Shown here piece after piece: positions 1 through 64,000 of a stretch of DNA of 64,000 nt. The notes below the pieces were generated by a model. That model was not told the origin of the DNA. It saw only the letters and a list, made by a program, of their open reading frames with translations, and did not search any database. The translations under genes and the position numbers were made by a program. Within the stretch, counting starts at the first letter, position 1, and the number at the start of each line of letters is the position of its first letter. This DNA comes from Comamonas sp. SCN 65-56 (GTDB taxonomy: Bacteria; Pseudomonadota; Gammaproteobacteria; Burkholderiales; Burkholderiaceae_C), in NCBI RefSeq assembly GCF_001724135.1, contig NZ_MEDS01000005.1, positions 62,001 through 126,000 of the forward strand. The letters run 5' to 3'.

Positions 1-642
1 CAGGCGCCGCAGGCCCGCGAGGCGCAGGCCGACGGCGGCGCACATGGCGCCCACCTGCGCCGGCGCGATGCCCTTGAGCGCAAAGCGCAGGTGCTGCTCG
101 CTCTGGCGGCTGACCTTGATCGCAGGCAGGGCGCACCCATCGAGCGCCAGGCCGTGGCATAGCCGCTGCACTGCGGCATCGCTCACCATGCCCTTGACAT
201 GGGCGATGCACTCATGCTCCAGCAGATCTTCGCGCAAGCGCCGTGCGATGCGCGCTTCCTGCGTGAAGACGACGAGACCGCTGGCCCCGGCGGGCAGCGG
301 GGCGACACTTTGCTGGTGGCGCAGGTGTTTTTGCAGGATGCGCTGCGGCGGGCCGCCGACCTCGCTGGCGAAATGCGCGGGCAGCAGCAGCGCGGCGGCA
401 TCCAGGCAGCCCGCGCCCTGGTGCAGCAGCAGCGTGGCGGGCGGGATGTCGATGGCGCGCGCGCCGGGCAGAAGGACTACCGATTGCGTGGCGCCGACAT
501 GCGCACCGGGGGTCTCCACCGTCTGGCCATCGACCTGCACCCAGCCGCCTTCGATGTAACGCTCGGCCTCGCTGCGCGAGCAGGGCAACTCCTGCGCCAG
601 CCGCTTGGCCAGGCGTTCGCCGCCGCCCTCGGCTTCAGTCAT
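1..642 (-). CDS. RluF/RsuA-type pseudouridine synthase homologue, degenerate active site, cut by the window edge
   Basis: I translated this by hand from the ATG at 642 leftward; the frame stays open to base 1, giving at least 214 codons. The N-terminus (residues 8-45, ERLAKRLAQELPCSRSEAER) looks like an S4 RNA-binding domain, followed by a region resembling the RsuA/RluB/RluF rRNA pseudouridine synthases. The end (MCAAVGLRLAGLRRL) matches the family's C-terminal MCExxGxxVxxLxRx segment. The family's catalytic motif, GRLDxxTxGLL, reads APLPAGASGLVVFTQ here, so the nucleophilic Asp is apparently Pro. The start overlaps the stop of the upstream NUDIX/MBL gene by 8 bp, so the two are probably co-transcribed. 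It may bind RNA without isomerising uridine. The family call is moderately sure; loss of activity is inference. Confidence 0.65.
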   Translation of the reverse strand, partial: MTEAEGGGERLAKRLAQELPCSRSEAERYIEGGWVQVDGQTVETPGAHVGATQSVVLLPGARAIDIPPATLLLHQGAGCLDAAALLLPAHFASEVGGPPQRILQKHLRHQQSVAPLPAGASGLVVFTQEARIARRLREDLLEHECIAHVKGMVSDAAVQRLCHGLALDGCALPAIKVSRQSEQHLRFALKGIAPAQVGAMCAAVGLRLAGLRRL

Positions 643-2299
643 TGCCGGGCTTGAGCGAGCGGATGCGCTCCACATGCGCCAGCAGCGAGCGCTGCGCCAA
701 CGGCCACATGCGCGGCGGCACATCGTCGTAGGCCAGCTCCACCCATTGCTCGGGCGTGCCGTCGGGCAGCTGCTGCATCGCGGCCAGCACCTTGGCCTCG
801 CGTGCCAGGCGGTGGGCCTTGAGGTGCGCAATCGCACCGCGCGCGTCACCGATCACGTAGCCGTGCGCCGGCAGGATGAAATCGACGCGCCACTTCTGGC
901 ACAGCGCGTCGAGGCGGTCCAGCGCGTCCATGTAGTCGGCCATGTTGCCGTCGGGCGGATCGATCACCGTGGTGCTGCCGTTGAGGATATGGTCGCCCGA
1001 AAACAGCAGACCGTCCTCGCGCAGCAGCAGGCACACGTGGTTGGCCGCGTGGCCTGGGGTGTGGATGACTTCCAGGGTATGAGTGATTTCACCCTCTGGC
1101 GCTTTTCCAGCGAGCGTCAACAGCTCTTCATTTGATAGTTCACGGTCGGGCGTGAATTCGCTGTGCGGGCGTGCCGTGGGTAGCGAATGCAGACCCAGAA
1201 TCGGCGGTCGCGGCTTGCCCGATTGCTCGCAGCGTTGCTGCAAAGGGCGTGCGCCGGGGGAGTGGTCGGGGTGCGAATGCGTGCAGACGATCATGCGGAT
1301 GTCGCCGCCCGCCGCGCGCCACAGGCGCTCCTGGTGGCCGGGGTCCACCGGGCCGGGGTCGATCGCGATGTAGCCGGTGGCCGGGTCGCCCACCAGGTAG
1401 CTGTTGGTGCCCGGGCCGGTCATCGCGCCGGGGTTGGGCGCGGTGAGGCGCTGCACGTTCTTCAGCAGCGGCACGGCGTGATCGCTCTGCCAGTCCAGCG
1501 CATGCCGGATCTGGCCGTCGGGGCAGACCAGCGCCAGCTCGCCGAACTCCATCTCGTGCTCCATGTGGCGCGAGTCCCTGCCGCCCTTCAGGCCGGCGCG
1601 CGGGCAGCTCATCCACAGCGGTTTTTCATCGTGCAGGGCAGCCAGCAGCGCATCCACGCTGGCAAAGCGCTGCAGGCGCTCGAGCGTGCGGATGGTGGGG
1701 AAGATGATGAAGAAGCTGCCGGCGGCGTGGCGCGCCAGTGCGTCCGTGGGGCTGATCCATTCGGGCGCGAACTGCTCGGCGTTGTCGGGCACCGGGGTCT
1801 GGCCCGGCGGCATGCGCGCGACGAGAAAGGGCACGTCAAAGCGCTTGGGCAGGTCGCGGTCGGTGATCCAGTGCGCCAGCAGGAACATGCTGTCCGCCGC
1901 CAGGCGCAGCCCGCGCGCGGCGCATTGCGGGGCCAACGGTGTCTTGCGGTCCAGTGCGGCGATGTCGCCGGCATCGGCCCAGCGGCCGTCGGCGTGGCGC
2001 GCCAGCACCAGGCCGAGTTCTTCAAAACTCTCGCGGATGGCGGCGATGGCCTGCGCGAGGGCCGTGCCGGTTTGGCTTGGCCGGTGATCGGCCAGCGCAT
2101 GCGCGGCTTGGTCCGCGGCTTCGATGCCGCCGCCGGGAAAGACATAGGCGCCGGGCGCGAAGCTCGCCTTGGTCGAGCGGCGCGTCATCAAGACCTGCAG
2201 GCCGTGCGCCGGGTCGTCGCGCAGCAGCAGCACGGTGGCCGCAGGCAGCGGCGCAGGTGGTTCGCGGTGGGGGTAGAGGAGTTGGCTTGAACGAGGCAT
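635..2299 (-). CDS. NUDIX hydrolase / metallo-beta-lactamase fold fusion protein
   Basis: 554 aa. Residues about 15-240 form a NUDIX domain. The Nudix box is split by an insertion: PGGGIE comes first, then about 30 residues, then RESFEELGL, as in NUDT19-like members. Residues about 270-500 form a metallo-beta-lactamase fold with the metal-binding HSHPDH motif, a later HTPGHA His and SGDH. A short winged-helix-like tail follows, as in LACTB2/glyoxalase-II-like proteins. The substrate is unknown; nucleoside diphosphate or acyl-CoA derivatives for NUDIX and a thioester, phosphodiester or RNA for MBL are family possibilities only. It lies 36 bp downstream of doxX and overlaps the next gene. No signal peptide is seen, so it is probably cytosolic. 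Confidence 0.85.
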   Translation of the reverse strand: MPRSSQLLYPHREPPAPLPAATVLLLRDDPAHGLQVLMTRRSTKASFAPGAYVFPGGGIEAADQAAHALADHRPSQTGTALAQAIAAIRESFEELGLVLARHADGRWADAGDIAALDRKTPLAPQCAARGLRLAADSMFLLAHWITDRDLPKRFDVPFLVARMPPGQTPVPDNAEQFAPEWISPTDALARHAAGSFFIIFPTIRTLERLQRFASVDALLAALHDEKPLWMSCPRAGLKGGRDSRHMEHEMEFGELALVCPDGQIRHALDWQSDHAVPLLKNVQRLTAPNPGAMTGPGTNSYLVGDPATGYIAIDPGPVDPGHQERLWRAAGGDIRMIVCTHSHPDHSPGARPLQQRCEQSGKPRPPILGLHSLPTARPHSEFTPDRELSNEELLTLAGKAPEGEITHTLEVIHTPGHAANHVCLLLREDGLLFSGDHILNGSTTVIDPPDGNMADYMDALDRLDALCQKWRVDFILPAHGYVIGDARGAIAHLKAHRLAREAKVLAAMQQLPDGTPEQWVELAYDDVPPRMWPLAQRSLLAHVERIRSLKPGND

Positions 2300-2335
2300 G
2301 GCGCGATTATGGCCATGCCCCGCGCGCCGGGCGCG

Positions 2336-2716
2336 TCAGCTTCTGGGTTTGGCCGTCAGCATCACGACCAGGGCTGAGAAGAAGAAGAAGGCTTGCAGCT
2401 CCAGCGCCCAGCCGCCCGAGGAGTTGAGCGTCATCAGCTCGGGCATGTGCATCAGCACCACGGCGACAATCATGTTGAACATCACGATCAGTGCCGCCGG
2501 CACGACGAAGATCCCGGCCAGCAACAGCAGCGGCGCCAGCACTTCGCCGACGTAGACGCCATAGGCCACGAAGCCCGGGATGCCCATTTTCTCGAGCGCG
2601 CCCACGAGCCAACCCACCCCGCCCATTACTTTGCCTATGCCATGTGGCAGCAGCAGCAGGGCAAGCACGGTGCGCAGGAGGATGGCGCCGGCGCGCGGGT
2701 GGTAGAGAGCGTTCAT
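2336..2716 (-). CDS. DoxX family membrane protein
   Basis: 126 aa from ATG 2716 (MNALYHPRAG), preceded by an AAGG-like ribosome site. A longer in-frame start at 2788 exists but encodes a polar, non-conserved extension. Four hydrophobic segments are visible: LLRTVLALLLLPHGIGKV, AYGVYVGEVLAPLLLLAGIFVV, PAALIVMFNMIVAVVLMHM and LELQAFFFFSALVVML. The HGIGK turn after helix 1 and the GEVLAPLLLLAG segment are typical of DoxX/SURF4-like proteins. DoxX proteins are inner-membrane proteins of poorly defined role, often linked to redox stress or quinone chemistry. It is the first gene of the minus-strand set that includes the NUDIX/MBL fusion. Confidence 0.85.
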   Translation of the reverse strand: MNALYHPRAGAILLRTVLALLLLPHGIGKVMGGVGWLVGALEKMGIPGFVAYGVYVGEVLAPLLLLAGIFVVPAALIVMFNMIVAVVLMHMPELMTLNSSGGWALELQAFFFFSALVVMLTAKPRS

Positions 2717-2834
2717 GGTGGACCTTGGGTGCGTGAAGGGGCGGAGACTCGATGAAGGGTGATGAACCGATGGCACGTACGCTATCAATTATCACATGGG
2801 TCAGGGCGTGGTATCAAGGCTGGCGGTTGTTTGG

Positions 2835-2850
2835 GTGGCTTGATAGCCAC
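2835..2850. other. Hairpin in the divergent doxX / DUF484 intergenic region
   Basis: GTGGCT-TGAT-AGCCAC is a perfect 6-bp stem with a 4-nt loop in the 192-bp region between two divergent genes. No T-tract follows, so it does not look like a terminator. It could be an operator or a 5' leader structure of the DUF484 transcript. No convincing sigma-70 promoter could be chosen by eye. Confidence 0.3.
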
Positions 2851-2908
2851 GCACGCCGCGATTCCTTAAGATGCCGACCTGACCATTTTTGTTTCCATTC
2901 GCCGCGCC

Positions 2909-3598
2909 ATGAATTCCTCCGCCATTCCACCGATCACCGAAGACGATATCGCCCAGTACCTTGCCAATACGCCGGAGTTTTTCGAGCGCCATGCACAGCT
3001 GCTCACCAGCGTGGTGCTGACCAGCCAGCATGGCCAGCGCGCCGTCAGTCTGCAGGAGCGTCAGGCGGAAATGCTGCGCGAGAAAATCAAGGGGCTGGAG
3101 CAGCACATCATGGAGCTCGTGCGCAATGGCGGCGAGAACGCAGCCATCGCCGACAAGGTGCAGCAGTGGGCGCGCCGCATGCTCGCGGTGCGCGAGGCCG
3201 CCGACCTGGTGCAGGCGGTGCAGGATGGCTTGCAGTCCTTGTTTGACGTACCCAAGGTGGCGCTGCGGCTGTGGAATGTGGCGCCTGCGTGGGAGCAGGC
3301 GCCGTGGACGCAAGGCGTGAGCGAGGACGTGCGCTCCTTTGCCACCTCGCTGACCATGCCGTTTTGCGGCCCCAACCTGGGTTTTGAAGCCATAGGCTGG
3401 CTGCCGCAGTCGGCCCAGGTGCGCTCGGTGGCGCTGCTGCCCATGCGCTCGGGTGCGATGGACGATGCCGACGCGCCGGCCTTTGGCCTGCTGGTGCTGG
3501 CCTCCGATGATGCGGCGCGCTTTGACAGCACCATGGGCACGGATTTCCTGACCCGCATGGCAGAGCTGGCCAGCGCGGCACTCGCTCGCCTGCGCTGA
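2909..3598 (+). CDS. DUF484 family protein
   Basis: 229 aa. The N-terminus MNSSAIPPITEDDIAQYLANTPEFF and the HAQLLTSVVL segment are characteristic of DUF484, a GAF-like domain family. A short coiled-coil stretch follows (LQERQAEMLREKIKGLEQHIMEL in outline, residues about 50-75), then a GAF-like region from about 90 to 225. In many proteobacteria this gene sits between dapF and xerC. Here xerC follows with a TGATG overlap, but no dapF is present upstream. Its biochemical role is unknown; co-transcription with xerC suggests, but does not prove, a link to chromosome dimer resolution. No strong Shine-Dalgarno sequence is visible before the ATG. Confidence 0.88.
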   Translation: MNSSAIPPITEDDIAQYLANTPEFFERHAQLLTSVVLTSQHGQRAVSLQERQAEMLREKIKGLEQHIMELVRNGGENAAIADKVQQWARRMLAVREAADLVQAVQDGLQSLFDVPKVALRLWNVAPAWEQAPWTQGVSEDVRSFATSLTMPFCGPNLGFEAIGWLPQSAQVRSVALLPMRSGAMDDADAPAFGLLVLASDDAARFDSTMGTDFLTRMAELASAALARLR

Positions 3599-4548
3599 TG
3601 GCACGCGCCATGCCTGACGCCATGCCGCCCGAGCTGCAGCAGTACCTCGAGTACGTGCGCGTGCAAAAGCGCCTGGCAGCGCGGACCTTGTCTCTGTACA
3701 CGTTTGAACTGCAGCGACTGGTGCAACTGGCCGAGGGCCGATCCTTGCTGGCCCTGGACGCCAGCCAGCTGCGACGCTTTGTCGCGCAGCTGCACGGCAG
3801 TGGCCACGGCGGCCGCAGCTTGGCGCTGGCGCTGTCGGCCTGGCGCGGGTTCTTCACCTGGGCGGGTCGCCAGGGCCTGGTGGCAGCCAATCCGGTGCAG
3901 GACCTGCGTGCGCCCAAATCGCCCAGGCTGCTGCCCAAGGCCTTGCCGGTCGATGACGCAGTGCGGCTGGCGGAGTTTGCGCAGCTGCAGGCCGATCCCT
4001 GGCTGGAGGCGCGCGATGCGGCCCTGGTCGAGCTGCTCTACGGTGGCGGCCTGCGGGTGGGCGAGCTGGTGGGGCTGGACGTGGCGCCTGCGGCCAGCAC
4101 CCAGCAGCAGGGGCATGGCTGGATAGATTTGCAGGCGGGCGAAGCGCATGTGCTGGGCAAGGGCGCCAAGCGCCGCACCGTGCCGGTCGGGCAGGCCGCG
4201 CAGCAGGCACTGATGCGCTGGCTCGGCGTGCGCACGCAGCCCTTTGCCGCTCTGGCGGAGCCGGCCCTGTTCATTGGCCAGCGCGGGCAGCGCCTGAGCG
4301 CCCAGTCCATCTGGCAGCGGCTGCGCCAGCGCAGCCAGCAGGCGGGCCTGAGCGCGCCGGTGCACCCGCACATGCTGCGCCACTCCTTTGCCAGCCACCT
4401 GCTGCAATCCAGCGGCGATCTGCGCGCGGTGCAGGAGCTGCTGGGCCACGCCAACATCAGCACCACGCAGGTCTACACGCGGCTGGATTTCCAGCACCTG
4501 GCGAAGGTCTACGACCAGGCGCATCCGCGCGCGCACAGGAAGCCGTAG
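3598..4548 (+). CDS. xerC: Tyrosine recombinase XerC
   Basis: 316 aa, slightly longer than the usual 300. An N-terminal core-binding (SAM-like) domain spans about 10-105 and the catalytic domain about 115-310. Visible catalytic residues are Arg153 (GGGLRVGE), Lys188 (GKGAKRRTVP), His258 and Arg261 (HPHMLRHSF), His284 (LLGHANISTT) and the nucleophile Tyr293 (QVYTR). XerC and XerD together resolve chromosome dimers at dif during division. XerC is preferred over XerD because of the adjacent DUF484 gene; that is contextual rather than residue-level evidence. The start is fixed by the TGATG overlap, although an internal ATG nine residues in is also possible. Confidence 0.93.
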   Translation: MARAMPDAMPPELQQYLEYVRVQKRLAARTLSLYTFELQRLVQLAEGRSLLALDASQLRRFVAQLHGSGHGGRSLALALSAWRGFFTWAGRQGLVAANPVQDLRAPKSPRLLPKALPVDDAVRLAEFAQLQADPWLEARDAALVELLYGGGLRVGELVGLDVAPAASTQQQGHGWIDLQAGEAHVLGKGAKRRTVPVGQAAQQALMRWLGVRTQPFAALAEPALFIGQRGQRLSAQSIWQRLRQRSQQAGLSAPVHPHMLRHSFASHLLQSSGDLRAVQELLGHANISTTQVYTRLDFQHLAKVYDQAHPRAHRKP

Positions 4549-4633
4549 GCCGCATTCGCCTTTTCCCTGCGCTGACTGCGGCAATGGCAAAACCCGCACA
4601 ATGCCTCGTCACCACCACTTGAAGGAGAAATGC

Positions 4634-4864
4634 ATGGCCGATACCTGGCTGCCCTCGTTGATCACCGACACGCCTCAGCAAGGCTTTGAGCTGGCCATCA
4701 CGCTCAGCCGACGCGGCGTCAAGTACACCCAGCCCGATATGGATACGCTCAAGAAGCTGCGGCCTGAATACGCCAACGACGCGGCGGGCCTGACGGCTGC
4801 GTCCCAGGTCATCGCAACCAACTTCCAGACCGTGGCCGCCGCCAACAATTACTGGCGCAAGTAA
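4634..4864 (+). CDS. Small conserved-looking protein of unknown function
   Basis: 76 aa (MADTWLPSLI at the start, NNYWRK at the end) with an excellent ribosome site, GAAGGAG, 8 nt before the ATG. It is soluble, mixed-charge and predicted mainly helical, with no signal peptide, Cys or membrane segment. I do not recognise the family. It ends at 4864, and the convergent chemotaxis receptor ends at 4865, leaving no intergenic space. It starts 85 bp downstream of xerC and could be on the same transcript or have its own promoter. Coding support is the strong ribosome site and local codon bias. Confidence 0.65.
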   Translation: MADTWLPSLITDTPQQGFELAITLSRRGVKYTQPDMDTLKKLRPEYANDAAGLTAASQVIATNFQTVAAANNYWRK

Positions 4865-6598
4865 TCAGAAGCTTTCCCAGTCATCGTCCTTGCCTGCCGG
4901 CGCAGCGGCGGCCGGGGCGGTGCGTGCCGGCAGTGCCTTGGGCGCTGCCGGTTTGGGCTTGGCCTGACCGATGCCGGCCTTGGCCCGCGCTGGCGCCGGT
5001 ACGGCCTTGGCGGGCGCCGACTTGCCTGGGGTGGCACGTACGCTGATCTGGTGACCGCTCAGGCGGAACACCGATACGGCGCTCACGAGGTCCTGCGCCT
5101 GGGTGCTCAGGCTGGAGGCGGCGGCTGCCATTTCCTCGACCAGCGCGGCGTTCTGCTGCGTGGCCTGGTCCATTTGCGTCACCGCTTCGCCCACCTGTGA
5201 AACGCCCTGGCTTTGCTCGCTGCTGGCCGAGCTGATCTCGCCCATGATGTCCGTCACGCGCTGGATGGACTGCACCACCTCGGTCATGGTCTGTCCGGCC
5301 TTGTCCACCAGCGCCGTGCCGGTCTCCACGCGTTCGACGCTGGCGTTGATGAGCTGCTTGATCTCGCGTGCCGCTTCGGCGCTGCGCCCGGCCAGGCTGC
5401 GCACTTCACTGGCCACGACGGCAAAGCCGCGTCCCTGCTCGCCTGCCCGTGCGGCCTCGACGGCGGCGTTGAGCGCCAGGATGTTGGTTTGGAAGGCGAT
5501 GGAATCGATCACGCCGATGATGTCGGCGATCTTGCTGGAGCTGTCGTTGATGTCCTTCATGGTGCGAACCACGTCCGCCACCACTTCGCCGCCCTTGACG
5601 GCCACGGTGGAGGCGCTCTGTGCAAGCTGGTTGGCCTGACTGGCGTTGTCGGCGTTCTGGCGCACGGTGGAATTGAGCTCTTCCATCGAGGCGGCGGTTT
5701 CCTCCAGCGCGCTGGCCTGGCTCTCGGTGCGCGAGGACAAATCCTGGTTGCCCTGCGCGATCTGCTGGCTGGCCGTGGCCACGCCCTCGGAGTTTTCGCG
5801 CACGCGCGCCACCACCTGCACCAGCCCGTCCTGCATGCGCTTGAGTGCCTGCAGCAGCAGCGCGGTTTCACTCTGACCGCTCGCATCGATGCTCTGCGTC
5901 AGATCGCCGCCGGCCACCGCATTGGCCACGCCCACAGCCTGTCGGATGGGCGCGGTGATGGAGCGGATGATCCACAGCGCCAGCACCGCCGCCAGCGCCA
6001 GGGCAATCACCGCCGCAGTGCCAATCACCCATTCCATGTTGTTGACGGTGCTGCTGGCGGTGGCGATGGATTGGTCCATCATTTCGCCCTGGAACGTGAG
6101 CAGACCATCCACCGCTTCCTTGTAGGGTACGAGAGCGGCAGGCATCTGCTTTTCGAGGGTGGCGGCTGCGTCGCCGGTCAGTCCTTGTCTGATCGCTTCG
6201 ACGAATTTGTCCTGCAGCGCCAGGTACTGCGCCCGCGGTGCGCGGGTGCGCTCCAGCGCCGCCTTGCCGCCGGCGGAGGCGATGCTTTCGTCGAGCTTCT
6301 TGAACAGCGCGCCAATCTGTGCGCGCGTGTTCCCCATCGCCGTGATCTGCGCCTGGACACTGTCCTGGTTGCGAAATGCCAGCATGTTGGAGATCGCGAG
6401 CTCGTTGGACGCCATCGCGGCCTTGATCTCGTGCACCTCGGTGATCTTGGGATATTGGTCCTTCACGACATACTGGAACTCGTCGTGCAAGGTGTTGGTC
6501 TTGATCAGCGCCGTGGCGCCGATGATGATGATCATCAACCCCATGAATGCGAAGGCCAGGGTGAGCCGGGTGCTGATCTTGAGGTGGTTGGCGGACAT
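4865..6598 (-). CDS. Methyl-accepting chemotaxis protein with C-terminal tethering peptide
   Basis: 577 aa from ATG 6598 ([10 protein letters not shown]), with GGAGG-type ribosome site just upstream; an in-frame ATG at 6661 lacks one. TM1 is about residues 11-32, then a periplasmic four-helix-bundle (4HB_MCP-like) sensor to about 185, then TM2 ([20 protein letters not shown]). A HAMP domain and a long cytoplasmic signalling coiled coil follow. The highly conserved hairpin tip is readable ([20 protein letters not shown]). After an Ala/Pro/Lys-rich linker, the protein ends DDDWESF, resembling the xWxxF pentapeptide that binds CheR/CheB in Tar/Tsr-type receptors. The ligand is unknown. No other chemotaxis gene is nearby. 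Confidence 0.93.
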
Positions 6599-6825
6599 GA
6601 AAGCCCTCCTCTTGGGCAAAATTGTTTCAATGTGTGGAAATGTATCTTGGGTTTCGATCAAAAGACACCATCTGCATGCTCGCGGGTCTGCGCGGCAACA
6701 GCGATGTCGTTATACGCTGAATCATGGCAATGCAAAGCCTTGTGCAAGGGCTGATTGCCGCCCAGTTCCTAGAATCCGGCACGTGCAGCCCGCGTCGCCG
6801 GGCGTGCGTTTTTCCAAGGTCCGCC

Positions 6826-7878
6826 ATGTCTCTGATCCCCGCCACCATCCTTACCGGTTTCCTCGGTTCCGGCAAAACCACCCTGCTCAAGCGGGTTCTG
6901 CATGAATCCCACGGCGAAAAAATCGCCGTGATCGAGAACGAATTCGGCGAGGAAAACATCGACAGCGATTTGCTCGTCACCGAATCCAAGGAGCAGATCC
7001 TGCAGATGAGCAACGGCTGCGTCTGTTGCACCATCCGCGAGGACCTGCGCGACACGCTGCGTCTGCTGGCGGCGAAGAAGCGCAAGGGCTTGCTCGACTT
7101 CGAGCGCGTGGTGATCGAGACCACGGGCCTGGCGGATCCGGGGCCGGTGGTGCAGACCTTCTTCATGGACGACGAGATTGCCGAGTCCTACCTGGTCGAT
7201 TCGGTCATCACGCTGGTCGATGCCAAGCACGCCAATGAGCAACTGGACACGCGCCAGGAGGCGCGCCGCCAGGTGGGCTTTGCCGATCAGATCTTTCTCT
7301 CCAAGACCGACCTGGTGAGCGAGCAGGACAAGGACGCGCTGATCCACCGCCTCAAGCACATGAACCCGCGTGCGCCGATTCGCGCGGTGCATTTCGGCGA
7401 GGTGCCGCTCAAGGAGGTGCTCGATCTGCGCGGCTTCAATCTCAACGACAAGCTCGACGTCGATCCCGATTTCCTCAAGGCGGACGAACATGAGCATGAG
7501 CATCATGACCATGAGCACGAACATGGGCATGAACACGGCGAGCATTGCGCCCATCTGCACCACCACCATTACGACGACGATGTGAAGAGCTTCGTGTTCC
7601 GCGCGGATCGCCCGTTCGATCCGGCCAAGCTCGAAGATTTCATCGGGGCCATCGTCAACATCTACGGCCCGCGCATGCTGCGTTACAAGGGGGTGCTGGC
7701 GATGAAGGGCACCGAGCGCAAGGTGATCTTTCAGGGCGTGCACCAACTCATGGGCAGCGACCTGGGGCCTGAATGGGGCAAGAATGAGCCGCGCCAAAGC
7801 CGCATGGTGTTCATCGGCATCGATCTGCCCAAGGACATTTTTTTCCAGGGGCTGGAGCAATGCCTGGTGCCCGCCTGA
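6826..7878 (+). CDS. G3E-family (COG0523/CobW) GTPase with His-rich metal-binding loop
   Basis: 350 aa from ATG 6826; an upstream in-frame start adds 34 non-conserved residues. The Walker A motif is GFLGSGKTT (11-19), the CxCC metal motif is C65-V-C67-C68, the Walker B-like ETTGLADP follows, and the guanine-specificity motif is SKTD. Residues 221-248 are almost entirely His, Glu and Asp with few others, then the CobW C-terminal domain. COG0523 proteins are metallochaperones that load zinc, cobalt or iron-centre enzymes; the long His loop favours zinc or nickel handling. It lies upstream of a Cys-poor DksA on the same strand, 188 bp away. The metal is inferred, and no clear Zur palindrome was found. 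Confidence 0.9.
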   Translation: MSLIPATILTGFLGSGKTTLLKRVLHESHGEKIAVIENEFGEENIDSDLLVTESKEQILQMSNGCVCCTIREDLRDTLRLLAAKKRKGLLDFERVVIETTGLADPGPVVQTFFMDDEIAESYLVDSVITLVDAKHANEQLDTRQEARRQVGFADQIFLSKTDLVSEQDKDALIHRLKHMNPRAPIRAVHFGEVPLKEVLDLRGFNLNDKLDVDPDFLKADEHEHEHHDHEHEHGHEHGEHCAHLHHHHYDDDVKSFVFRADRPFDPAKLEDFIGAIVNIYGPRMLRYKGVLAMKGTERKVIFQGVHQLMGSDLGPEWGKNEPRQSRMVFIGIDLPKDIFFQGLEQCLVPA

Positions 7879-7912
7879 TGCCCTGTTGATGCAGCGGCCG
7901 CACGGCGAGTGT

Positions 7913-7928
7913 CGCACCGCGGGGTGCG
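7913..7928. other. Hairpin between the G3E GTPase and dksA
   Basis: CGCACC-GCGG-GGTGCG is a perfect 6-bp GC stem with a 4-nt loop, 35 bp after the GTPase stop. It is not followed by a T-tract, so an intrinsic terminator is doubtful. A possible -10 element (TACAAT, within 7956-7963) lies downstream and could serve dksA, but no good -35 partner is seen. Confidence 0.3.
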
Positions 7929-8066
7929 GGTAAACGCGCATCCCTGCGGGGCGTCTATACAATCGCCGCCCGTCCGAGGGAGTGCGGCTTTCGCTTGTCG
8001 TGAACTGGGGTTACCATCCACCGCTACCTCCCGTATCCATTCCTTTTTTCGCCAGCGTACTGCACC

Positions 8067-8558
8067 ATGAACACGACCCTGCAAAAATCTGTGGCGGCCG
8101 CCAAGAAAAGCCCCAAGCTGGCCAGCAACTGGAAGGCGAAGTCCGTCGAGGAGCTCACGGATGAGGATGTGCTCGCGATGCCCGAGAGCGAGTACATGGG
8201 CGAGACGCAGCTGGCGTTCTTCCGCCTCAAGCTGGTGGCGCTCAAGAACGACATCCACGACAACGCTGGCGCAACGACGGAAAACCTGCGTGAGGACACG
8301 GTGGTGGTGCCCGATCCGGCCGATCGCGCGACGATCGAGGAAGAGCACGCGCTGGAGCTGCGCACGCGCGACCGCGAGCGCAAGCTGCTCAAGAAGATCG
8401 AGCAGTCGATCGCCCGCATCGATGCCGGCGACTACGGCTATTGCGACGAGACCGGCGAGCCGATTGGCGTGGGGCGCCTCATCGCTCGCCCCACCGCCAC
8501 GCTGTCGCTGGAAGCTCAGCAGCGGCGCGAGCTCAAGCAGAAGATGTTCGGGGATTGA
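8067..8558 (+). CDS. dksA: RNA polymerase-binding transcription factor DksA, single-cysteine form
   Basis: 163 aa. DksA binds the RNA polymerase secondary channel and, with ppGpp, resets transcription of rRNA and biosynthetic genes. The coiled-coil tip motif DxxDxA is intact (D83, D86, A88 in DPADRAT), followed by the conserved TRDRERKLLKKIE helix. The globular end keeps the YGYCDETGEPIG and ARPTA blocks. Of the four zinc-ligand positions of E. coli DksA (C-x2-C-x17-C-x2-C), only C126 remains; the others are T129, S147 and A150. It should therefore fold without zinc, as described for other Cys-poor DksA proteins. It is followed 37 bp later by the STAS gene and then hslVU. Confidence 0.93.
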   Translation: MNTTLQKSVAAAKKSPKLASNWKAKSVEELTDEDVLAMPESEYMGETQLAFFRLKLVALKNDIHDNAGATTENLREDTVVVPDPADRATIEEEHALELRTRDRERKLLKKIEQSIARIDAGDYGYCDETGEPIGVGRLIARPTATLSLEAQQRRELKQKMFGD

Positions 8559-8595
8559 CGGGCCCGATGCCGGGCCGGCCACGGGCTGAGAGCGC

Positions 8596-10296
8596 ATGAC
8601 CAAGGAAGAAACGGCGCCAGGCGGCTTGTTGTCCAAGGTGGTGCGCTTTGTGCGCAATCCCACGGTGGATTGGTCCGAGCTCGACTCGATGGACGAGAGC
8701 CGCGAGGCCAAGATCAGCCGCCAGAAGCTCAAGGACATGATAGAGCGCAAGCGGCGCAACGATTTCGTGCGCAAGCGCGAGTTCGACCAATTGCGCAAAC
8801 TGCGCCGCAAGGAGGCCAACCCCGGACTGGTGCAGGATGATACGCCGGTGCAGACCTCGTTTCTCGACACCGACGTCGGCGAACGCGAAGCCCGCGCCCA
8901 GACCTTGCTCAAGATCGATGCGATCGAGCAGCAGATGTCGCAGCAATGGTGGAAGGCGTCGGGGGCGACCGCACCAGCGGGCCTGCAGGCCGGTGGATCG
9001 AGAGCGCCTTCGCCCCCACCCCCGGACCCTGGCGCCGCGCCGGGGGAAACCACGCTGCCGCCATCCCATTCCGGCTCTGAAGCGGGCGCCTGGACCGATC
9101 CGCTGCAGGCCTTTGCGCCGACGATGCCGTCCAGGCTGCAGTCGCGCTCGGAGGAGGAAGAGCCGTCGCGAGCCTTGTTTCGAGAGGACAATGCGCCGGA
9201 TCCATCGGTCTTGCAGGCACAGCCGCAGGCTGGCGACGCAACCAGCGCGCCAAGAGAGGAAAAATTCGTGCACGAACCCGACCTGGAAGAAGCTGCCATT
9301 CTGTTTGCCAACGCGGACTACGCGGGCGCAGCGCGCTGCCTGACCGATGTGCTGGTGCGGCATGCGCAGGATGACCCGGCGGATCAGCACGAAATCTGGA
9401 TGACTTTGTTTGATCTGTACCGGGCGACGGGTCAGCAGGAGCCCTTCGATGCGCTGGCCATCGACTACGCGGCGCAGTACGGCCGCTCTTCACCCTTGTG
9501 GTTTTCCATGCCGGCACAGCTGGGCGTCGAAGCGGTGGCCGAGGAGCCGGCCGCTGCGCAGCGGGAGCTGGCCTGGAATGCGCCGGCCACGCTCGGGCAG
9601 CAATCCATGGCAGCGCTGCAGGCTTCGCTGGCGCGCTCCAGCCCGCCGTGGACCTTGAACTGGAGCCGCCTCACCGATATCGAGGCGGCGGCGCTGCCGG
9701 CGCTGACCGAGCTGCTTGGGCGCTGGGCCAACGAGGCGGTCGAGCTGCACTTCCAGTCGGTTGCCGTCTTGCAGCAGGTGGTGCAGGCCCGTACGGTGGC
9801 CGAAGACCGCAGCGTTGATCCGCAGTGGTGGCTGCTGCGCATGGCGCTGCTGCGCCTGCTGCGCCTGCCGGACGATTTCGAAATGGTGGCGCTGGATTAC
9901 TGCGTCACCTACGAGGTGTCGCCGCCCTCATGGGTCGATCCCAAGTGCAGCCTGCTCGATGGCGCGGCGGCGCTGGAGGCGGTGCTGGAGAGCGATGCAC
10001 CCGCGGCGGGTGCGGGCGCCGCGCTGGCCGAGCTGACCGGGCATATCGAAGGCGATGCGCAGGCGCAACTGGCCCGCCTGGAGGCCATGGCCCGACCGGG
10101 CCAGCCGCTGGTGATTGCCTGCGACCGGCTGATCCGCATTGATTTCGCCGCCGTTGGCTCGGTGCTCAACTGGGCGGCGACGCAGCAGGCGCAGGGCTGC
10201 GAGCTGCATTTTCACAACCTGCACCGCGTCATTGCCGTGTTCTTCAACGTGATCGGCATCAACGACCACGCCTGGGTTGAGCCGCGCAAGAATTGA
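8596..10296 (+). CDS. STAS-domain protein of unknown function
   Basis: 566 aa. Residues 1-90 are highly charged and helical (TVDWSELD, then a run of [12 protein letters not shown]-like sequence). Residues about 130-230 are Pro/Ser/Gln-rich and probably disordered. About 235-330 contains alpha-helical, TPR-like repeats ([19 protein letters not shown]). The last about 90 residues resemble a STAS/anti-anti-sigma fold ([23 protein letters not shown], ending HAWVEPRKN). The conserved phosphorylatable Ser of classical SpoIIAA proteins is not obvious; the position reads IDFAAVG. The gene lies between dksA and hslV. Its function is unknown; a role in partner-switch regulation is only a possibility. 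Confidence 0.7.
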
Positions 10297-10348
10297 TGCC
10301 GTCGCCCCTGCCTTGCAAAGGCGGGCGACGCCCCCACTTTCGCCTGCT

Positions 10349-10900
10349 ATGGAACAATTTCACGGCACCACCATCCTGAGCGTGCGACGCCAGCTCGCGG
10401 ACGGCCGCATGCAGGTCGCGATCGGCGGAGACGGCCAGGTCACGCTCGGCAACATCGTCATCAAGGGCTCGGCGCGCAAGGTGCGCAAGCTCTACCACGA
10501 CAAGGTGCTGGCGGGTTTCGCCGGTGCCACGGCCGATGCATTCACCCTGTTCGAGCGCTTTGAAGCCAAGCTGGAAAAGCACCAGGGACATTTGACGCGC
10601 GCCGCCATCGAGCTGACCAGGGACTGGCGCACCGACCGCGTGCTGCGCCGCCTGGAGGCCATGCTGGCGGTGGCGGATGAAACCGCCTCGCTCATCATCA
10701 CCGGCAACGGCGATGTGCTGGAGCCCGAGCAGGGCATCGTCGCCATCGGCTCGGGCGGCGCCTATGCCCATTCGGCCGCCAAGGCGCTGCTGGCCAATAC
10801 CGATTTGTCGGCGGTGGAAATCATCAAGAAATCGCTGGAAATTGCCGGCGAGCTGTGCATCTACACCAACATGCACCATACGATTGAAGTGCTTGAGTGA
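10349..10900 (+). CDS. hslV: ATP-dependent protease proteolytic subunit HslV
   Basis: 183 aa from ATG 10349. HslV is the N-terminal-nucleophile peptidase of the HslUV (ClpYQ) complex, a cytosolic proteasome-like double hexamer. The start reads [14 protein letters not shown], so the catalytic Thr is residue 7 and must be exposed by removal of a six-residue leader, unlike E. coli where Thr2 follows the initiator Met. The conserved GDGQVTLGN and [14 protein letters not shown] motifs are present. A longer in-frame start at 10277 lies just before the upstream stop region and encodes non-conserved sequence. hslU follows after a 142-bp repeat-bearing gap. Confidence 0.96.
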
Positions 10901-10914
10901 GGTCCGGCGTGGTG

Positions 10915-11042
10915 AGAGGTTCAGCGTTAGGCGCTGAGCGTTCAGCGTGAACTTCCATCAGCGCCCTGCCTCTTCGCACGCTCAACGCTCAACGCTCAAC
11001 GCTCAACGCTCAACGCTCAACGCTCAACGCTCAACGCTCAAC
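10915..11042 (+). repeat. Dispersed heptamer-repeat hairpin element, copy A (hslV-hslU)
   Basis: A 73-nt unit (10915-10987) aligns without gaps to 30220-30292, with about 63 of 73 positions identical by hand count. It contains the perfect inverted repeat GTTCA-GCG-TGAAC. It runs into about nine tandem copies of CTCAACG (10981-11042) that end directly at the hslU ATG. The left arm (GCGTTAGGCGCTGAGCG) can pair imperfectly with the repeats. No open reading frame or transposase is associated. It resembles a REP/MITE-like element with slippage-prone heptamers. Confidence 0.85.
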
Positions 11043-12383
11043 ATGTCTTCCATGACTCCCCAGGAGATCGTCTCCGAACTCGACAAGCACATCGTCGGCC
11101 AGAAAGACGCCAAGCGCGCGGTCGCCATCGCGCTGCGCAACCGCTGGCGCCGTCAGCAGGTGGAGGTGGGCCTGCGCGCCGAGATCACGCCCAAGAACAT
11201 CCTGATGATCGGCCCCACCGGTGTGGGCAAGACCGAGATTGCGCGGCGCCTGGCGCGCCTGGCCGATGCGCCCTTCCTCAAGGTGGAGGCGACCAAGTTC
11301 ACCGAAGTCGGCTATGTGGGCAAGGATGTTGACGCCATCATTCGTGATCTGGCCGAAGTGGCCGTGAAGCAGACGCGCGAGGCGGACATGAAGAAGCTGC
11401 GCGCGCGTGCCGAGGATGCGGCGGAAGACCGCATTCTGGATGTGCTCGTGCCGCCGGCGCGCGGCGGTGGCTCCGAGGGCTCGCGCACCGATGAGCCGCC
11501 GGCGGAGAACACCGCGCGCCAGGTGTTTCGCAAGAAGCTGCGCGAGGGGCAGCTCAATGAGAAGGAGATTGAGATCGAGGTCGCCGATGCGCGGCCGCAG
11601 GTCGAGATCATGGGCCCCCAGGGCATGGAGGAAATGGCCGAGCAGCTGCGCGGCCTGTTCTCGCAGATGGGGCAGGAAAAGCGCCATACGCGCAAGCTGA
11701 AGATCACCGAGGCGCTCAAGATTCTGACGGATGAAGAGGCGGCCAGGCTGGTGAACGAGGATGAGGTCAAGCGTCGCGCGATTGCCAACCTGGAGCAAAA
11801 CGGCATCGTCTTCATCGATGAAATCGACAAGGTGGCGGCGCGCCAGGAAACCAGTGGCGCGGATGTCTCGCGCCAGGGTGTGCAGCGCGATTTGCTGCCA
11901 CTGGTCGAGGGCACGACGGTGTCCACCAAATACGGCATGGTCAAGACCGACCATATCCTGTTCATCGCCTCGGGGGCGTTTCACCTCGCCAAGCCCAGCG
12001 ACCTGATCCCCGAGCTGCAGGGACGCTTCCCGATCCGCGTCGAGCTTGGTTCGCTCTCGGTGCAGGATTTCGAGGCCATCCTGACGCAAACCCACGCCAG
12101 CCTGGTGCGCCAGTACCAGGCGCTGCTGGCGACCGAGGGGGTCACGCTGGAATTCACCCCCGAGGGCATCACGCGCCTGGCGCAGATCGCCTTTGACGTG
12201 AACGAGCGCACCGAGAACATCGGCGCACGGCGCCTGGCGACCGTGATGGAGCGCCTGCTGGACGAGGTGAGCTTTGACGCCGCCAACCGTGCGGGGCAGA
12301 GCGTGGTGGTCGATGCAGCGATGGTGGACATGCGCCTGGCGTCGCTCAGTACCAACGAAGACATCTCGCGCTACATCCTGTGA
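11043..12383 (+). CDS. hslU: ATP-dependent protease ATPase subunit HslU
   Basis: 446 aa from ATG 11043 ([10 protein letters not shown]). HslU is the AAA+ unfoldase that feeds substrates to HslV. Walker A is GPTGVGKT (57-64). The I-domain insertion spans about 110-240 and is rich in charged residues, and Walker B is VFIDEID (256-262). The C-terminal sensor-2 region ([17 protein letters not shown]) is intact and the protein ends DISRYIL, matching the tail that docks into HslV. There is no Shine-Dalgarno sequence: the 60 nt before the ATG are CTCAACG heptamers. A GTG at 10947 in the same frame would add 32 residues including three AQRSTLN repeats; this is unlikely to be the main start. Confidence 0.96.
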
Positions 12384-12530
12384 CCGACAGGGTCTGAATC
12401 GGGCTGTCTTCATGGATCACATGCGCAATGCGATCCAAGTGCTTGTCCATCAAGGTATTTTTTCGTTTTTGCCTTGAGCCGCAAGCGCTAAACCTTTGAT
12501 TTCATTCACAAATTCTCAGGGTGAACCCCC

Positions 12531-12558
12531 TTGTGTGCGCCTGCTTTCCTGCTACAGT
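12531..12558 (+). promoter_or_regulatory. Putative sigma-70 promoter of the dcw cluster
   Basis: A -35-like TTGTGT (12531-12536) and -10-like TACAGT (12553-12558) are separated by 16 bp. They lie about 90 bp upstream of the mraZ start in a locally AT-richer region. The -10 abuts and partly overlaps the MraZ repeat array, the arrangement expected for autorepression. Both hexamers are imperfect, so this is a sequence-based guess. Confidence 0.45.
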
Positions 12559-12590
12559 GCAAAAAAGTGCAATGAAGTGGTGAAAAGTGC
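12555..12590 (+). promoter_or_regulatory. MraZ operator: four AGTGS repeats at 10-bp spacing
   Basis: Four direct repeats are seen: CAGTGC (12555-12560), AAGTGC (12565-12570), AAGTGG (12575-12580) and AAGTGC (12585-12590). Their starts are exactly 10 bp apart, so they lie on one face of the helix. MraZ is a ring-shaped autorepressor that binds GTG-containing direct repeats with about 10-bp periodicity upstream of mraZ. The match in position, period and core makes the assignment strong. Confidence 0.8.
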
Positions 12591-12649
12591 CGTTTCAGCC
12601 CGAAAAACGGGCTGTGGCGGCTGCGGGTTGTTCGAGGGGTTCCAAGTCC

Positions 12650-13078
12650 GTGTTCCAAGGTGCGTCTTCGCTGAGTCTGGATGCCAAGGGGCGTTTGTCG
12701 GTGCCGACCAGGCACCGTGACGCACTGGTGGCCGCCGCTGCGGGCTCGCTCACGATCACCAAGCACCCCGATGGCTGCCTGATGGTGTTCCCGCGCCCGG
12801 CGTGGGAAGACTTCAGTGCCCGCATTGCCCAATTGCCGATGCAGGCCCAGTGGTGGAAGCGGATTTTTCTGGGCAATGCGATGGATGTGGACATGGATGG
12901 CACTGGCCGGGTGCTCGTTTCGCCCGAACTGCGCGCCGCGGCCGGCCTGGTCAAGGATGTGGTACTGCTGGGCATGGGCGCCCATTTTGAGCTCTGGGAC
13001 AAGGCGACCTACGAGGCCAAGGAAGCCGCGGCCATGCAGGCGCCGATGCCGGATGTGTTCAAGGATTTTTCCTTCTGA
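12650..13078 (+). CDS. mraZ: Transcriptional regulator MraZ
   Basis: 142 aa from GTG 12650, placed 9 nt after a GAGGGG ribosome site. The start [23 protein letters not shown] is the canonical MraZ/AbrB-like N-terminus; an ATG in frame at 12587 would add 21 poorly conserved residues and run through the operator. Two MraZ repeats are visible, each with a DxKGR-type element: DAKGRLSVP near 11 and [14 protein letters not shown] near 85. MraZ is a nucleoid-associated autorepressor of the division and wall operon. Ten bp separate it from rsmH. Confidence 0.94.
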
Positions 13079-13087
13079 GAGTGGCAG

Positions 13088-14014
13088 GTGGATCAGCAGC
13101 AGCCACACACCACCGTCTTGCTCGAGGAGGCGGTTGCCGCCCTCGTGGGAGACGTGCATGCGCCCAACGCGCTGTTCGTCGATGGCACCTTCGGGCGTGG
13201 CGGGCACAGCCGCCGCATCCTGCAATGCATAGGGCCGGGCGCGCGTCTGCTGGCGTTTGACAAGGACCCCGAGGCGCAGGCTCATGCGGCGCAGCTCACC
13301 GATGCGCGCTTTTCCATTCGCAAAGGCAGTTTCACGCAACTTGGTGAACTGGCAAGCGGCAGCGTGGCCGGCATCTTGCTCGATCTGGGCGTGAGCTCGC
13401 CACAAATCGACGCACCCGAGCGCGGCTTCAGTTTCAGGTTCGACGGGCCGCTGGACATGCGCATGGACCCGGCGCGGGGTGAGAGCGTGGGCCAGTGGCT
13501 CGCGCATGCCGATGCATCAGCGATTACGGAGGTGATTCGTGACTACGGTGAAGAACGGTTTGCTGGCGCCATTGCAAAGGCGATTGTTGCTCGGCGCGAG
13601 AAGCAGGGGCCTGTTCAGACCACTGCCGAGCTCGCCCACCTCGTGGCTGGCGCGGTCCGCACCCGCGAGCGCGGGCAGAACCCTGCGACACGGACATTTC
13701 AGGCTCTTCGGATTTTCATCAATGCCGAGCTCGAAGATCTCCGCGCGGCGCTAGAGGCCAGCTTGCGCGTGCTGGCGCCTTGCGGGCGGCTGGTGGTGAT
13801 CAGTTTTCATTCGCTCGAAGACCGCATCGTCAAGCAGTTCATTGCCCGTCATGCGCGCGAGGAGGTCGATCGGCATGCTCCGTTCACCGCGCCGCGCGTG
13901 ATGCCGCTCAAGGCCTTGGCGCGGGTCAAGCCGGGCGCGGCAGAGCAGGCGGCCAATCCGCGCTCGCGCAGTGCGGTGATGCGGGTGGCCGAACGCACGG
14001 GGGTGCCGGCATGA
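13088..14014 (+). CDS. rsmH: 16S rRNA (cytosine1402-N4)-methyltransferase RsmH
   Basis: 308 aa from GTG 13088. RsmH (MraW) is the SAM-dependent enzyme that methylates N4 of C1402 in the ribosomal P site. The SAM-binding motif I region reads [12 protein letters not shown] (near 30-40), with [23 protein letters not shown] and [14 protein letters not shown] following. Length matches the family (about 310). It overlaps ftsL by ATGA, in the classic mraZ-rsmH-ftsL order. Confidence 0.96.
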
Positions 14015-14310
14015 CCCGGATCAGCATCGTGTTGCTGCTGGCGGTGATGGCCAGCAGCATGTGGCTGGTGCGGGTGCAGTACGACGCACGCCGCATCAAC
14101 ACCGAATGGCACCGCGCCAATGTGCAAGCGCGCCAGCTGGAGGTGGACCGCCAGCGTCTGCTGGTCGAAAAGCGCGCGCAGGCCACGCCGCTGCGCGTGG
14201 AGCGTCTGGCGCGCGACAAGCTGCACATGCTGACGCCGACACCGGCCACCACGCTGTATGTGGCGGCCGACGGCACGCCTCTGAATCCGATCGCGGGAGG
14301 CAAGCCGTGA
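14011..14310 (+). CDS. ftsL: Cell division protein FtsL
   Basis: 99 aa from ATG 14011, overlapping rsmH by 4 bp. It is a bitopic inner-membrane protein with a very short cytoplasmic N-terminus, one transmembrane helix ([19 protein letters not shown]) and a periplasmic coiled coil (residues about 25-70, with [17 protein letters not shown]). FtsL forms a complex with FtsB and FtsQ that activates septal wall synthesis by FtsWI. It is identified by size, topology and position between rsmH and ftsI, since FtsL sequences diverge strongly. Confidence 0.92.
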
Positions 14311-16058
14311 GCCGCCACCGCGTCAATTACACGTCCAGTCCGCTGCTTGCCGCGCGCACCCCGGTCTGGCGCAGCAAGTTTGTGGTCGCGCTGGTGGCGC
14401 TGGGTTTTCTCGGTCTGGCGGCGCGCGCGGCCTGGGTGCAGGTCATCCACAGCGACTTCTTCAAGCGCCAGGGCGAGGTGCGCTTTGTGCGCACGCTGGA
14501 GTTGCCGGCGCATCGCGGCCGATTGCTGGACCGCAACGGGCTGATCCTGGCGTCCAGCGTGCCGGCGGCCAGCATCTGGGCCATCCCCGAGGATGTCGAG
14601 GACAAGGAGCCAGCGGTACGCGAGCGGCTCAAGCAGGCGGCCCGGCTCATGGAGATGCCGCTGGACAAGCTGATGGCCAGGTTTGCCGACGAAGACAAGA
14701 GCTTTGTCTGGATCAAGCGCCAGCTCGACTGGGATGTGGGCCAGAAGATCATGGCGCTGGGCATCAAGGGCATCTACCTGCGCAAGGAATACAAGCGCGA
14801 GTACCCCGAGGGCGAGTCGGTGGCGCATGTGGTGGGCTTCACCAACGTCGAAGACCACGGCCAGGAGGGCATGGAGCTGGCGTTCGATGACGCGCTGGCC
14901 GGCAAGCCCGGCTCGTTGCGCGTGATCAAGGACGGGCGCGGCCGGGTGGTGGCCGGTGTGGGCACCGAGACGCCGCCGGTGGACGGGCGCGACATCCAGC
15001 TTTCGGTGGACAGCAAGGTGCAGTTTTTCGCCTACCAGAAGCTGCGCGACACGGTGATCGCCAACAAGGCCAAGGGCGGCAGCGTGGTGGTGCTCGATGC
15101 GCACAGCGGCGAGGTGCTGGCGCTGGTCAACTACCCCAGCTACGACCCCGGCGACCGGCGCAAGCTGACCGGCGAGCAGCTGCGCAACCGCGCACTCACC
15201 GACACCTTCGAGCCCGGCTCGACGATGAAGCCGATCACCATAGGCACGGCGCTGGAACTTGGGCGGGTGAAGCACGACTCCATCATCGACACCAACCCAG
15301 GCAAGTACGCGATCGGCGGCTTCACGATTTCCGACACGCACAACTACGGTGTGCTCACCGTGGATGGCGTTATCCAGAAGTCGAGCAACATCGGCGCGCT
15401 CAAGGTGGCACAGCGCATGTCGCCGCAGGAAATGTGGACGGTGCACACCGAGCTGGGCTACGGCCAGAAGCCGCAGCTCGCCTTCCCCGGCGCGGCGAGC
15501 GGTCGGCTGCGCCCATGGAAAACCTGGAAGCCGGTCGAGCAGGCCACGATGGCCTATGGCTACGGCCTGTCGGCGTCGCTGTTCCAGATGGCGCGCTCCT
15601 ACACCGTGTTTGCCAACGATGGCGAGGTCATTCCCGCCACCATGCTCAAGACCGGCGAGCGTCCGCACGGCATGCGGGTCTTTTCCGAGAAGACGGCGGA
15701 GCAGGTGCGCCACATGCTCTGGCTCGCTGCCGGGCCGGGCGGTACCGGACAGAAGGCGCAAACCATGGGCTATTCCATCGGCGGCAAGTCGGGTACCGCG
15801 CGCAAGCAGGTGGGCAAGGGCTACGCGGCGGGCAAGTACCGCGCCTGGTTCACCGGCATGGCGCCGATCGACAACCCGCGCATCATCGTCGCGGTGATGG
15901 TGGATGAGCCATCGGCGGGTGTGTATTACGGTGGCTCGGTCTCCGGCCCGGTGTTCAGCGAAGTGGTGCAGCAGACGCTGCGCCTCATGGGCGTGGCGCC
16001 CGATCTGGCGGTCAAGCCGCTGATCGTCTCCAACCCGATCGAGGAGCCGCTGCTGTGA
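14307..16058 (+). CDS. ftsI: Septal peptidoglycan transpeptidase FtsI (PBP3)
   Basis: 583 aa from GTG 14307, which overlaps the ftsL stop and follows GGGAGG. One N-terminal membrane helix (FVVALVALGFLGLAARAA, about 25-42) anchors a periplasmic protein. The pedestal domain begins HRGRLLDRNG. The penicillin-binding transpeptidase domain has the SxxK motif S305-T-M-K308, SSN at 359-361 and KSGT at 494-497. It cross-links septal peptidoglycan with its partner FtsW, encoded about 6 kb downstream. Confidence 0.97.
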   Translation: MSRHRVNYTSSPLLAARTPVWRSKFVVALVALGFLGLAARAAWVQVIHSDFFKRQGEVRFVRTLELPAHRGRLLDRNGLILASSVPAASIWAIPEDVEDKEPAVRERLKQAARLMEMPLDKLMARFADEDKSFVWIKRQLDWDVGQKIMALGIKGIYLRKEYKREYPEGESVAHVVGFTNVEDHGQEGMELAFDDALAGKPGSLRVIKDGRGRVVAGVGTETPPVDGRDIQLSVDSKVQFFAYQKLRDTVIANKAKGGSVVVLDAHSGEVLALVNYPSYDPGDRRKLTGEQLRNRALTDTFEPGSTMKPITIGTALELGRVKHDSIIDTNPGKYAIGGFTISDTHNYGVLTVDGVIQKSSNIGALKVAQRMSPQEMWTVHTELGYGQKPQLAFPGAASGRLRPWKTWKPVEQATMAYGYGLSASLFQMARSYTVFANDGEVIPATMLKTGERPHGMRVFSEKTAEQVRHMLWLAAGPGGTGQKAQTMGYSIGGKSGTARKQVGKGYAAGKYRAWFTGMAPIDNPRIIVAVMVDEPSAGVYYGGSVSGPVFSEVVQQTLRLMGVAPDLAVKPLIVSNPIEEPLL

Positions 16059-18982
16059 CGTTGCAACGGCTTTCCAGCGTGGATAAGGCACTGGCGTTTC
16101 TGCGCCAGCGCGTCGGCGGGCAGTTGCGCATCGACAGCCGTGCGGTCCAGCCGGGCGACGGTTTCATCGCGCTGCAGGGTTACCACGCGGACGGACGGGC
16201 GTTTGTGCAGGATGCGTTGGCGCGCGGCGCCGCTGCTTGTGTCGTCGAGGTCGAGGGCGACGCGGCAGGCCTGGTCGATGACGATAGGGTGGCAGCGCTC
16301 GCGGGGCTCAAGGCGCATGCCGGCGCCCTGGCCTCGCTCTGGCTGGGTGAGCCCAGTCGCCACCTCAAGGTATTGTCCGTGACGGGTACGAACGGCAAAA
16401 CCAGCACCGCCTGGTGGCTTGCCCATGCGCTGCAAAAACTATCGAAACAAGAGCTGCTCGCGCTTGATGGTTGCGGGCTGATAGGTACTTTGGGTGTGGG
16501 AATTGCACCCGATCTGCAAGCCACCGGCCTGACCACGCCCAACCCGCTGCGCCTGCAGCAGGTGCTGGCGGATTTCGTGCGTGCGGGCGTCGGCGCCTGC
16601 GCCATCGAGGCCTCTTCCATCGGCATCGCAGAGCAGCGGCTGGCGGGCACGCAGATCGACACCGCGCTGTTCACCAACCTGACGCAGGACCATCTGGACT
16701 ACCACGGCAGCATGCAGGCGTACTGGGAGGCCAAGCGCGCGCTGTTCGATTGGCCAGGGCTGCGTGCCGCGGTCGTGAACATCGACGACGAGCATGGGGC
16801 GGCGCTGCACCGGGTATTGGCCGCTCGCGCGCTGGACTTGTGGAGCGTGGCGGTTGATGCGCCTGCGCGGCTGCGGGCCGTCGATCTGCACCATGGCGCC
16901 ACCGGTCTTGCGTTCACGGTGGTTGAGGGCGGTGAGCGCGTGCCTCTTTCCACGCGCCTGGTGGGGCAGTACAACGTCTCCAACCTGCTGGGCGTGATTG
17001 CGGCCTTGCGTTCCCTGGGCGTATCGCTCGCCGCCGCCTGCGGCGTGTGCGCTGACCTGGAGGCTGTGCCCGGGCGCATGCAGCAGGTGACCGAACCGGG
17101 CCAGCCGCTCGCGGTGGTGGACTATGCGCACACGCCCGATGCGCTGGCCAAGGTGCTGGCCGCGCTGCGCCCGCTGGCGCAAGGCCGGGGCGGGCGCCTG
17201 TGGTGTGTCTTCGGCTGCGGTGGCGATCGCGATGCGCTCAAGCGCCCGCTCATGGGCGCGGCAGCACAGCAGGGCGCGGACCGCGTGATCGTGACCAGCG
17301 ACAACCCGCGCAGCGAAGAGGCGGCGGCCATCGTGCACCAGATTCTGCAGGGCATGATCGCCAGCCGCCATGTGCAGGCCGAACTCGACCGCGCGACCGC
17401 GATCGCGCAGGCCTTGGCGCAGGCCGATGCACGCGACGTGGTGCTGATCGCCGGCAAGGGCCATGAGCCCTACCAGGAAATTGCCGGTGTGCGCCGACCA
17501 TTCTCGGACCTGGAGCAGGCGCGGCTGGCGCTGGCGCGGCGCGCGCCACAGCTGCACGAAATGGCCACGCTGCAGCAGGCGTGGGAGCTGATCCGCGCGC
17601 GGGTGCCGCAGGCCAGGCTGGTGGGCGATGGCGCGCTGGCATTCACCCGCGTACATACCGATACCCGCACGCTGGCGCCGGGCGATTTGTTCGTGGCGCT
17701 CAAGGGCGAACGCTTTGATGCCCACGACTTTTTGCCGCAGGCGCGCAGCGCCGGGGCGGCCGCGGCTATAGCGCACGGCGGGCTGGCGGCGGCGGGGCTT
17801 GCAGGCATCGAAGTGCCGGACACGCTGGCGGCGCTGGCGGCGCTGGCCACGGGCTGGCGCGCCCGGTTCGATTGGTCCTTGATCGCCGTGACGGGCAGCA
17901 ACGGCAAGACCACGGTGACGCAGATGATCGCGTCCATCCTGCGCGCTTGGCAGGGCGATGCCGCGCTGGCCACCAGCGGCAACTTCAACAACGCCGTCGG
18001 CGTGCCGCTCACGCTCTTGCGCCTGCGCGCCGGGCACCGCGCGGCTGTGGTCGAGCTGGGCATGAACCACCCCGGCGAGATCGCCGAGCTGGCTGCGATG
18101 GCCCAGCCGACGGTGGCGCTGGTGAACAACGCGCAGCGCGAGCACCAGGAGTTCATGCACGGCGTCGAGGCCGTGGCGCGCGAGAACGGCGCGGTGCTGC
18201 AGGCCTTGCCGCCAGATGGTGTCGCGGTGTTTCCGGCGTTCGATGTGTTCACGCCGTTATGGCGTGAGCTGGCGGGCAGCAGGCGTTGCATCACCTTTGC
18301 GAGCCCCTCACTCCAGCCCTCTCCCCAAAGGGGTGAGGGCCGGCCTGCGCAGGGCTCCGACGTGCATTGCCCGCAGGCCCAATGGCAGGGCGATGCCTGG
18401 GCCGTGCAGATCGTCACGCCCCAGGGCGCTTTCGACACGCGCTTGCAGATCGCGGGCGAGCACAACCTGGGCAATGCGCTGGCGGCGACCGCCTGCGCCG
18501 TGGCCACGGGCGTGCCGCTGGCAGCGGTCGCCGAGGGGTTGGCGCAATTTCGCCCGGTCGCGGGCCGCTCGCGCGCGTTCACCATGCGCGATGGTGCACG
18601 TGAGTTGGTTGTGGTCGATGACACCTACAACGCCAACCCCGATTCGGTGCGCGCGGCGATTGACGTGCTCGCGAGCCTGCCGGCGCCGCGCCTGCTGGTG
18701 CTGGGCGACATGGGCGAGGTCGGCAGCCAGGGACCGGAGTTTCATGCCGAGGCCGGCGACTATGCGAAGCAGCATGGCGTGACCCGCCTGTATGCGTTGG
18801 GCGCGCTCACCCGGCATGCGGTGCAGTCCTTCGGCGCGGGGGCCGAGCATTTCGATGCGGCCGACGCGCTGATCGCCGCGACCCGCGCGGCGCTGCCCAC
18901 CACTGGCAGCGTTCTCGTCAAGGGCTCGCGCTTCATGCGCATGGAGCGCGTGGTGCGGGCGATCGAGGAGGCGGCGGCATGA
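16055..18982 (+). CDS. murEF: Bifunctional MurE/MurF muropeptide ligase
   Basis: 975 aa; one uninterrupted frame joins two Mur ligases. Residues 1 to about 500 are MurE: P-loop GTNGKT at 111-116 and the meso-diaminopimelate recognition motif DNPR at 416-419, so the third peptide residue should be meso-DAP. From about 503 to 975 is MurF: P-loop GSNGKTT at 614-620, [20 protein letters not shown] and [10 protein letters not shown]. It adds DAP and then D-Ala-D-Ala to UDP-MurNAc-dipeptide in the cytosol. GTG start overlaps ftsI. MurE/F fusions are known in some Burkholderiales. Residues about 750-766 are encoded by an inserted palindromic repeat (see 18317-18339). Confidence 0.95.
18317..18339. 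repeat. Dispersed CCCTCTCCCC palindrome inserted in frame in murF
   Basis: CCCTCTCCCC-AAA-GGGGTGAGGG has arms that pair at 9 of 10 positions. Together with flanking CCTCACTCCAG it encodes the peptide [12 protein letters not shown]. The same type of palindrome occurs here at 43930-43950, 53684-53704 and 53767-53787, all outside or at the ends of genes. The murEF frame is preserved across it. Confidence 0.8.
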
Positions 18983-20157
18983 TCTTGTGGCTCAGCCAAT
19001 GGTTGCAGGGGCTCTCGCCCGATTTCAGTTTTCTGCGTGCGCTGCAGTACCTCACGCTGCGCGCCTTGCTGGCGGCGATGACGGCGCTGTTGATCGGCCT
19101 GATCGCCGGCCCGCGCGTGATTCGCATGCTGACCGCGCTCAAGATCGGGCAGCCGATCCGCGGCTATGCGATGCAGTCGCACCTCTCCAAGAGCGGCACG
19201 CCGACCATGGGCGGGGTGCTGATCCTGCTTGCGATCACGGTCTCGACGCTGCTGTGGTTCGATCTCTCCAACCGCTTCGTCTGGATCGTGCTGGCGGTGA
19301 CGCTCTCCATGGGCGCGATCGGCTGGGTCGACGACTGGCGCAAGGTGGTGAACAAAGACCCCGAAGGCATGCGCTCGCGCGAGAAGTATTTCTGGCAGTC
19401 GGTGATCGGCCTGATGACGGCGCTGTACCTGGTGTTCTCGATCTCCGAGAACTCCAACGCGCGCGTGTTCGAGCTCTTCATCACCTGGGTGCAGTCGGGC
19501 TTTTCGCTCGACCTGCCGCCCAAGGCCGGGCTGCTCGTGCCCTTCTTCAAGGAAGTGAGCTATCCGCTGGGCGTGCTGGGCTTCGTCGTCATGACCTATC
19601 TGGTCATCGTCGGCTCAAGCAATGCGGTGAACCTGACCGACGGGCTCGATGGCCTGGCCATCATGCCGGTGATCATGGTCGGCTCCTCGCTTGGCATCTT
19701 TGCCTACGTCACCGGCAATGCGGTGTATGCCAGGTACCTGCTGTTTCCGCATATTCCGGGTTCTGGCGAGCTGCTGGTGTTTTGCGCCGCGATGGCGGGC
19801 GCAGGCCTGGCCTTTCTCTGGTTCAACACCCATCCGGCGCAGATCTTCATGGGCGACGTCGGCGCGCTGGCGCTGGGCGGGGCGCTGGGCACCATCGCGG
19901 TGATCGTGCGCCAGGAAATCGTGCTGGCGATCATGGGCGGCATCTTCGTCGTCGAGGCGATCTCGGTGATGGCGCAGGTGCTCTGGTTCAAATACACCAA
20001 GCGCAAATACGGGGAGGGACGGCGCATTCTCAAGATGGCGCCGCTGCACCACCATTTCGAAAAGAGCGGCTGGAAGGAAACGCAGGTCGTCGTGCGTTTC
20101 TGGATCATCACCATGCTGCTGTGCCTCGCGGGCCTGGCCACGCTGAAATTGCGATGA
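18979..20157 (+). CDS. mraY: Phospho-N-acetylmuramoyl-pentapeptide transferase MraY
   Basis: 392 aa, a polytopic inner-membrane enzyme with about ten helices that makes lipid I from UDP-MurNAc-pentapeptide and undecaprenyl phosphate. Conserved blocks are PTMGGVLIL, the acidic WVDDWRKV with adjacent aspartates, [13 protein letters not shown], and [14 protein letters not shown]. The HHH motif of the last cytoplasmic loop ([19 protein letters not shown]) is present. Length exceeds E. coli MraY (360) mainly in loops. ATGA overlaps join it to murEF and murD. Confidence 0.97.
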
Positions 20158-21890
20158 GCGACCTGCCCCACACCCCCATGGCTCCAATGCCCGCGGCGGC
20201 GCCTTCCAAGGCGGCCGAAGCGGCGCAATTCGTCACCCGCCTGTTTGCCGAGGTGCAGGCGCAGGACGATGGCCCCGCCGAGCCGGCGCCACTGGCGGAC
20301 GCCGAGCAGAAGAGCGCCGCCGCGCCAGTGGCTGCGCCGGCGATCGCCGTGGGCGACGACTGGCAACCCCTGGCAGGCCAACGGGTGCTGGTGCTGGGGC
20401 TGGGCGATTCTGGCCTGGCGATGGCGCGCTGGTGCGCGCTGCGCGGTGCCGAGGTGACGGTGGCCGACACACGCGCAGCGCCGCCGCATCTGGCCGAGTT
20501 GCAGGCCGAATGGCCGCAGGCGGCGTTTGTCGCGGGGCCATTCACCGCTGCGCTGGCGCAGGGCCAGACCGTGGTGGCGCGCTCGCCCGGCCTGCCGCCG
20601 ACCTTGATTGCTCCTGTTGTGGAAGCTGCTGGCGCATGCGGGGCCGAGGTTTGTGGCGAATTGGGCTTGTATTCGCAAGCGCTCAATGCGCTGCGCACTG
20701 AGTTCGGCTATGCGCCGCGGGTGCTGGCCATCACCGGCACCAATGGCAAGACCACGGTCACCTCACTCACCGGTCGGCTGGTGGAACATTGCGGGCGCAG
20801 CGTGGCCGTGGCGGGCAACATCGGCCCGACGCTGCTCGACACGCTGCAGCAGCATCTGGCGCAGCGCGCGCTACCCGAGGTCTGGGTGCTGGAGCTTTCG
20901 AGCTTCCAGCTCGATGGCGTACAGGGCTTCGAGCCAACGGCGGGGGTGGTGCTCAACCTGACGCAGGACCACCTCGACTGGCACGGCAGCATGCAGGCCT
21001 ACGCCGCGGCCAAGGCGCGCATTTTCGGCAGCCAGGCGCTGATGGTGCTCAACCGCGAAGACCCGCGGGTGATGGACATGCTGCCACCGCCGGTGCCGGT
21101 GCCGGTGCCGGTGCCGGTGCGGCTGCAGAAGCCGCGCCAGCGCCCGCACCTGACCTTTGGCGGCGATCTGCCGCGTGCGTCCGGGGACTACGGCATCGAG
21201 CAGGTGGGCGGCATGGCCTGGCTGGTGCGCGCACTGGAAGCCGAAGACACCGGTCGGCGTGGGGCGGAGGTGCACGAGCTGCACCTGCAGCGCCTGATGC
21301 CGGTCGATGCGCTGCGCATCCGTGGCCGGCACAACGCGACCAACGCGCTGGCCGCTCTGGCGCTGGCACACGCTGCCGGCTGCCCGCTGGCGTCCATGCT
21401 CTACGGCCTGCGCGAGTACCGTGGCGAGCCGCACCGCGTCGAATCGATTGCCGTGATCGATGGCGTCGAGTATTTCGACGACAGCAAGGGCACCAATGTG
21501 GGCGCGACGGTGGCGGCGCTCGCGGGCCTGGGCGCCAGCCAGCGCATCGTCGTGATCCTGGGCGGTGACGGCAAGGGGCAGGACTTTTCGCCGCTGGCAG
21601 GGCCGGTGGCGCGCTATGTGCGCGCCGTGGTGCTGATCGGGCGCGATGCGCCGCTGATCCGCGCCGCGCTGGCGGCAACGCAGGTGCCGTTGATCGATGC
21701 ACGGACGCTGCCGCAAGCCGTGCAGCAGGCGAGTGCGGCGGCCCATTCGGGCGATGCGGTGCTGCTCTCGCCCGCCTGCGCCAGCCTGGACATGTTTGAC
21801 AACTACAAGCAGCGCGCGCAGGTCTTTGTCGATGCGGTGCATGCGCTGGCCGAAGCCCGCGGGCAGTCGCTGGCGGGAGGGAGCGCATGA
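20154..21890 (+). CDS. murD: UDP-N-acetylmuramoyl-L-alanine--D-glutamate ligase MurD, extended form
   Basis: 578 aa, about 140 longer than E. coli MurD. Residues 1 to about 70 are an Ala/Pro-rich low-complexity extension before the Rossmann-like start ([17 protein letters not shown]). The P-loop GTNGKTT is at 195-201, and [14 protein letters not shown] and the C-terminal ligase subdomain ([13 protein letters not shown]) are intact. A second insertion at about 311-330 has a repeated Pro-Val tract encoded by a 6-bp tandem repeat. It adds D-Glu to UDP-MurNAc-L-Ala. The start is fixed by an ATGA overlap with mraY; whether the long N-terminus is translated as such is unproven. Confidence 0.95.
21091..21120 (+). 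repeat. Hexanucleotide tandem repeat (CGGTGC)5 within murD
   Basis: Five perfect copies of a 6-bp unit encode alternating Pro and Val. Because the period is a multiple of three, copy-number change would alter tract length but not frame. It lies in an insertion relative to E. coli MurD between the central ATPase domain and the rest. Confidence 0.85.
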
Positions 21891-23158
21891 GCACCAGCGT
21901 CAAGCCCGGGCTGCTGCAGCGCTTGCTTGGCGGCAGCCGCAAGGAGCAGGCCGAGAGCGTGGATCGCCTGCCGGTGCGCATCGGCGGCATGGAGTTGCGG
22001 CGCACCGCCGCCGTGCCGGCGCGCGTGCTCGGCTTTGACCAGTCGCTGCTGTGGGTGGTGGTGTTGCTGCTCGCGTTCAGCGTGGTGATGGTCTATTCCG
22101 CCTCGATCGCGATGCAGGACAACCCCCGCTTTGGCCACATCACCGCGACCACCTTCGTGGTGCGCCATGTGGCGGCGATCGCCGTCGGTTTTGTGGCGGC
22201 GCTGCTGGCTTTCCAGATTTCGATGGACACCTGGGAGCGCCTTGCACCCTGGTTGTTCATCGCCTCCATCGCGCTGCTCGTCGTGGTGCTGATTCCGCAT
22301 GTGGGTACGGTGGTCAATGGCGCGCGGCGCTGGCTCAGCCTCGGCGTGATGAATTTCCAGCCTTCGGAGCTGGCCAAGTTCGCGGTGCTGATCTACGCCG
22401 CCGGCTACATGGTGCGGCGCCTGGAGATGAAGGAGCGCTTCTTTCGCGCGGTGCTGCCGATGGCGGCGGCAGTGGCGATCGTTGGCGGCCTGCTGCTGGC
22501 CGAGCCGGACATGGGTGCGTTCATGGTGATCGCGGTGATCGCCATGGGCATCCTGTTCCTGGGCGGCGTGAACGCGCGCATGTTCTTCCTGATTGCGCTG
22601 ATTCTGGTCGCGGCGTTCGCGCTGATGATCTGGACCTCACCCTGGCGGCGCGAGCGCATCTTTGCCTACCTCGACCCGTTCAGCGAGGACCACGCGCTGG
22701 GCAAGGGCTACCAGCTCTCGCATGCGCTGATCGCCATCGGGCGCGGCGAGGTGTTTGGCGTTGGTCTTGGCGGCAGTGTGGAAAAACTCAACTGGCTGCC
22801 TGAGGCGCACACCGATTTCCTGCTGGCGGTGATCGGCGAGGAGTTCGGCCTCGTGGGCGTGCTCACGCTCATCGTCGCCTTCCTCTGGCTCACGCGTCGC
22901 ATCATGCTGATCGGTCGTCAGGCAATCGCGCTTGATCGCGTGTTCTCCGGCCTGGTGGCCGAGGGCGTGGCGGTGTGGGTGGGCTTTCAGGCCTTCATCA
23001 ACGTCGGCGTGAACCTGGGCGCGCTGCCGACCAAGGGCTTGACCTTGCCCCTGATGAGTTACGGCGGCTCGGCGATCCTGATGAATCTGGTGGCGCTGGC
23101 GGTGGTGCTGCGGGTCGATTACGAAAACAAGCTACTCATGCGCGGAGGCCGCGTATGA
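21887..23158 (+). CDS. ftsW: Septal peptidoglycan glycosyltransferase FtsW
   Basis: 423 aa SEDS-family inner-membrane protein with about ten transmembrane segments after a polar cytoplasmic N-terminus of about 45 residues. The SEDS signatures [50 protein letters not shown] and [14 protein letters not shown] are all present. It polymerises lipid II at the septum together with FtsI. It overlaps murD by ATGA; murG follows after 79 bp, the largest gap among the mur genes here, which contains three hairpins. Confidence 0.96.
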
Positions 23159-23162
23159 GTAG

Positions 23163-23219
23163 CTTGTTTCACCAAAACAAGTTGCGCATGGCGCAGCCAT
23201 GCAAGGCGCGCAGCGCCTT
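23163..23219. repeat. Three tandem perfect 7-bp hairpins between ftsW and murG
   Basis: Hairpin 1 is CTTGTTT-CACCA-AAACAAG (23163-23181). Hairpin 2 is GCATGGC-GCA-GCCATGC (23186-23202). Hairpin 3 is AAGGCGC-GCA-GCGCCTT (23203-23219). Hairpins 2 and 3 share the loop GCA and touch end to end. None has a T-tract, so termination is not expected. They end 18 nt before the murG ATG, just upstream of its GGGAGG ribosome site. Confidence 0.8.
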
Positions 23220-23237
23220 GATGCGAGGGAGGTGCGT

Positions 23238-24302
23238 ATGACGGCCCGCACCGCTCTCATCATGGCTGGCGGTACCGGTGGCCACATCTTCCCGGGCCTG
23301 GCGCTGGCGCGCGAACTGGCTGCGCGCGGCTGGCGCGTGCACTGGCTGGGCACGCCCGGCAGCATGGAGTCACGCCTCGTGCCGTCCGAGGGCTTCGCGC
23401 TGGAGACCATCGATTTTTCCGGCGTGCGCGGCAAGGGTCTGGTCACGCTGGCGCTGCTGCCGCTGCGCTTGCTGCGTGCCTTCTGGCAGGCGCTCGCGGT
23501 GGTGCGCCGCGTCAAGCCCGACGTGGTTGTCGGTCTGGGCGGCTATGTCACCTTTCCGGGCGGCATGATGGCGGTGCTCGCGGGCAAGCCGCTGGTGCTG
23601 CATGAGCAGAACTCGGTGGCGGGTTTGGCCAACAAGGTGCTCGCCGGCATTGCCGACCGCATCTTCACCGCGTTTCCCAACGTGCTGAAGAAAGGTCAAT
23701 GGGTGGGCAATCCGCTGCGCGCGGCGTTCACGCAGCAACCCGGCCCTGAGGAGCGCTTTGCCGCCCGCACGGGCCCGCTCAAACTGCTGGTGGTGGGCGG
23801 CAGCCTGGGCGCGCGTGCGCTCAACGAGGTGGTGCCGCAGGCGCTGGCGCTGATCCCCGAGGCGCAGCGCCCCGTGGTCACGCACCAGAGCGGCGAGACG
23901 CAGCTCGATGCGCTGCGCGCCAGCTATGCGGCAGCGGGGGTGCAGGGCGAGCTCGTGCCCTTCATTAGCGACATGGCGAGCGCCTTTGCCGTGGCCGACG
24001 TGGTGATCTGCCGCGCGGGTGCGAGTACGGTGACCGAGTTGGCCGCCGTGGGCTGCGCCGCGCTCTTTGTTCCGTTTCCGTTCGCGGTCGACGACCACCA
24101 GACGGCGAATGCGCGCTTTCTCGTCGATGCCGGTGGCGGCTGGCTGGTGCAGCAGGCCGATCTCACCCCATCTGGTTTGGCTGAAATGATGAAAAAATGG
24201 GAGCGACCAGCGCTTATCCATAAAGCGCTAGCGGCCAAAAAGATGCAAAAAACACAGGCCACACGCGAAGTGGCAGCCGCGTGCGAGGAGCTGGCGGCAT
24301 GA
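23238..24302 (+). CDS. murG: Lipid II-forming N-acetylglucosaminyltransferase MurG
   Basis: 354 aa from ATG 23238, preceded by GGGAGG at good spacing. MurG is a peripheral inner-membrane GT28 glycosyltransferase that adds GlcNAc to lipid I. The N-terminal glycine-rich loop is [16 protein letters not shown], followed by the second Gly-rich loop [28 protein letters not shown] and the donor-site region [14 protein letters not shown] with a C-terminal DDHQTANA. Its last codons overlap a 27-codon mini-ORF rather than murC directly. Confidence 0.96.
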
Positions 24303-24382
24303 AGCATGTGATTCACCACATTCACTTCGTCGCGCATGTCACAGATGCCGACGATGCGTGCCATGCGGAGGGTGTGCGATGA
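24299..24382 (+). other. 27-codon mini-ORF, duplicated murC 5' end, coupled to murG and murC
   Basis: The frame starts with ATG overlapping the murG stop (ATGA) and ends with TGA overlapping the murC ATG (ATGA). Its first eleven residues, [11 protein letters not shown], match those of MurC ([11 protein letters not shown]). The DNA differs at five of 33 positions, four of them synonymous. The remainder ([16 protein letters not shown]) does not resemble MurC. It looks like a partial duplication of the murC start, retained as a translational bridge. Whether a peptide is made is unknown. Confidence 0.6.
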
Positions 24383-25812
24383 AACATGTCATTCACCAGA
24401 TCCATTTCGTCGGCATCGGCGGCTCCGGCATGTGCGGCATCGCCGAGGTACTGCACAACCTGGGCTACCGGATCTCCGGTTCGGACCAGAGCGACAGCCC
24501 GGTGCTGCGCCGCCTGCAGTCGCTCGGCGTGGCCACCCACGTGGGCCACGCAGCAGAGCACATCGCCGGTGCCGATGCGGTCGTGACCTCGACCGCGGTG
24601 CATGACGACAACCCCGAGGTGGTGGCGGCACGCGCGCGCAAGATTCCGGTGGTGCCGCGCGCGGTGATGCTGGCCGAGCTCATGCGCCTGCGCCGCGGCA
24701 TCGCGATCGCCGGCACCCACGGCAAGACGACGACGACCAGCCTGGTCGCCAGCGTGCTGGCGCAGGCGGGGCTGGATCCGACCTATGTGATCGGCGGACG
24801 CCTGAACAGCGCGGGCGTGAATGCCAAGCTGGGCAAGGGTGAATACATGGTGGTGGAGGCCGATGAGTCGGATGCCTCCTTCCTCAAGCTGCTGCCGGTG
24901 ATGGCGGTGGTCACCAATATCGACGCCGACCACATGGATACCTATGGGCACGACTTCAGCCGGCTCAAGCAGGCCTTCGTCGATTTCCTGCACCGCATGC
25001 CGTTCTACGGCACGGCGGTGCTGTGTGTCGATGACCCGGCGGTGCGCGACATCGCCACGCGCCTGAACTGCCCGATCACGCGCTACGGCCTGGGTGACGA
25101 TGCCGAAGTGCGCGCGCTCGATGTGCGTGCCGTCGGTACGCAGATGCATTTTACGGTGCAGCGGCGCAACGGCGTGACGTTGCCGGACCTGCAGGTGGTG
25201 CTGAACCTGGCGGGCGAGCACAACGTGAGAAATGCGCTCGCCGCCATTGCGGTGGCCACCGAGCTCAACGTGCCCGATGACGCCATCCTGCAGGCGCTGG
25301 CCGGTTTTACCGGGGTCGGCCGGCGCTTTCAGAGCCACGGCGAGCTGCCGGCGCGGGACGGCGGGCACTTCACGCTGATCGAGGACTACGGCCACCACCC
25401 GGTGGAGATGGCGGCGACCATCGCCGCGGCGCGTGGCGCCTTTCCCGGGCGGCGCCTGGTGCTCGCCTTTCAGCCGCACCGCTACACCCGCACGCGCGAC
25501 TGCTTCGAGGATTTCGTCCAGGTGCTGGGCGCTGCCGATGCGGTGCTGCTCACCGAGGTCTATGCCGCTGGCGAGGAGCCGATTGCCCACGCCGATGGCC
25601 GCTCGCTCACGCGCGCGCTGCGCGTCGCCGGCCGGGTGGAGCCGGTGTTCGTGGAAGACGTCAACGAACTGCCCGCGCGCCTGGCGCAGTTCGCCCGGGG
25701 CGGCGATGTGGTGCTGTGCATGGGCGCGGGCTCGATCGGCGCGGCGGCGGGCAAGATCACTGAGTTGCTTCGAAATAGTGAGCTGCAAGCGCAGGAAGGG
25801 AGCGCGCCATGA
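24379..25812 (+). CDS. murC: UDP-N-acetylmuramate--L-alanine ligase MurC
   Basis: 477 aa from ATG 24379. The N-terminal UDP-binding domain starts [20 protein letters not shown], the P-loop is [14 protein letters not shown], and the conserved [23 protein letters not shown] and C-terminal [16 protein letters not shown] and QPHRYTRTR blocks are present. It catalyses the first peptide-ligation step of peptidoglycan synthesis in the cytosol. GGAGG-type sequence (GCGGAGGGTG) precedes the start inside the mini-ORF. An ATGA overlap links it to ddlB. Confidence 0.97.
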
Positions 25813-26789
25813 GCTTTTTTGATTCAAAAATCGACGTGGCGCAGCTGGGCAAGGTGGCGGTGCTCATGGGCGGTGATTCGGCCGAGCGCGAGATCTCCCT
25901 ACTCTCGGGCACCGGGGTGCTCAAGGCCTTGCGCTCGCGCGGCGTCGATGCGCATGGGTTTGATACCGGGGAGCGGGCGCTGGCGCAGTTGACCAGCGAG
26001 CGATTTGACCGCTGCTTCATCGCGCTGCACGGTCGCCACGGCGAGGACGGTACGGTGCAGGGGGCGCTGGAGTTGCTCGGCATTCCCTATACCGGGCCGG
26101 GGGTGATGGCGTCCGCCATCGCGATGGACAAGACCATGGCCAAGCGCATCTGGCGCTTCGAGGGCCTGGGCACGCCCGACTGGCGCCTGGCCACCCGTGC
26201 CGAGGAAGTGCGCCGCGCGTTCGGTGAGCTGGGTGCCCCGATGATCGTCAAGCCCGTGCGCGAAGGCTCGACGCTGGGGCTGACCAAGGTGCTGTCGGCG
26301 CAGCAGTGCGAAGCAGCCTATCGGCTGGCGGCCAGCCACGACCCCGAGGTGCTGTGCGAACAGTTCATAGCCGGCATCGAGACCACCTGCGCGTTGATCG
26401 GCCAGGGGCAGGATGCGCAGGCATTGCCGCTGATCCGTATCGTCGCGCCCCAGGGCAACTACGATTTTCAGAACAAGTACTACACCGACGTCGTGCGCTA
26501 CGACTGCCCGAGCGGCTTGCCGGCCGCGGAGGAAGCGGCGATCCAGCAGCTCTCGCTGGCCGCCTACCGCACCCTGGGATGCCGTGGCTGGGCCCGTGCG
26601 GACATCATGGTGCGGGCTTCGGATCGCCAGCCCTTTCTGCTGGAGATCAACACCTCGCCGGGCATGACCGGGCATTCGCTGGTGCCCATGGCGGCGCGCG
26701 CCTGCGGCGTGGGCTACGAGGACCTGTGCCTCGCCATCCTGGCGGGTGCATCGCTGGATGCCTGGCAGGGCCGCGGAGGGCAGCCATGA
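25809..26789 (+). CDS. ddlB: D-alanine--D-alanine ligase
   Basis: 326 aa ATP-grasp enzyme producing the D-Ala-D-Ala used by MurF. Conserved segments are [46 protein letters not shown] (in outline), [14 protein letters not shown], and the C-terminal [18 protein letters not shown] with the Mg-binding Glu and Asn. The longer start at 25809 adds a short lead ([14 protein letters not shown]) before the conserved core and is fixed by the overlap with murC. It is called DdlB from its place in the dcw cluster. Confidence 0.95.
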
Positions 26790-27604
26790 GCGCCGCAGCG
26801 CCCCTGCCGATCGACGTGCGTCTGATGAACTGGACGGCGGCGGTGTTGCTGCTGGGCTGCATCGCTGCCTTCGTGCTGGCGCTGGGCCACTGGGCGGCGC
26901 GCCTGCCGCTGTTTGCGCTCACGCATGTCAGTGTTGATGGCGAGCTCTCGCGCGTGAATCCGCAGCTGCTGCGGGCCGAGGTGGCACCGTCGCTCACTGG
27001 CAATTTCTTCACCACCGACCTGCAGGCGGTGCGCGAGGCGTTCGAGCAGGTGCCATGGATCCAGAGCGTGCAGGTGCAGCGCGAGTTTCCGCACACCTTG
27101 CATGTGCGCGTGCGCCAGCAGCAGGCCGCGGCCTATTGGGGCGAGGCGGGCGGGGACACCCTGGTCAACCGCGATGGGGAGGTGTTCCAGGCCGATGTCG
27201 GCAGCCTGGAGGACGAACACCTGGTACGGCTGGAAGGCCCGGCGGGCGCCTCGGCGCGCATGCTGGCGATGTTCCATCGCCTGGCACCCGCGTTGCAGCC
27301 GCTGGGGCTGCCGTTCGAAGCCTTGCTGCTGAGCGCGCATGGCAGCTGGCGCGCGGTGCTGGCGGGCGGCGCGGCCGTCGAGCTGGGGCAGGGAGAAGCT
27401 CCGGAGCTGCTGCAGCGCCTGCAGCGCCTGACCGGCACGCTGACGCAGATCGCGCAGCGCCAGGGGCGACGCATCGACCAGCTCGAATATGCCGATTTGC
27501 GCTACGCCAACGGCTATGCCCTGCGCCTGAAGGGCGTCACCACCCTGAGCGGCGAGGCGCCTGCGCCTGCGCGCCGCGCCGCACCCAAGAATCAACGAGG
27601 CTAG
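26786..27604 (+). CDS. ftsQ: Cell division protein FtsQ
   Basis: 272 aa from ATG 26786, overlapping ddlB. It has a short cytoplasmic N-terminus, one transmembrane helix ([21 protein letters not shown], about 15-35), then a periplasmic POTRA domain ([40 protein letters not shown]) and a beta domain (RDGEVFQAD). FtsQ recruits FtsL/FtsB and regulates FtsWI. The Lys/Arg/Ala-rich tail is not conserved. It is followed by ftsA after 10 bp. Confidence 0.94.
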
Positions 27605-27614
27605 GACCAAACAG

Positions 27615-28844
27615 ATGCCAAGGGAAAGCAAAGACGTCGTCGTGGGCCTGGATATCGGCACCGCCAAGGTGATGGTGGCGGTGGCCGAGGTGCTGGCCGA
27701 TGGGCAGCTCAAGCTGGCCGGGCTGGGCGTGGCGCCGAGCAACGGCCTCAAGCGTGGCGCGGTCGTGAACATCGAGGCCACGGTGCACAGCATCCAGCAG
27801 GCGCTCAAAGAGGCGGAATTGATCGCCGACTGCAGGATCCAGCGTGTCTACACCGGCATCACCGGCAACCACATCCGCGGCATCAACTCCAGCGGCATGG
27901 TGGCGATCAAGGACAAGGAAGTCAGCCAGGCCGACGTGGCGCGTGTGGTCGAGACCGCCAAGGCGGTGAATATCTCCAGCGACCAGCGCCTGCTGCTGGT
28001 GGAGCCGCAGGAATTCGTGATCGACGGCAACGAGGTCAAGGAGCCGATCGGCATGAGCGGCATCCGCCTGGAGGCCAAGGTGCACATCGTCACTGGCGCG
28101 CAGGCCGCGGCCGAGAACATCATCAAGTGCGTGCGCCGCTGCGGGCTGGAGGTGGAGCAGCTCTTGCTCAACCCGCTGGCGTCCAGCCAGGCGGTGCTGA
28201 CCGACGATGAACGCGAGCTCGGCGTGGCGGTGGTCGACATCGGCGCCGGCACCACCGACATCGCCATCTTCACTGGCGGCGCCATTCGCCACACGGCGGT
28301 GCTGCCGATCGCCGGCGACCTGATCACCAGCGACATCGCGATGGCGCTCAGAACGCCGACCAAGGACGCCGAGGACATCAAGGTCGAGCATGGCTGCGCC
28401 AAGCAGCTGCTGGCCGACCCCGAGGCGCAGGTGGAGGTGCCGGGCCTGGGCGATCGTGATCCGCGGGTGCTCACGCGCCAGGTGCTCGCCGGCGTGATCG
28501 AGCCGCGGGTGGAGGAAATTTTCCAGCTGGTGCAGCAGGTGATCCGCGAGTCGGGCTACGAGGAGGTGTTGTCCTCGGGCATCGTGCTCACCGGCGGCTC
28601 CAGCGTCATGCCGGGCATGATCGAGCTGGGCGAGGACATCTTCCTGAAGCCCGTGCGCCGCGGCCTGCCGCATTACTCCCATGCCTTGGCCGACATGGTG
28701 GCGCAGCCGCGCGCCGCCACCGTCATGGGCTTGCTCGAAGAGGGCCGCATCGCGCACATGCGCGGCTTCAAGGTGGCGGCCAAGAACGGTTCGATGAAGA
28801 CCGCCTTCGGGCGTTTCAAGGACTTCATCGTGGGGAATTTCTGA
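27615..28844 (+). CDS. ftsA: Cell division protein FtsA
   Basis: 409 aa actin-like ATPase that tethers FtsZ to the membrane. Visible are phosphate 1 VVGLDIGTAKVMVAV, the 1C domain (KRGAVVNIEATVHSIQQAL), phosphate 2 VVDIGAGTTDIAIF and the adenosine motif LTGGSSVMPG. The C-terminus (MKTAFGRFKDFIVGNF) is the amphipathic membrane-targeting helix. AGGA lies 9 nt before the ATG. A 169-bp gap separates it from ftsZ; an Arg-rich 61-codon frame there is probably not a gene. Confidence 0.97.
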   Translation: MPRESKDVVVGLDIGTAKVMVAVAEVLADGQLKLAGLGVAPSNGLKRGAVVNIEATVHSIQQALKEAELIADCRIQRVYTGITGNHIRGINSSGMVAIKDKEVSQADVARVVETAKAVNISSDQRLLLVEPQEFVIDGNEVKEPIGMSGIRLEAKVHIVTGAQAAAENIIKCVRRCGLEVEQLLLNPLASSQAVLTDDERELGVAVVDIGAGTTDIAIFTGGAIRHTAVLPIAGDLITSDIAMALRTPTKDAEDIKVEHGCAKQLLADPEAQVEVPGLGDRDPRVLTRQVLAGVIEPRVEEIFQLVQQVIRESGYEEVLSSGIVLTGGSSVMPGMIELGEDIFLKPVRRGLPHYSHALADMVAQPRAATVMGLLEEGRIAHMRGFKVAAKNGSMKTAFGRFKDFIVGNF

Positions 28845-29013
28845 TGCGTTGCGTGCTGGTTCTCCCGCTGCGCAGGCGTCCCTTGGTGCGCTCGCGCCGG
28901 CGCAAGCGCGACCGATGGCGCTGCCGTGCCAAGCCGCCGCCCGATGGCGATTCAGGGTTTCCGTTTTCCAGATTCGATTTCAGCGTTCAACTTATTTATC
29001 CAGGAGCAAGCAC

Positions 29014-30216
29014 ATGGCCATCGAAATGATCGAAACCGAAGAGTTCAACCAGGGCACGCAGATCAAGGTGATCGGCGTCGGCGGTGGGGGTGGCAATGCG
29101 GTCGAGCACATGATCGCGCGCAACGTGCAGGGCGTGCAGTTCGTTTGCGCCAACACCGATTCGCAGGCCCTGCTGCGCAGCTCCGCGAACCAGACGGTGC
29201 AACTGGGCAGCAACGGCCTGGGCGCGGGCAGCAAGCCCGAGAAGGCGCGCGAGGCGGCCGAGGCGGCCGAGGCGGAAATCCGCCAGGCGATTGCCGGATC
29301 GCACATGCTGTTCATCACCGCCGGCATGGGCGGCGGCACCGGCACCGGGGCGGCGCCGGTGATTGCCAAGGTGGCCAAGGAGATGGGCATCCTCACCGTC
29401 GGCGTGGTTACCAAGCCCTTTGGCTGGGAGGGCTCGCGGCGCATGAAGAATGCCGATGAAGGCCTGTCCGAACTCGAAGCCAATGTCGATTCGCTGATCG
29501 TGGTGCTCAACGAGAAGTTGCTCGAGGTGCTGGGTGACGATATCACGCAGGAAGAAGCCTTCGCGCACGCCAACGACGTGCTCAAGAACGCCGTCGGCGG
29601 CATCGCCGAGATCATCAATGAGTACGGCCAGATCAACGTCGACTTCGAGGACGTGCGCACCGTGATGGGCGAGCCGGGCAAGGCGATGATGGGCACGGCG
29701 ACGGCCAGCGGGCCGGATCGCGCGCGCATCGCCGCCGAGCAGGCGATTGCCTGCCCGCTGCTCGAAGGCATAGACCTCTCTGGCGCGCGTGGCGTGCTGG
29801 TGCTGGTCACGGCGAGCAAGGGCAGCCTCAAGCTGTCCGAGTCGCGCCTGGCGATGAACACCATCAACGCCTACGCGTCGCCGGACGCGCATGTGATCTT
29901 CGGCGCGGCCTACGACGACAGCCTGGGCGACGAGATCCGCGTGACCGTGGTGGCCACGGGCCTGTGCAATGCGCAGACGCGGCGCCAGAACATCCAGGTG
30001 GTGCAGGGCGGCCAGCGTACCGGGACGGACAATCTGCCCTTCGCGGCCACGCCCATGACCGGTGCGCTCGCCAACCCGGCGGCACGCGGCGACTACACGG
30101 TCCCCAGCGTCTGGCGCACCAACCGCTCGCAGGCCTCGGCGCGCGTGGATGCGATGTCTTCGGGCGGCATGGACGAGCTGGAAATTCCCGCGTTCCTGCG
30201 CCGGCAGGCGGACTGA
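29014..30216 (+). CDS. ftsZ: Cell division GTPase FtsZ
   Basis: 400 aa from ATG 29014, with CAGGAG 8 nt upstream. This tubulin homologue forms the Z ring. The glycine-rich tubulin signature GGGTGTG is at 106-112, and the T7 loop (NVDFEDVRTVM) carries the catalytic Asp. After a variable linker (about 330-380) the conserved C-terminal peptide DELEIPAFLRRQAD binds FtsA and ZipA. The 169-bp upstream region may hold an extra ftsZ promoter, but none could be chosen with confidence. Confidence 0.98.
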   Translation: MAIEMIETEEFNQGTQIKVIGVGGGGGNAVEHMIARNVQGVQFVCANTDSQALLRSSANQTVQLGSNGLGAGSKPEKAREAAEAAEAEIRQAIAGSHMLFITAGMGGGTGTGAAPVIAKVAKEMGILTVGVVTKPFGWEGSRRMKNADEGLSELEANVDSLIVVLNEKLLEVLGDDITQEEAFAHANDVLKNAVGGIAEIINEYGQINVDFEDVRTVMGEPGKAMMGTATASGPDRARIAAEQAIACPLLEGIDLSGARGVLVLVTASKGSLKLSESRLAMNTINAYASPDAHVIFGAAYDDSLGDEIRVTVVATGLCNAQTRRQNIQVVQGGQRTGTDNLPFAATPMTGALANPAARGDYTVPSVWRTNRSQASARVDAMSSGGMDELEIPAFLRRQAD

Positions 30217-30219
30217 GGA

Positions 30220-30327
30220 AGAGGTTGAGCGTTTGGCGTTGAGCGTTCAGCGTGAACGTCAGCAAGCGCCCTGCGTCTTTGCACGCTCAACGCCAAACGC
30301 CAAACGCCAAACGCCAAACGCTCAACC
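30220..30327 (+). repeat. Dispersed heptamer-repeat hairpin element, copy B (ftsZ-lpxC)
   Basis: The 73-nt unit at 30220-30292 matches copy A (10915-10987). It is followed by CTCAACG, four CCAAACG units and a final CTCAACC (30286-30327). The left arm GTTGAGCGTTTGGCGTTGAGCG (30224-30245, 22 nt) is the exact reverse complement of a right arm carrying one CCAAACG instead of four, so a long stem with slipped register is possible. GTTCA-GCG-TGAAC (30245-30257) is a nested perfect hairpin. It lies 12 nt before the lpxC ATG. Confidence 0.85.
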
Positions 30328-30339
30328 TAAAATCCGCGG

Positions 30340-31263
30340 ATGCTCCAGCAACGCACCATCAAGACGCTCACCCGCTCCGTGGGCGTAGGCCTGCACAGCG
30401 GTCAGCGGGTGGAGCTGACGCTGCGCCCGGCCGCGCCCGATACCGGCATCGTGTTTCGCCGCGTCGATTTGCCGGAGCCGGTGGACATCCCGGTCTCGGC
30501 CGAGGCGGTGGTGGATACGCGCATGGCCTCGACCATAGGCGTGGGTGGTGCCAAGGTGCACACGGTGGAGCATCTGATGTCGGCCTGCGCCGGCCTGGGG
30601 CTGGACAACCTCTATGTGGACATCACGGCAGAGGAAGTGCCTATTTTGGACGGTTCTTCGGCCTCGTTCGTCTTCCTGCTGCAAAGCGCCGGCGTGGAGC
30701 TGCAGAACGCGCCGCGGCGCTTCATCCGCGTCAAGCGGGCCGTCGAGGTGCGGGGCGGCGAGGGGCGAGATCTCAAGTGGGCGCGGCTTGCGCCCTACCA
30801 CGGCTACAAGCTGCATTTCGAGATAGCCTTTGCCCATCCGGCGGTGGATTCGACCGAGCAATCGGCGGATTTCGATCTCGGCAGCGGCAACTATGCGCGC
30901 GACATTGCGCGGGCGCGCACCTTTGGTTTCACCAAGGATGTGGAGATGCTGCGCGCCAACGGGCTGGCGCTGGGCGGCGGACTCGACAACGCCATCGTGA
31001 TGGACGACTACAAGGTGCTCAACAGCGATGGCCTGCGCTACGACGCGGAGTTTGCGCGCCACAAGATCCTGGATGCGATGGGTGACCTCTACCTCATAGG
31101 CCACCCGCTGCTGGCGGCCTACAGCGCCTTTCGCAGCGGCCACGCGCTCAACAACCAGTTGCTGCGCGCGCTGCTGGCGCAGGAGGATGCGTGGGAGTTC
31201 GTGAGCTTTGAGCGCGAACGCGAGGCGCCCCAGGGTTTTGCCCGCCCCGTCGCCGCGTGGTGA
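30340..31263 (+). CDS. lpxC: UDP-3-O-acyl-N-acetylglucosamine deacetylase LpxC
   Basis: 307 aa. LpxC is the zinc enzyme of the committed step of lipid A synthesis. The start [21 protein letters not shown] is canonical. The zinc ligand region reads [13 protein letters not shown] and the second HxxxD cluster is [17 protein letters not shown]. The segment [11 protein letters not shown] and catalytic-site GSSASF are also present. No good Shine-Dalgarno sequence is seen; the leader is copy B of the repeat element plus 12 nt. The gene ends flush with the convergent creA gene. Confidence 0.97.
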
Positions 31264-31764
31264 CTATTTCTTGAGCGGTATCGGCGTTGCCTCGGGGATG
31301 GGCACGGCCGTGATGCTGTTCTGCGGCGAGCCATCGACGAGTTTGTCCGAATACGTCAGATAGACCAGCGTGTTGCGTTTTTCATCGACCATGCGCACCA
31401 CGCGCAGGCGCTTGAAGACCAGCGAGATGCGTTCGCTGAAGACCTCCTCCTGCTGCTTGAGTGGTTTGGCGAATGCCACCGGGCCCACTTGGCGGCAGGC
31501 GATGGAGGCTTCCGCGCGGTCTTCCGCCAGCCCCAGCGTGCCCTTGATGCCACCGATGCGCGCGCGCGAAACGTAGCAGGTGATGCCCTGCACTTGCGGA
31601 TCGTCATAGGCTTCGACAATGATGTCGTGGTCGCGCCCGAGCCACTGGAAGGCCGTATCGACGCTGCCGATCTTCTCGCCCGAAACGGCGAAGGCGCTGC
31701 CGGCAGCCAGCAGCAGAGCGCCGATAGTGAGGACGATGTGTTGGATGGTTTTGATCGGGCTCAC
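31264..31764 (-). CDS. creA: CreA family periplasmic protein
   Basis: 166 aa from GTG 31764. The N-terminus (IQHIVLTIGALLLAAGSAFA) is a signal peptide cleaved near SAFA-VSG. The mature protein has CreA-type blocks: GSVDTAFQWLGRDHDIIVEAYDDP, the Cys-containing VQGITCYVSRARIGGIKG and EEVFSERISLVFKRLRVVRMVD (quoted in outline). CreA proteins are conserved, secreted and of unknown function. The GTG overlaps the cphA stop (GTGA), so translation is probably coupled to cyanophycin synthetase, an unusual pairing of a periplasmic with a cytosolic product. Confidence 0.88.
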   Translation of the reverse strand: MSPIKTIQHIVLTIGALLLAAGSAFAVSGEKIGSVDTAFQWLGRDHDIIVEAYDDPQVQGITCYVSRARIGGIKGTLGLAEDRAEASIACRQVGPVAFAKPLKQQEEVFSERISLVFKRLRVVRMVDEKRNTLVYLTYSDKLVDGSPQNSITAVPIPEATPIPLKK

Positions 31765-34337
31765 AGATGTGGTTCCTTGCAGCGCTGTTGCAGGTGTGCC
31801 AGCGACTCTTGCACCTGATCGACCAGCACCAGGCACAGGTCGCCCGCTTGCAGGCGCTGCAAGGCATGGTCGATGGCGATGAATTCGCCGTGGATTTCGG
31901 TGATGTAGCTGGCGCGCCGGGCGCCCTGCAGGCCCTTGTGCAGCAGCGCCAGCACCTCGCCATCGGCGCGCCCGCGCTGGCAGGCGTCCTGGTAGAGGAT
32001 GACGTCGTCAAAGCTTGAACCGAGGATTTCGGTTTGCTCGCTGATGTCCTGGTCGCGCCGGTCGCCGGCGCCGCTGATGACCACCGCGCGGCGTTTGCCG
32101 GGCATGGCCTGCGTTGCCTGCACCAGCGCGCGGATGGCGTCGGGGTTGTGGCCGTAGTCGGCAATGATGGTGGCGCCGTGGTAGTCCATCACGTTGAAGC
32201 GCCCGGGCACGGCGTCGGCGCTGCTCTCGAAACTGGCCAGGCCTCGACGCACCGTGTCCCACGGCAGACCCAGGCCCCAGGCGGCGCCCACGGCGGCCAT
32301 GGCGTTGTCCACCTGAAAGCCGATCACGCCGCCATGCGTGAGCGGGATGTCGCGCAACGCGATGCTCTCGCGCCACGAACCTTCGGCGGCGACGATGCGG
32401 CCCTCGTCCACGTACACCACGCGTCCGCCTTGCGCGCGATGCGTGACCATGGCGGGGTGGTGGCGGTCGTGGGCAAAGAAGATCACCTTGCCGGGGCAGA
32501 CATGCGCCATCGGCACGCAATGGGCATCGGCGGCATTGAGCACCGCGTAGCCGGTAGGGGCGACGTTCTGCACGATGACGCGCTTGAGCACGGCCACGTC
32601 TTCGACCGTGGTGATGTAGTTCAGCCCCAGGTGGTCGCCGGCGCCGATGTTGGTGACCACGGCCACCTGGCATTGATCGAAGCCCAGGCCTTCACGCAGG
32701 ATGCCGCCGCGCGCGCATTCCAGCACCGCCGCCTCGGTGTCGGGGTGCGCCAAGGCGTTGCGCGCGCTCTTGGGACCGGAGCAGTCGCCGCTGTCGATCT
32801 GGTGTCCGCCGACGTACACGCCGTCGGTGTTGGTCATCGCGGTGGTCCAGCCATGCGCGCTGCACAGGTGGGCGATGAGGCGGGTGGTGGTGGTCTTGCC
32901 GTTGGTGCCGGTCACGGCGACCACGGGAATGCGGCCATCTTCGCCCGGGGGAAAGAGCGCGTCGATCATCGGCACGCCCACATTGCGCGGCTTGCCGTAG
33001 GAGGGCGAAAGGTGCATGCGCAGCCCCGGCGCGGCGTTGACCTCGACGATGCCGCCGCCTTGCTCTTCCAGCGGTTTGAGCATGGATTCGCAGATCACGT
33101 CCACGCCGCAGATGTGCAGGCCTATGGTCTGCGCGGCATCGACCGCGCGCGCGGCGATCTCGGGGTGCACGTCGTCGGTCACGTCGGTGGCACTGCCGCC
33201 GGTCGACAGATTGGCGTTGTGCCGCAGCACGATGCGCTGGCCTTGCGCGGGCACCGATGCAGGACTCAAGCCTTCATTGCTCAGGCGCGCCAGCGCGATA
33301 TCGTCCAGGCGGATCTTGGTGAGCGCCGTCCCGTGACCGCTGCCGCGGCGCGGGTCCTGGTTGACGATGTCCACCAGTTCGCGGATGGTGTGTTCGCCAT
33401 CGCCCAGCACCTGCGGCGGCTCGCGCCGGGCGGCGGCGACGAGTTGACCACCGACGACGAGCAGGCGGAAATCGTGCCCGGGCAGAAAGCGTTCGACCAT
33501 CACCTCGCCGCTGTACTCCAGTGCCGTGGCGTAGGCGGCTGCAAGCTGCTCGCGGGTGGTGATGTTCACCGTCACGCCCTTGCCCTGGTTGCCGTCCTGT
33601 GGCTTGACGACCACGGGAAGGCCGACTTCTTGCGCCAGTGCCCAGGCGTCGTCGACATCGCTGACCGGCCGGCCCAGCGGCACGGGCACGCCGGCGGCAT
33701 GCAGCAGGCGCTTGGTCAGGTCCTTGTCCTGCGCGATCGATTCGGCCACCGCGCTGGTCATGTCCAGCTCCGCGGCCTGCACGCGCCGCGCGCGCGCGCC
33801 CCAGCCCAGTTGCACCAGCGAGCCGCTGGTCAGGCGCTTGAATGGAATGCCGCGCGCCTGGGCGGCGTCGATGATGTTGCGCGTCGAGGGCCCCATGCGC
33901 ACGTCCTGATCGAGCTCGCGCAGCTCGGCGACGGTGGCCGCCGCGTCGTAGGGGTGATCGTCCAGCGCGGCGCGGATCAGCGCCGTGGCCTCATCGACTG
34001 CCTTGCGCCCAACCTCTTCCTCGGTGTACTCGACGACCACCTGGTAGGTGTCCGTCTCCACCGTTTCGTGCGTGCGGCTGAAGGTGACGCTGCAGCCCGC
34101 CTGCGCCTGCAACTGGCGGGTGGCGGTTTCGAGCACGTGTGCCAGCGACACCGGCTGTTCGGCGCCCTGTGGCGCCAGCGGCCCGATGGCGGGAAAGCGC
34201 GCGCGCAGGCGGTCTTCAAACCCGGCGATGGTGGCGATGTCGTGCTCGCTGGGTTCGCAGTGCACTATGGTTTCCATGGCCGTGCTGCGGGTCCAGAGAT
34301 TGGGGCCGCGCAGCGCGCGGGAGCGAAGAATTTGCAT
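31761..34337 (-). CDS. cphA: Cyanophycin synthetase CphA, full-length two-active-site form
   Basis: 858 aa. CphA polymerises Asp and Arg into the storage polymer cyanophycin. The N-terminal domain (1 to about 160) opens with RALRGPNLWTR. The ATP-grasp domain (about 200-450) contains KDLTKRLLHAAGVPVP, VVKPQDGNQGKGV and GGGIVEVNAAPGLRMHL; it adds Asp to the backbone. The Mur-ligase-like domain (about 465-858) has an intact P-loop GTNGKTTTT at 477-485 and a complete C-terminal subdomain (IADYGHNPDAIRAL, VISGAGDRRDQDI); it adds Arg to the side chain. It lies 57 bp downstream of cphA' and overlaps creA. Cyanophycinase is not in the window. Confidence 0.94.
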   Translation of the reverse strand: MQILRSRALRGPNLWTRSTAMETIVHCEPSEHDIATIAGFEDRLRARFPAIGPLAPQGAEQPVSLAHVLETATRQLQAQAGCSVTFSRTHETVETDTYQVVVEYTEEEVGRKAVDEATALIRAALDDHPYDAAATVAELRELDQDVRMGPSTRNIIDAAQARGIPFKRLTSGSLVQLGWGARARRVQAAELDMTSAVAESIAQDKDLTKRLLHAAGVPVPLGRPVSDVDDAWALAQEVGLPVVVKPQDGNQGKGVTVNITTREQLAAAYATALEYSGEVMVERFLPGHDFRLLVVGGQLVAAARREPPQVLGDGEHTIRELVDIVNQDPRRGSGHGTALTKIRLDDIALARLSNEGLSPASVPAQGQRIVLRHNANLSTGGSATDVTDDVHPEIAARAVDAAQTIGLHICGVDVICESMLKPLEEQGGGIVEVNAAPGLRMHLSPSYGKPRNVGVPMIDALFPPGEDGRIPVVAVTGTNGKTTTTRLIAHLCSAHGWTTAMTNTDGVYVGGHQIDSGDCSGPKSARNALAHPDTEAAVLECARGGILREGLGFDQCQVAVVTNIGAGDHLGLNYITTVEDVAVLKRVIVQNVAPTGYAVLNAADAHCVPMAHVCPGKVIFFAHDRHHPAMVTHRAQGGRVVYVDEGRIVAAEGSWRESIALRDIPLTHGGVIGFQVDNAMAAVGAAWGLGLPWDTVRRGLASFESSADAVPGRFNVMDYHGATIIADYGHNPDAIRALVQATQAMPGKRRAVVISGAGDRRDQDISEQTEILGSSFDDVILYQDACQRGRADGEVLALLHKGLQGARRASYITEIHGEFIAIDHALQRLQAGDLCLVLVDQVQESLAHLQQRCKEPHL

Positions 34338-34394
34338 GGTGCAAAAAAGGTTGAAATATGGGTTTTGCGCTTGATAGTCGTGCGTTAGCAGCTA

Positions 34395-36569
34395 TCAATG
34401 TTGGTATTCGAATGTTTTGATGCCGGCGGCGATCAAATCGGGCGCTATGCCCAGGGCCCAGGCGCCTGCAATGGCCGCCAGCAGCGCGGTGGTATCGGGG
34501 GTGCTGCCAACCGCCGGGCGCAGCGCAGCCAGGCTGCCGAGCACGCGCTCCTTGGCGCCGGTAGCAAGGCATATGTGCTCGCCGCGGACAAAGACGGCAC
34601 GCGCCTCGGGCTGCGCCCGGTGCTGTGTCAGCGTCGCGTTGTCGGCCGAGAGCGCATACAGCAGCACCTCGCCGTCGCAGAGCTCGGCCAGCTCCGCCAC
34701 GGGCGCGATGTCCGCATTGAGCACGCCGGCGCCGCCCTCCAGCACCACGTCGATCTGGGTGCGCAGCACGCGCGGCATCTGCTGCGGGCCGCGGATGTCG
34801 TGATCGGCGAGCTGCTCCCAGCCATCCATGTCGGTGACGATGCCGACCTGGCAGCGGTCGTAAGCCAGGCCCTCGTCGAGAATGGAGCGCGCCGTGGTCT
34901 GGACCACCGCCGCCTCGGCCAGGCGGTTGGTCAGCAGCCGATGCGCGCCCGCCCAGTGGGCGGTGTCGGTTTTCTGGGTTTGCCGTCCGGCGATGAACAT
35001 GCCCTCGCTGCTGGCAATGCCGGTGAGCTTGCCCGAGAGCTGCAGCAGCCAGCCCACCAGCCGCGCGATGAAGGCGTTGCCGCGGGTGCCCGCCACGCCG
35101 ACGATCGGGATGCGGCCCGCGTGACTGCCCTTTTCGCTGCTGCTGGGAAACAGGTGTTCGACGATGGCCTGGCCCACCGGGCGCGGCGAGCCGCTGGACG
35201 GCTTGAGGTGCATCAGCAGGCCAGGCCCGGCGTTGACTTCCAGAATCGCGCCGCCCTGCGCGCGCATGGGGCGGGAGATGTCCTTGAGGATCATGTCCAG
35301 GCCGGCGATGTCCAGGCCGACCACGCGCACCGCCAGCTCGGCGTGGTAGGCCACGTCGGGGTGCAGCTCGTCGGTGCAGTCGATCGCCATGTTGCCGTTG
35401 CGCTGCAGCAGCACCTTCCGGCCGGCGGCGGGCACGGTGTCGGCCGTGACCTCCTGGCGTGCCAGTTCGAGCTGGATGTTGGGCAGATTCAGATCCAGCA
35501 ACTCCAGCGGGTATTCCTCTTCCACGCCGCGGCGCGGGTCGCGGTTGAGCTCCTCGACCAGCGCCTTGAGCGTGCGCTGGCCGTCGCCGGTGACGAAGAC
35601 TTGCTCGCCACGGCAGGCGGCCACCACCTTGCCGCCCACCACCAGCAGCCGGTGCTCGGTGCCTTCGATGAATTTTTCGACGATCACCTCCGAGCCTTCC
35701 TTCTCGGCCAGCGGAAAGGCGGCGCGGATGTTCTTTTCCTGGTAGAGCTCCAGCGTCACGCCGCGCGCGTGGTTGCCGTCGCTGGGCTTGACGGTGACCG
35801 GCAGACCGATGTCCTGCGCCGCTTCCCAGGTCTCGTCGGCGCTGGCCACGATCTGCCCTTCAGGAACGGGCACGCCGGCGGCAGCCAGCAGGCGCTTGGT
35901 CAGGTCCTTGTCCTGCGCGATGCCTTCGGCGATGGCGCTGGTCTGGTCGGTCTCGGCCGTCCAGATGCGCCGCTGCGCCGCGCCGTAGCCCAGTTGCACC
36001 AGGTTGCCGTCGTTCAGGCGCACCTGCGGGATGCGCCGCTCCTGCGCGGCATCGACGATGCAGGCGGTGCTCGGCCCGAGGTAGTTGTCGTCTATCGTGG
36101 TCTTGATCGTCTGGATGGCGCGCTTGAGGTCGAACGCGTCGCCGTTGATCGCCGCCATGATGAGCGCATGGCCTTGCGCCAGCGCCACCCGCGCCACCGC
36201 CTCTTCGGGGCAGCGGAACACCATGCGGTAGGTGCCGGGCGTCGACGTCTCGCGCGTCTGGCCGAACTTGGCGGGCAGGCCCGAAAGGTTGAGCAGCTCG
36301 ATGATGACGTGCTCCAGCACATGGCCCATCCAGGTGCCCTCGCGCAGGCGCTCGATGAAGCCGCCGCGCTCGCCCACGCCGCAGTGGTGCTCGACCAGAT
36401 CCGGCAGCCAGGCGGTGAGGCGCTCGTTGAAGCCGGGAACCTTGTTCGATGGATGCTGCTCCAGCTCCCCGAGCGCCAGCCAGACTTCGAGCGCTGGACG
36501 GTAGGTCCAGATGCTGGGCCCGCGCAGATAGGTGGCGCGGAGCAATCGGATATCTTCAAAGCGTGGCAT
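34395..36569 (-). CDS. cphA': Cyanophycin synthetase paralogue CphA' with dead, truncated Mur-ligase domain
   Basis: 724 aa from ATG 36569 (MPRFEDIRLLRATYLRGPS). The N-terminal and ATP-grasp domains are intact (KDLTKRLLAAAGVPVPEG, VTVKPSDGNHARGV, GGAILEVNAGPGLLMHL). In the Mur-like domain the P-loop position (494-500) reads GTRGNAF instead of GTNGKTT, losing the ATP-binding Lys and Thr. The protein stops after LIAAGIKTFEYQH, where CphA continues for about 140 residues of the third Mur subdomain. It probably has only the backbone-forming active site and may act in a complex with CphA, or like cyanobacterial CphA2 on beta-Asp-Arg dipeptides. That role is inference. Confidence 0.9.
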   Translation of the reverse strand: MPRFEDIRLLRATYLRGPSIWTYRPALEVWLALGELEQHPSNKVPGFNERLTAWLPDLVEHHCGVGERGGFIERLREGTWMGHVLEHVIIELLNLSGLPAKFGQTRETSTPGTYRMVFRCPEEAVARVALAQGHALIMAAINGDAFDLKRAIQTIKTTIDDNYLGPSTACIVDAAQERRIPQVRLNDGNLVQLGYGAAQRRIWTAETDQTSAIAEGIAQDKDLTKRLLAAAGVPVPEGQIVASADETWEAAQDIGLPVTVKPSDGNHARGVTLELYQEKNIRAAFPLAEKEGSEVIVEKFIEGTEHRLLVVGGKVVAACRGEQVFVTGDGQRTLKALVEELNRDPRRGVEEEYPLELLDLNLPNIQLELARQEVTADTVPAAGRKVLLQRNGNMAIDCTDELHPDVAYHAELAVRVVGLDIAGLDMILKDISRPMRAQGGAILEVNAGPGLLMHLKPSSGSPRPVGQAIVEHLFPSSSEKGSHAGRIPIVGVAGTRGNAFIARLVGWLLQLSGKLTGIASSEGMFIAGRQTQKTDTAHWAGAHRLLTNRLAEAAVVQTTARSILDEGLAYDRCQVGIVTDMDGWEQLADHDIRGPQQMPRVLRTQIDVVLEGGAGVLNADIAPVAELAELCDGEVLLYALSADNATLTQHRAQPEARAVFVRGEHICLATGAKERVLGSLAALRPAVGSTPDTTALLAAIAGAWALGIAPDLIAAGIKTFEYQH

Positions 36570-36632
36570 GGTGACAAGAGTTGAAAGAGAAAACGGACCA
36601 TTTTGCAGCCGCAGCAAGCAATGATGCACCAA

Positions 36633-36716
36633 GCGGCTGTCAGCCGCGAGCGGGGTGCAGGCGTTAGGGATAACCATAGGTCGCGCCTGCGACCAGCGGC
36701 GTTCCTGCAGTGCAGG
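36633..36716. promoter_or_regulatory. Three inverted repeats in the divergent cphA' / ABC transporter promoter region
   Basis: GCGGCT-GTC-AGCCGC (36633-36647), GGTCGC-GCCT-GCGACC (36679-36694) and CCTGCA-G-TGCAGG (36704-36716) are all perfect. They lie in the 169-bp space between the two divergent halves of the cyanophycin locus. The last sits 22 nt before the transporter ATG. They are candidate operators or leader hairpins; no regulator is encoded nearby. Confidence 0.45.
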
Positions 36717-36738
36717 CAGCGTGTTCAATAGTCAAACA

Positions 36739-39003
36739 ATGCAACATCACCATGAATCGGGCGCTTCAAGCGCTCTGACGGAACCCTTGGCGGGGGGTTG
36801 GCAAGGCGTCCTCGCATCCAGCGAAAACGTGCTGGCGGTGCTGGAGGTTGACCTCAGCAGCGAATTGCGCTTTGCCCGTGCCAGCCTGCTGCTGACCTCG
36901 CAGCGCCTGCTGGCGCGCGATGCCCAGGGGCGGGTGCAGGAATGGGCGCTGGCGCAGGGCCAGACGCTGCAGGAGTTCGATGCCGGCGGCGTCGGCACGC
37001 TGGAATTGCACGATGGCGATGGCCGGCAGGCGCTGTGGCGCTTCACGCTCTCCCGCCATCCGCAGGCGCTGGAGTTCCAGCAGCACTTTGCGCGCTGCAT
37101 CGCGCACCTGGGCCGTCCGCACGCGCTCGCGGCGCTCCAGGCACAGGCTCCGCGGTGCCCACAGTGCCATGCCCTGCTGCCCGAGGGCAGCGAAGAATGC
37201 CCTGCCTGCGCGCCCACGGAAGAGGAGGCCGCCGCCTCCGGCTGGGTGCTGCTGCGCCTGTGGCGCTTTGCCAGGCCTTACCAGGGCAAGCTGCTGCTGG
37301 GCTTTGTGCTCACGCTGCTGTCCACCGCAGCCACGCTGGTGCCGCCCTACCTCACCATCCCGCTGATGGACGATGTGCTGATTCCTTACCAGGACGGCAA
37401 AAGCATTCCGGTGTCCACCGTGGCGCTGTACCTGAGCGGGCTGCTGGCGGCCTCGCTCTTTGCCTGGGCGCTGGGCTGGGCGCGCACCTATGTGCTGGCG
37501 CTGGTGTCCGAGCGCATCGGCGCCGATCTGCGCACCGCCACCTACGAGCATTTGCTGCGCCTGTCACTCGATTACTTCGGCAGCAAGCGCACCGGCGATC
37601 TGATGGCGCGCATCGGTTCCGAGACTGACCGTATCAACGTCTTCCTCTCGCTGCATGCGCTGGATTTCGCCACCGACGTGCTCATGATGGTCATGACGGC
37701 GGTGATTCTGGTCTCGATCAACCCCTGGCTGGCGCTGGTCACGCTGGTGCCGCTGCCCTTCATCGCCTGGATGATCCATGCCGTGCGTGACCGTTTGCGC
37801 ACCGGCTTTGAAAAAATGGACCGGCTGTGGAGCGAGGTCACCAACGTGCTGGCCGACACCATTCCCGGCATCCGCGTCGTCAAGGCCTTCGCCCAGGAGG
37901 CGCGCGAGGCCGAGCGCTTTCGCGTCGCCAACCAGCGCAACCTGGCGGCCAACGATCGATTGAACAAGACCTGGAGCCTGTTCTCGCCCACGGTCACGCT
38001 GCTCACCGAAATCGGCCTGCTGGTGGTTTGGGCCTTCGGCATCTGGCTGGTGGCGCATGAGCAGATCACCGTCGGTGTGCTGACCGCGTTCCTGGCCTAC
38101 ATCGGACGCTTCTACACCCGGCTCGATTCGATGAGCCGCATCGTTTCAGTGACGCAGAAGGCGGCGGCCGGCGCCAAGCGCATCTTTGACATCCTGGACC
38201 ACGTGAGCAACGTGCCCGACCCGGCCAATCCGGTGCGTCTGCCGCGCATCCAGGGTGCCATCGACCTGGAAAACGTGGTGTTTCGCTACGGCAGCCGCAC
38301 GGTGGTGAAGAACGTTTCGCTGTCGATTCGCCCCGGCGAGATGATTGGCCTGGTCGGCCACAGCGGCTCGGGCAAGAGCACGCTGGTCAACCTGATCAGC
38401 CGCTTTTCCGATGTGGCGGATGGCTCCATCAGCGTCGATGGCGTCGATATCCGCCGCATGGCGGTGGCCGATTGGCGCCGCCACATCGGCCTGGTGCTGC
38501 AGGAGCCCTTCCTGTTCTTTGGCAGCATCGCCGAGAACATCGCCTACGGCAAGCCCGAGGCGACGCGCGCCGAGATCATCGCCGCCGCGCGCGCCGCGCA
38601 TGCGCACGACTTCATCCTGCGCCTGCCGCTGGGCTATGACTCGCTGGTGGGCGAGCGCGGCCAGGGGCTTTCGGGCGGCGAGCGCCAGCGCATCAGCATT
38701 GCCCGTGCGCTGCTGATCGATCCGCGCGTGCTGATCCTGGACGAAGCGACGTCCGCTGTCGATACCGAGACCGAGAAGGAAATCCAGCGCGCGCTGGACA
38801 ACCTGGTGCAGGGCCGCACCACGATCGCCATTGCCCACCGCCTTTCCACGCTGCGCAAGGCGGACCGCCTGGTGGTGATGGACCGCGGCGAAATCGTGGA
38901 GATCGGTCCGCACGATGAACTCATGGCGCGCGAAGGCGCCTATTGGCGCTTGTATCAGGCGCAGGCCCGGCGCGAAGCCGAAGTGGAAGGAGCCGCCGCA
39001 TGA
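36739..39003 (+). CDS. Cyanophycin-locus ABC transporter, fused membrane and ATPase domains
   Basis: 754 aa from ATG 36739. Residues 1 to about 135 form a soluble beta-rich domain of unknown function. A zinc-ribbon-like C140xxC143 and C154xxC157 pair follows. A six-helix exporter-type transmembrane domain spans about 175-470. The nucleotide-binding domain has Walker A GHSGSGKST (540-548), signature LSGGERQ (644-650) and Walker B LILDE (665-669), then AIAHRLST. It should work as a homodimer in the inner membrane. Genes of this type adjoin cphA in many betaproteobacteria, so a cyanophycin link is likely, but the substrate is unknown. No clear Shine-Dalgarno sequence is seen. Confidence 0.9.
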   Translation: MQHHHESGASSALTEPLAGGWQGVLASSENVLAVLEVDLSSELRFARASLLLTSQRLLARDAQGRVQEWALAQGQTLQEFDAGGVGTLELHDGDGRQALWRFTLSRHPQALEFQQHFARCIAHLGRPHALAALQAQAPRCPQCHALLPEGSEECPACAPTEEEAAASGWVLLRLWRFARPYQGKLLLGFVLTLLSTAATLVPPYLTIPLMDDVLIPYQDGKSIPVSTVALYLSGLLAASLFAWALGWARTYVLALVSERIGADLRTATYEHLLRLSLDYFGSKRTGDLMARIGSETDRINVFLSLHALDFATDVLMMVMTAVILVSINPWLALVTLVPLPFIAWMIHAVRDRLRTGFEKMDRLWSEVTNVLADTIPGIRVVKAFAQEAREAERFRVANQRNLAANDRLNKTWSLFSPTVTLLTEIGLLVVWAFGIWLVAHEQITVGVLTAFLAYIGRFYTRLDSMSRIVSVTQKAAAGAKRIFDILDHVSNVPDPANPVRLPRIQGAIDLENVVFRYGSRTVVKNVSLSIRPGEMIGLVGHSGSGKSTLVNLISRFSDVADGSISVDGVDIRRMAVADWRRHIGLVLQEPFLFFGSIAENIAYGKPEATRAEIIAAARAAHAHDFILRLPLGYDSLVGERGQGLSGGERQRISIARALLIDPRVLILDEATSAVDTETEKEIQRALDNLVQGRTTIAIAHRLSTLRKADRLVVMDRGEIVEIGPHDELMAREGAYWRLYQAQARREAEVEGAAA

Positions 39004-39470
39004 GCCGTCTGTTTGAACTGGTGCGCAACGCCCACGGTCGCTTGGTGCTGCACCTGGCCGATGGCAGCGAGCATGTTGGCGTGATACCGGTGCGCGCGTT
39101 TCCGATCACCGCGTCCGATGAGGGGCTTTCCCTCGTCGGCGCCGAAGGCAGCGAGCTGCTCTGGATTGATCGGCTGGATGCGCTGCCCGGCGCCGTGCGT
39201 GCACTGATCGAGGAAGACCTCGTCGCGCGTGAATTCCTGCCAACGATTGAGCGGATCGTGTCGGTGTCCAGCTTTTCCACGCCCAGCACCTGGCAGCTGG
39301 AGACCGACAAGGGCCCGGCCACATTGGTGCTCAAGGGCGAGGAAGACATCCGGCGCCTGGCCAAACGCACGCAGCTGCGCATCAGCGCCAGCGACGGCGT
39401 GCAGTTCCAGATTCCGGACATCAACCGGCTGGACAAATCTTCGCGCAAATTGTTGGAGCGGTTTTTATAG
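39000..39470 (+). CDS. DUF1854 family protein of the cyanophycin locus
   Basis: 156 aa from ATG 39000, overlapping the ABC transporter by ATGA, so translation is coupled. It is soluble with no signal peptide. It begins MSRLFELVRNAHGRLVLHL and has DUF1854-type segments VIPVRAFPITASDEGLSLVG, LLWIDRLDALP and GVQFQIPDINRLDK. The function is unknown. Constant pairing with the transporter and cphA genes suggests it assists transport, or cyanophycin granule handling. I assign the family from sequence recall rather than a motif with known chemistry. Confidence 0.82.
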   Translation: MSRLFELVRNAHGRLVLHLADGSEHVGVIPVRAFPITASDEGLSLVGAEGSELLWIDRLDALPGAVRALIEEDLVAREFLPTIERIVSVSSFSTPSTWQLETDKGPATLVLKGEEDIRRLAKRTQLRISASDGVQFQIPDINRLDKSSRKLLERFL

Positions 39471-39662
39471 CGTTGGATGCGTGTCAGACAAGCGCAAACG
39501 ATAAATTTGACTTGCAATTGAACGTAACTTCGTCACCACGGGTTTACCCTTGTATTTGTAACCAAAACTAAAAAAACCTTCATTTCCCGGTTTGTTTGCC
39601 GTATTGCAGGTACGACGTAGTGCTAGCCCCGTCTAGCGCCCTCGCATTGGAGGAGCACAGCC

Positions 39663-40118
39663 ATGCCACTATCACCTGTAGAAAGAACGGCCGCCCACTG
39701 GACGCCGCAGCCGCAGAGCGACCTGTATTCCACCGGGGCATCCGGGGCTGTGCCGGTGCGCCCGGTGAATGCCGTCAATGCGATGGCGTCCACGGATGAG
39801 CTCGGCGCGAGCGCCATCGTGCGCATCTCGGGCAAGACGGGTATTCCGGAAGCCATCCAGCACGACTGGACGCTGGCCCAGCCCGAGAAGGAAAAACCCA
39901 AGGTCGAGGAGCCGCCGCCGCGCGATCCGCCGCTGTACCAGCAGCTGATCGACATCGTGCAGTCGATGTGGCGCGCTAGCGGCAATGCGGTGCAGATGGC
40001 CGAAGAAATGAACCAGACCACGCTGGCCGACCGGCTGAACCAGCAGGTGCCGCCGCCGCCCAAGAGCGAGTCCGTCACCTACGCCGATCCATCGGTCAAG
40101 AAATCCGGGCGTCTGTAA
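39663..40118 (+). CDS. Hypothetical protein with Pro-rich segments
   Basis: 151 aa with a strong ribosome site (GGAGGAG 8 nt before the ATG). Two Pro/Glu-rich linkers (around 80-90 and 130-135) flank a helical segment (YQQLIDIVQSMWRASGNAVQMAEEM). There is no signal peptide or membrane helix. I do not recognise the family. The 192-bp upstream gap is unusually AT-rich for this window and probably holds its promoter (TTGACT occurs at 39508-39513 region), but no -10 partner stands out. A bidirectional terminator follows. It appears to be a single-gene transcript. Confidence 0.7.
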   Translation: MPLSPVERTAAHWTPQPQSDLYSTGASGAVPVRPVNAVNAMASTDELGASAIVRISGKTGIPEAIQHDWTLAQPEKEKPKVEEPPPRDPPLYQQLIDIVQSMWRASGNAVQMAEEMNQTTLADRLNQQVPPPPKSESVTYADPSVKKSGRL

Positions 40119-40175
40119 TCGGCAGGGTTTTTGGTGGGGAACAGCCCTTGTCGGCCTCGGGCCAGGGGGCTTTTG

Positions 40176-40203
40176 AAAAGCTAGCCAAGTGCTAGCTTTT
40201 TTT
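40176..40203. terminator. Bidirectional intrinsic terminator
   Basis: AAAAGCTAGC-CAAGT-GCTAGCTTTT is a perfect 10-bp stem with a 5-nt loop. It is flanked by T's on the plus strand and by the A-run that becomes T's on the minus strand. It lies between the convergent hypothetical gene (ends 40118) and the 5'-nucleotidase gene (ends 40192), overlapping the latter's last codons. Confidence 0.85.
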
Positions 40204-41100
40204 CTGGACGCTGGCGCCGCTCACATGCCCCGCCGGCACATGCTGCGCGGCGCTCAGCACATGGCTGCGCTGGTCGTCAAAGAAAAAATCAGGCTCGAAT
40301 TCGCGCAGGAACGGGCCTTTTTCCAGCCCGCCGAGGAACATCGCCTCATCCACCGTGATGCCCCAGTTGAGCAGCGTGCGTACCGCGCGCTCGTGCGCCG
40401 GGGCGCTGCGGGCGGTGACCAGCGCAGTGCGAATGCGCATGGTCTGCGATGCCGCCGCCTGCTGCTGCAGGTGGTTGAGCGCGGCCAGCAGCGGCTTGAA
40501 GGGCCCGCTGGGCAGCGGGGTGGTGGCCAGCTGCGTTTCGTGCTGCACGAACGCCGGCAAGCCCCCTTCCTGATACACCCGCTCGGCTTCGTCGGAAAAC
40601 AGCACCGCGTCGCCGTCGAAGGCGATGCGCACCTCCTGCGGGTAGTGCTCGCCTGCGGGGCGCGATTCGGTCAGCACCCGCGCGGCCGGAAAACCCAGGC
40701 TCAGCGCCTGTTGCACGTCCTCGGCATTGGCCGAGAGAAACAGGTGCGCGCCCAGCGGGCGCAGGTAGGCAAACGGGTCTCTGCCGCGCGTGAACACGCC
40801 GCGCTCGATGTGCATGCCCGCCGCCTGGGCCGAGGCGAACACGCGCAGGCCGCTCGCCGGGTCGTTGCGTGAGAGCATGACCACTTCCACGCGTTGTTCT
40901 TCTTCGGTATTGAAGGCCAGCAGCTTCTTGACCAGAGCCAGCGCCACGCCCGGGCCCGGCGGCTGCTGCACATGCGCGAGCTGGTAGTGCATGTAGCGTG
41001 CCTCGTCGCCGGTCTCGAACAGGCGGTTTTCCTCTTCGAAATCAAACAGCGCGCGCGAGGAAATCGCGACGACCAGCTTGCCGGTGAGTGTCTGGGGCAC
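40192..41100 (-). CDS. Cytosolic 5'-nucleotidase, cN-I type
   Basis: 302 aa from GTG 41100, two nt after the gspF stop; the long upstream reading frame is only the gspF shadow. The start KLVVAISSRALFDFEEENRLF is typical of this family, with the acidic FDFEEE in place of a standard HAD DxD. Other blocks are FDGDAVLFSDEAERVYQEGG and ALVTARSAPAHERAVRTL. The C-terminal FLGGLEKGPFLREFEPDFFFDD is also characteristic. It should dephosphorylate nucleoside monophosphates (AMP, IMP or GMP). Its coupling to gspF is probably incidental. The last codons lie in the terminator stem. Confidence 0.85.
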   Translation of the reverse strand: MPQTLTGKLVVAISSRALFDFEEENRLFETGDEARYMHYQLAHVQQPPGPGVALALVKKLLAFNTEEEQRVEVVMLSRNDPASGLRVFASAQAAGMHIERGVFTRGRDPFAYLRPLGAHLFLSANAEDVQQALSLGFPAARVLTESRPAGEHYPQEVRIAFDGDAVLFSDEAERVYQEGGLPAFVQHETQLATTPLPSGPFKPLLAALNHLQQQAAASQTMRIRTALVTARSAPAHERAVRTLLNWGITVDEAMFLGGLEKGPFLREFEPDFFFDDQRSHVLSAAQHVPAGHVSGASVQKKS

Positions 41101-41102
41101 GG

Positions 41103-42326
41103 CTATTTGACGAACTGGTTGAGTTCGATGATGGGTTGCAGCACCGCCAGCACGATGAGCATCACGATGAGACCCATGGAGACGATGAGCAGCGGCTCCA
41201 GAATGGTGGCCAGTTGCAGCGCCCGGCGCTGCACCTCGTTGCCCATCTGGCGCGCGGCGCGCTCGAGCATCGTCGGCAACTGCCCGGTCTGCTCGCCCAG
41301 GCGCGCGAACATCGCCAGCAGCGACGGAAAGCGCCTGGTGCGGGCGAGGGCCGAGGCCAGCGGCGCGCCTTCGCGTACCAGCGTGAGCGCGGCCAGCGCG
41401 TCGGCGCGCAGCGCCTGGTTGGAGAGCGTCTCGGCCGCCGCCTGCAAGGCTTTCAGGATGGGCACGCCCGCCCCCGCGAGCATACCCAGCGTGCTGGCAA
41501 AACGCGCCGCGTTGTAGCCGCGCGCCAGGCGCCCGAGGATGGGCAGACGCAGCCACCAACCATCGAAAGTTTCACGAAATCCAGCATTTGCCAGCACCAG
41601 GCGGGCGCCCGTAGCTATCACCACAATAGCAATCAGCACTGCCCAACCGTAGCTGCGCACGAAGTCGCTGATGCTGAGCATGATGACGGTGAGCAGCGGC
41701 AACGCCCGCTTGCTGCCGGCAAACACGCTCGCCACCTGCGGCACCACGTAACCCACCAGAAACAGCACGATGGCGATCGCCACCACGGTGACGATGGCCG
41801 GATACAGCGCCGCGCCGACCAGCTTGGCGCGCAGTTGCTGGCGCTCTTCCAGGTCGTCGGCCAGGCGCTCGAGTACCTGCGCCAAGCCGCCGCTGGCCTC
41901 TCCCGCGCCAATCACCGCGCAGTAAATCGGCGAGAACTCGCGCGGAAACTGCGCCAGCGCGCGGGCGAAGGGACTGCCGGCGTTGACCTCGGCGCGCAGC
42001 GAAGCGAGCAGGTGGCGCTGGCGCTCGTCGTCGGCTTCGTCGGCGAGAGCAGTGAGAGCGCGTTCGAGTTGCAGGCCGGAGCCCACCAGCCCGGCGAGCT
42101 GGCGCGTCCAGACGGCGAGCGTGGTGGGGTTGAACACCGGGTGGGTGAAGAGCCGCTCGCCCAGCGATGTGCTGGTGGCGCTGCCGCTGGCCAGCGTTTG
42201 CACCTCCAGCGGCACGAGCGACTGCGCGCGCAGCAGGCTGCGCGCGGAACGCGCGGTGTCCGCCTCCAGCGTGCCGCGGCGCACGCGGCCCTCGCTGTCC
42301 AGAGCTTCAAACGAGAACGCGGGCAT
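41103..42326 (-). CDS. gspF: Type II secretion inner-membrane protein GspF
   Basis: 407 aa. It starts MPAFSFEALDSEGRVRRGTLEAD, typical of GspF/PilC, and carries two T2SSF repeats, each followed by hydrophobic helices (IVTVVAIAIVLFLVGYVVPQV; LLIVSMGLIVMLIVLAVLQPI). GspF is the polytopic platform protein that couples the GspE ATPase to pseudopilus assembly. Here it is not next to gspE: a luciferase-like oxidoreductase and a PEBP gene lie between. It starts 29 bp downstream of the oxidoreductase gene on the same strand. Confidence 0.95.
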   Translation of the reverse strand: MPAFSFEALDSEGRVRRGTLEADTARSARSLLRAQSLVPLEVQTLASGSATSTSLGERLFTHPVFNPTTLAVWTRQLAGLVGSGLQLERALTALADEADDERQRHLLASLRAEVNAGSPFARALAQFPREFSPIYCAVIGAGEASGGLAQVLERLADDLEERQQLRAKLVGAALYPAIVTVVAIAIVLFLVGYVVPQVASVFAGSKRALPLLTVIMLSISDFVRSYGWAVLIAIVVIATGARLVLANAGFRETFDGWWLRLPILGRLARGYNAARFASTLGMLAGAGVPILKALQAAAETLSNQALRADALAALTLVREGAPLASALARTRRFPSLLAMFARLGEQTGQLPTMLERAARQMGNEVQRRALQLATILEPLLIVSMGLIVMLIVLAVLQPIIELNQFVK

Positions 42327-42355
42327 GGTGGCGCAATGGTAAAGCGCGCCGCGCC

Positions 42356-43345
42356 CTATGCGTTGGCCTGGGCGGCGATTTCCAGCGAGAGAAGGCGCAG
42401 GTCGGCATCAAAGACATCACTCACCAGCATGAACTCGTCGGCACGCGTGGCTTCATGGATGGCGGCAAAGCCTTCGCGCACCGTCTCGGGGCCGCCGATC
42501 ACGGCGAGCGCCAGGAAGTCGGCGATCGCCGCGCGTTCGGGCTCGCCCAGCTGTGCCAGAAAATCGCGCACCGGCGGCGCCAGCAGCCCGCGCCGCCCGG
42601 TGATGATGCCCAGCACGCGCTGAAAGGTGCTGCTGGCCAGGTAGCTGGCCTCGTCGTCGGTGGGCGCGGCGATCACCGGCACGCCGACCATCACGTACGG
42701 CTTGGCCAGCACCTTGGATGGCTTGAACAGTCGCCGGTACATCTCTATCGCGGGTGCCAGCAGGCGCGGCGCGAAGTGCGAGGCAAAGGCGTAGGGCAGG
42801 CCCTTCTCGGCCGCGAGCTGCGCCGAGAACAGGCTGGAGCCCAGCAGCCAGATCGGCACCTCGGTGCCGGCGCCGGGCACGGCGGTGATCGCCTGCCCGG
42901 GTTGCGCCGGGCCGAGCAGGCGCTGCAACTCGCTCACGTCGCGCGGAAAGTCGGCCTCCGTCTCGACCCGGTCGCGGCGCAGCGCGCGCATGGTGGCGCG
43001 GTCGGTGCCCGGCGCGCGCCCCAGGCCCAGGTCGATGCGGCCGGGGTAGATGGAGGCGAGCGTGCCGAAGGCCTCGGCGACGACCAGCGGCGCATGGTTG
43101 GGCAGCATCACGCCGCCCGAGCCGACGCGGATGCGTGAGGTGGCGCCCGCAACATGGCCAACCAGCACTGCGGTGGCGGAACTGGCAATGCCGGGCATGT
43201 TGTGGTGTTCGGCCAGCCAGTAGCGCGCAAAACCCAGTTCCTCGGCTTTGCGCGCGGTGCGCACGGCGGTCGCGATCGCCTCGGCGGGCGTGCCGCCCTC
43301 GCGCACGGCCACCAGATCAAGCATGGAAAGTTGCGGCTTCTTCAT
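42356..43345 (-). CDS. LLM-class flavin-dependent oxidoreductase (luciferase-like)
   Basis: 329 aa from ATG 43345 ([20 protein letters not shown]). The bacterial luciferase-like TIM-barrel family is shown by [55 protein letters not shown] (both in outline) and [14 protein letters not shown]. The EHHN motif is the usual flavin/substrate loop. It probably uses FMNH2 and O2; the substrate is unknown. No strong ribosome site is visible. It may share a promoter with gspF downstream. Confidence 0.92.
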
Positions 43346-43425
43346 GGTGGTCGATTGTGCCGTCTGCTGTGCGGTTTCCGCTGCAGTGCCCATAATGCCC
43401 GACGTAGCAACCACGGAGACCGACG

Positions 43426-43914
43426 ATGGCTTTGGTGTTGACGAGTACCGATGTGGCCGAGCAGCAGACGCTGGCCAAGACCTTTGTACACAGCGCGATG
43501 GGCGCGGGCGGTGACAACGTCTCGCCCGAGCTTGCCTGGAGCGGCGCGCCCGAGGGCACGAAGAGCTTCGCGTTGACGATGTACGACCCGGATGCGCCCA
43601 CCGGCTCGGGTTGGTGGCACTGGGTGGTGTACGACATTCCCGCCAGCTGCACATCGCTGCCGCGCGGCGCGGGCAATCCGGGTGGGGCACTGCCCGACGG
43701 GGCTCAACTGGGGCGCACCGATTTTGGCAGCAAGGAATACGGCGGTGCCGCGCCTCCGCCCGGGCATGGGCCGCACCGCTACATCTTCACGCTGCATGCG
43801 CTGAATGTGGACAAGCTCGATGTGCCAGGCGACGCCTCGGCGGCGTATGTCGGCTTCATGATTCACTTCGCCAGGCTGGGCGAGGCGAAGTTGACGGCGA
43901 AGTACGAGCGCTGA
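43426..43914 (+). CDS. YbhB/YbcL family phosphatidylethanolamine-binding-like protein
   Basis: 162 aa. The Raf-kinase-inhibitor-like/PEBP fold is indicated by [42 protein letters not shown] (in outline), with the ligand-pocket residues DPDAP, HW and [12 protein letters not shown]. No signal peptide is evident. The function of bacterial members is unclear. It is divergent from the luciferase-like gene, with 80 bp between, and is followed by a palindromic repeat. Confidence 0.92.
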
Positions 43915-43929
43915 AAGCCCCCATCCCCA

Positions 43930-43950
43930 CCTTCTCCCAGAGGGGGAAGG
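43930..43950. repeat. Dispersed palindrome after the PEBP gene
   Basis: CCTTCTCCC-AGA-GGGGGAAGG pairs at 8 of 9 positions. It belongs to the same class as 18317-18339 and 53684-53787. It lies between convergent genes and might aid transcript ending, though no T-tract follows. Confidence 0.65.
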
Positions 43951-44007
43951 AGTAGAAACGGATCCAGTTGCGTGTCACCGTGCTTGACTTTCTTGGCAAA
44001 GACACGC

Positions 44008-45396
44008 TCAGTCGCGCGTCACGCGCAGCACTTCCTCGCGGCTGGTGATGCCTGCCGCGATCAGGCGTTCGGCGTCTTCGCGCATCAGCTGCATGCCCGC
44101 GGCTTGCGCCTGCGCACGGATGTCGGTCTCGGGGGCCTGGCGGTGGATCAGCGCGCGGATGGCATCATCGACGGTCAGCAGCTCGAACACGCCGGTGCGG
44201 CCCTGGTAGCCGGTCTGGCCGCAGGCGTCGCAGCCCGCGCCGTGGCAGGCGGTGCAGAGCTTGCGCACCAGGCGCTGCGCGAGGGCCCCCAAGAGCGATG
44301 AGGCCAGCAAGAATGGCTCCACGCCCATGTCCGTGAGGCGCGTGACGGCGCTCGCGGCGTCATTGGTGTGCAGCGTCGCGAGCACCAGGTGGCCGGTGAG
44401 ACTGGCCTGAATCGCGATCTGCGCGGTTTCGAAGTCGCGGATTTCGCCGATCATGATCACGTCCGGGTCCTGGCGCAGGATGGCGCGCAGCGCCTTGGCG
44501 AAGGTGAGCTCGATGCGCGCGTTCACCTGCGTCTGACCGACGCCGGGCAGCTCGTACTCGATCGGATCTTCCACCGTCATGATGTTGCTGCGCGCGGCGT
44601 CCAGGCGCGAGAGCGCGGCGTACAGCGTGGTCGTCTTGCCCGAGCCGGTCGGGCCGGTCACCAGGAGGATGCCGTGCGGCTGCGTGATCAGGTGCTCGAA
44701 CTGCGCCAGCACCGTGCCCTGCATGCCCACCGCCTCCAGGCTGAGTTTGCTCGCGCTTTTGTCGAGCAGCCGCAGCACCGCGCGCTCGCCGTGGGCGTTG
44801 GGCAGGGTGGAGACGCGCACGTCGATGGCGCGTGTGCCCAGCCGCAGGCTGATGCGGCCATCCTGCGGCAGGCGCTTTTCGGCGATGTCGAGGTCCGCCA
44901 TGATCTTCAGGCGGCTGATGAGGGCGGCGTGCAGCGCGCGGTTGGGCTGCACCACCTCGCGCAGCTGGCCGTCGACGCGAAAGCGCACGCTGGAATGGCG
45001 CTCGTAGGGCTCGATGTGGATGTCGCTCGCGCCGTCGCGCGCCGCCTGCGTGAGCAGCGCGTTGAGCATGCGGATGATGGGCGCGTCGCCCGCGCTCTCC
45101 AGCAGGTCTTCGACGGCGGGCAGCTCCTGCATCATGCGCGAGAGATCGGCTTCTTCCTCGACCTCGCTGACCACGGTGGCGGCGCTCGATTCGCCCTGGG
45201 CGTAGGCGGCACTGATGCGCTGCGCCAGCTCGGCTGCAGGTGCCTGCTGCAGCAGCACCGACGGGTATTTGCGCAGCACCTCGGAGAGCGGCCCGGGCTG
45301 GGGCGCCGGGCCATGCCAGAGCAGCAACTGCCCGCCGTCTTCCTCCAGCAGCAGCTGGCTGGCGCGGGCAAAGGCGTAGGGCAGGGGGTAGCGCAT
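44008..45396 (-). CDS. gspE: Type II secretion ATPase GspE
   Basis: 462 aa. A short N-terminal domain (to about 110) precedes the secretion ATPase core: [21 protein letters not shown], Walker [12 protein letters not shown], Asp-box [18 protein letters not shown], Walker [13 protein letters not shown], and [12 protein letters not shown] zinc-binding four-Cys segment follows ([19 protein letters not shown]), then GVFELL. It is the hexameric cytoplasmic motor of the type II system. It is the last gene of the G-to-E run, 12 nt after gspD. The N-terminal GspL-binding domain is shorter than in Vibrio GspE. Confidence 0.96.
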
Positions 45397-45408
45397 GGCG
45401 GTGATGGG

Positions 45409-47730
45409 CTATTGCAGCGGCTGTGGCATGTTGCCCGACAGGGGTTGCTCCGGCGCGCTGCCGGGTGGGCGCGACACGTTGGGCGGCAGCGGAGCGGGTA
45501 CCTCGCCCTTCTTGCCGCTTTCCGGCAGGGGGGGCAGCACCGGCGCATCGCTCACGCTGCGCAGCACGGCGCGCGGCTCGGGCTGGCTGGCCTGCTGCAG
45601 CGCGCGAATGGCATCGTAGCGGTCCTGCACCAGGGTCTCGCTGGTGGCGTTGTCGCGGATCACCACCGGGCGCAGGAACACCATCAGGTTGGACTTCTGG
45701 CGCGTGCGCGATTCGCTGCGAAACAGGTTGCCCACCACCGGCACGTCACCCAGCACCGGCACCTTGTCCTCGCCACGCGAATAACTGTCTTCCAGCAGGC
45801 CGCCGAGCACGATCACGCTGCCGTCGTCCACCAGCACGGTGGACTCGATCGCGCGCTTGTTGGTCGTGGGCCCGTAGGTGCTGGTCAAGGTCGATTTGTC
45901 GACATTGGAGACTTCCTGGTAGAGCGTGAGCTTGACGGTGCCGTTCTCGTTGATCTGCGGGCGCACGCGCAGCATCAGGCCCACATCCTTGCGGTCGACG
46001 GTGGTGAAGGGGTTGACCGAGCCGTTGGCGCCACCGGTGTTGGTGTATTGCCCCGTGGGGAAGGGCACGTTCTCGCCGACGATGATCTGCGCCTCTTCGT
46101 TGTCCAGCGTCAGCAGGTTGGGCGTGGAGAGCACGTTGGCGTCGCCCGTGTTTTCAAGGAAGTTGGCCAGCGCCCCGAGGTAGTAGCGGCCGTTGATGCG
46201 CGGCGCGATGGCGGCGTTGAAGCCTGAGCCCGGCATGTTCTGGGCGATGGTCTTGGGGTCGCCGCTGGCCGCTGCCAGCGCCAGGCTCAGGATGTTGGGC
46301 CCGGTGACGCTGGAATTCGTGCCCAGCAGCCCCAGCGTGCCGTTGCGCCCCAGCACGCTCTGCCACTGGATGCCGAATTCGGCTACCTTGTTGGCGCTCA
46401 CTTCCACGATCAGGCTCTCGATCAACACCTGCGCGCGCCGACCGTCGAGTTTGTCGATCACCGCGCGGATCTGACGGAACAAAGGCTCGGGCGCGGTGAT
46501 GATGAGCGAGTTGGTTGCCGGGTCGGCCTGGATGATGCCGCCGGTGGAGACCGATTCCTGCTGGCCGCCGCTGCTGGTGCCGGCCTGCACCCCGCTGCCC
46601 AGCCCGCCGGACATGGCGCTGCCGCCCGTGCCCAGGCCGTTGGCGGCCGCGCCCGTGGCGCCCAGCCCGCCGAGGGTGCGGCTGCTGCGCCCCGCGGTGC
46701 CCGCCGTGCTGCCCAGACCGGCGAGGGCGGAGCCGCCCTGGGCCTGGCCCTGGGCATCGACGGCCAGCGCCGCGCGCAGCGTGGTGGCCAGGCGCACCGC
46801 GTCGGCGTTCTTGAGGTAGACCACGTGGATGTTGCCGCTGGCGTTGCCGCCGGTGATGGCCGCCGGCTGGTCCAGTTGCGCCACGAGCGCGCGCACCTGC
46901 GCCAGGCGTGCCGGGTTGGCCGCGCGCACGATCAGCGCGTTGCTGCGCGGCTCGGCCAGCAGGGTGGTCTTGTACGAGATATCGGTCTGCGCCTGCGCGT
47001 TCGCCGGTGCGCCGGCGGTGGGCGTGCCGCCTTCGATCAGGCGCGCCACCAGCGGCGCCAGCTCGCCGGCGATGGCGTGGCGCAGCGGGATCACCTCGAC
47101 ATCGGTGGCGTGCGCCACATCCATCGCTGCGATGATGCGGCCGATGCGCCGCAGGTTGTCGGCGTAGTCGGTGATCACTAGCGAGTTGTTGCCCGGATTG
47201 GCGTTGATGGTGTTGTTGGGGCTGATGAGCGGGCGCAGCACCGGCACCAGGTTGTTGGCGCTCTCGAAATTGAGCTTGAAGATCTGCGTCACGATCTGTC
47301 CGCCCGCGGCCACGCCCTGGCCGCCGCCGGCGGAGACGGCGACGTTGTCGGTCTGCAGCTTGGCATCGGCCTCGGGTACCACCTTGTACAGGCCGGCGGC
47401 CTCCACCACGGTGTAGCCCTGCAGGCGCAGCGCCGCGAGGAACTGGTTGAACGCCACCTTGGGCGAGACCGGGTTTTCGGTCGAGAGCGTGAGCTGGCCC
47501 TTGACGCGCGGATCGACCACCACGTTGCGCCCGGTGATCGTGGCCATGGTGCGCGCCACTGCGTCGATGTCGGCACTGACGAAATTCAGCGTCACCGGCT
47601 CGCTCGCCTGCACGCTGGCCGCGGCCCGCTTGGAATTGGAATGATTTTGGGCATTAACGCTTGTTGCAACTGCGCAGACAGCTATCAACAAGAGAGTATT
47701 TGCGAGCAATCGGGCGGGCCTGAAAAACAT
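45409..47730 (-). CDS. gspD: Type II secretion outer-membrane secretin GspD
   Basis: 773 aa. A signal peptide (ANTLLLIAVCAVATSVNA) is followed by the N0 domain (VTLNFVSADIDAVARTMATITGRNVVVDP in outline) and N1-N3 repeats (NNLVPVLRPLISPNN; IIAAMDV; NIHVVYLKNADAVRLATTL). A Gly/Ser/Ala-rich insertion spans about 320-385 in N3. The secretin core ends near residue 690 (VIVLGGLLEDS; RSESRTRQKSNLMVFLRPVVI). A Pro-rich tail of about 50 residues closes it. It forms the multimeric outer-membrane pore. Start is 3 nt from gspN's stop. Confidence 0.97.
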   Translation of the reverse strand: MFFRPARLLANTLLLIAVCAVATSVNAQNHSNSKRAAASVQASEPVTLNFVSADIDAVARTMATITGRNVVVDPRVKGQLTLSTENPVSPKVAFNQFLAALRLQGYTVVEAAGLYKVVPEADAKLQTDNVAVSAGGGQGVAAGGQIVTQIFKLNFESANNLVPVLRPLISPNNTINANPGNNSLVITDYADNLRRIGRIIAAMDVAHATDVEVIPLRHAIAGELAPLVARLIEGGTPTAGAPANAQAQTDISYKTTLLAEPRSNALIVRAANPARLAQVRALVAQLDQPAAITGGNASGNIHVVYLKNADAVRLATTLRAALAVDAQGQAQGGSALAGLGSTAGTAGRSSRTLGGLGATGAAANGLGTGGSAMSGGLGSGVQAGTSSGGQQESVSTGGIIQADPATNSLIITAPEPLFRQIRAVIDKLDGRRAQVLIESLIVEVSANKVAEFGIQWQSVLGRNGTLGLLGTNSSVTGPNILSLALAAASGDPKTIAQNMPGSGFNAAIAPRINGRYYLGALANFLENTGDANVLSTPNLLTLDNEEAQIIVGENVPFPTGQYTNTGGANGSVNPFTTVDRKDVGLMLRVRPQINENGTVKLTLYQEVSNVDKSTLTSTYGPTTNKRAIESTVLVDDGSVIVLGGLLEDSYSRGEDKVPVLGDVPVVGNLFRSESRTRQKSNLMVFLRPVVIRDNATSETLVQDRYDAIRALQQASQPEPRAVLRSVSDAPVLPPLPESGKKGEVPAPLPPNVSRPPGSAPEQPLSGNMPQPLQ

Positions 47731-47733
47731 GGG

Positions 47734-48531
47734 TCAACCAATCGTGATGACGGAGCGTGCGCCGCTGCGCCGCCCGATGATATTGAGCAGGTTGGCCAGC
47801 ACCGCCTCGCTGCCCGGCGCGGCCGTCGCTTCGCCGGTGAAGCGCAGGCGCTGACCCACCCATTGTCCGCTGCCCGAGAGCTGCAGCGCGCCTTCCAGCG
47901 TGGCCAGTGCCAGATGGGTCGCGGCGCCGCCGGAGAGCGTGGCGCGGTAGCTGCCGATCGGGTGCAGGGTGGACAGGCGCGAGGACATGTTCAGCAGGTC
48001 CAGCTGTGCCTTGCCGGCCAGCTCCATGCGGCCCTGCGCCCAAGAGAGCGCCAGCCCGGTGGTTGCCAGTGCCAGTTGCCCCTGCAATTGCACCGTGTTC
48101 CACGGCGTGCCCAGCCCGGCGAGCAGTGCGGCAGGCCAGTGGCTCTGGCCATCGTGCACCTGCAGTTGCAGCGCGCCCAGGCCAAGGCGCGCATCGACGG
48201 CAATCGGCGTGCTGGTGCAGCAGTCGAATTGCAGCAGCGCGCGGGCGCCGTTCGGCGTGGGCCGCAACTGCCAGTGCATGCGCCCGGGCAGCGCAAGCGC
48301 ATCGTGGCTGCCGCTGCCGCCGGTCACCTGCAACTGCGCCGAGCCGTTCCAGACCGTGCCCTGGGTGTCCGCCAGCCGCACCTGGCCCTGGCTGGCGCGC
48401 GCCAGGCCAGCCGCCAGCCAATCGGCCGGCGCCAGCAGCGCCAGCGCCGGCAGCAGCCCCAGCAGCAGGCCGATCAGCGCCCAGCGCCAGAGGCTGCGCG
48501 CGGCGACGGCGGTGGCGGGGTTGCGCATCAT
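47734..48531 (-). CDS. gspN: Type II secretion protein GspN
   Basis: 265 aa from ATG 48531, which overlaps the gspM stop (ATGA). One N-terminal membrane helix (WALIGLLLGLLPALALLAPADWL) precedes a periplasmic domain with GspN-type repeats: RLADTQGTVWNGSAQL, LPGRMHWQLRP, ELAGKAQLDLLNMSSRLSTLHPIGSYRATL (in outline). GspN is an accessory, non-universal component of type II systems. Its role is poorly defined. Position between gspM and gspD supports the call. Confidence 0.88.
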   Translation of the reverse strand: MMRNPATAVAARSLWRWALIGLLLGLLPALALLAPADWLAAGLARASQGQVRLADTQGTVWNGSAQLQVTGGSGSHDALALPGRMHWQLRPTPNGARALLQFDCCTSTPIAVDARLGLGALQLQVHDGQSHWPAALLAGLGTPWNTVQLQGQLALATTGLALSWAQGRMELAGKAQLDLLNMSSRLSTLHPIGSYRATLSGGAATHLALATLEGALQLSGSGQWVGQRLRFTGEATAAPGSEAVLANLLNIIGRRSGARSVITIG

Positions 48532-49019
48532 GGTGTCGGCAGCGCCAGCACGATGCTGCCGCTCCAGCGCACCGGCAAGGCGGTGCCGACGCGGCTCAAC
48601 TGCACCTGCACCGGCGCTGCCTGACTGCTGGCGCGCACCTGCGCCAGCCAGGCGGCGACGGCGCTGGCGGGGGCGTCCGTCAGCGTGACGGTGGCGCGAG
48701 CACCCGCGATGGTGGTTTTTGCGCTGGCGCCAAAGGCGGCCTCGACGCTGCTGCGCAGCAGCGCTGGCGCGTCCGCACCCGGGTGGCGCGGCGCACCCTG
48801 CAGTTGCTCGGCCTGCGCCTGCAATTGCTGCATCTGCTGCCATTGGGCATTGGTCTGCGCATGGCGTGCGGGCGAGGCGCGCAGCGCCTTCAAGGGCGGC
48901 GCCAGCAGCAGCCACCACAGCAGCGCCAGGGCAACGAGGACCGCTGCCGCGTGCACCAGCGTGCGTTCGCGCGGCGCCAACCGGGCCCAGCGCGCCGCCA
49001 GAGCTGCGGGGGTCTTCAT
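48528..49019 (-). CDS. gspM: Type II secretion protein GspM
   Basis: 163 aa. A short cytoplasmic segment with PRERTLV, one transmembrane helix (AAAVLVALALLWWLLLAP), a periplasmic coiled coil (QWQQMQQLQAQAEQLQG) and a ferredoxin-like domain to the end. It partners GspL in the inner-membrane platform. It is linked to gspL and gspN by ATGA overlaps. Sequence conservation in this family is low; topology and gene order carry the identification. Confidence 0.9.
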   Translation of the reverse strand: MKTPAALAARWARLAPRERTLVHAAAVLVALALLWWLLLAPPLKALRASPARHAQTNAQWQQMQQLQAQAEQLQGAPRHPGADAPALLRSSVEAAFGASAKTTIAGARATVTLTDAPASAVAAWLAQVRASSQAAPVQVQLSRVGTALPVRWSGSIVLALPTP

Positions 49020-50239
49020 GGCGTGGCTCCTGCCGGTTGCAGTACCAGGGCGCCATCCTGCTGGCTGGCGCGCAGGCCGCGGGCGGCCAGTGGTGGTGCC
49101 AGCGCCGTGCGCTGCGCCTCGGTCAGCGTGAGCCCGCTCAGGCGCAGCGCGCCTTCGGCGTAGTCGATGCGCGTGGGTATCTGGTCGGCCGGCAGCGCGC
49201 TCGCGGCCGCGGCCAGCAGCGGCTCCAGGTCGCGCTCATCCAGGGCGCCGGTCTGCTGGCGCAGCAGCGCCACTTCCTTGCGCATCTGCACCGGTGCATC
49301 CACCACCAGCTTGACCTGCGGAAAAGCCTGCTGCAGCACGGCGCGCGCGGCCGCCTGCTGGCTCGCCAGGACGCGCGCATCCTGCCAGGCCCAGAGGTTG
49401 AGTGCCGCCACCTGCAGCAGCGCCAGCAGTCCCAGCGCCCAGCGTGCAGCGCGCCATTGCGGCGCCCGCCACAGCGCATTGATGCCCGTGCCTAGCCAGC
49501 GCAGCGCGCGCTGGCGGCCGTTGTTGACCAGATCGAACTGCGCCAGATCCCAGGGCCCGCTGGCAGCCGCGAGCAGCGCTTCATCCTGCGACAGCAGCGG
49601 CACGGCCTGGCCGAACAGGCGCTCGGCCAGCGCCGCCACGGCCGGCTCGGCGCGCACGCTGGCGCTGGGCGGCAGCAGCGCGGTCAGCCCGGGCGCGGGC
49701 AGTGGCAGCAGGGTGACGGCCTGCTCGGGGCCCATGCCGGCCAGTACGGCGCTGGCCTCTTCCGGCGTGCCGATGACGGTGCATTCCGGCTGCCCGCTGG
49801 CCGTCGGACCGGGCGCATGGGCGGGCACGATGCGATCCACGCGGTGGCCTGCGGCTTCCAGTGCGTGCAACGCGCCTTGCAGCCAGGCGCGATCGCAGAC
49901 CGCGACCCAGAGCGGGACCCCGGCCACGGCCTCGGGTGGCAGCGCAAAGTGCAGCTGGGCCGGATCGTCCAGCAATTGTTCTTCCAGCAGGCCTTCGAGC
50001 ACGGCGCGCAGGCGCTGGCGTTGCGCCAGCGCGCCCTGCGGCAGGGTCACGCGTTGCCAGGAGAGCTGGCGTGGCGGCACCACCGCCACGGTCTCGCCGG
50101 TGCGCCCCGGCTGGGGCAGCAGTGGCGCGCTGCAGCGCCCGCTGCGCGTGACTTGCCTGCCGTCGCTCGAGAGCACGTAGTGCAGCTCGGTGGCAGCGGT
50201 CAGTGCCTGGGTCGGCAGGGAAAGGGCAAGCGTACTCAT
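49016..50239 (-). CDS. gspL: Type II secretion protein GspL
   Basis: 407 aa. The cytoplasmic actin-like region (1 to about 255, LPQGALAQRQRLRAVLEGLLEEQLLDDP in outline) binds GspE. One transmembrane helix (ARWALGLLALLQVAALNLWAW) near 265-285 leads to a periplasmic ferredoxin-like domain (about 300-407) that pairs with GspM. The start overlaps the gspK stop by ATGA. Length agrees with family members (about 400). Confidence 0.92.
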   Translation of the reverse strand: MSTLALSLPTQALTAATELHYVLSSDGRQVTRSGRCSAPLLPQPGRTGETVAVVPPRQLSWQRVTLPQGALAQRQRLRAVLEGLLEEQLLDDPAQLHFALPPEAVAGVPLWVAVCDRAWLQGALHALEAAGHRVDRIVPAHAPGPTASGQPECTVIGTPEEASAVLAGMGPEQAVTLLPLPAPGLTALLPPSASVRAEPAVAALAERLFGQAVPLLSQDEALLAAASGPWDLAQFDLVNNGRQRALRWLGTGINALWRAPQWRAARWALGLLALLQVAALNLWAWQDARVLASQQAAARAVLQQAFPQVKLVVDAPVQMRKEVALLRQQTGALDERDLEPLLAAAASALPADQIPTRIDYAEGALRLSGLTLTEAQRTALAPPLAARGLRASQQDGALVLQPAGATP

Positions 50240-51246
50240 GGCGGGGATGCGCGAGGCATTGTAGGTGGCGCATCGGCGTCGCCGGGTTGTTTTGTCGCGG
50301 CGGCAATCCAGCCGGCGCGATCGCGCCAGAGCGTGCGCGCGGCGCCGCGCTGCTTGAAGAGCAGCGAGCGCTCGCGCACCACGATGCTTCCCAGGCGCAG
50401 CTGGCCGCGCACCTCAAAGTAGCTTGAGCTCACATCGTGCAGGTCGGCGCGCAGTGCATTCGGCTTGGAAAGCCGACTGCCGGCATCGCTGAGCTTGGCG
50501 AAATAGTGCGCATCGCGTGCCTGCGTGAGCTGCTGCGCCTCGGCCAGCGAGAGGCCGTCCGCGCTGGCCCACAGCGCCACGGCGGTGGCGGTGTTGATGT
50601 TGAGCTTGGTGCGCACCGGCAGCAGCGTCGCATAGGGCGCCAGGCGGGCGATGACGGCCGGCGGCACGTCCCACCACGACAGCTCGTCCATGCTGCGTGG
50701 CAGCAGCGGCGCGTCGGTATCGGCGGGGCTGTCGGTGCGCGTGGCCTGCACCATGGCCTGCGCGAGCTGGTCCAGCAGCGCGGCATCCAGCCCCAGGTAG
50801 CCGAACAGCCGCGTGAACTGGCGCAGCGTCAGCGCATCCACGGCGTTGCCCTGCGCCAGGTTGCGCAGGTTCAGCCGCCCCTGCAGGTCGGTGATGGAGC
50901 CGGAGAGGAAGGCGTCGTCGGTGTCGGTGCTGGCATCCGCTGCCACGCCGTGGTCGGCGGCGAGAAAGGTGGACAGGCGCGCTTCCTCCAGCGGCACCGC
51001 CCAGGGTTCGGTCAGGTTGTCGGTGCCGTCGCCGCGCGCCAGCGAATCCTCGCGCAGGATGAGGCGCGACCAATCCAGCGCACCGATCAGTATCCATGCC
51101 GATTGCACGCGCGCGCGCTCGGCGGTTTCCACCTCCACCGCACGCCACTGCTGCCACAGCGCCGAGGCGGCGAAACTCGCCACCAGCGTGACCACCAGCA
51201 TCGCCGCCAGCAGCGCAGCGCCGCGCTCGCGCCGGGGCTGCGTCAT
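50236..51246 (-). CDS. gspK: Type II secretion minor pseudopilin GspK
   Basis: 336 aa from ATG 51246, overlapping gspJ by ATGA; the frame upstream is a gspJ shadow. The prepilin-type start MTQPRRERG-AALLAAMLVVTLVASFAAS has cleavage after Gly9 and lacks Glu at +5, as is normal for GspK. The large globular insertion contains DLQGRLNLRNLAQG and a helix-hairpin-helix-like LNINTATAVALWASADGLSLAEAQQL (in outline). GspK caps the pseudopilus tip with GspI and GspJ. Confidence 0.93.
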   Translation of the reverse strand: MTQPRRERGAALLAAMLVVTLVASFAASALWQQWRAVEVETAERARVQSAWILIGALDWSRLILREDSLARGDGTDNLTEPWAVPLEEARLSTFLAADHGVAADASTDTDDAFLSGSITDLQGRLNLRNLAQGNAVDALTLRQFTRLFGYLGLDAALLDQLAQAMVQATRTDSPADTDAPLLPRSMDELSWWDVPPAVIARLAPYATLLPVRTKLNINTATAVALWASADGLSLAEAQQLTQARDAHYFAKLSDAGSRLSKPNALRADLHDVSSSYFEVRGQLRLGSIVVRERSLLFKQRGAARTLWRDRAGWIAAATKQPGDADAPPTMPRASPP

Positions 51247-51947
51247 GACTTGTTGCCCCCCACGGTGGGGTTGACCCAATCGCGAGTGATCCGGCCCGAG
51301 AGCGTCCCGCCTGCGGGAAGATCCAGCTGCAGGCGCAGGCCTTCGGGCAGCGCGGCTGTGGCGCTGGTGCCTGCTGCGGGTGTGGGCGTCAACACGCCCG
51401 GCACCGCGCCGGTGGCGCCGGTGGAGAGCGCATTCGCCCAGGCGCCGTCGCGGTAGAAGAACAGCTGCCAGCCGGCCAGCGGCAGCAGCACGGTTTCGCT
51501 GCGGCGCGTGGCGGCGTCCGGCGTGCGCGCCCAGCTGGCCGCCTGCTGCCAGGCGGCGCTCCATTGTTCACGCGTCGCCACCGGCGCGGATTGCCAGCGC
51601 AGCCACTGGTCGCTGCCATCGACATCGCGCAGCGCCCAGGCAACGACGATCACCCCGGCATCGTCCGCCCGGCTGCTGCGCCGCGTGAGCCGCAGGGCCT
51701 GCCCGTCCCAGGCGATGGCGCTGGCGTGTTCCAGGGTTTGGACCGCATCCAGGTCGGCGCCCCACTGGTCCAGCACCGTCTGCAGCGTGGCGACCGCGTC
51801 GGCGTGCTCGCGCGTCTGGTGCTGGGCGCGCACCATGGCGTCCAGGCCGCGCCAGCTCACGAGCGCCAGCAGTGCCAGCACGGCGATGGCCACCAGCAGC
51901 TCCACCAGCGTGAAACCGCGACGGCGGTGTCGGCACTCCTGCATCAA
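51243..51947 (-). CDS. gspJ: Type II secretion minor pseudopilin GspJ
   Basis: 234 aa. The prepilin peptidase site is RRRG-FTLVELLVAIAVLALLALVSWRGL, with Glu at +5. The globular domain has the GspJ-type WGADLDAVQ, ITRDWVNPTVGGN and WQLFFYRDGAW segments. Two consecutive ATG codons (51947 and 51944) are possible; the first overlaps the gspI stop. Part of the I-J-K pseudopilus tip. Confidence 0.92.
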   Translation of the reverse strand: MMQECRHRRRGFTLVELLVAIAVLALLALVSWRGLDAMVRAQHQTREHADAVATLQTVLDQWGADLDAVQTLEHASAIAWDGQALRLTRRSSRADDAGVIVVAWALRDVDGSDQWLRWQSAPVATREQWSAAWQQAASWARTPDAATRRSETVLLPLAGWQLFFYRDGAWANALSTGATGAVPGVLTPTPAAGTSATAALPEGLRLQLDLPAGGTLSGRITRDWVNPTVGGNKS

Positions 51948-52306
51948 TAGCGCCCGACGATGGTGGAAAGGCGCAAAACCGGGATTTGACCATCAGTCAC
52001 CCGGGCATCGACGCGGCGAAACTGCGGGTTCGGCGTTGGCGTCACCTGCAGCGTCACCTGGTATTCGCGCCCGGCCTGCACGCAGGGCCCGCTGCTGTCG
52101 CCCAGCGAAGGCATCTGGCGCGACAGGCGCATCGCCACCAGCGCGTTCTCGGCGCAGATATGGGCCAGCGTCACGTCGGTCTGCCGCGCGCTGCCGCGCG
52201 TGAGCGCCGAGATCGCCTGCGAGCCCGCCAGCAGCGCGATGGCGACGATGCCCAGCGCCACCAGCACCTCCACCAGCGTGAAACCGCGAGCACCAGTCTG
52301 CATCAT
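51944..52306 (-). CDS. gspI: Type II secretion minor pseudopilin GspI
   Basis: 120 aa. The prepilin motif is MMQTGARG-FTLVEVLVALGIVAIALLAG, with Glu at +5 after a seven- or eight-residue leader. The ENALVAMRLSRQMPSLGDSSG segment is typical of GspI. It is small (about 120), as expected. Double ATG start; ATGA overlaps with gspH and gspJ. Confidence 0.93.
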   Translation of the reverse strand: MMQTGARGFTLVEVLVALGIVAIALLAGSQAISALTRGSARQTDVTLAHICAENALVAMRLSRQMPSLGDSSGPCVQAGREYQVTLQVTPTPNPQFRRVDARVTDGQIPVLRLSTIVGRY

Positions 52307-52758
52307 TGCAGCGCCTGCGCCGTGAAGGGGCGCAGTCCGTCGGTCGCCACGCGCACCGCCTGACCCGGCAGCTCGGCATTGACGATCACCACCTGCTGTG
52401 CGCCGATGATGGGCTCGGGTCCCAGCCAGAGCACTGCGGCGCCGCGCACGCCGGTCTGCGGCGCCAGCCAGTGCGCTGGCAGGCCGGCGCCCGGCAGGCC
52501 GTCAAAGCGAAAGCCCGTGGCATCCGCCCGCCAGCGCACCAGGCTGCCCGAGGCGCGCGATTGCGCCCGTGCCGATTCCAGCAATGCCGCCAGGCGCTCG
52601 CCCTCGCGTTGCAGGCGATCGCGCCCGCTGTCTTGCAGCGCAAAGCCCACGCCCGCCGTGGCCAGCGCCATGATGGCCACCACCACCAGCAGCTCCAGCA
52701 GCGTGAAGCCGCCAGAGCGCTGACCGCGGGCGCTACTGCCAGCTGCCGATGTCCGCAT
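52303..52758 (-). CDS. gspH: Type II secretion minor pseudopilin GspH
   Basis: 151 aa. The prepilin motif is QRSGG-FTLLELLVVVAIMALATAGVG after a 17-residue leader, with GspH/FimT-type RLQREGERLAALLESARAQSRASG (in outline) following. The start lies 26 bp inside the end of gspG, an unusually long overlap for this cluster. No alternative ATG or GTG exists before the FTLLE motif, so the overlap is probably real. Confidence 0.9.
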   Translation of the reverse strand: MRTSAAGSSARGQRSGGFTLLELLVVVAIMALATAGVGFALQDSGRDRLQREGERLAALLESARAQSRASGSLVRWRADATGFRFDGLPGAGLPAHWLAPQTGVRGAAVLWLGPEPIIGAQQVVIVNAELPGQAVRVATDGLRPFTAQALQ

Positions 52759-53173
52759 CCTTGCCTTCGCCGCCGGGCTGGCCGTCCGCGCCCAGCGACA
52801 TCACGTCCACTTCGCCCTTGATGCCCGGGTTCAGATACTGGTAGGCATGGCCCCAGGGGTCCGTCGGCAGCTTTTCCACATAGGGGCGCCAGTTGGGCGG
52901 GACGGGCGGGGTTGCCGGCTTGCTGACCAGCGCCTGCAAGCCCTGCTCCGCCGTCGGGTAGCGCAGATTGTCGAGTTTGTAGAGCTTGAGCGCCTGCATC
53001 AGGTTGGTCACGTCGGTGCGTGCAGCGGTGGAGCGGGCATCGTCTGCGCGGTCGAGCACATTGGGCACGATGAGGGCTGCCAGCACACCGATGATGACCA
53101 GCACCACCATCAACTCGATCAGGGTAAAGCCGGCGGCGCGGCGCAGACGGGCAAGGGCGGACGGCAGGGGCAC
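52733..53173 (-). CDS. gspG: Type II secretion major pseudopilin GspG
   Basis: 146 aa if GTG 53173 is the start. The prepilin motif is RRAAG-FTLIELMVVLVIIGVLAALIVPNV, cleaved after Gly15. The calcium-binding and C-terminal signatures are DNLRYPTAEQGLQALV, DPWGHAYQYLNPG and DVMSLGADGQPGGEGKDADIGSW (in outline). No ATG exists between the gspC promoter area and the motif, and no clear Shine-Dalgarno precedes the GTG, so the exact start is uncertain. It is the first gene of the minus-strand secretion operon, divergent from gspC by 51 bp. Confidence 0.94.
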   Translation of the reverse strand: MPLPSALARLRRAAGFTLIELMVVLVIIGVLAALIVPNVLDRADDARSTAARTDVTNLMQALKLYKLDNLRYPTAEQGLQALVSKPATPPVPPNWRPYVEKLPTDPWGHAYQYLNPGIKGEVDVMSLGADGQPGGEGKDADIGSWQ

Positions 53174-53224
53174 GGGGAGGCTTTCTATGGCTACAGGGGC
53201 AAGCTGCTCAATGATAATGGCGCC

Positions 53225-53713
53225 ATGCCCGCCATGCCCACCGCTGCCCGCCCCCGCTGGACCTTGCGCCTTGCGACCCTGGTGGTCTGGGCGCTGCTGG
53301 GCGTGAGCCTGGCCTGGTGGGGGCTCAAGCTGTCGCGCCCTGCAGGCGCGCCCCCGGTGCCGCTGGCCGCCGCTGCGCCGCTGGCGGTGGATGCTCAGGC
53401 GCTGGCACGGGTGCTGGGCGCGCAAGCCCCGGCCAGCACCGCTGCGGCGTCGGCACCCGCGCGTTTGGTGCTGCAAGGCGTGTTGGTCGGCACGCAGAAC
53501 GGCGATGGCGCGGCGCTGATTGCGGTAGACGGCAAGCCTGCCAAGCCCTACCGCGTCGGTGCCGAGTTGCAGCCCGGGCTGATCGTGCAATCGTTGGGGC
53601 GGCGCGAGGTGCGCCTGGGCTCCACGCTGGATGGTCCGGTCACGATGACACTCGAATTGCCGCGTCCATCTCCCTCTCTTTCTCCCTCTCCTGCAGGGAG
53701 AGGGCGGGGGTGA
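53225..53713 (+). CDS. gspC: Type II secretion protein GspC, short form
   Basis: 162 aa from ATG 53225 (a second ATG lies three codons on). A short cytoplasmic segment and a transmembrane helix (LATLVVWALLGVSLAWWGLKL) precede a periplasmic homology region (ARLVLQGVLVGTQNGDGAALIAVDGKPAKPYRVG in outline). It lacks the PDZ or coiled-coil domain of longer GspC proteins. The last about 16 residues (PSLSPSPAGRGRG) are encoded by a dispersed palindromic repeat, so the native C-terminus may have been replaced or extended. GspC links the inner-membrane platform to GspD. It is divergent from the other gsp genes. Confidence 0.85.
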   Translation: MPAMPTAARPRWTLRLATLVVWALLGVSLAWWGLKLSRPAGAPPVPLAAAAPLAVDAQALARVLGAQAPASTAAASAPARLVLQGVLVGTQNGDGAALIAVDGKPAKPYRVGAELQPGLIVQSLGRREVRLGSTLDGPVTMTLELPRPSPSLSPSPAGRGRG

Positions 53714-53787
53714 GGGCCAGCGGCGCACCCGTGCCCTCCGCAGTTGTCAGGCGGCCCCTCTCCCAACCTCTCCCCAAAGGGGCGAGG
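53684..53787. repeat. Pair of dispersed palindromes between gspC and ilvA
   Basis: CCCTCTCC-TGCAG-GGAGAGGG (53684-53704) is perfect and lies in the last gspC codons. CCTCTCCCC-AAA-GGGGCGAGG (53767-53787) pairs at 8 of 9 positions and nearly matches the murF copy. The two sit between convergent gspC and ilvA and may serve as transcript barriers. Confidence 0.75.
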
Positions 53788-53795
53788 AGCAAAGC

Positions 53796-55361
53796 TCAGT
53801 GCCCGTTGGCCTGCAGGAACAGCCGATACGCCGGGTTCATCGTCTCTTCGATATACGGATAGCCCAGCGCCTTCAGAAACGCATCAAACGCCGCGTTGTC
53901 CTGCGCAGGCACCTGCATGCCCACCAGAATGCGGCCATAGTCCGCGCCCTGGTTGCGGTAGTGGAAGAGGGAAATATTCCAGGTCGGCGCCATCAGGCTC
54001 AGGAATTTGAACAGCGCGCCGGGCCGCTCGGGGAAGGTGAAGCGCATCAGCCGCTCATCGCGCGCCAGGCTCGAATGCCCGCCGACGAGGTGGCGCAGGT
54101 GCTCCTTGGCCATTTCGTCGTGCGTCAGGTCGAGCGCGGCAAAGCCGTTTTTTTCGAACGATTTGGCGATCTTTTCCGATTCGCCCTTGCCGTGCGTCGA
54201 GAGGCCGACGAACACATGGGCGCGGCTTGAATCGCTGATGCGGTAATTGAACTCCGTCACGCTGCGCGGCCCGCCCGGCAGCGCGCCGACGATCTCGCAA
54301 AAACGTCGAAAGCTGCCGCGCTCCTCGGGAATGGTGACGGCAAACAGCGCCTCTTTTTCCTCGCCCACCTCGGCGCGTTCGGCGACAAAGCGCAGTCGGC
54401 CGAAATTCATGTTGGCGCCCGAGAGAATGGCGGCGTAGGTTTCGCCCTTCGGTTTATTCGTGGCCACGTACTGCTTGATCGCCGCCACACCCATCGCGCC
54501 GGCCGGCTCGACGATGCTGCGAGTGTCGATGAAGATGTCCTTGATCGCGGCGCAGACCGCGTCGGTATCCACGCGCACATAGTCATCCACCAGGTCGCTG
54601 GCGATGCGAAATGTCTCCTCGCCGACGATTTTCACCGCCGTGCCGTCGGAAAACAGCCCGACGTCGTCCAGGTGCACGCGCTGGCGTGCCTGCGCCGATT
54701 GCGCCATTGCGTCCGAGTCCAGCATCTGCACGCCAATGATCTTCACCTCGGGCCGTACCGCCTTGATGTAATTGGCCACGCCGGCAATCAGCCCGCCGCC
54801 GCCGATCGGCACGAAGACCGCATCCAGCCGGTTGCCACCGATCTGCTGCACCTGCTGCAGGATCTCCATCGCCACCGTGCCTTGCCCAGCGATCACCTCG
54901 GGGTCGTCAAACGGGTGGATGAAGGTCAGCCCCTGCTCGCGCTGCAGCCGCACCGCCTCGTCGTACGCGTCGGAATAGCTTTCCCCGGTCAGCACCACTT
55001 CGCCGCCCAGGTTCTTCACCGCGTCCACCTTCACCTGCGGCGTGGTGGTTGGCATCACGATCACCGCGCGGGTGTTCAGGCGCGCCGCGCTCAGCGCCAC
55101 GCCCTGCGCATGGTTGCCGGCCGAGGCGCAGATCACGCCCTTGGCAATCTGCTCCGGGGTCAGCCCCGCCATCTTGTTGTAGGCGCCGCGCAGCTTGAAG
55201 CTGAACACCGCCTGCTGGTCCTCGCGCTTGAGCAGCACCTTGTTGTGCAGCCGTCGTGACAGCGCCTTGGCCGGCTGCAGCGCGGATTCGATCGCCACGT
55301 CGTACACCCGCGCCGTCAGGATCTTCTTGAGGTAGTCAGAGGGTGAAAGCGGCGCGGCCAT
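53796..55361 (-). CDS. ilvA: Threonine ammonia-lyase, biosynthetic (IlvA)
   Basis: 521 aa from ATG 55361 (MAAPLSPSDYLKKIL); an upstream in-frame ATG at 55421 adds 20 non-conserved residues. The PLP enzyme core spans about 15-330: the Schiff-base Lys lies in FSFKLRGAYN, with ASAGNHAQGVA and the glycine loop PIGGGGL. Two ACT-like regulatory domains follow (ALFAVTIPEERGSFRRF; LMRFTFPERPGALFKFL), as in isoleucine-inhibited biosynthetic enzymes of about 515 residues. It makes 2-oxobutanoate for isoleucine. It is a single gene, divergent from the OsmC gene. Confidence 0.97.
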   Translation of the reverse strand: MAAPLSPSDYLKKILTARVYDVAIESALQPAKALSRRLHNKVLLKREDQQAVFSFKLRGAYNKMAGLTPEQIAKGVICASAGNHAQGVALSAARLNTRAVIVMPTTTPQVKVDAVKNLGGEVVLTGESYSDAYDEAVRLQREQGLTFIHPFDDPEVIAGQGTVAMEILQQVQQIGGNRLDAVFVPIGGGGLIAGVANYIKAVRPEVKIIGVQMLDSDAMAQSAQARQRVHLDDVGLFSDGTAVKIVGEETFRIASDLVDDYVRVDTDAVCAAIKDIFIDTRSIVEPAGAMGVAAIKQYVATNKPKGETYAAILSGANMNFGRLRFVAERAEVGEEKEALFAVTIPEERGSFRRFCEIVGALPGGPRSVTEFNYRISDSSRAHVFVGLSTHGKGESEKIAKSFEKNGFAALDLTHDEMAKEHLRHLVGGHSSLARDERLMRFTFPERPGALFKFLSLMAPTWNISLFHYRNQGADYGRILVGMQVPAQDNAAFDAFLKALGYPYIEETMNPAYRLFLQANGH

Positions 55362-55466
55362 GGGGGATGTTGCAGTGCAAAATACGGGGCCGCCATCATA
55401 GACCGCGCCGCGGATTCGCATCGTGTGCGAGACAATCGACCGATGGATTCACGAAAGGCACCCACC

Positions 55467-55916
55467 ATGGAATGCACCGTCAGCTGGATCGGCGCCGCAG
55501 GCACGCGCTCGGGCATGGGTTTTGTTGCGGAGACCGGCAGCGGTCACGTCATCGCCATGGATGGCGCGCCCGACGACGCCCGGCCGGAGAACGGCGGGCG
55601 CAACCTCGCCCCGCGCCCGATGGAAACCGTGCTCGCGGGGGCCGGCGGCTGCACCGCCTACGACGTGGTGTTGATCCTCAAGCGCGGCCGCCACGATGTG
55701 CGCGGCTGCAGCGTGCACCTGTCGGCCGAGCGGGCAACCACCGACCCCAAGGTCTTCACCAGCATCCACATGCAGTTCAGCGTCACCGGCCGGGCACTGG
55801 CGCGCGACGCCGTCGAGCGTGCGATCGCGCTCAGCCACGAAAAGTACTGCTCGGCCATCGCCATGCTCTCGGCAACGGCGCGCGTGACCACCGGGTTCGA
55901 CCTGATCGAGGCATGA
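55467..55916 (+). CDS. OsmC family peroxide-detoxification-like protein
   Basis: 149 aa from ATG 55467, with GAAAGG 8 nt upstream; in-frame ATGs at 55425 and 55443 would add 14 or 8 residues. The two redox cysteines of the OsmC/Ohr fold are C62 (GAGGCTAYDV) and C128 (HEKYCSA). The form resembles the YhfA-type OsmC branch (RPMETVLAGAGGC). It probably reduces organic hydroperoxides; the in vivo substrate is not known. Confidence 0.92.
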   Translation: MECTVSWIGAAGTRSGMGFVAETGSGHVIAMDGAPDDARPENGGRNLAPRPMETVLAGAGGCTAYDVVLILKRGRHDVRGCSVHLSAERATTDPKVFTSIHMQFSVTGRALARDAVERAIALSHEKYCSAIAMLSATARVTTGFDLIEA

Positions 55917-56000
55917 CGGTCCATAGCCGCAGCCGATCGTCGGCCTGTTGCCCAAGAACAACAAAAGACCGGTCTTCGCGGCGTTTGTCGGTGAATTGCT

Positions 56001-56029
56001 TTGCGTATCCGCCCGGTCTCTGTTGCAAT
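56001..56029 (+). promoter_or_regulatory. Candidate porin promoter
   Basis: TTGCGT (56001-56006) and TGCAAT (56024-56029) are spaced by 17 bp, about 100 nt before the porin ATG, inside a 214-bp non-coding leader. Both hexamers deviate from consensus. The leader also carries a good ribosome site (TTGGAG) just before the ATG. Confidence 0.25.
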
Positions 56030-56130
56030 ACGTAGAACTTCCCCACCAGGAGGTTGGCCCGGCGAGGCAGCGCTCGCATGGACAAAGTCTTTCAGGCCGG
56101 AGCCTTCTATTTAACCTTGGAGTATTGGTA

Positions 56131-57096
56131 ATGAAAAAATCTCTGATTGCCTTGGCAGTCTTGGGCGCCTCGGGTTTTGCGATGGCGCAATCGTCGGTGA
56201 CTCTGTACGGTGTGGCTGATGGTGGTATCGGCAAGGCCCCCGGTGGAAAGACCGGTTTCGTCAGCTCCAACAGCTACACCAACAACGGCGCTTCGCGCGT
56301 TGGCCTGAAGGGTGTTGAGGACCTGGGTGGCGGCCTGAAGGCTGGTTTCAACTTTGAAACCGGCTTGTGGATGGGCACTGGCAATGCCTACGGTGTGCGC
56401 ACTGGTAAGGATCTCACCGGTAATGACAAGCTCGTCAATCAGTTCTGGAACCGTAATGCAATGGTGTTCCTCGGCGGCAGCTGGGGTCAGTTCACGATGG
56501 GGCGTTATTACACCCCGTCTTTCTCCGCGCAAACGGGTTTCTGGGAGCTGACAGGCGCGGCCAACTACTCGGTCGTGCTCAACACCTATCTTATTGGTGG
56601 TGATAGCGTGTGGCAAGACAACCAATTCCGTTATGACGCCCCCAACTTCGGTGGTCTGTCCGGAAGCATTGCCTACACCACGAAGAATGACAACGCTGAC
56701 TTGGCCACGGGCGTGACTCCCGGCTCCAAGTGGGCAGGTGCTGTGACCTATGCGAACGGTCCCCTGTCTGGCGCCCTGACCGTCAACAAGGTGCAAGGCC
56801 TGAAGACCGGCTGGAACTTGGGTGGCCGCTACAACATGGGTAACTTCATTGTTGCCGCGTCCTACAACGATGCCCGCAGCGTTCGCCGCGGTATTTCTAT
56901 CGGCGGCACGGCGATCTTCGGCGCTGCTTCGGCCACTCTGGATATCACCCGTGATACCAAGAATGCAGCTGGCAAGCGCACCAACTTCGTGTTGGAAGGC
57001 AAGTACAGCCTGTCCAAGCGTACCTTTGCGTACGCTGACTACCTGCGTGTCGACCGCCGGAACAGCTACACCATTGGTGTTCGCCACAACTTCTGA
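56131..57096 (+). CDS. Gram-negative general porin (outer membrane)
   Basis: 321 aa from ATG 56131. The signal peptide is MKKSLIALAVLGASGFAMA, cleaved before QSSVTLYG. The mature protein has betaproteobacterial porin_4 features: SSVTLYGVADGGIG, SRVGLKGVEDLGGGLKAGFNFETG (in outline), FLGGSWGQFTMGRYYTP, and alternating beta strands ending in the terminal Phe signature IGVRHNF. It should be a trimeric 16-stranded diffusion pore. Its third codon positions are less GC-rich than in neighbouring genes, as expected for a highly expressed gene. It is monocistronic, with a strong terminator downstream. Confidence 0.96.
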   Translation: MKKSLIALAVLGASGFAMAQSSVTLYGVADGGIGKAPGGKTGFVSSNSYTNNGASRVGLKGVEDLGGGLKAGFNFETGLWMGTGNAYGVRTGKDLTGNDKLVNQFWNRNAMVFLGGSWGQFTMGRYYTPSFSAQTGFWELTGAANYSVVLNTYLIGGDSVWQDNQFRYDAPNFGGLSGSIAYTTKNDNADLATGVTPGSKWAGAVTYANGPLSGALTVNKVQGLKTGWNLGGRYNMGNFIVAASYNDARSVRRGISIGGTAIFGAASATLDITRDTKNAAGKRTNFVLEGKYSLSKRTFAYADYLRVDRRNSYTIGVRHNF

Positions 57097-57133
57097 TGAA
57101 GCCGCTACCCTGTGGGTAGTGCCTGATTCAGCG

Positions 57134-57158
57134 AAAGCCGCCTTCGGGCGGCTTTTTT
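57134..57158 (+). terminator. Intrinsic terminator after the porin gene
   Basis: AGCCGCC-TTCG-GGCGGCT is a perfect 7-bp stem with a stable UUCG-type loop, preceded by AA and followed by five or more T's. It begins about 40 bp after the porin stop. Confidence 0.93.
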
Positions 57159-57208
57159 CATGAAGCAGCCCATGAAGCGGCTAGGCTATTGTGCAAGCGA
57201 GGTGAAAT

Positions 57209-58153
57209 GTGAACCAATTGCAGGCGCTCAAAAGCATGACCACCGTGGTGGCGGATACGGGCGATTTCCATGAACTCGCGCGCTTTGCGCCGCAGGATGC
57301 GACGACCAATCCCTCGCTGATCCTCAAGGCCGTGCAGAAAAGCGACTATGCGCCTTTGCTGCAGGCCAACAAGGCGCGCTGGCATGAGCGCTCTCTGGAT
57401 GAGCAGATGGACCGGCTGATCGTGCGCTTTGGCTGCGAGATCCTCTCGGTGATCCCGGGCCGCGTGTCCACCGAGGTCGATGCGCGCCTGTCGTTTGATA
57501 CCGAGGCCATGGTCACGCGTGCGCAGCAGCTCATAGGGCTGTACGAAGCCGAAGGCATCCATATTGACCGCGTGCTGATCAAGCTCGCCAGTACCTGGGA
57601 GGGGATTGAAGCTGCGCGGCGGCTGGAAGCGCGGGGTATCCACACCAACATGACGCTGCTGTTCTCCTTTGCCCAGGCCATCGCCTGCGCACAGGCCAAG
57701 GTGCAGCTGATCTCACCGTTTGTCGGTCGCATCTACGACTGGTTCAAGAAGGCAGCCGGCAATCGCTGGGATGAAGCGGCGATGGCAGGGGGCAATGACC
57801 CGGGCGTGCAATCGGTCCGGCGCATCTTTGACTATTACAAGCATTTCGGCATTGCCACCGAGATCATGGGCGCGAGTTTTCGCAATGCCGGGCAGATCCG
57901 GGCGCTGGCGGGCTGCGATCTGCTGACGATCGCACCCGCTTTGATGCAGGAGCTGGCTGAGAACCAGCAGCCTTTGGCGCGTGCGCTGGATGCGCAAGCC
58001 GCACAGGCGGCACCTGTCGATTTTGTTCAATTCGATGAAGCCGGTTTTCGCTTTGCGCTCAATGAGGACGCGATGGCGACGGAAAAGCTCGCCGAAGGTA
58101 TCCGCAGCTTCGCGGTGGATGCGCGCACGCTGGAAGCGCTGATGCAAGCCTGA
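57209..58153 (+). CDS. tal: Transaldolase
   Basis: 314 aa from GTG 57209, with GCGAGG 5-10 nt upstream. It is a cytosolic pentose phosphate enzyme transferring a dihydroxyacetone unit from sedoheptulose 7-phosphate. The Schiff-base Lys125 lies in [11 protein letters not shown]. Other conserved segments are [34 protein letters not shown] and [10 protein letters not shown]. It matches the subclass 1 (TalB-like) length of about 315. It is joined to pgi by TGATG, so the two form a sugar-phosphate operon. Confidence 0.97.
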
Positions 58154-59751
58154 TGGTTGCCTGTGACCAAACCCCGGCCTGGGCTGCGCTGCAGCAGCAT
58201 TGGGCGACTGACATCCAGTCGCTGGACCTGGGCGAAGCATTCGCCGAGGACGGCGGTCGGTTGGCAGCGCTGTCGCAGCAGGCGCCGTGGGTGTTCGCCG
58301 ATCTCTCCAAGAACCTGATTCGCCCCGCGACCGAAGTGCTGCTGCGGCAATTGGCCGGTGAACGTGGTGTACCGGCGTGGCGCGATGCGATGTTTGCCGG
58401 TGAGTGCGTCAACACGACCGAAGACCGCGCGGCGATGCATTGGCTGCTGCGCACGCCGGCGGATGGGGGGCTGCTGGTGGCGTCCCCCATCGCGCAGCGC
58501 TGGAGCGCATCCGTGCGCGCGGCGCTGGCCGAGGTGCATGCCACGCTGGAGAGCATGCTGGCGCTGGCTGAACAGGTACGGCGGGATAGCGCGATCACCG
58601 ACGTGGTGCATATCGGCATTGGCGGTTCGCACCTCGGGCCTGAGGTGGTGGTGCAGGCGCTGGAAGACTGGCATGACGCCGGCAAATGTCTGCATTTCGT
58701 CTCCAACGTCGATGGCCATGAGCTGGGCCATGTGCTGCGCCGCGTACGCGCCGAGAGCACGCTGTTCATCGTCGCCTCCAAGTCATTCGGCACGGCGGAG
58801 ACCATGCTCAACGCGCATTCGGCGCGCACCTGGTTTCTGGCGCAGGGGGGCAGCACGGATGCGACGCAGCCGCTGTCGATTGCGCGGCATTTTGTCGCGC
58901 TGACCACCCAGGTGGACGCAGCAGCGCGTTTCGGCATCACGCGCACGCTGGGTTTCTGGGACTGGGTGGGCGGGCGCTATTCGCTCTGGTCGGCCATAGG
59001 GCTGCCGATCGCAATCGCCATCGGTGCAGAGCGTTTCAGGGCTTTGCTGCAGGGTGCGCATGCGATGGATGCTCACTTTTTGATGGCGCCCGACGCCGCC
59101 AATCTGCCGCTGCGCCTCGGATTGCTCGATGTCTGGTACCGCAACTTTGCGCACGCGCCCAGCCGCTGCATCGCGCCCTACAGCCACGGCTTGCGGCGCC
59201 TGACGGCCTATCTGCAGCAACTGGAGATGGAAAGCAACGGCAAGCAGGTGACGCGCGCGGGCGAGCCGCTCATGGTGCCGACGGCGCCCATCGTCTGGGG
59301 CGAGCCGGGCACCAACGGGCAGCATGCGTTCTTCCAGATGCTGCACCAGGGGCAGGAGTTGATTCCGGTGGAGTTTGTCGCGCTGCGCCATGGCGGCAAA
59401 TACCTGGCGCAGCACCATGAAAGCCTGGTGGTCAACGCGATTGCGCAGGCACAGGCGCTGATGCTGGGGCGTGGCGGTGCTGCGCCCGAGCGGCGTTGCC
59501 CGGGCAACCGCCCGAGTACCTTTTTGCTGCTGGAGCAGCTCGAACCCGCCTCACTGGGCGCGCTGATTGCACTCTACGAACACCGGGTGTTCGTCTCGGG
59601 CGCGGTCTGGGGCGTGAACAGCTTTGACCAGTGGGGGGTGGAGCTGGGCAAGCAACTGGCGGGCGATCTGCAATCGCGTCAGGAGAGCAGCCAGTGGTGG
59701 GGCGTGGATGCGTCCACGCGCGGGCTGATGCAGCGCTTGCTTGGAGAATGA
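58153..59751 (+). CDS. pgi: Glucose-6-phosphate isomerase
   Basis: 532 aa, overlapping tal. It interconverts glucose 6-phosphate and fructose 6-phosphate. Signatures include VVHIGIGGSHLGPEVV, FVSNVDGHEL, the catalytic-loop ASKSFGTAETM, FWDWVGGRYSLWSAIG, QQLEMESNGKQV, GEPGTNGQHAFFQMLHQG and SFDQWGVELGKQLA. The short gene-end spacing leaves a convergent terminator of the next gene immediately after its stop. Confidence 0.97.
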   Translation: MVACDQTPAWAALQQHWATDIQSLDLGEAFAEDGGRLAALSQQAPWVFADLSKNLIRPATEVLLRQLAGERGVPAWRDAMFAGECVNTTEDRAAMHWLLRTPADGGLLVASPIAQRWSASVRAALAEVHATLESMLALAEQVRRDSAITDVVHIGIGGSHLGPEVVVQALEDWHDAGKCLHFVSNVDGHELGHVLRRVRAESTLFIVASKSFGTAETMLNAHSARTWFLAQGGSTDATQPLSIARHFVALTTQVDAAARFGITRTLGFWDWVGGRYSLWSAIGLPIAIAIGAERFRALLQGAHAMDAHFLMAPDAANLPLRLGLLDVWYRNFAHAPSRCIAPYSHGLRRLTAYLQQLEMESNGKQVTRAGEPLMVPTAPIVWGEPGTNGQHAFFQMLHQGQELIPVEFVALRHGGKYLAQHHESLVVNAIAQAQALMLGRGGAAPERRCPGNRPSTFLLLEQLEPASLGALIALYEHRVFVSGAVWGVNSFDQWGVELGKQLAGDLQSRQESSQWWGVDASTRGLMQRLLGE

Positions 59752-59781
59752 AAAAGGCCGCCGGGTGTGACGCCAGCGGCC
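59751..59781 (-). terminator. Intrinsic terminator of the PQQ dehydrogenase transcript
   Basis: On the minus strand a stem of GGCCGCTGG pairing with CCGGCGGCC (one G-U pair, 8-nt loop) is followed by five T's. It lies 23 bp after the dehydrogenase stop and touches the pgi stop codon. Confidence 0.85.
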
Positions 59782-59803
59782 AGTTCAGCGAGAGCCGCCG
59801 TGT

Positions 59804-61876
59804 TTACTTGGGCCGAACGGCGTCCGCCGTGCCCTGGATGAAGGCCTTGATGGCTTGCACGTCGTCGTTCGTGAGTTTGCCGGTGAAATCCGGCATGCCG
59901 CGCTCGAACGCCGGGCCCTTGAAAACGAACTTGTCCAGATTGGCGATTACGCTGGCGTCGCGGTAGCCCAGATTGGGGATGTTGCCGCCGCGGTCCACGC
60001 CCGGCACGCCGTGGCAGAACAGGCAGTTGCCCACATACAGCGCCGCGCCCGCGTCGACCTTCTTGGGGTCGTATTCCACGCCTTGCACCAGCTTGCCCTG
60101 CTGGTAAGCCACGAAGTCGGGCATCTTGGCCGTGCCGCCGACCGCGAAGGTGAACACCGTGCCCGGTCCCTGGTGCTCGGTTGCCCGGTTCATCAGGCCG
60201 TACACGCCACCCCAGCCGACGGCCACCGACACATACTGCTTGCCATCGAGCATGTAGGTCATGGGCGCGGCTACCACGCCGGTGCCAACCGGGCTTTCCC
60301 AGAGCTTGCTGCCGTCCTTGGCGTTGTAAGCCACCATGCGGCCGTCGGCCGTGCCCTGGAACACCAGGTTGCCCGCGGTGGTCAGCGTGCCGCCGTTCCA
60401 GGGCGAGACCTGCTCCACGCGCCAGGCTTCCTTTTGCTTGACCGGATCCCAGGCGATCAGGCGCCCGAAGGGTTTGCTCTCGGGGGCCGTGGGCGGGAAG
60501 ATCTTGGCCAGATTCCAGCCCATGCCGGACATCGGAGCGCCCGGCTCGGCCTGGTTGAACTTCCATTGCTTGTTGTCCACCATCACCAACGGGATGTGCT
60601 GGGCCGGGAAATAGGCCAGCCCGGTCTGCGGGTTGTAGGACATCGGCATCCAGTTCTTGGCGCCAAACGGGCCTGGAATGGCGTCGTAGGGCTTGTCGCC
60701 TTCGCGCGCGGCGGGGATTTCAATCGGGCGGCCGTTCTTGTCGTAGCCGGTGGCCCAGTTCACCGGCACGAAGTTCTTGGCCGAAATGAATTTGCCGTTG
60801 GTGCGGTCGATCACGAAGAAGAAGCCGTTCTTGGGCGCGTGCAATATGACCTTGCGCTGCTTGCCGTCGATCTTCATGTCCGCCAGGATCATCGGCTGCG
60901 TGGAGGTGTAGTCCCAGTTGTCGCTCGGGGTCTCCTGGTAGTGCCACTTGTACTCGCCGGTATCCGGGTTGATGGCGACGATGGAGCCGATGTAGAGGTT
61001 GTCGCCGCCGGCGGGGCTGCGCTCCTTGGCGGACCAGGGCGAGGCGTTGCCGGTGCCGATGTACATCGTGTTCAGCTCGGGATCGAAGGCCATGGTGTCC
61101 CAGACCGTGGCGCCACCGCCATGTTCCCAGTACTTGCCGGCCGGGTCCCAGGTCTTGGCGGCGTCCGCCAGGGCCTTGCTCTCATAGGGCTTGGCGGGGT
61201 CGCCCGGCACGGTATAGAAACGCCACTTTTGCTCGCCGCTGTCGGCGTCGTAAGCGGTGATGTAGCCGCGCACGCCGTATTCGGCGCCCCCGTTGCCGAT
61301 GATGACCTTGCCCTTGTACACACGCGGCGCGCCGGTGATGGTGTAGGAGCCCTTTTGGCCTTCAAAGGTATTCTTGGACCAGACTTCCTTGCCCGTGGCG
61401 GCATCGAGTGCGATCAAGCGGCCGTCGTAGGCGCCGACGAAAACCTTGCCCTTCCACAGCGCCACCCCGCGGTTGACCACGTCGCAGCAGCCCTTGAAAC
61501 CTTCGGTGCCCTTGTTGACCTTGGGGTCGTAGGTCCACAGGCGCTCGCCGGTCTTGGCATTGATGGCGTGCACCACGCTCCATGCGGCGGAGACGTACAT
61601 CACGCCGTCGACGACCAGTGGCGTGGCTTCGATGCCGCGCGTGCTCTCCAGGTTGTAGGACCAGACCAGGCCGAGGTCCTTGGCGTTTTGGGTGTTGACC
61701 TGAGTGAGCTTGCTGAAGCGCGTTTCGGCGTAGTCCAGGCCGATCGACGGCCATTGCTCGGTCTTGGCGGTGTTGGCCTGGATGGACGCGCCGTCAACGC
61801 CCTTGGCGGCCCAGCTGCTGCCCGCGGCCAGTGCCAACACTGCGGCCAGTGCCAGCGCGGAGGTGCGGATTCTCAT
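59804..61876 (-). CDS. PQQ-dependent alcohol dehydrogenase, type II quinohaemoprotein
   Basis: 690 aa from ATG 61876, with GAGGAGA 6 nt upstream. A signal peptide ends near GSSWA. The eight-bladed propeller carries the vicinal disulphide Cys130-Cys131 (KGCCDVV) and the catalytic Asp in DNWDYTS (near 322). A C-terminal cytochrome c domain (about 600-690) has the haem site C618-L-F-C621-H622 and a probable Met661 ligand. This soluble periplasmic enzyme type oxidises alcohols and passes electrons to a copper protein or cytochrome. No PQQ synthesis genes or partner cytochrome lie in the window. It is divergent from a Fis-type regulator. Confidence 0.94.
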   Translation of the reverse strand: MRIRTSALALAAVLALAAGSSWAAKGVDGASIQANTAKTEQWPSIGLDYAETRFSKLTQVNTQNAKDLGLVWSYNLESTRGIEATPLVVDGVMYVSAAWSVVHAINAKTGERLWTYDPKVNKGTEGFKGCCDVVNRGVALWKGKVFVGAYDGRLIALDAATGKEVWSKNTFEGQKGSYTITGAPRVYKGKVIIGNGGAEYGVRGYITAYDADSGEQKWRFYTVPGDPAKPYESKALADAAKTWDPAGKYWEHGGGATVWDTMAFDPELNTMYIGTGNASPWSAKERSPAGGDNLYIGSIVAINPDTGEYKWHYQETPSDNWDYTSTQPMILADMKIDGKQRKVILHAPKNGFFFVIDRTNGKFISAKNFVPVNWATGYDKNGRPIEIPAAREGDKPYDAIPGPFGAKNWMPMSYNPQTGLAYFPAQHIPLVMVDNKQWKFNQAEPGAPMSGMGWNLAKIFPPTAPESKPFGRLIAWDPVKQKEAWRVEQVSPWNGGTLTTAGNLVFQGTADGRMVAYNAKDGSKLWESPVGTGVVAAPMTYMLDGKQYVSVAVGWGGVYGLMNRATEHQGPGTVFTFAVGGTAKMPDFVAYQQGKLVQGVEYDPKKVDAGAALYVGNCLFCHGVPGVDRGGNIPNLGYRDASVIANLDKFVFKGPAFERGMPDFTGKLTNDDVQAIKAFIQGTADAVRPK

Positions 61877-61909
61877 GGGGTGTCTCCTCGGAAGGGTTGC
61901 AAATAAAGC

Positions 61910-61924
61910 TGCACCTAGCATCCC
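61910..61924 (-). promoter_or_regulatory. Candidate sigma-54 promoter of the PQQ dehydrogenase
   Basis: On the minus strand GG (61924-61923), ten bases, then GC (61912-61911) give the -24/-12 spacing; the -12 box reads GTGCA and the -24 box AGGGATG. Predicted transcription would start near 61899, leaving a short leader with the ribosome site. The boxes match the consensus only in part, so this is tentative. Confidence 0.3.
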
Positions 61925-61931
61925 TGAAAAC

Positions 61932-61995
61932 GCCGGAAGAACCGGCCTAGGACTAACCCTGATGCCACTTCTGTCCAAAACTGGAACACTGGTCC
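61932..61995. promoter_or_regulatory. Inverted repeats in the PQQ dehydrogenase / regulator intergenic region
   Basis: GCCGG-AAGAA-CCGGC (61932-61946) is a perfect inverted repeat. GGAACACTGGTCC (61983-61995) is palindromic at 5 of 6 pairs and overlaps TGTCCAAAACTGGAACA (61972-61988), palindromic at 5 of 8. They sit upstream of the candidate promoter and are plausible binding sites for the divergent Fis-type regulator. Confidence 0.4.
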
Positions 61996-62017
61996 CATCA
62001 GGAGGACGATAAAGCGC

Positions 62018-63226
62018 ATGTCTGTGAACTCATTGGGCACCACGGCCCCTGCACCGCATCAGGTTTTCGCGCCCACGCATGCCGAGCGGGTGCAGCGGGC
62101 GCGTACCGATTTTTTTGAACGGGGTCTGCGGCCTTCGGGTCTGATCAGCGAGGCGGTGATCCAGTCGTGGATGCGCTGCTTGCGGGTGTCTTCCAATCAG
62201 CGCCAGAAGGTGGCGTTCGAACCGGTGTCGGCCAGCCGCCAGCACGCTGCGCGCGAGCGCAGCCGCGGGCTGCTGGAGCTGGCGCAGCCGCCGCTGCAGA
62301 CCCTGGAGCAGGCCTTGAGCGGTACCGGCGCCCATGTGCTGCTGACCAATGGCGACGGCGTGATGCTGTATGCCACGCCCGCGCCAACGGGCCCCAGAAT
62401 GCTGATGCATGGCGTGGCGCGCGCTGGCGTGTGCGTGGCCGAAGCGCAGGTGGGCACGAATGCGCCGGGCATCGTGGTGGCGACTGGCCAGGCATGCACC
62501 GTGACGGGCTCTGAGCATTATTTTGAAGGCTTGCATGCGCTGCGCTGCGCCGCCGCGCCGATCCGCAATGCGCAGGGGGCGCTGGTGGGCGTGCTCGATG
62601 TGACGGTGGAGGACCAGGCCTTCGGTTTTGACCCGGCGGCCATGGTCGGGCTGTACGCGACGACGATCGAGAATGCCTTGCTGCGGGCGCAGGCGCGCGA
62701 TCAGTTGGTGCTTCGTTTTCAGACGCATCCGTCGCTGCTGGGCTCGCCGCTGGAAGGGCTGGCCGGCATCGCGGCCGACGGCTCCCTGGTCTGGACTAAC
62801 GAAGCGGGCGCGCGCTTGCTGGGCTGTGCGGCGCCGGTGAGCCAGCCGCTGTCGGCCCTGGAGCTGTTGGCAATCGATATGCGCGGCCTGCTGGGCATGG
62901 CGCATGCCGAAGCCGCCCGCCCGTTGCGCCTGGCCAGCGGCCTTGGCCTGTGGGTGCAGGCGCAGCTGTGCGATGGGGCGCTGGCGCTGGTAGGTTGGGA
63001 GCTGCCGGCGGCGCAGTTGGCGCTACCCGAGGTGCAGCCGGTGGTGCAGGATCACAGACCGGAGCAGCTGCCTGCAGCGACGCTGCGTGCGCACAGCCGG
63101 CAGCTGATACAGCAGACCTTGGCGGAGCAGGGCGGCAATGTGCAGCGCACGGCGCGCCTGCTGGGGATATCGCGCGGCACGCTGTACCGGCGCCTGCGCG
63201 AGCCTGAGGCTCAGGCCGGCGTGTAG
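62018..63226 (+). CDS. GAF plus Fis-type helix-turn-helix regulator lacking an AAA+ domain
   Basis: 402 aa with AGGAGG 12 nt before the ATG. The N-terminus (ERVQRARTDFFERGLRPSGLISEAVIQSWMRCL in outline) is the AcoR/MimR-type lead, followed by a GAF domain (about 85-225) and a PAS-like region (about 235-330). It ends with a Fis-type helix-turn-helix (LIQQTLAEQGGNVQRTARLLGISRGTLYRRL in outline, about 360-395). The central sigma-54-interacting AAA+ domain with GAFTGA found in AcoR is absent. It probably controls the divergent alcohol dehydrogenase. Its 3' end overlaps the convergent scpA end by 16 bp. Confidence 0.88.
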   Translation: MSVNSLGTTAPAPHQVFAPTHAERVQRARTDFFERGLRPSGLISEAVIQSWMRCLRVSSNQRQKVAFEPVSASRQHAARERSRGLLELAQPPLQTLEQALSGTGAHVLLTNGDGVMLYATPAPTGPRMLMHGVARAGVCVAEAQVGTNAPGIVVATGQACTVTGSEHYFEGLHALRCAAAPIRNAQGALVGVLDVTVEDQAFGFDPAAMVGLYATTIENALLRAQARDQLVLRFQTHPSLLGSPLEGLAGIAADGSLVWTNEAGARLLGCAAPVSQPLSALELLAIDMRGLLGMAHAEAARPLRLASGLGLWVQAQLCDGALALVGWELPAAQLALPEVQPVVQDHRPEQLPAATLRAHSRQLIQQTLAEQGGNVQRTARLLGISRGTLYRRLREPEAQAGV

Positions 63227-64000
63227 GCCAGGCGCAGGTAGATCGGCGCGAAGGCCTCGGCCTGCGTGACTTCCACCAGCGCTTCCTTGGCCAGTTCGAG
63301 CAGCGCGACAAAGGTCACGACCAGCAAGGGCACGCCTTTTTCAGGAGTGAACAGCGCTTCGAACGTGGTGAAGCGCTGGCCTTGCAGGCGCTTGAGCACC
63401 TGGCTCATCACCTCGCGCACCGAGAGCTCCTCGCGCGTGATCTGGTGGCGCTGCACCAGCTTGGCGCGACGCAGGATGTCGGCCCAGGCCTCCTGCAGCT
63501 CGGCGATCGAGACCTCGGGAAAGCGCGGTTGCAGGCTTTGCTCGATGAACACCTGCGCCTTGAGGAAGTCGCGTCCGGACTGGGGCCATTCGCTGATCTG
63601 CTGCGCGGCGAGTTTGATCTTTTCGTATTCGAGCAGGCGGCGCACGAGTTCGGCGCGCGGGTCTTCGGGCTCCTGCCCGGGTTCGGGCGGGCGCACCGGC
63701 AGCAGCATGCGCGACTTGATCTCGATCAGCATGGCCGCCATCAAGAGGTATTCGGCCGCCAGCTCCAGATTGCGACTGCGGATTTCATCCACGTAGGCCA
63801 GGTACTGGCGCGTGACGCCGACCATGGGGATGTCGAGGATGTTGAAGTTCTGCTTGCGGATCAGGTAGAGCAGCAGATCGAGCGGCCCCTCGAAGGCTTC
63901 GAGGAAAATTTCCAGCGCGTCGGGCGGGATGTAGAGATCCTGCGGCAGCTTGAACAGCGGCTCGCCGTAGAGCCTGGCCAGCGCCACCTGATCCACCACG
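63211..64000 (-). CDS. scpA: Segregation and condensation protein ScpA, cut by the window edge
   Basis: At least 262 aa. It is identified by IFLEAFEGPLDLLLYLIRKQNFNILDIPM (in outline), LELAAEYLLMAAMLIEIKSRMLLP and the C-terminal winged-helix region ending LRLAYTPA. ScpA is the kleisin of the SMC-ScpA-ScpB condensin complex. A GTG at 63999 is in frame, but the conserved core is preceded by VDQVALARLYGEPLF, and the true start is probably beyond the window. It converges on the Fis-type regulator gene with a 16-bp overlap. Confidence 0.94.
   Translation of the reverse strand, partial: VVDQVALARLYGEPLFKLPQDLYIPPDALEIFLEAFEGPLDLLLYLIRKQNFNILDIPMVGVTRQYLAYVDEIRSRNLELAAEYLLMAAMLIEIKSRMLLPVRPPEPGQEPEDPRAELVRRLLEYEKIKLAAQQISEWPQSGRDFLKAQVFIEQSLQPRFPEVSIAELQEAWADILRRAKLVQRHQITREELSVREVMSQVLKRLQGQRFTTFEALFTPEKGVPLLVVTFVALLELAKEALVEVTQAEAFAPIYLRLAYTPA

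Follow-up and report, generated by a model that had tools for sequence, protein, structure and literature searches.

Adjacent cyanophycin synthetase paralogues with complementary active sites suggest a split CphA1 in Comamonas sp. SCN 65-56 and other members of its order

The window, that is, the whole 64,000-nucleotide stretch of Comamonas sp. SCN 65-56 DNA analyzed here, carries two adjacent genes for cyanophycin synthetase-like proteins on the minus strand. The first, cphA' (34395..36569), starts with ATG and encodes a 724-residue protein, CphA', with a putative endo-cyanophycinase site in its N domain, a remodeled ATP-grasp G domain, and a degenerate M core with no M-lid. Directly downstream, after a 57-nt gap, cphA (31761..34337) encodes an 858-residue CphA that has the synthetase G and M sites and has lost the N-domain site. 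On the plus strand, upstream of cphA', a divergent open reading frame (36655..39003, with a possible ATG start at 36739) matches the family "cyanophycin metabolism-associated ABC transporter" (NCBIfam NF052233, 1366.7 bits), and a second one (38943..39470) matches the "cyanophycin metabolism-associated DUF1854 family protein" (NCBIfam NF052234, 222.9 bits). Our literature search returned no paper linking DUF1854 to cyanophycin, and a plasmid search gave no match of at least 60% identity among the matches listed.

Both synthetase-like proteins pass the broader family NF010623 (cut-off 877), CphA' with 997.6 bits and CphA with 1237.4 bits. The TIGR02068 equivalog (cut-off 850 bits) separates them, as CphA passes with 967.5 bits and CphA' fails with 681.1.

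Residues are numbered here as in SuCphA1, with the sequence taken from the PDB alignment; the residues named in PMC9262961 and PMC9427784 fell at the positions given in those papers. CphA' residues 8-721 align with SuCphA1 residues 2-722 (E 2.4e-134 in the PDB sequence alignment), and both the near-full-length alignment and the N-domain motif Cx19HxxEH are common to CphA' and CphA1 (SuCphA1, 7LG5; TeCphA1, 7WAC). The match stops at residue 722, and the M-lid, which spans residues 724-876 in TeCphA1 (PMC9427784), is therefore absent. This agrees with the original prediction that CphA' lacks the last Mur subdomain and ends about 140 residues earlier than CphA, the actual difference being 134 residues. 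Compared with CphA1, CphA' also lacks the aspartate pocket and has a degenerate M site, and the missing functions are found in the neighboring protein.

A search across the order covered 300 genomes, the window's own included, and 102 of them contained a near-full-length CphA' match (E 1.7e-196 or better). We took 100 of these 102 genomes as pair regions, with 27 of 51 family codes covered. The final set, consisting of the pair regions, the window, and one genome from a phylum-wide search, held 102 CphA' and 99 CphA rows. Three regions contain CphA' on a contig that ends before CphA. Contig ends also cut two of the 99 CphA rows, leaving 97 that reach the M site, and these full-length rows were used for the column scan and for the counts at positions 603 and 607. 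The pairs of two genomes were cut by contig ends and left uncounted, and two genomes with split or partial CphA-like matches were left out of the motif counts. Five pair regions were added afterwards, four of them from genomes outside the first count. Lone CphA sequences were represented by nine rows from the phylum-wide search (398 genomes, of which 29 gave a match) and by eight more rows drawn from two additional families within the order.

The arrangement of the two genes is constant: in all 97 regions where both were seen, they lie on one strand with CphA' first and a gap of -10 to 276 nt. The ABC transporter family (NF052233) was found in 92 of the 100 pair regions, divergent in 87 of those 92, and the DUF1854 protein (NF052234) in 81 of 100, counts that refer to regions extending no more than about 3 kb in that direction. 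Neither family was found in the 11 other CphA regions searched, three of which are loci from genus g61. An assembly error or recent frameshift as the source of the short CphA' was rejected, as 91 of the 102 CphA' are short and only 57 nt precede CphA in the window.

The two copies differ in the N domain. In SuCphA1, a metallopeptidase-like site with the motif Cx19HxxEH (C59, H79, E82, H83) cuts cyanophycin into primers (PMC9262961). The window's CphA' carries this motif as HHC-x19-HVLEH in codons 61-87 (36309..36389, minus strand; SuCphA1 H57, C59, H79, E82, and H83), and the Cx19HxxEH residues are intact in every one of the 102 CphA' sequences, as is the wider set H57, C59, R70, H79, E82, H83, and E87. 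The partner CphA present the opposite picture. The four-residue motif occurs in 0 of 99, and none of the 99 has residues matching H57 and C59; an aligned H83 remains in four, and an HxxEH string, without C59, in three. In the window's CphA, the segment LAHVLETATR (34116..34145, minus strand) is a remnant of the HxxEH helix, and the loop bearing H57 and C59 is deleted. The later pair regions follow the same division, with a complete N-site in 5/5 CphA' and none in 5/5 CphA.

Lone CphA sequences keep the motif (17/17, comprising 9/9 from the phylum-wide search and 8/8 from the same order), although the strict Cx19 spacing is seen in only five of the nine phylum-wide rows, where all four residues nevertheless align. 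Among cyanobacterial CphA1, 19 of 20 rows have the motif residues and one lacks them. In three genomes of genus g61, two CphA genes lie beside a cyanophycinase at a second locus, and the N motif is absent from all six of these CphA copies, which otherwise keep the G and M sites and carry Q267. These second loci and the single cyanobacterial exception indicate that some cells manage without the site and that the motif is not universal.

Part of the M core appears to be tied to the N-site. In SuCphA1, positions 603 and 607 of the M core touch the polymer bound in the N-site (PMC9262961), and these positions are R and D in 102/102 CphA', though the P-loop is gone in most of them; in the window they lie within VLRTQID (34749..34769, minus strand). 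R603 is also present in 85 of 97 CphA and so is not special to CphA', while position 607 is mostly Q (60/97) or E (31/97) there. Contact of R603 and D607 with N-site polymer would explain why CphA' retains a non-catalytic M core.

The G domain is partly changed in CphA'. Its site comprises the ATP and Mg residues K220, K261, D431, and E450, the chain-end residues H267 and R309, and an aspartate pocket in which R323 binds the beta-carboxylate and R458 the alpha-carboxylate, together with N394 and the loop 389-399 (PMC9427784). The original prediction described the ATP-grasp motifs of CphA' as intact. This holds for K220, K261, H267, R309, D431, and E450, but not for the pocket, where the window's protein has G at R323 (ACRG, 35607..35618), a deletion of 396-399 in the Gomega loop (NGNM, 35388..35399), and L at R458 (PGLLMH, 35208..35225; all minus strand); an N still aligns at 394. 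Across the set, R323 is replaced by G in 100/102 CphA' and R458 by L in 98/102, and loop positions 396-398 are deleted in 102/102, 399 likewise. K220, K261, R309, D431, E450, and N452 are kept in 102/102 and H267 in 100/102. The partner CphA retain R323 in 99/99 and S396 and R458 in 98/98 rows with letters there, and nine G residues occur together in 98 of 99 rows. CphA' has in addition acquired near-fixed residues of its own in place of the aspartate clamps and around them (of 102: T203 in 102, E307 in 100, G323 in 100, E353 in 92, Q390 in 92, G454 in 97, and L458 in 98).

CphA itself departs from CphA1 at two G-domain positions. Position 267 is Q in 97 of 99 partner CphA, the window's included, and E215 is found in 0/99 CphA and 0/102 CphA', with S at this position in the window's CphA. 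The original prediction had placed CphA' just upstream of an intact CphA; the adjacency stands, but a protein with no N-domain catalytic site, Q267, and S215 is not intact in the full sense. Alanine at 267 inactivates SuCphA1, and alanine at 215 strongly impairs TeCphA1 and roughly halves the activity of SuCphA1. Judged from these substitutions, Q267 and the loss of E215 might weaken the CphA G domain. One CphA, labeled L153, has Q267 with its other sites intact, which suggests, without proving it, that Q is tolerated at this position.

The M-domain site consists of the P-loop (495-501) with D585/H586 (PMC9262961, PMC9427784). In the window's CphA' the P-loop reads GTRGNAF (residues 494-500; 35070..35090, minus strand), with EQ at D585/H586, and in CphA it reads GTNGKTT (32889-32909, minus strand), so the destroyed P-loop noted in the original prediction is real. 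Its proposed conservation check gave a different result: the exact GTRGNAF string occurs in the window only, of 102 rows, which led us to reject it as a conserved new motif. The P-loops of the 91 short CphA' (700-778 aa, the window's included) are scattered, and 22 of them still read G..GK[TS] (33/102 in all). The remaining 11 CphA', with lengths of 813-883 aa, are the long forms; their M site is intact and includes the lysine motif of the P-loop, E558, and D585/H586. Among partner CphA rows that reach the M site, K499, E558, and D585/H586 are present in 97/97. The intact site in 11 of 102 CphA' indicates that M loss came later, apparently repeatedly. On this comparison, the dead P-loop and missing Mur subdomain are real features of CphA' but not its defining ones.

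The division was also visible in a scan of every alignment column, with no site named in advance, for residues that one copy retains and its counterpart has lost. At fourteen positions CphA' retains a residue that is lost from CphA; 13 of these lie in the N domain (28-102), and the remaining one is H267. The positions lost in CphA' lie in the aspartate pocket (323, 389, 390, 393, 395-399, 454, 458), in the M domain (539, 540, 560, 561, 563, 602), and elsewhere (116, 203, 307, 353). The fraction of near-invariant columns is 0.219 in CphA' versus 0.087 in CphA for the N domain, 0.060 versus 0.247 for the M core, and 0.264 (26.4%) versus 0.261 (26.1%) for the G domain. The N- and G-domain values led us to discard the possibility that CphA' is a dead pseudogene.

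We then built a tree from the G domain minus the trait columns (107 rows, 296 columns), including 37 of the 102 CphA', 36 of the 99 CphA, and five of the six g61 second-locus copies. CphA' forms one clade (100/99) and the pair CphA another (87/96). L153 groups with the pair CphA (93/83), and CphA' is sister to pair CphA plus L153 (100/97). The L153 CphA keeps the N site; no CphA' was found in its genome, which is 93% complete and 8% contaminated and in which the L153 gene runs off its contig. Long CphA' sit at the base of and within the CphA' clade, implying at least five M changes, or about ten separate M losses if loss is irreversible (counted from the printed tree), with several branches weak. 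As far as the sequences indicate, a duplication probably came first; CphA then lost its N site and CphA' its aspartate pocket, and afterwards M decayed repeatedly in CphA'.

Profile searches of the window's genome gave no match to cyanophycinase (TIGR02069), to PF03575, or to IaaA (PF01112) or IadA. TIGR02069 matched in nine of 76 pair genomes (seven above cut-off) and in 4/4 lone-CphA genomes, there within about 2.3 kb of cphA. IaaA was found in 16 of 40 pair genomes and IadA in 0 of 40. PMC5178258 states that no cyanophycinase gene was detected in betaproteobacteria.

Taken together, these data suggest that CphA' and CphA represent a split CphA1, separated by duplication and complementary loss into a primer-making and a polymerizing subunit, a reading to which we assign a probability of roughly 0.73. 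CphA1 would have been duplicated in this bacterial order and the copies would have lost opposite activities. In CphA', the zinc site of the N domain, where long cyanophycin is cleaved to short primers, would have survived and the G-domain aspartate pocket would have been lost; in CphA, the G and M sites for aspartate and arginine addition would have survived and the N-domain site would have been lost. CphA would slowly produce a few long chains, CphA' would cut these into short pieces, and CphA would extend the pieces, making synthesis self-sustaining. The M domain of CphA' would then have been free to decay in its P-loop and lid, apart from the side of the M core on which polymer is held at the N-site. 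We infer that CphA' binds zinc and cleaves cyanophycin and that CphA is primer-dependent and needs CphA'. The two proteins may act in one particle or in trans and may associate physically, and the hetero-complex raised in the original prediction is plausible. The priming function it also proposed is strongly supported by the conservation of the N motif in CphA'.

This interpretation has an experimental precedent. SuCphA1 with dead G and M sites, or its isolated N domain, makes TmCphA1 primer-independent when supplied in trans (PMC9262961), and it is on this basis that we read CphA' as the primer-making and CphA as the polymerizing subunit. By analogy, the pair looks like a natural form of that experiment. 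The primer-dependent TmCphA1 lacks the N motif, as does the window's CphA, and such enzymes have been suggested to use leftover chains as primer (PMC9262961); in the window, by contrast, the operon of CphA also encodes a paralogue that bears the N-site. The window's CphA shows the pattern of a primer-dependent CphA1, with the N motif absent and the G and M sites present, but has Q267 and no E215. The structures 7LGM and 7LGN, one of which we take to be TmCphA1, both keep the G and M sites and have H267, which is Q in the window's CphA.

Primer-making by the N domain was first found as a third activity within one protein. In the pairs described here, primer-making appears to have been separated from polymerizing in nature, and 102 of the 300 sampled genomes of the order carry CphA'. 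This complementarity may explain why two neighboring cphA genes are maintained, and because the sites are exactly complementary in the pairs examined, they offer a ready-made test of how primer supply limits cyanophycin synthesis. Our reading predicts poor yield from cphA expressed alone unless cphA' is added. It also sharpens the question of how bacteria with no recognizable cyanophycinase use or release cyanophycin.

Gene pairs of this kind have been described before. A cluster of activated-sludge bacteria already published as "Group 1" contains two adjacent cphA genes and an ABC transporter but lacks cphB, and both of its cphA copies are evenly expressed in Accumulibacter (PMC10687191). The Sideroxydans "CphA1/CphA2" genes (PMC5178258) are likewise two adjacent cphA copies. 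The available parts of these two accounts contain no active-site or division-of-labor analysis, and we found no report of complementary N and G sites in the literature searched, whose coverage leaves out most subscription papers.

A dipeptide-recycling role, with the G domain of CphA' repolymerizing beta-Asp-Arg dipeptides as in CphA2, was among the proposals of the original prediction. The window's CphA' does resemble CphA2 in having neither the M P-loop nor the M-lid (PMC9427784), and the ATP, Mg, and R309 residues of CphA' are kept in 102/102. The diagnostic sites, however, are reversed. CphA2 lacks the N motif (PMC9262961), and none of the nine CphA2 sequences in our cyanobacterial sample carries it, whereas CphA' has it; and R323 and the N394-S396-G399 loop are present in 9/9 CphA2, whereas CphA' lacks R323 and 396-399. 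This sample, with K at 267, comprised nine sequences from 19 cyanobacterial genomes (open frames of 624-669 aa), assigned as CphA2 by length, host, and match extent rather than by family search; 8FXH and 7TA5 are presumably CphA2 as well. The rarity of cyanophycinase in pair genomes, with none found in this one, leaves the dipeptide source missing, some CphA' keep the M site, and the CphA' labeled L317 has altered ATP and Mg residues. We therefore rejected this as the main reading and regard it as very improbable.

The same scarcity of cyanophycinase, both in our searches and in the betaproteobacterial record (PMC5178258), could instead mean that CphA' is the degrading enzyme, its N domain mobilizing the store, which would be compatible with a primer role. 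The SuCphA1 N-site, however, is slow and yields oligomers rather than dipeptides (PMC9262961), IaaA and IadA were also not found in this genome, and making and degrading the polymer from one operon would be futile unless regulated, making degradation as the main role quite unlikely. A non-catalytic scaffold or regulatory subunit in a hetero-oligomer with CphA would fit the constant adjacency (97/97) and the alteration of both biosynthetic sites in the window's CphA', but it needs no invariant four-residue motif together with H57, R70, and E87 (102/102), most of which the partner has lost; we consider it very unlikely.

The split-CphA1 reading does not by itself account for the G domain of CphA'. 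This domain is as conserved as that of CphA and has fixed new residues, so a bare primer-maker is not the full explanation, and, L317 apart, it looks too conserved to be idle. The near-fixed residues, together with the retained ATP, Mg, and chain-end residues, are compatible with an active ATP-grasp ligase for another acceptor, such as a chain-capping or chain-joining amine, alongside the N-site. The pocket, with E307, E353, and Q390 as putative lining residues, could instead be retained just for binding ATP or the end of the chain, and L317 has lost several G-domain residues and kept the N-site. We regard this possibility as unlikely. Its extension, in which CphA' would be a primer maker and also a chain joiner or a ligase for another, perhaps cationic, acceptor, and would with CphA, the ABC transporter, and the DUF1854 protein, and no cyanophycinase, make and export defined oligomers rather than a mobilizable store, is an improbable suggestion. 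L317 (genome G284), one of the pair regions added afterwards, carries K220R, H267R, R323D, E450D, and R458A and a broken M P-loop, yet its N-site is complete; judging from this sequence, when everything else erodes, the N-site cutter stays.

At locus L317 (genome G284), CphA' keeps a complete primer-making site in its N-domain, while the ATP/Mg and aspartate residues of the ATP-grasp G domain and the P-loop of the Mur-ligase M domain are changed. Locus L153 (genome G478) shows a single CphA, the gene of which runs into the contig end. This protein is placed by the tree as the sister of the CphA partnered by CphA', and its N, G and M residues are all intact save Q267 (SuCphA1 numbering). L153 looks like a surviving form of CphA from before the split.

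Two genes lie beside the pair in the window. The cyanophycin-associated ABC transporter (36655-39003) carries a zinc-ribbon-like CxxC...CxxC ahead of its membrane part. A CreA-family gene (31264-31836) directly follows CphA, its ORF overlapping the CphA end; because just 2 of the 100 other pair regions gave a CreA match, this gene probably lies outside the cyanophycin system.

A second cyanophycin locus with two more CphA genes occurs in each of three genomes of one genus (L302, L303 and L304; G056, G269 and G298). Its layout differs from that of the window's CphA'/CphA pair: the genes are on opposite strands, both products carry Q267 and neither has the N-domain motif. A cyanophycinase is close by, and in G269 an IaaA-type gene is also nearby.

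At L175 (genome G016, same order as the window), a 775-aa synthetase-like frame lacks the M-site motif, and DGNHGRG is replaced by KGKVGGG; such a sequence could possibly represent a CphA2-like enzyme outside cyanobacteria. Adjoining ATP-grasp frames of 580-620 aa, akin to the CphA G domain, were seen at L177, L192 (genome G027) and L185 (genome G136), G136 having several such matches on one contig, inside a stretch of ~17 kb.
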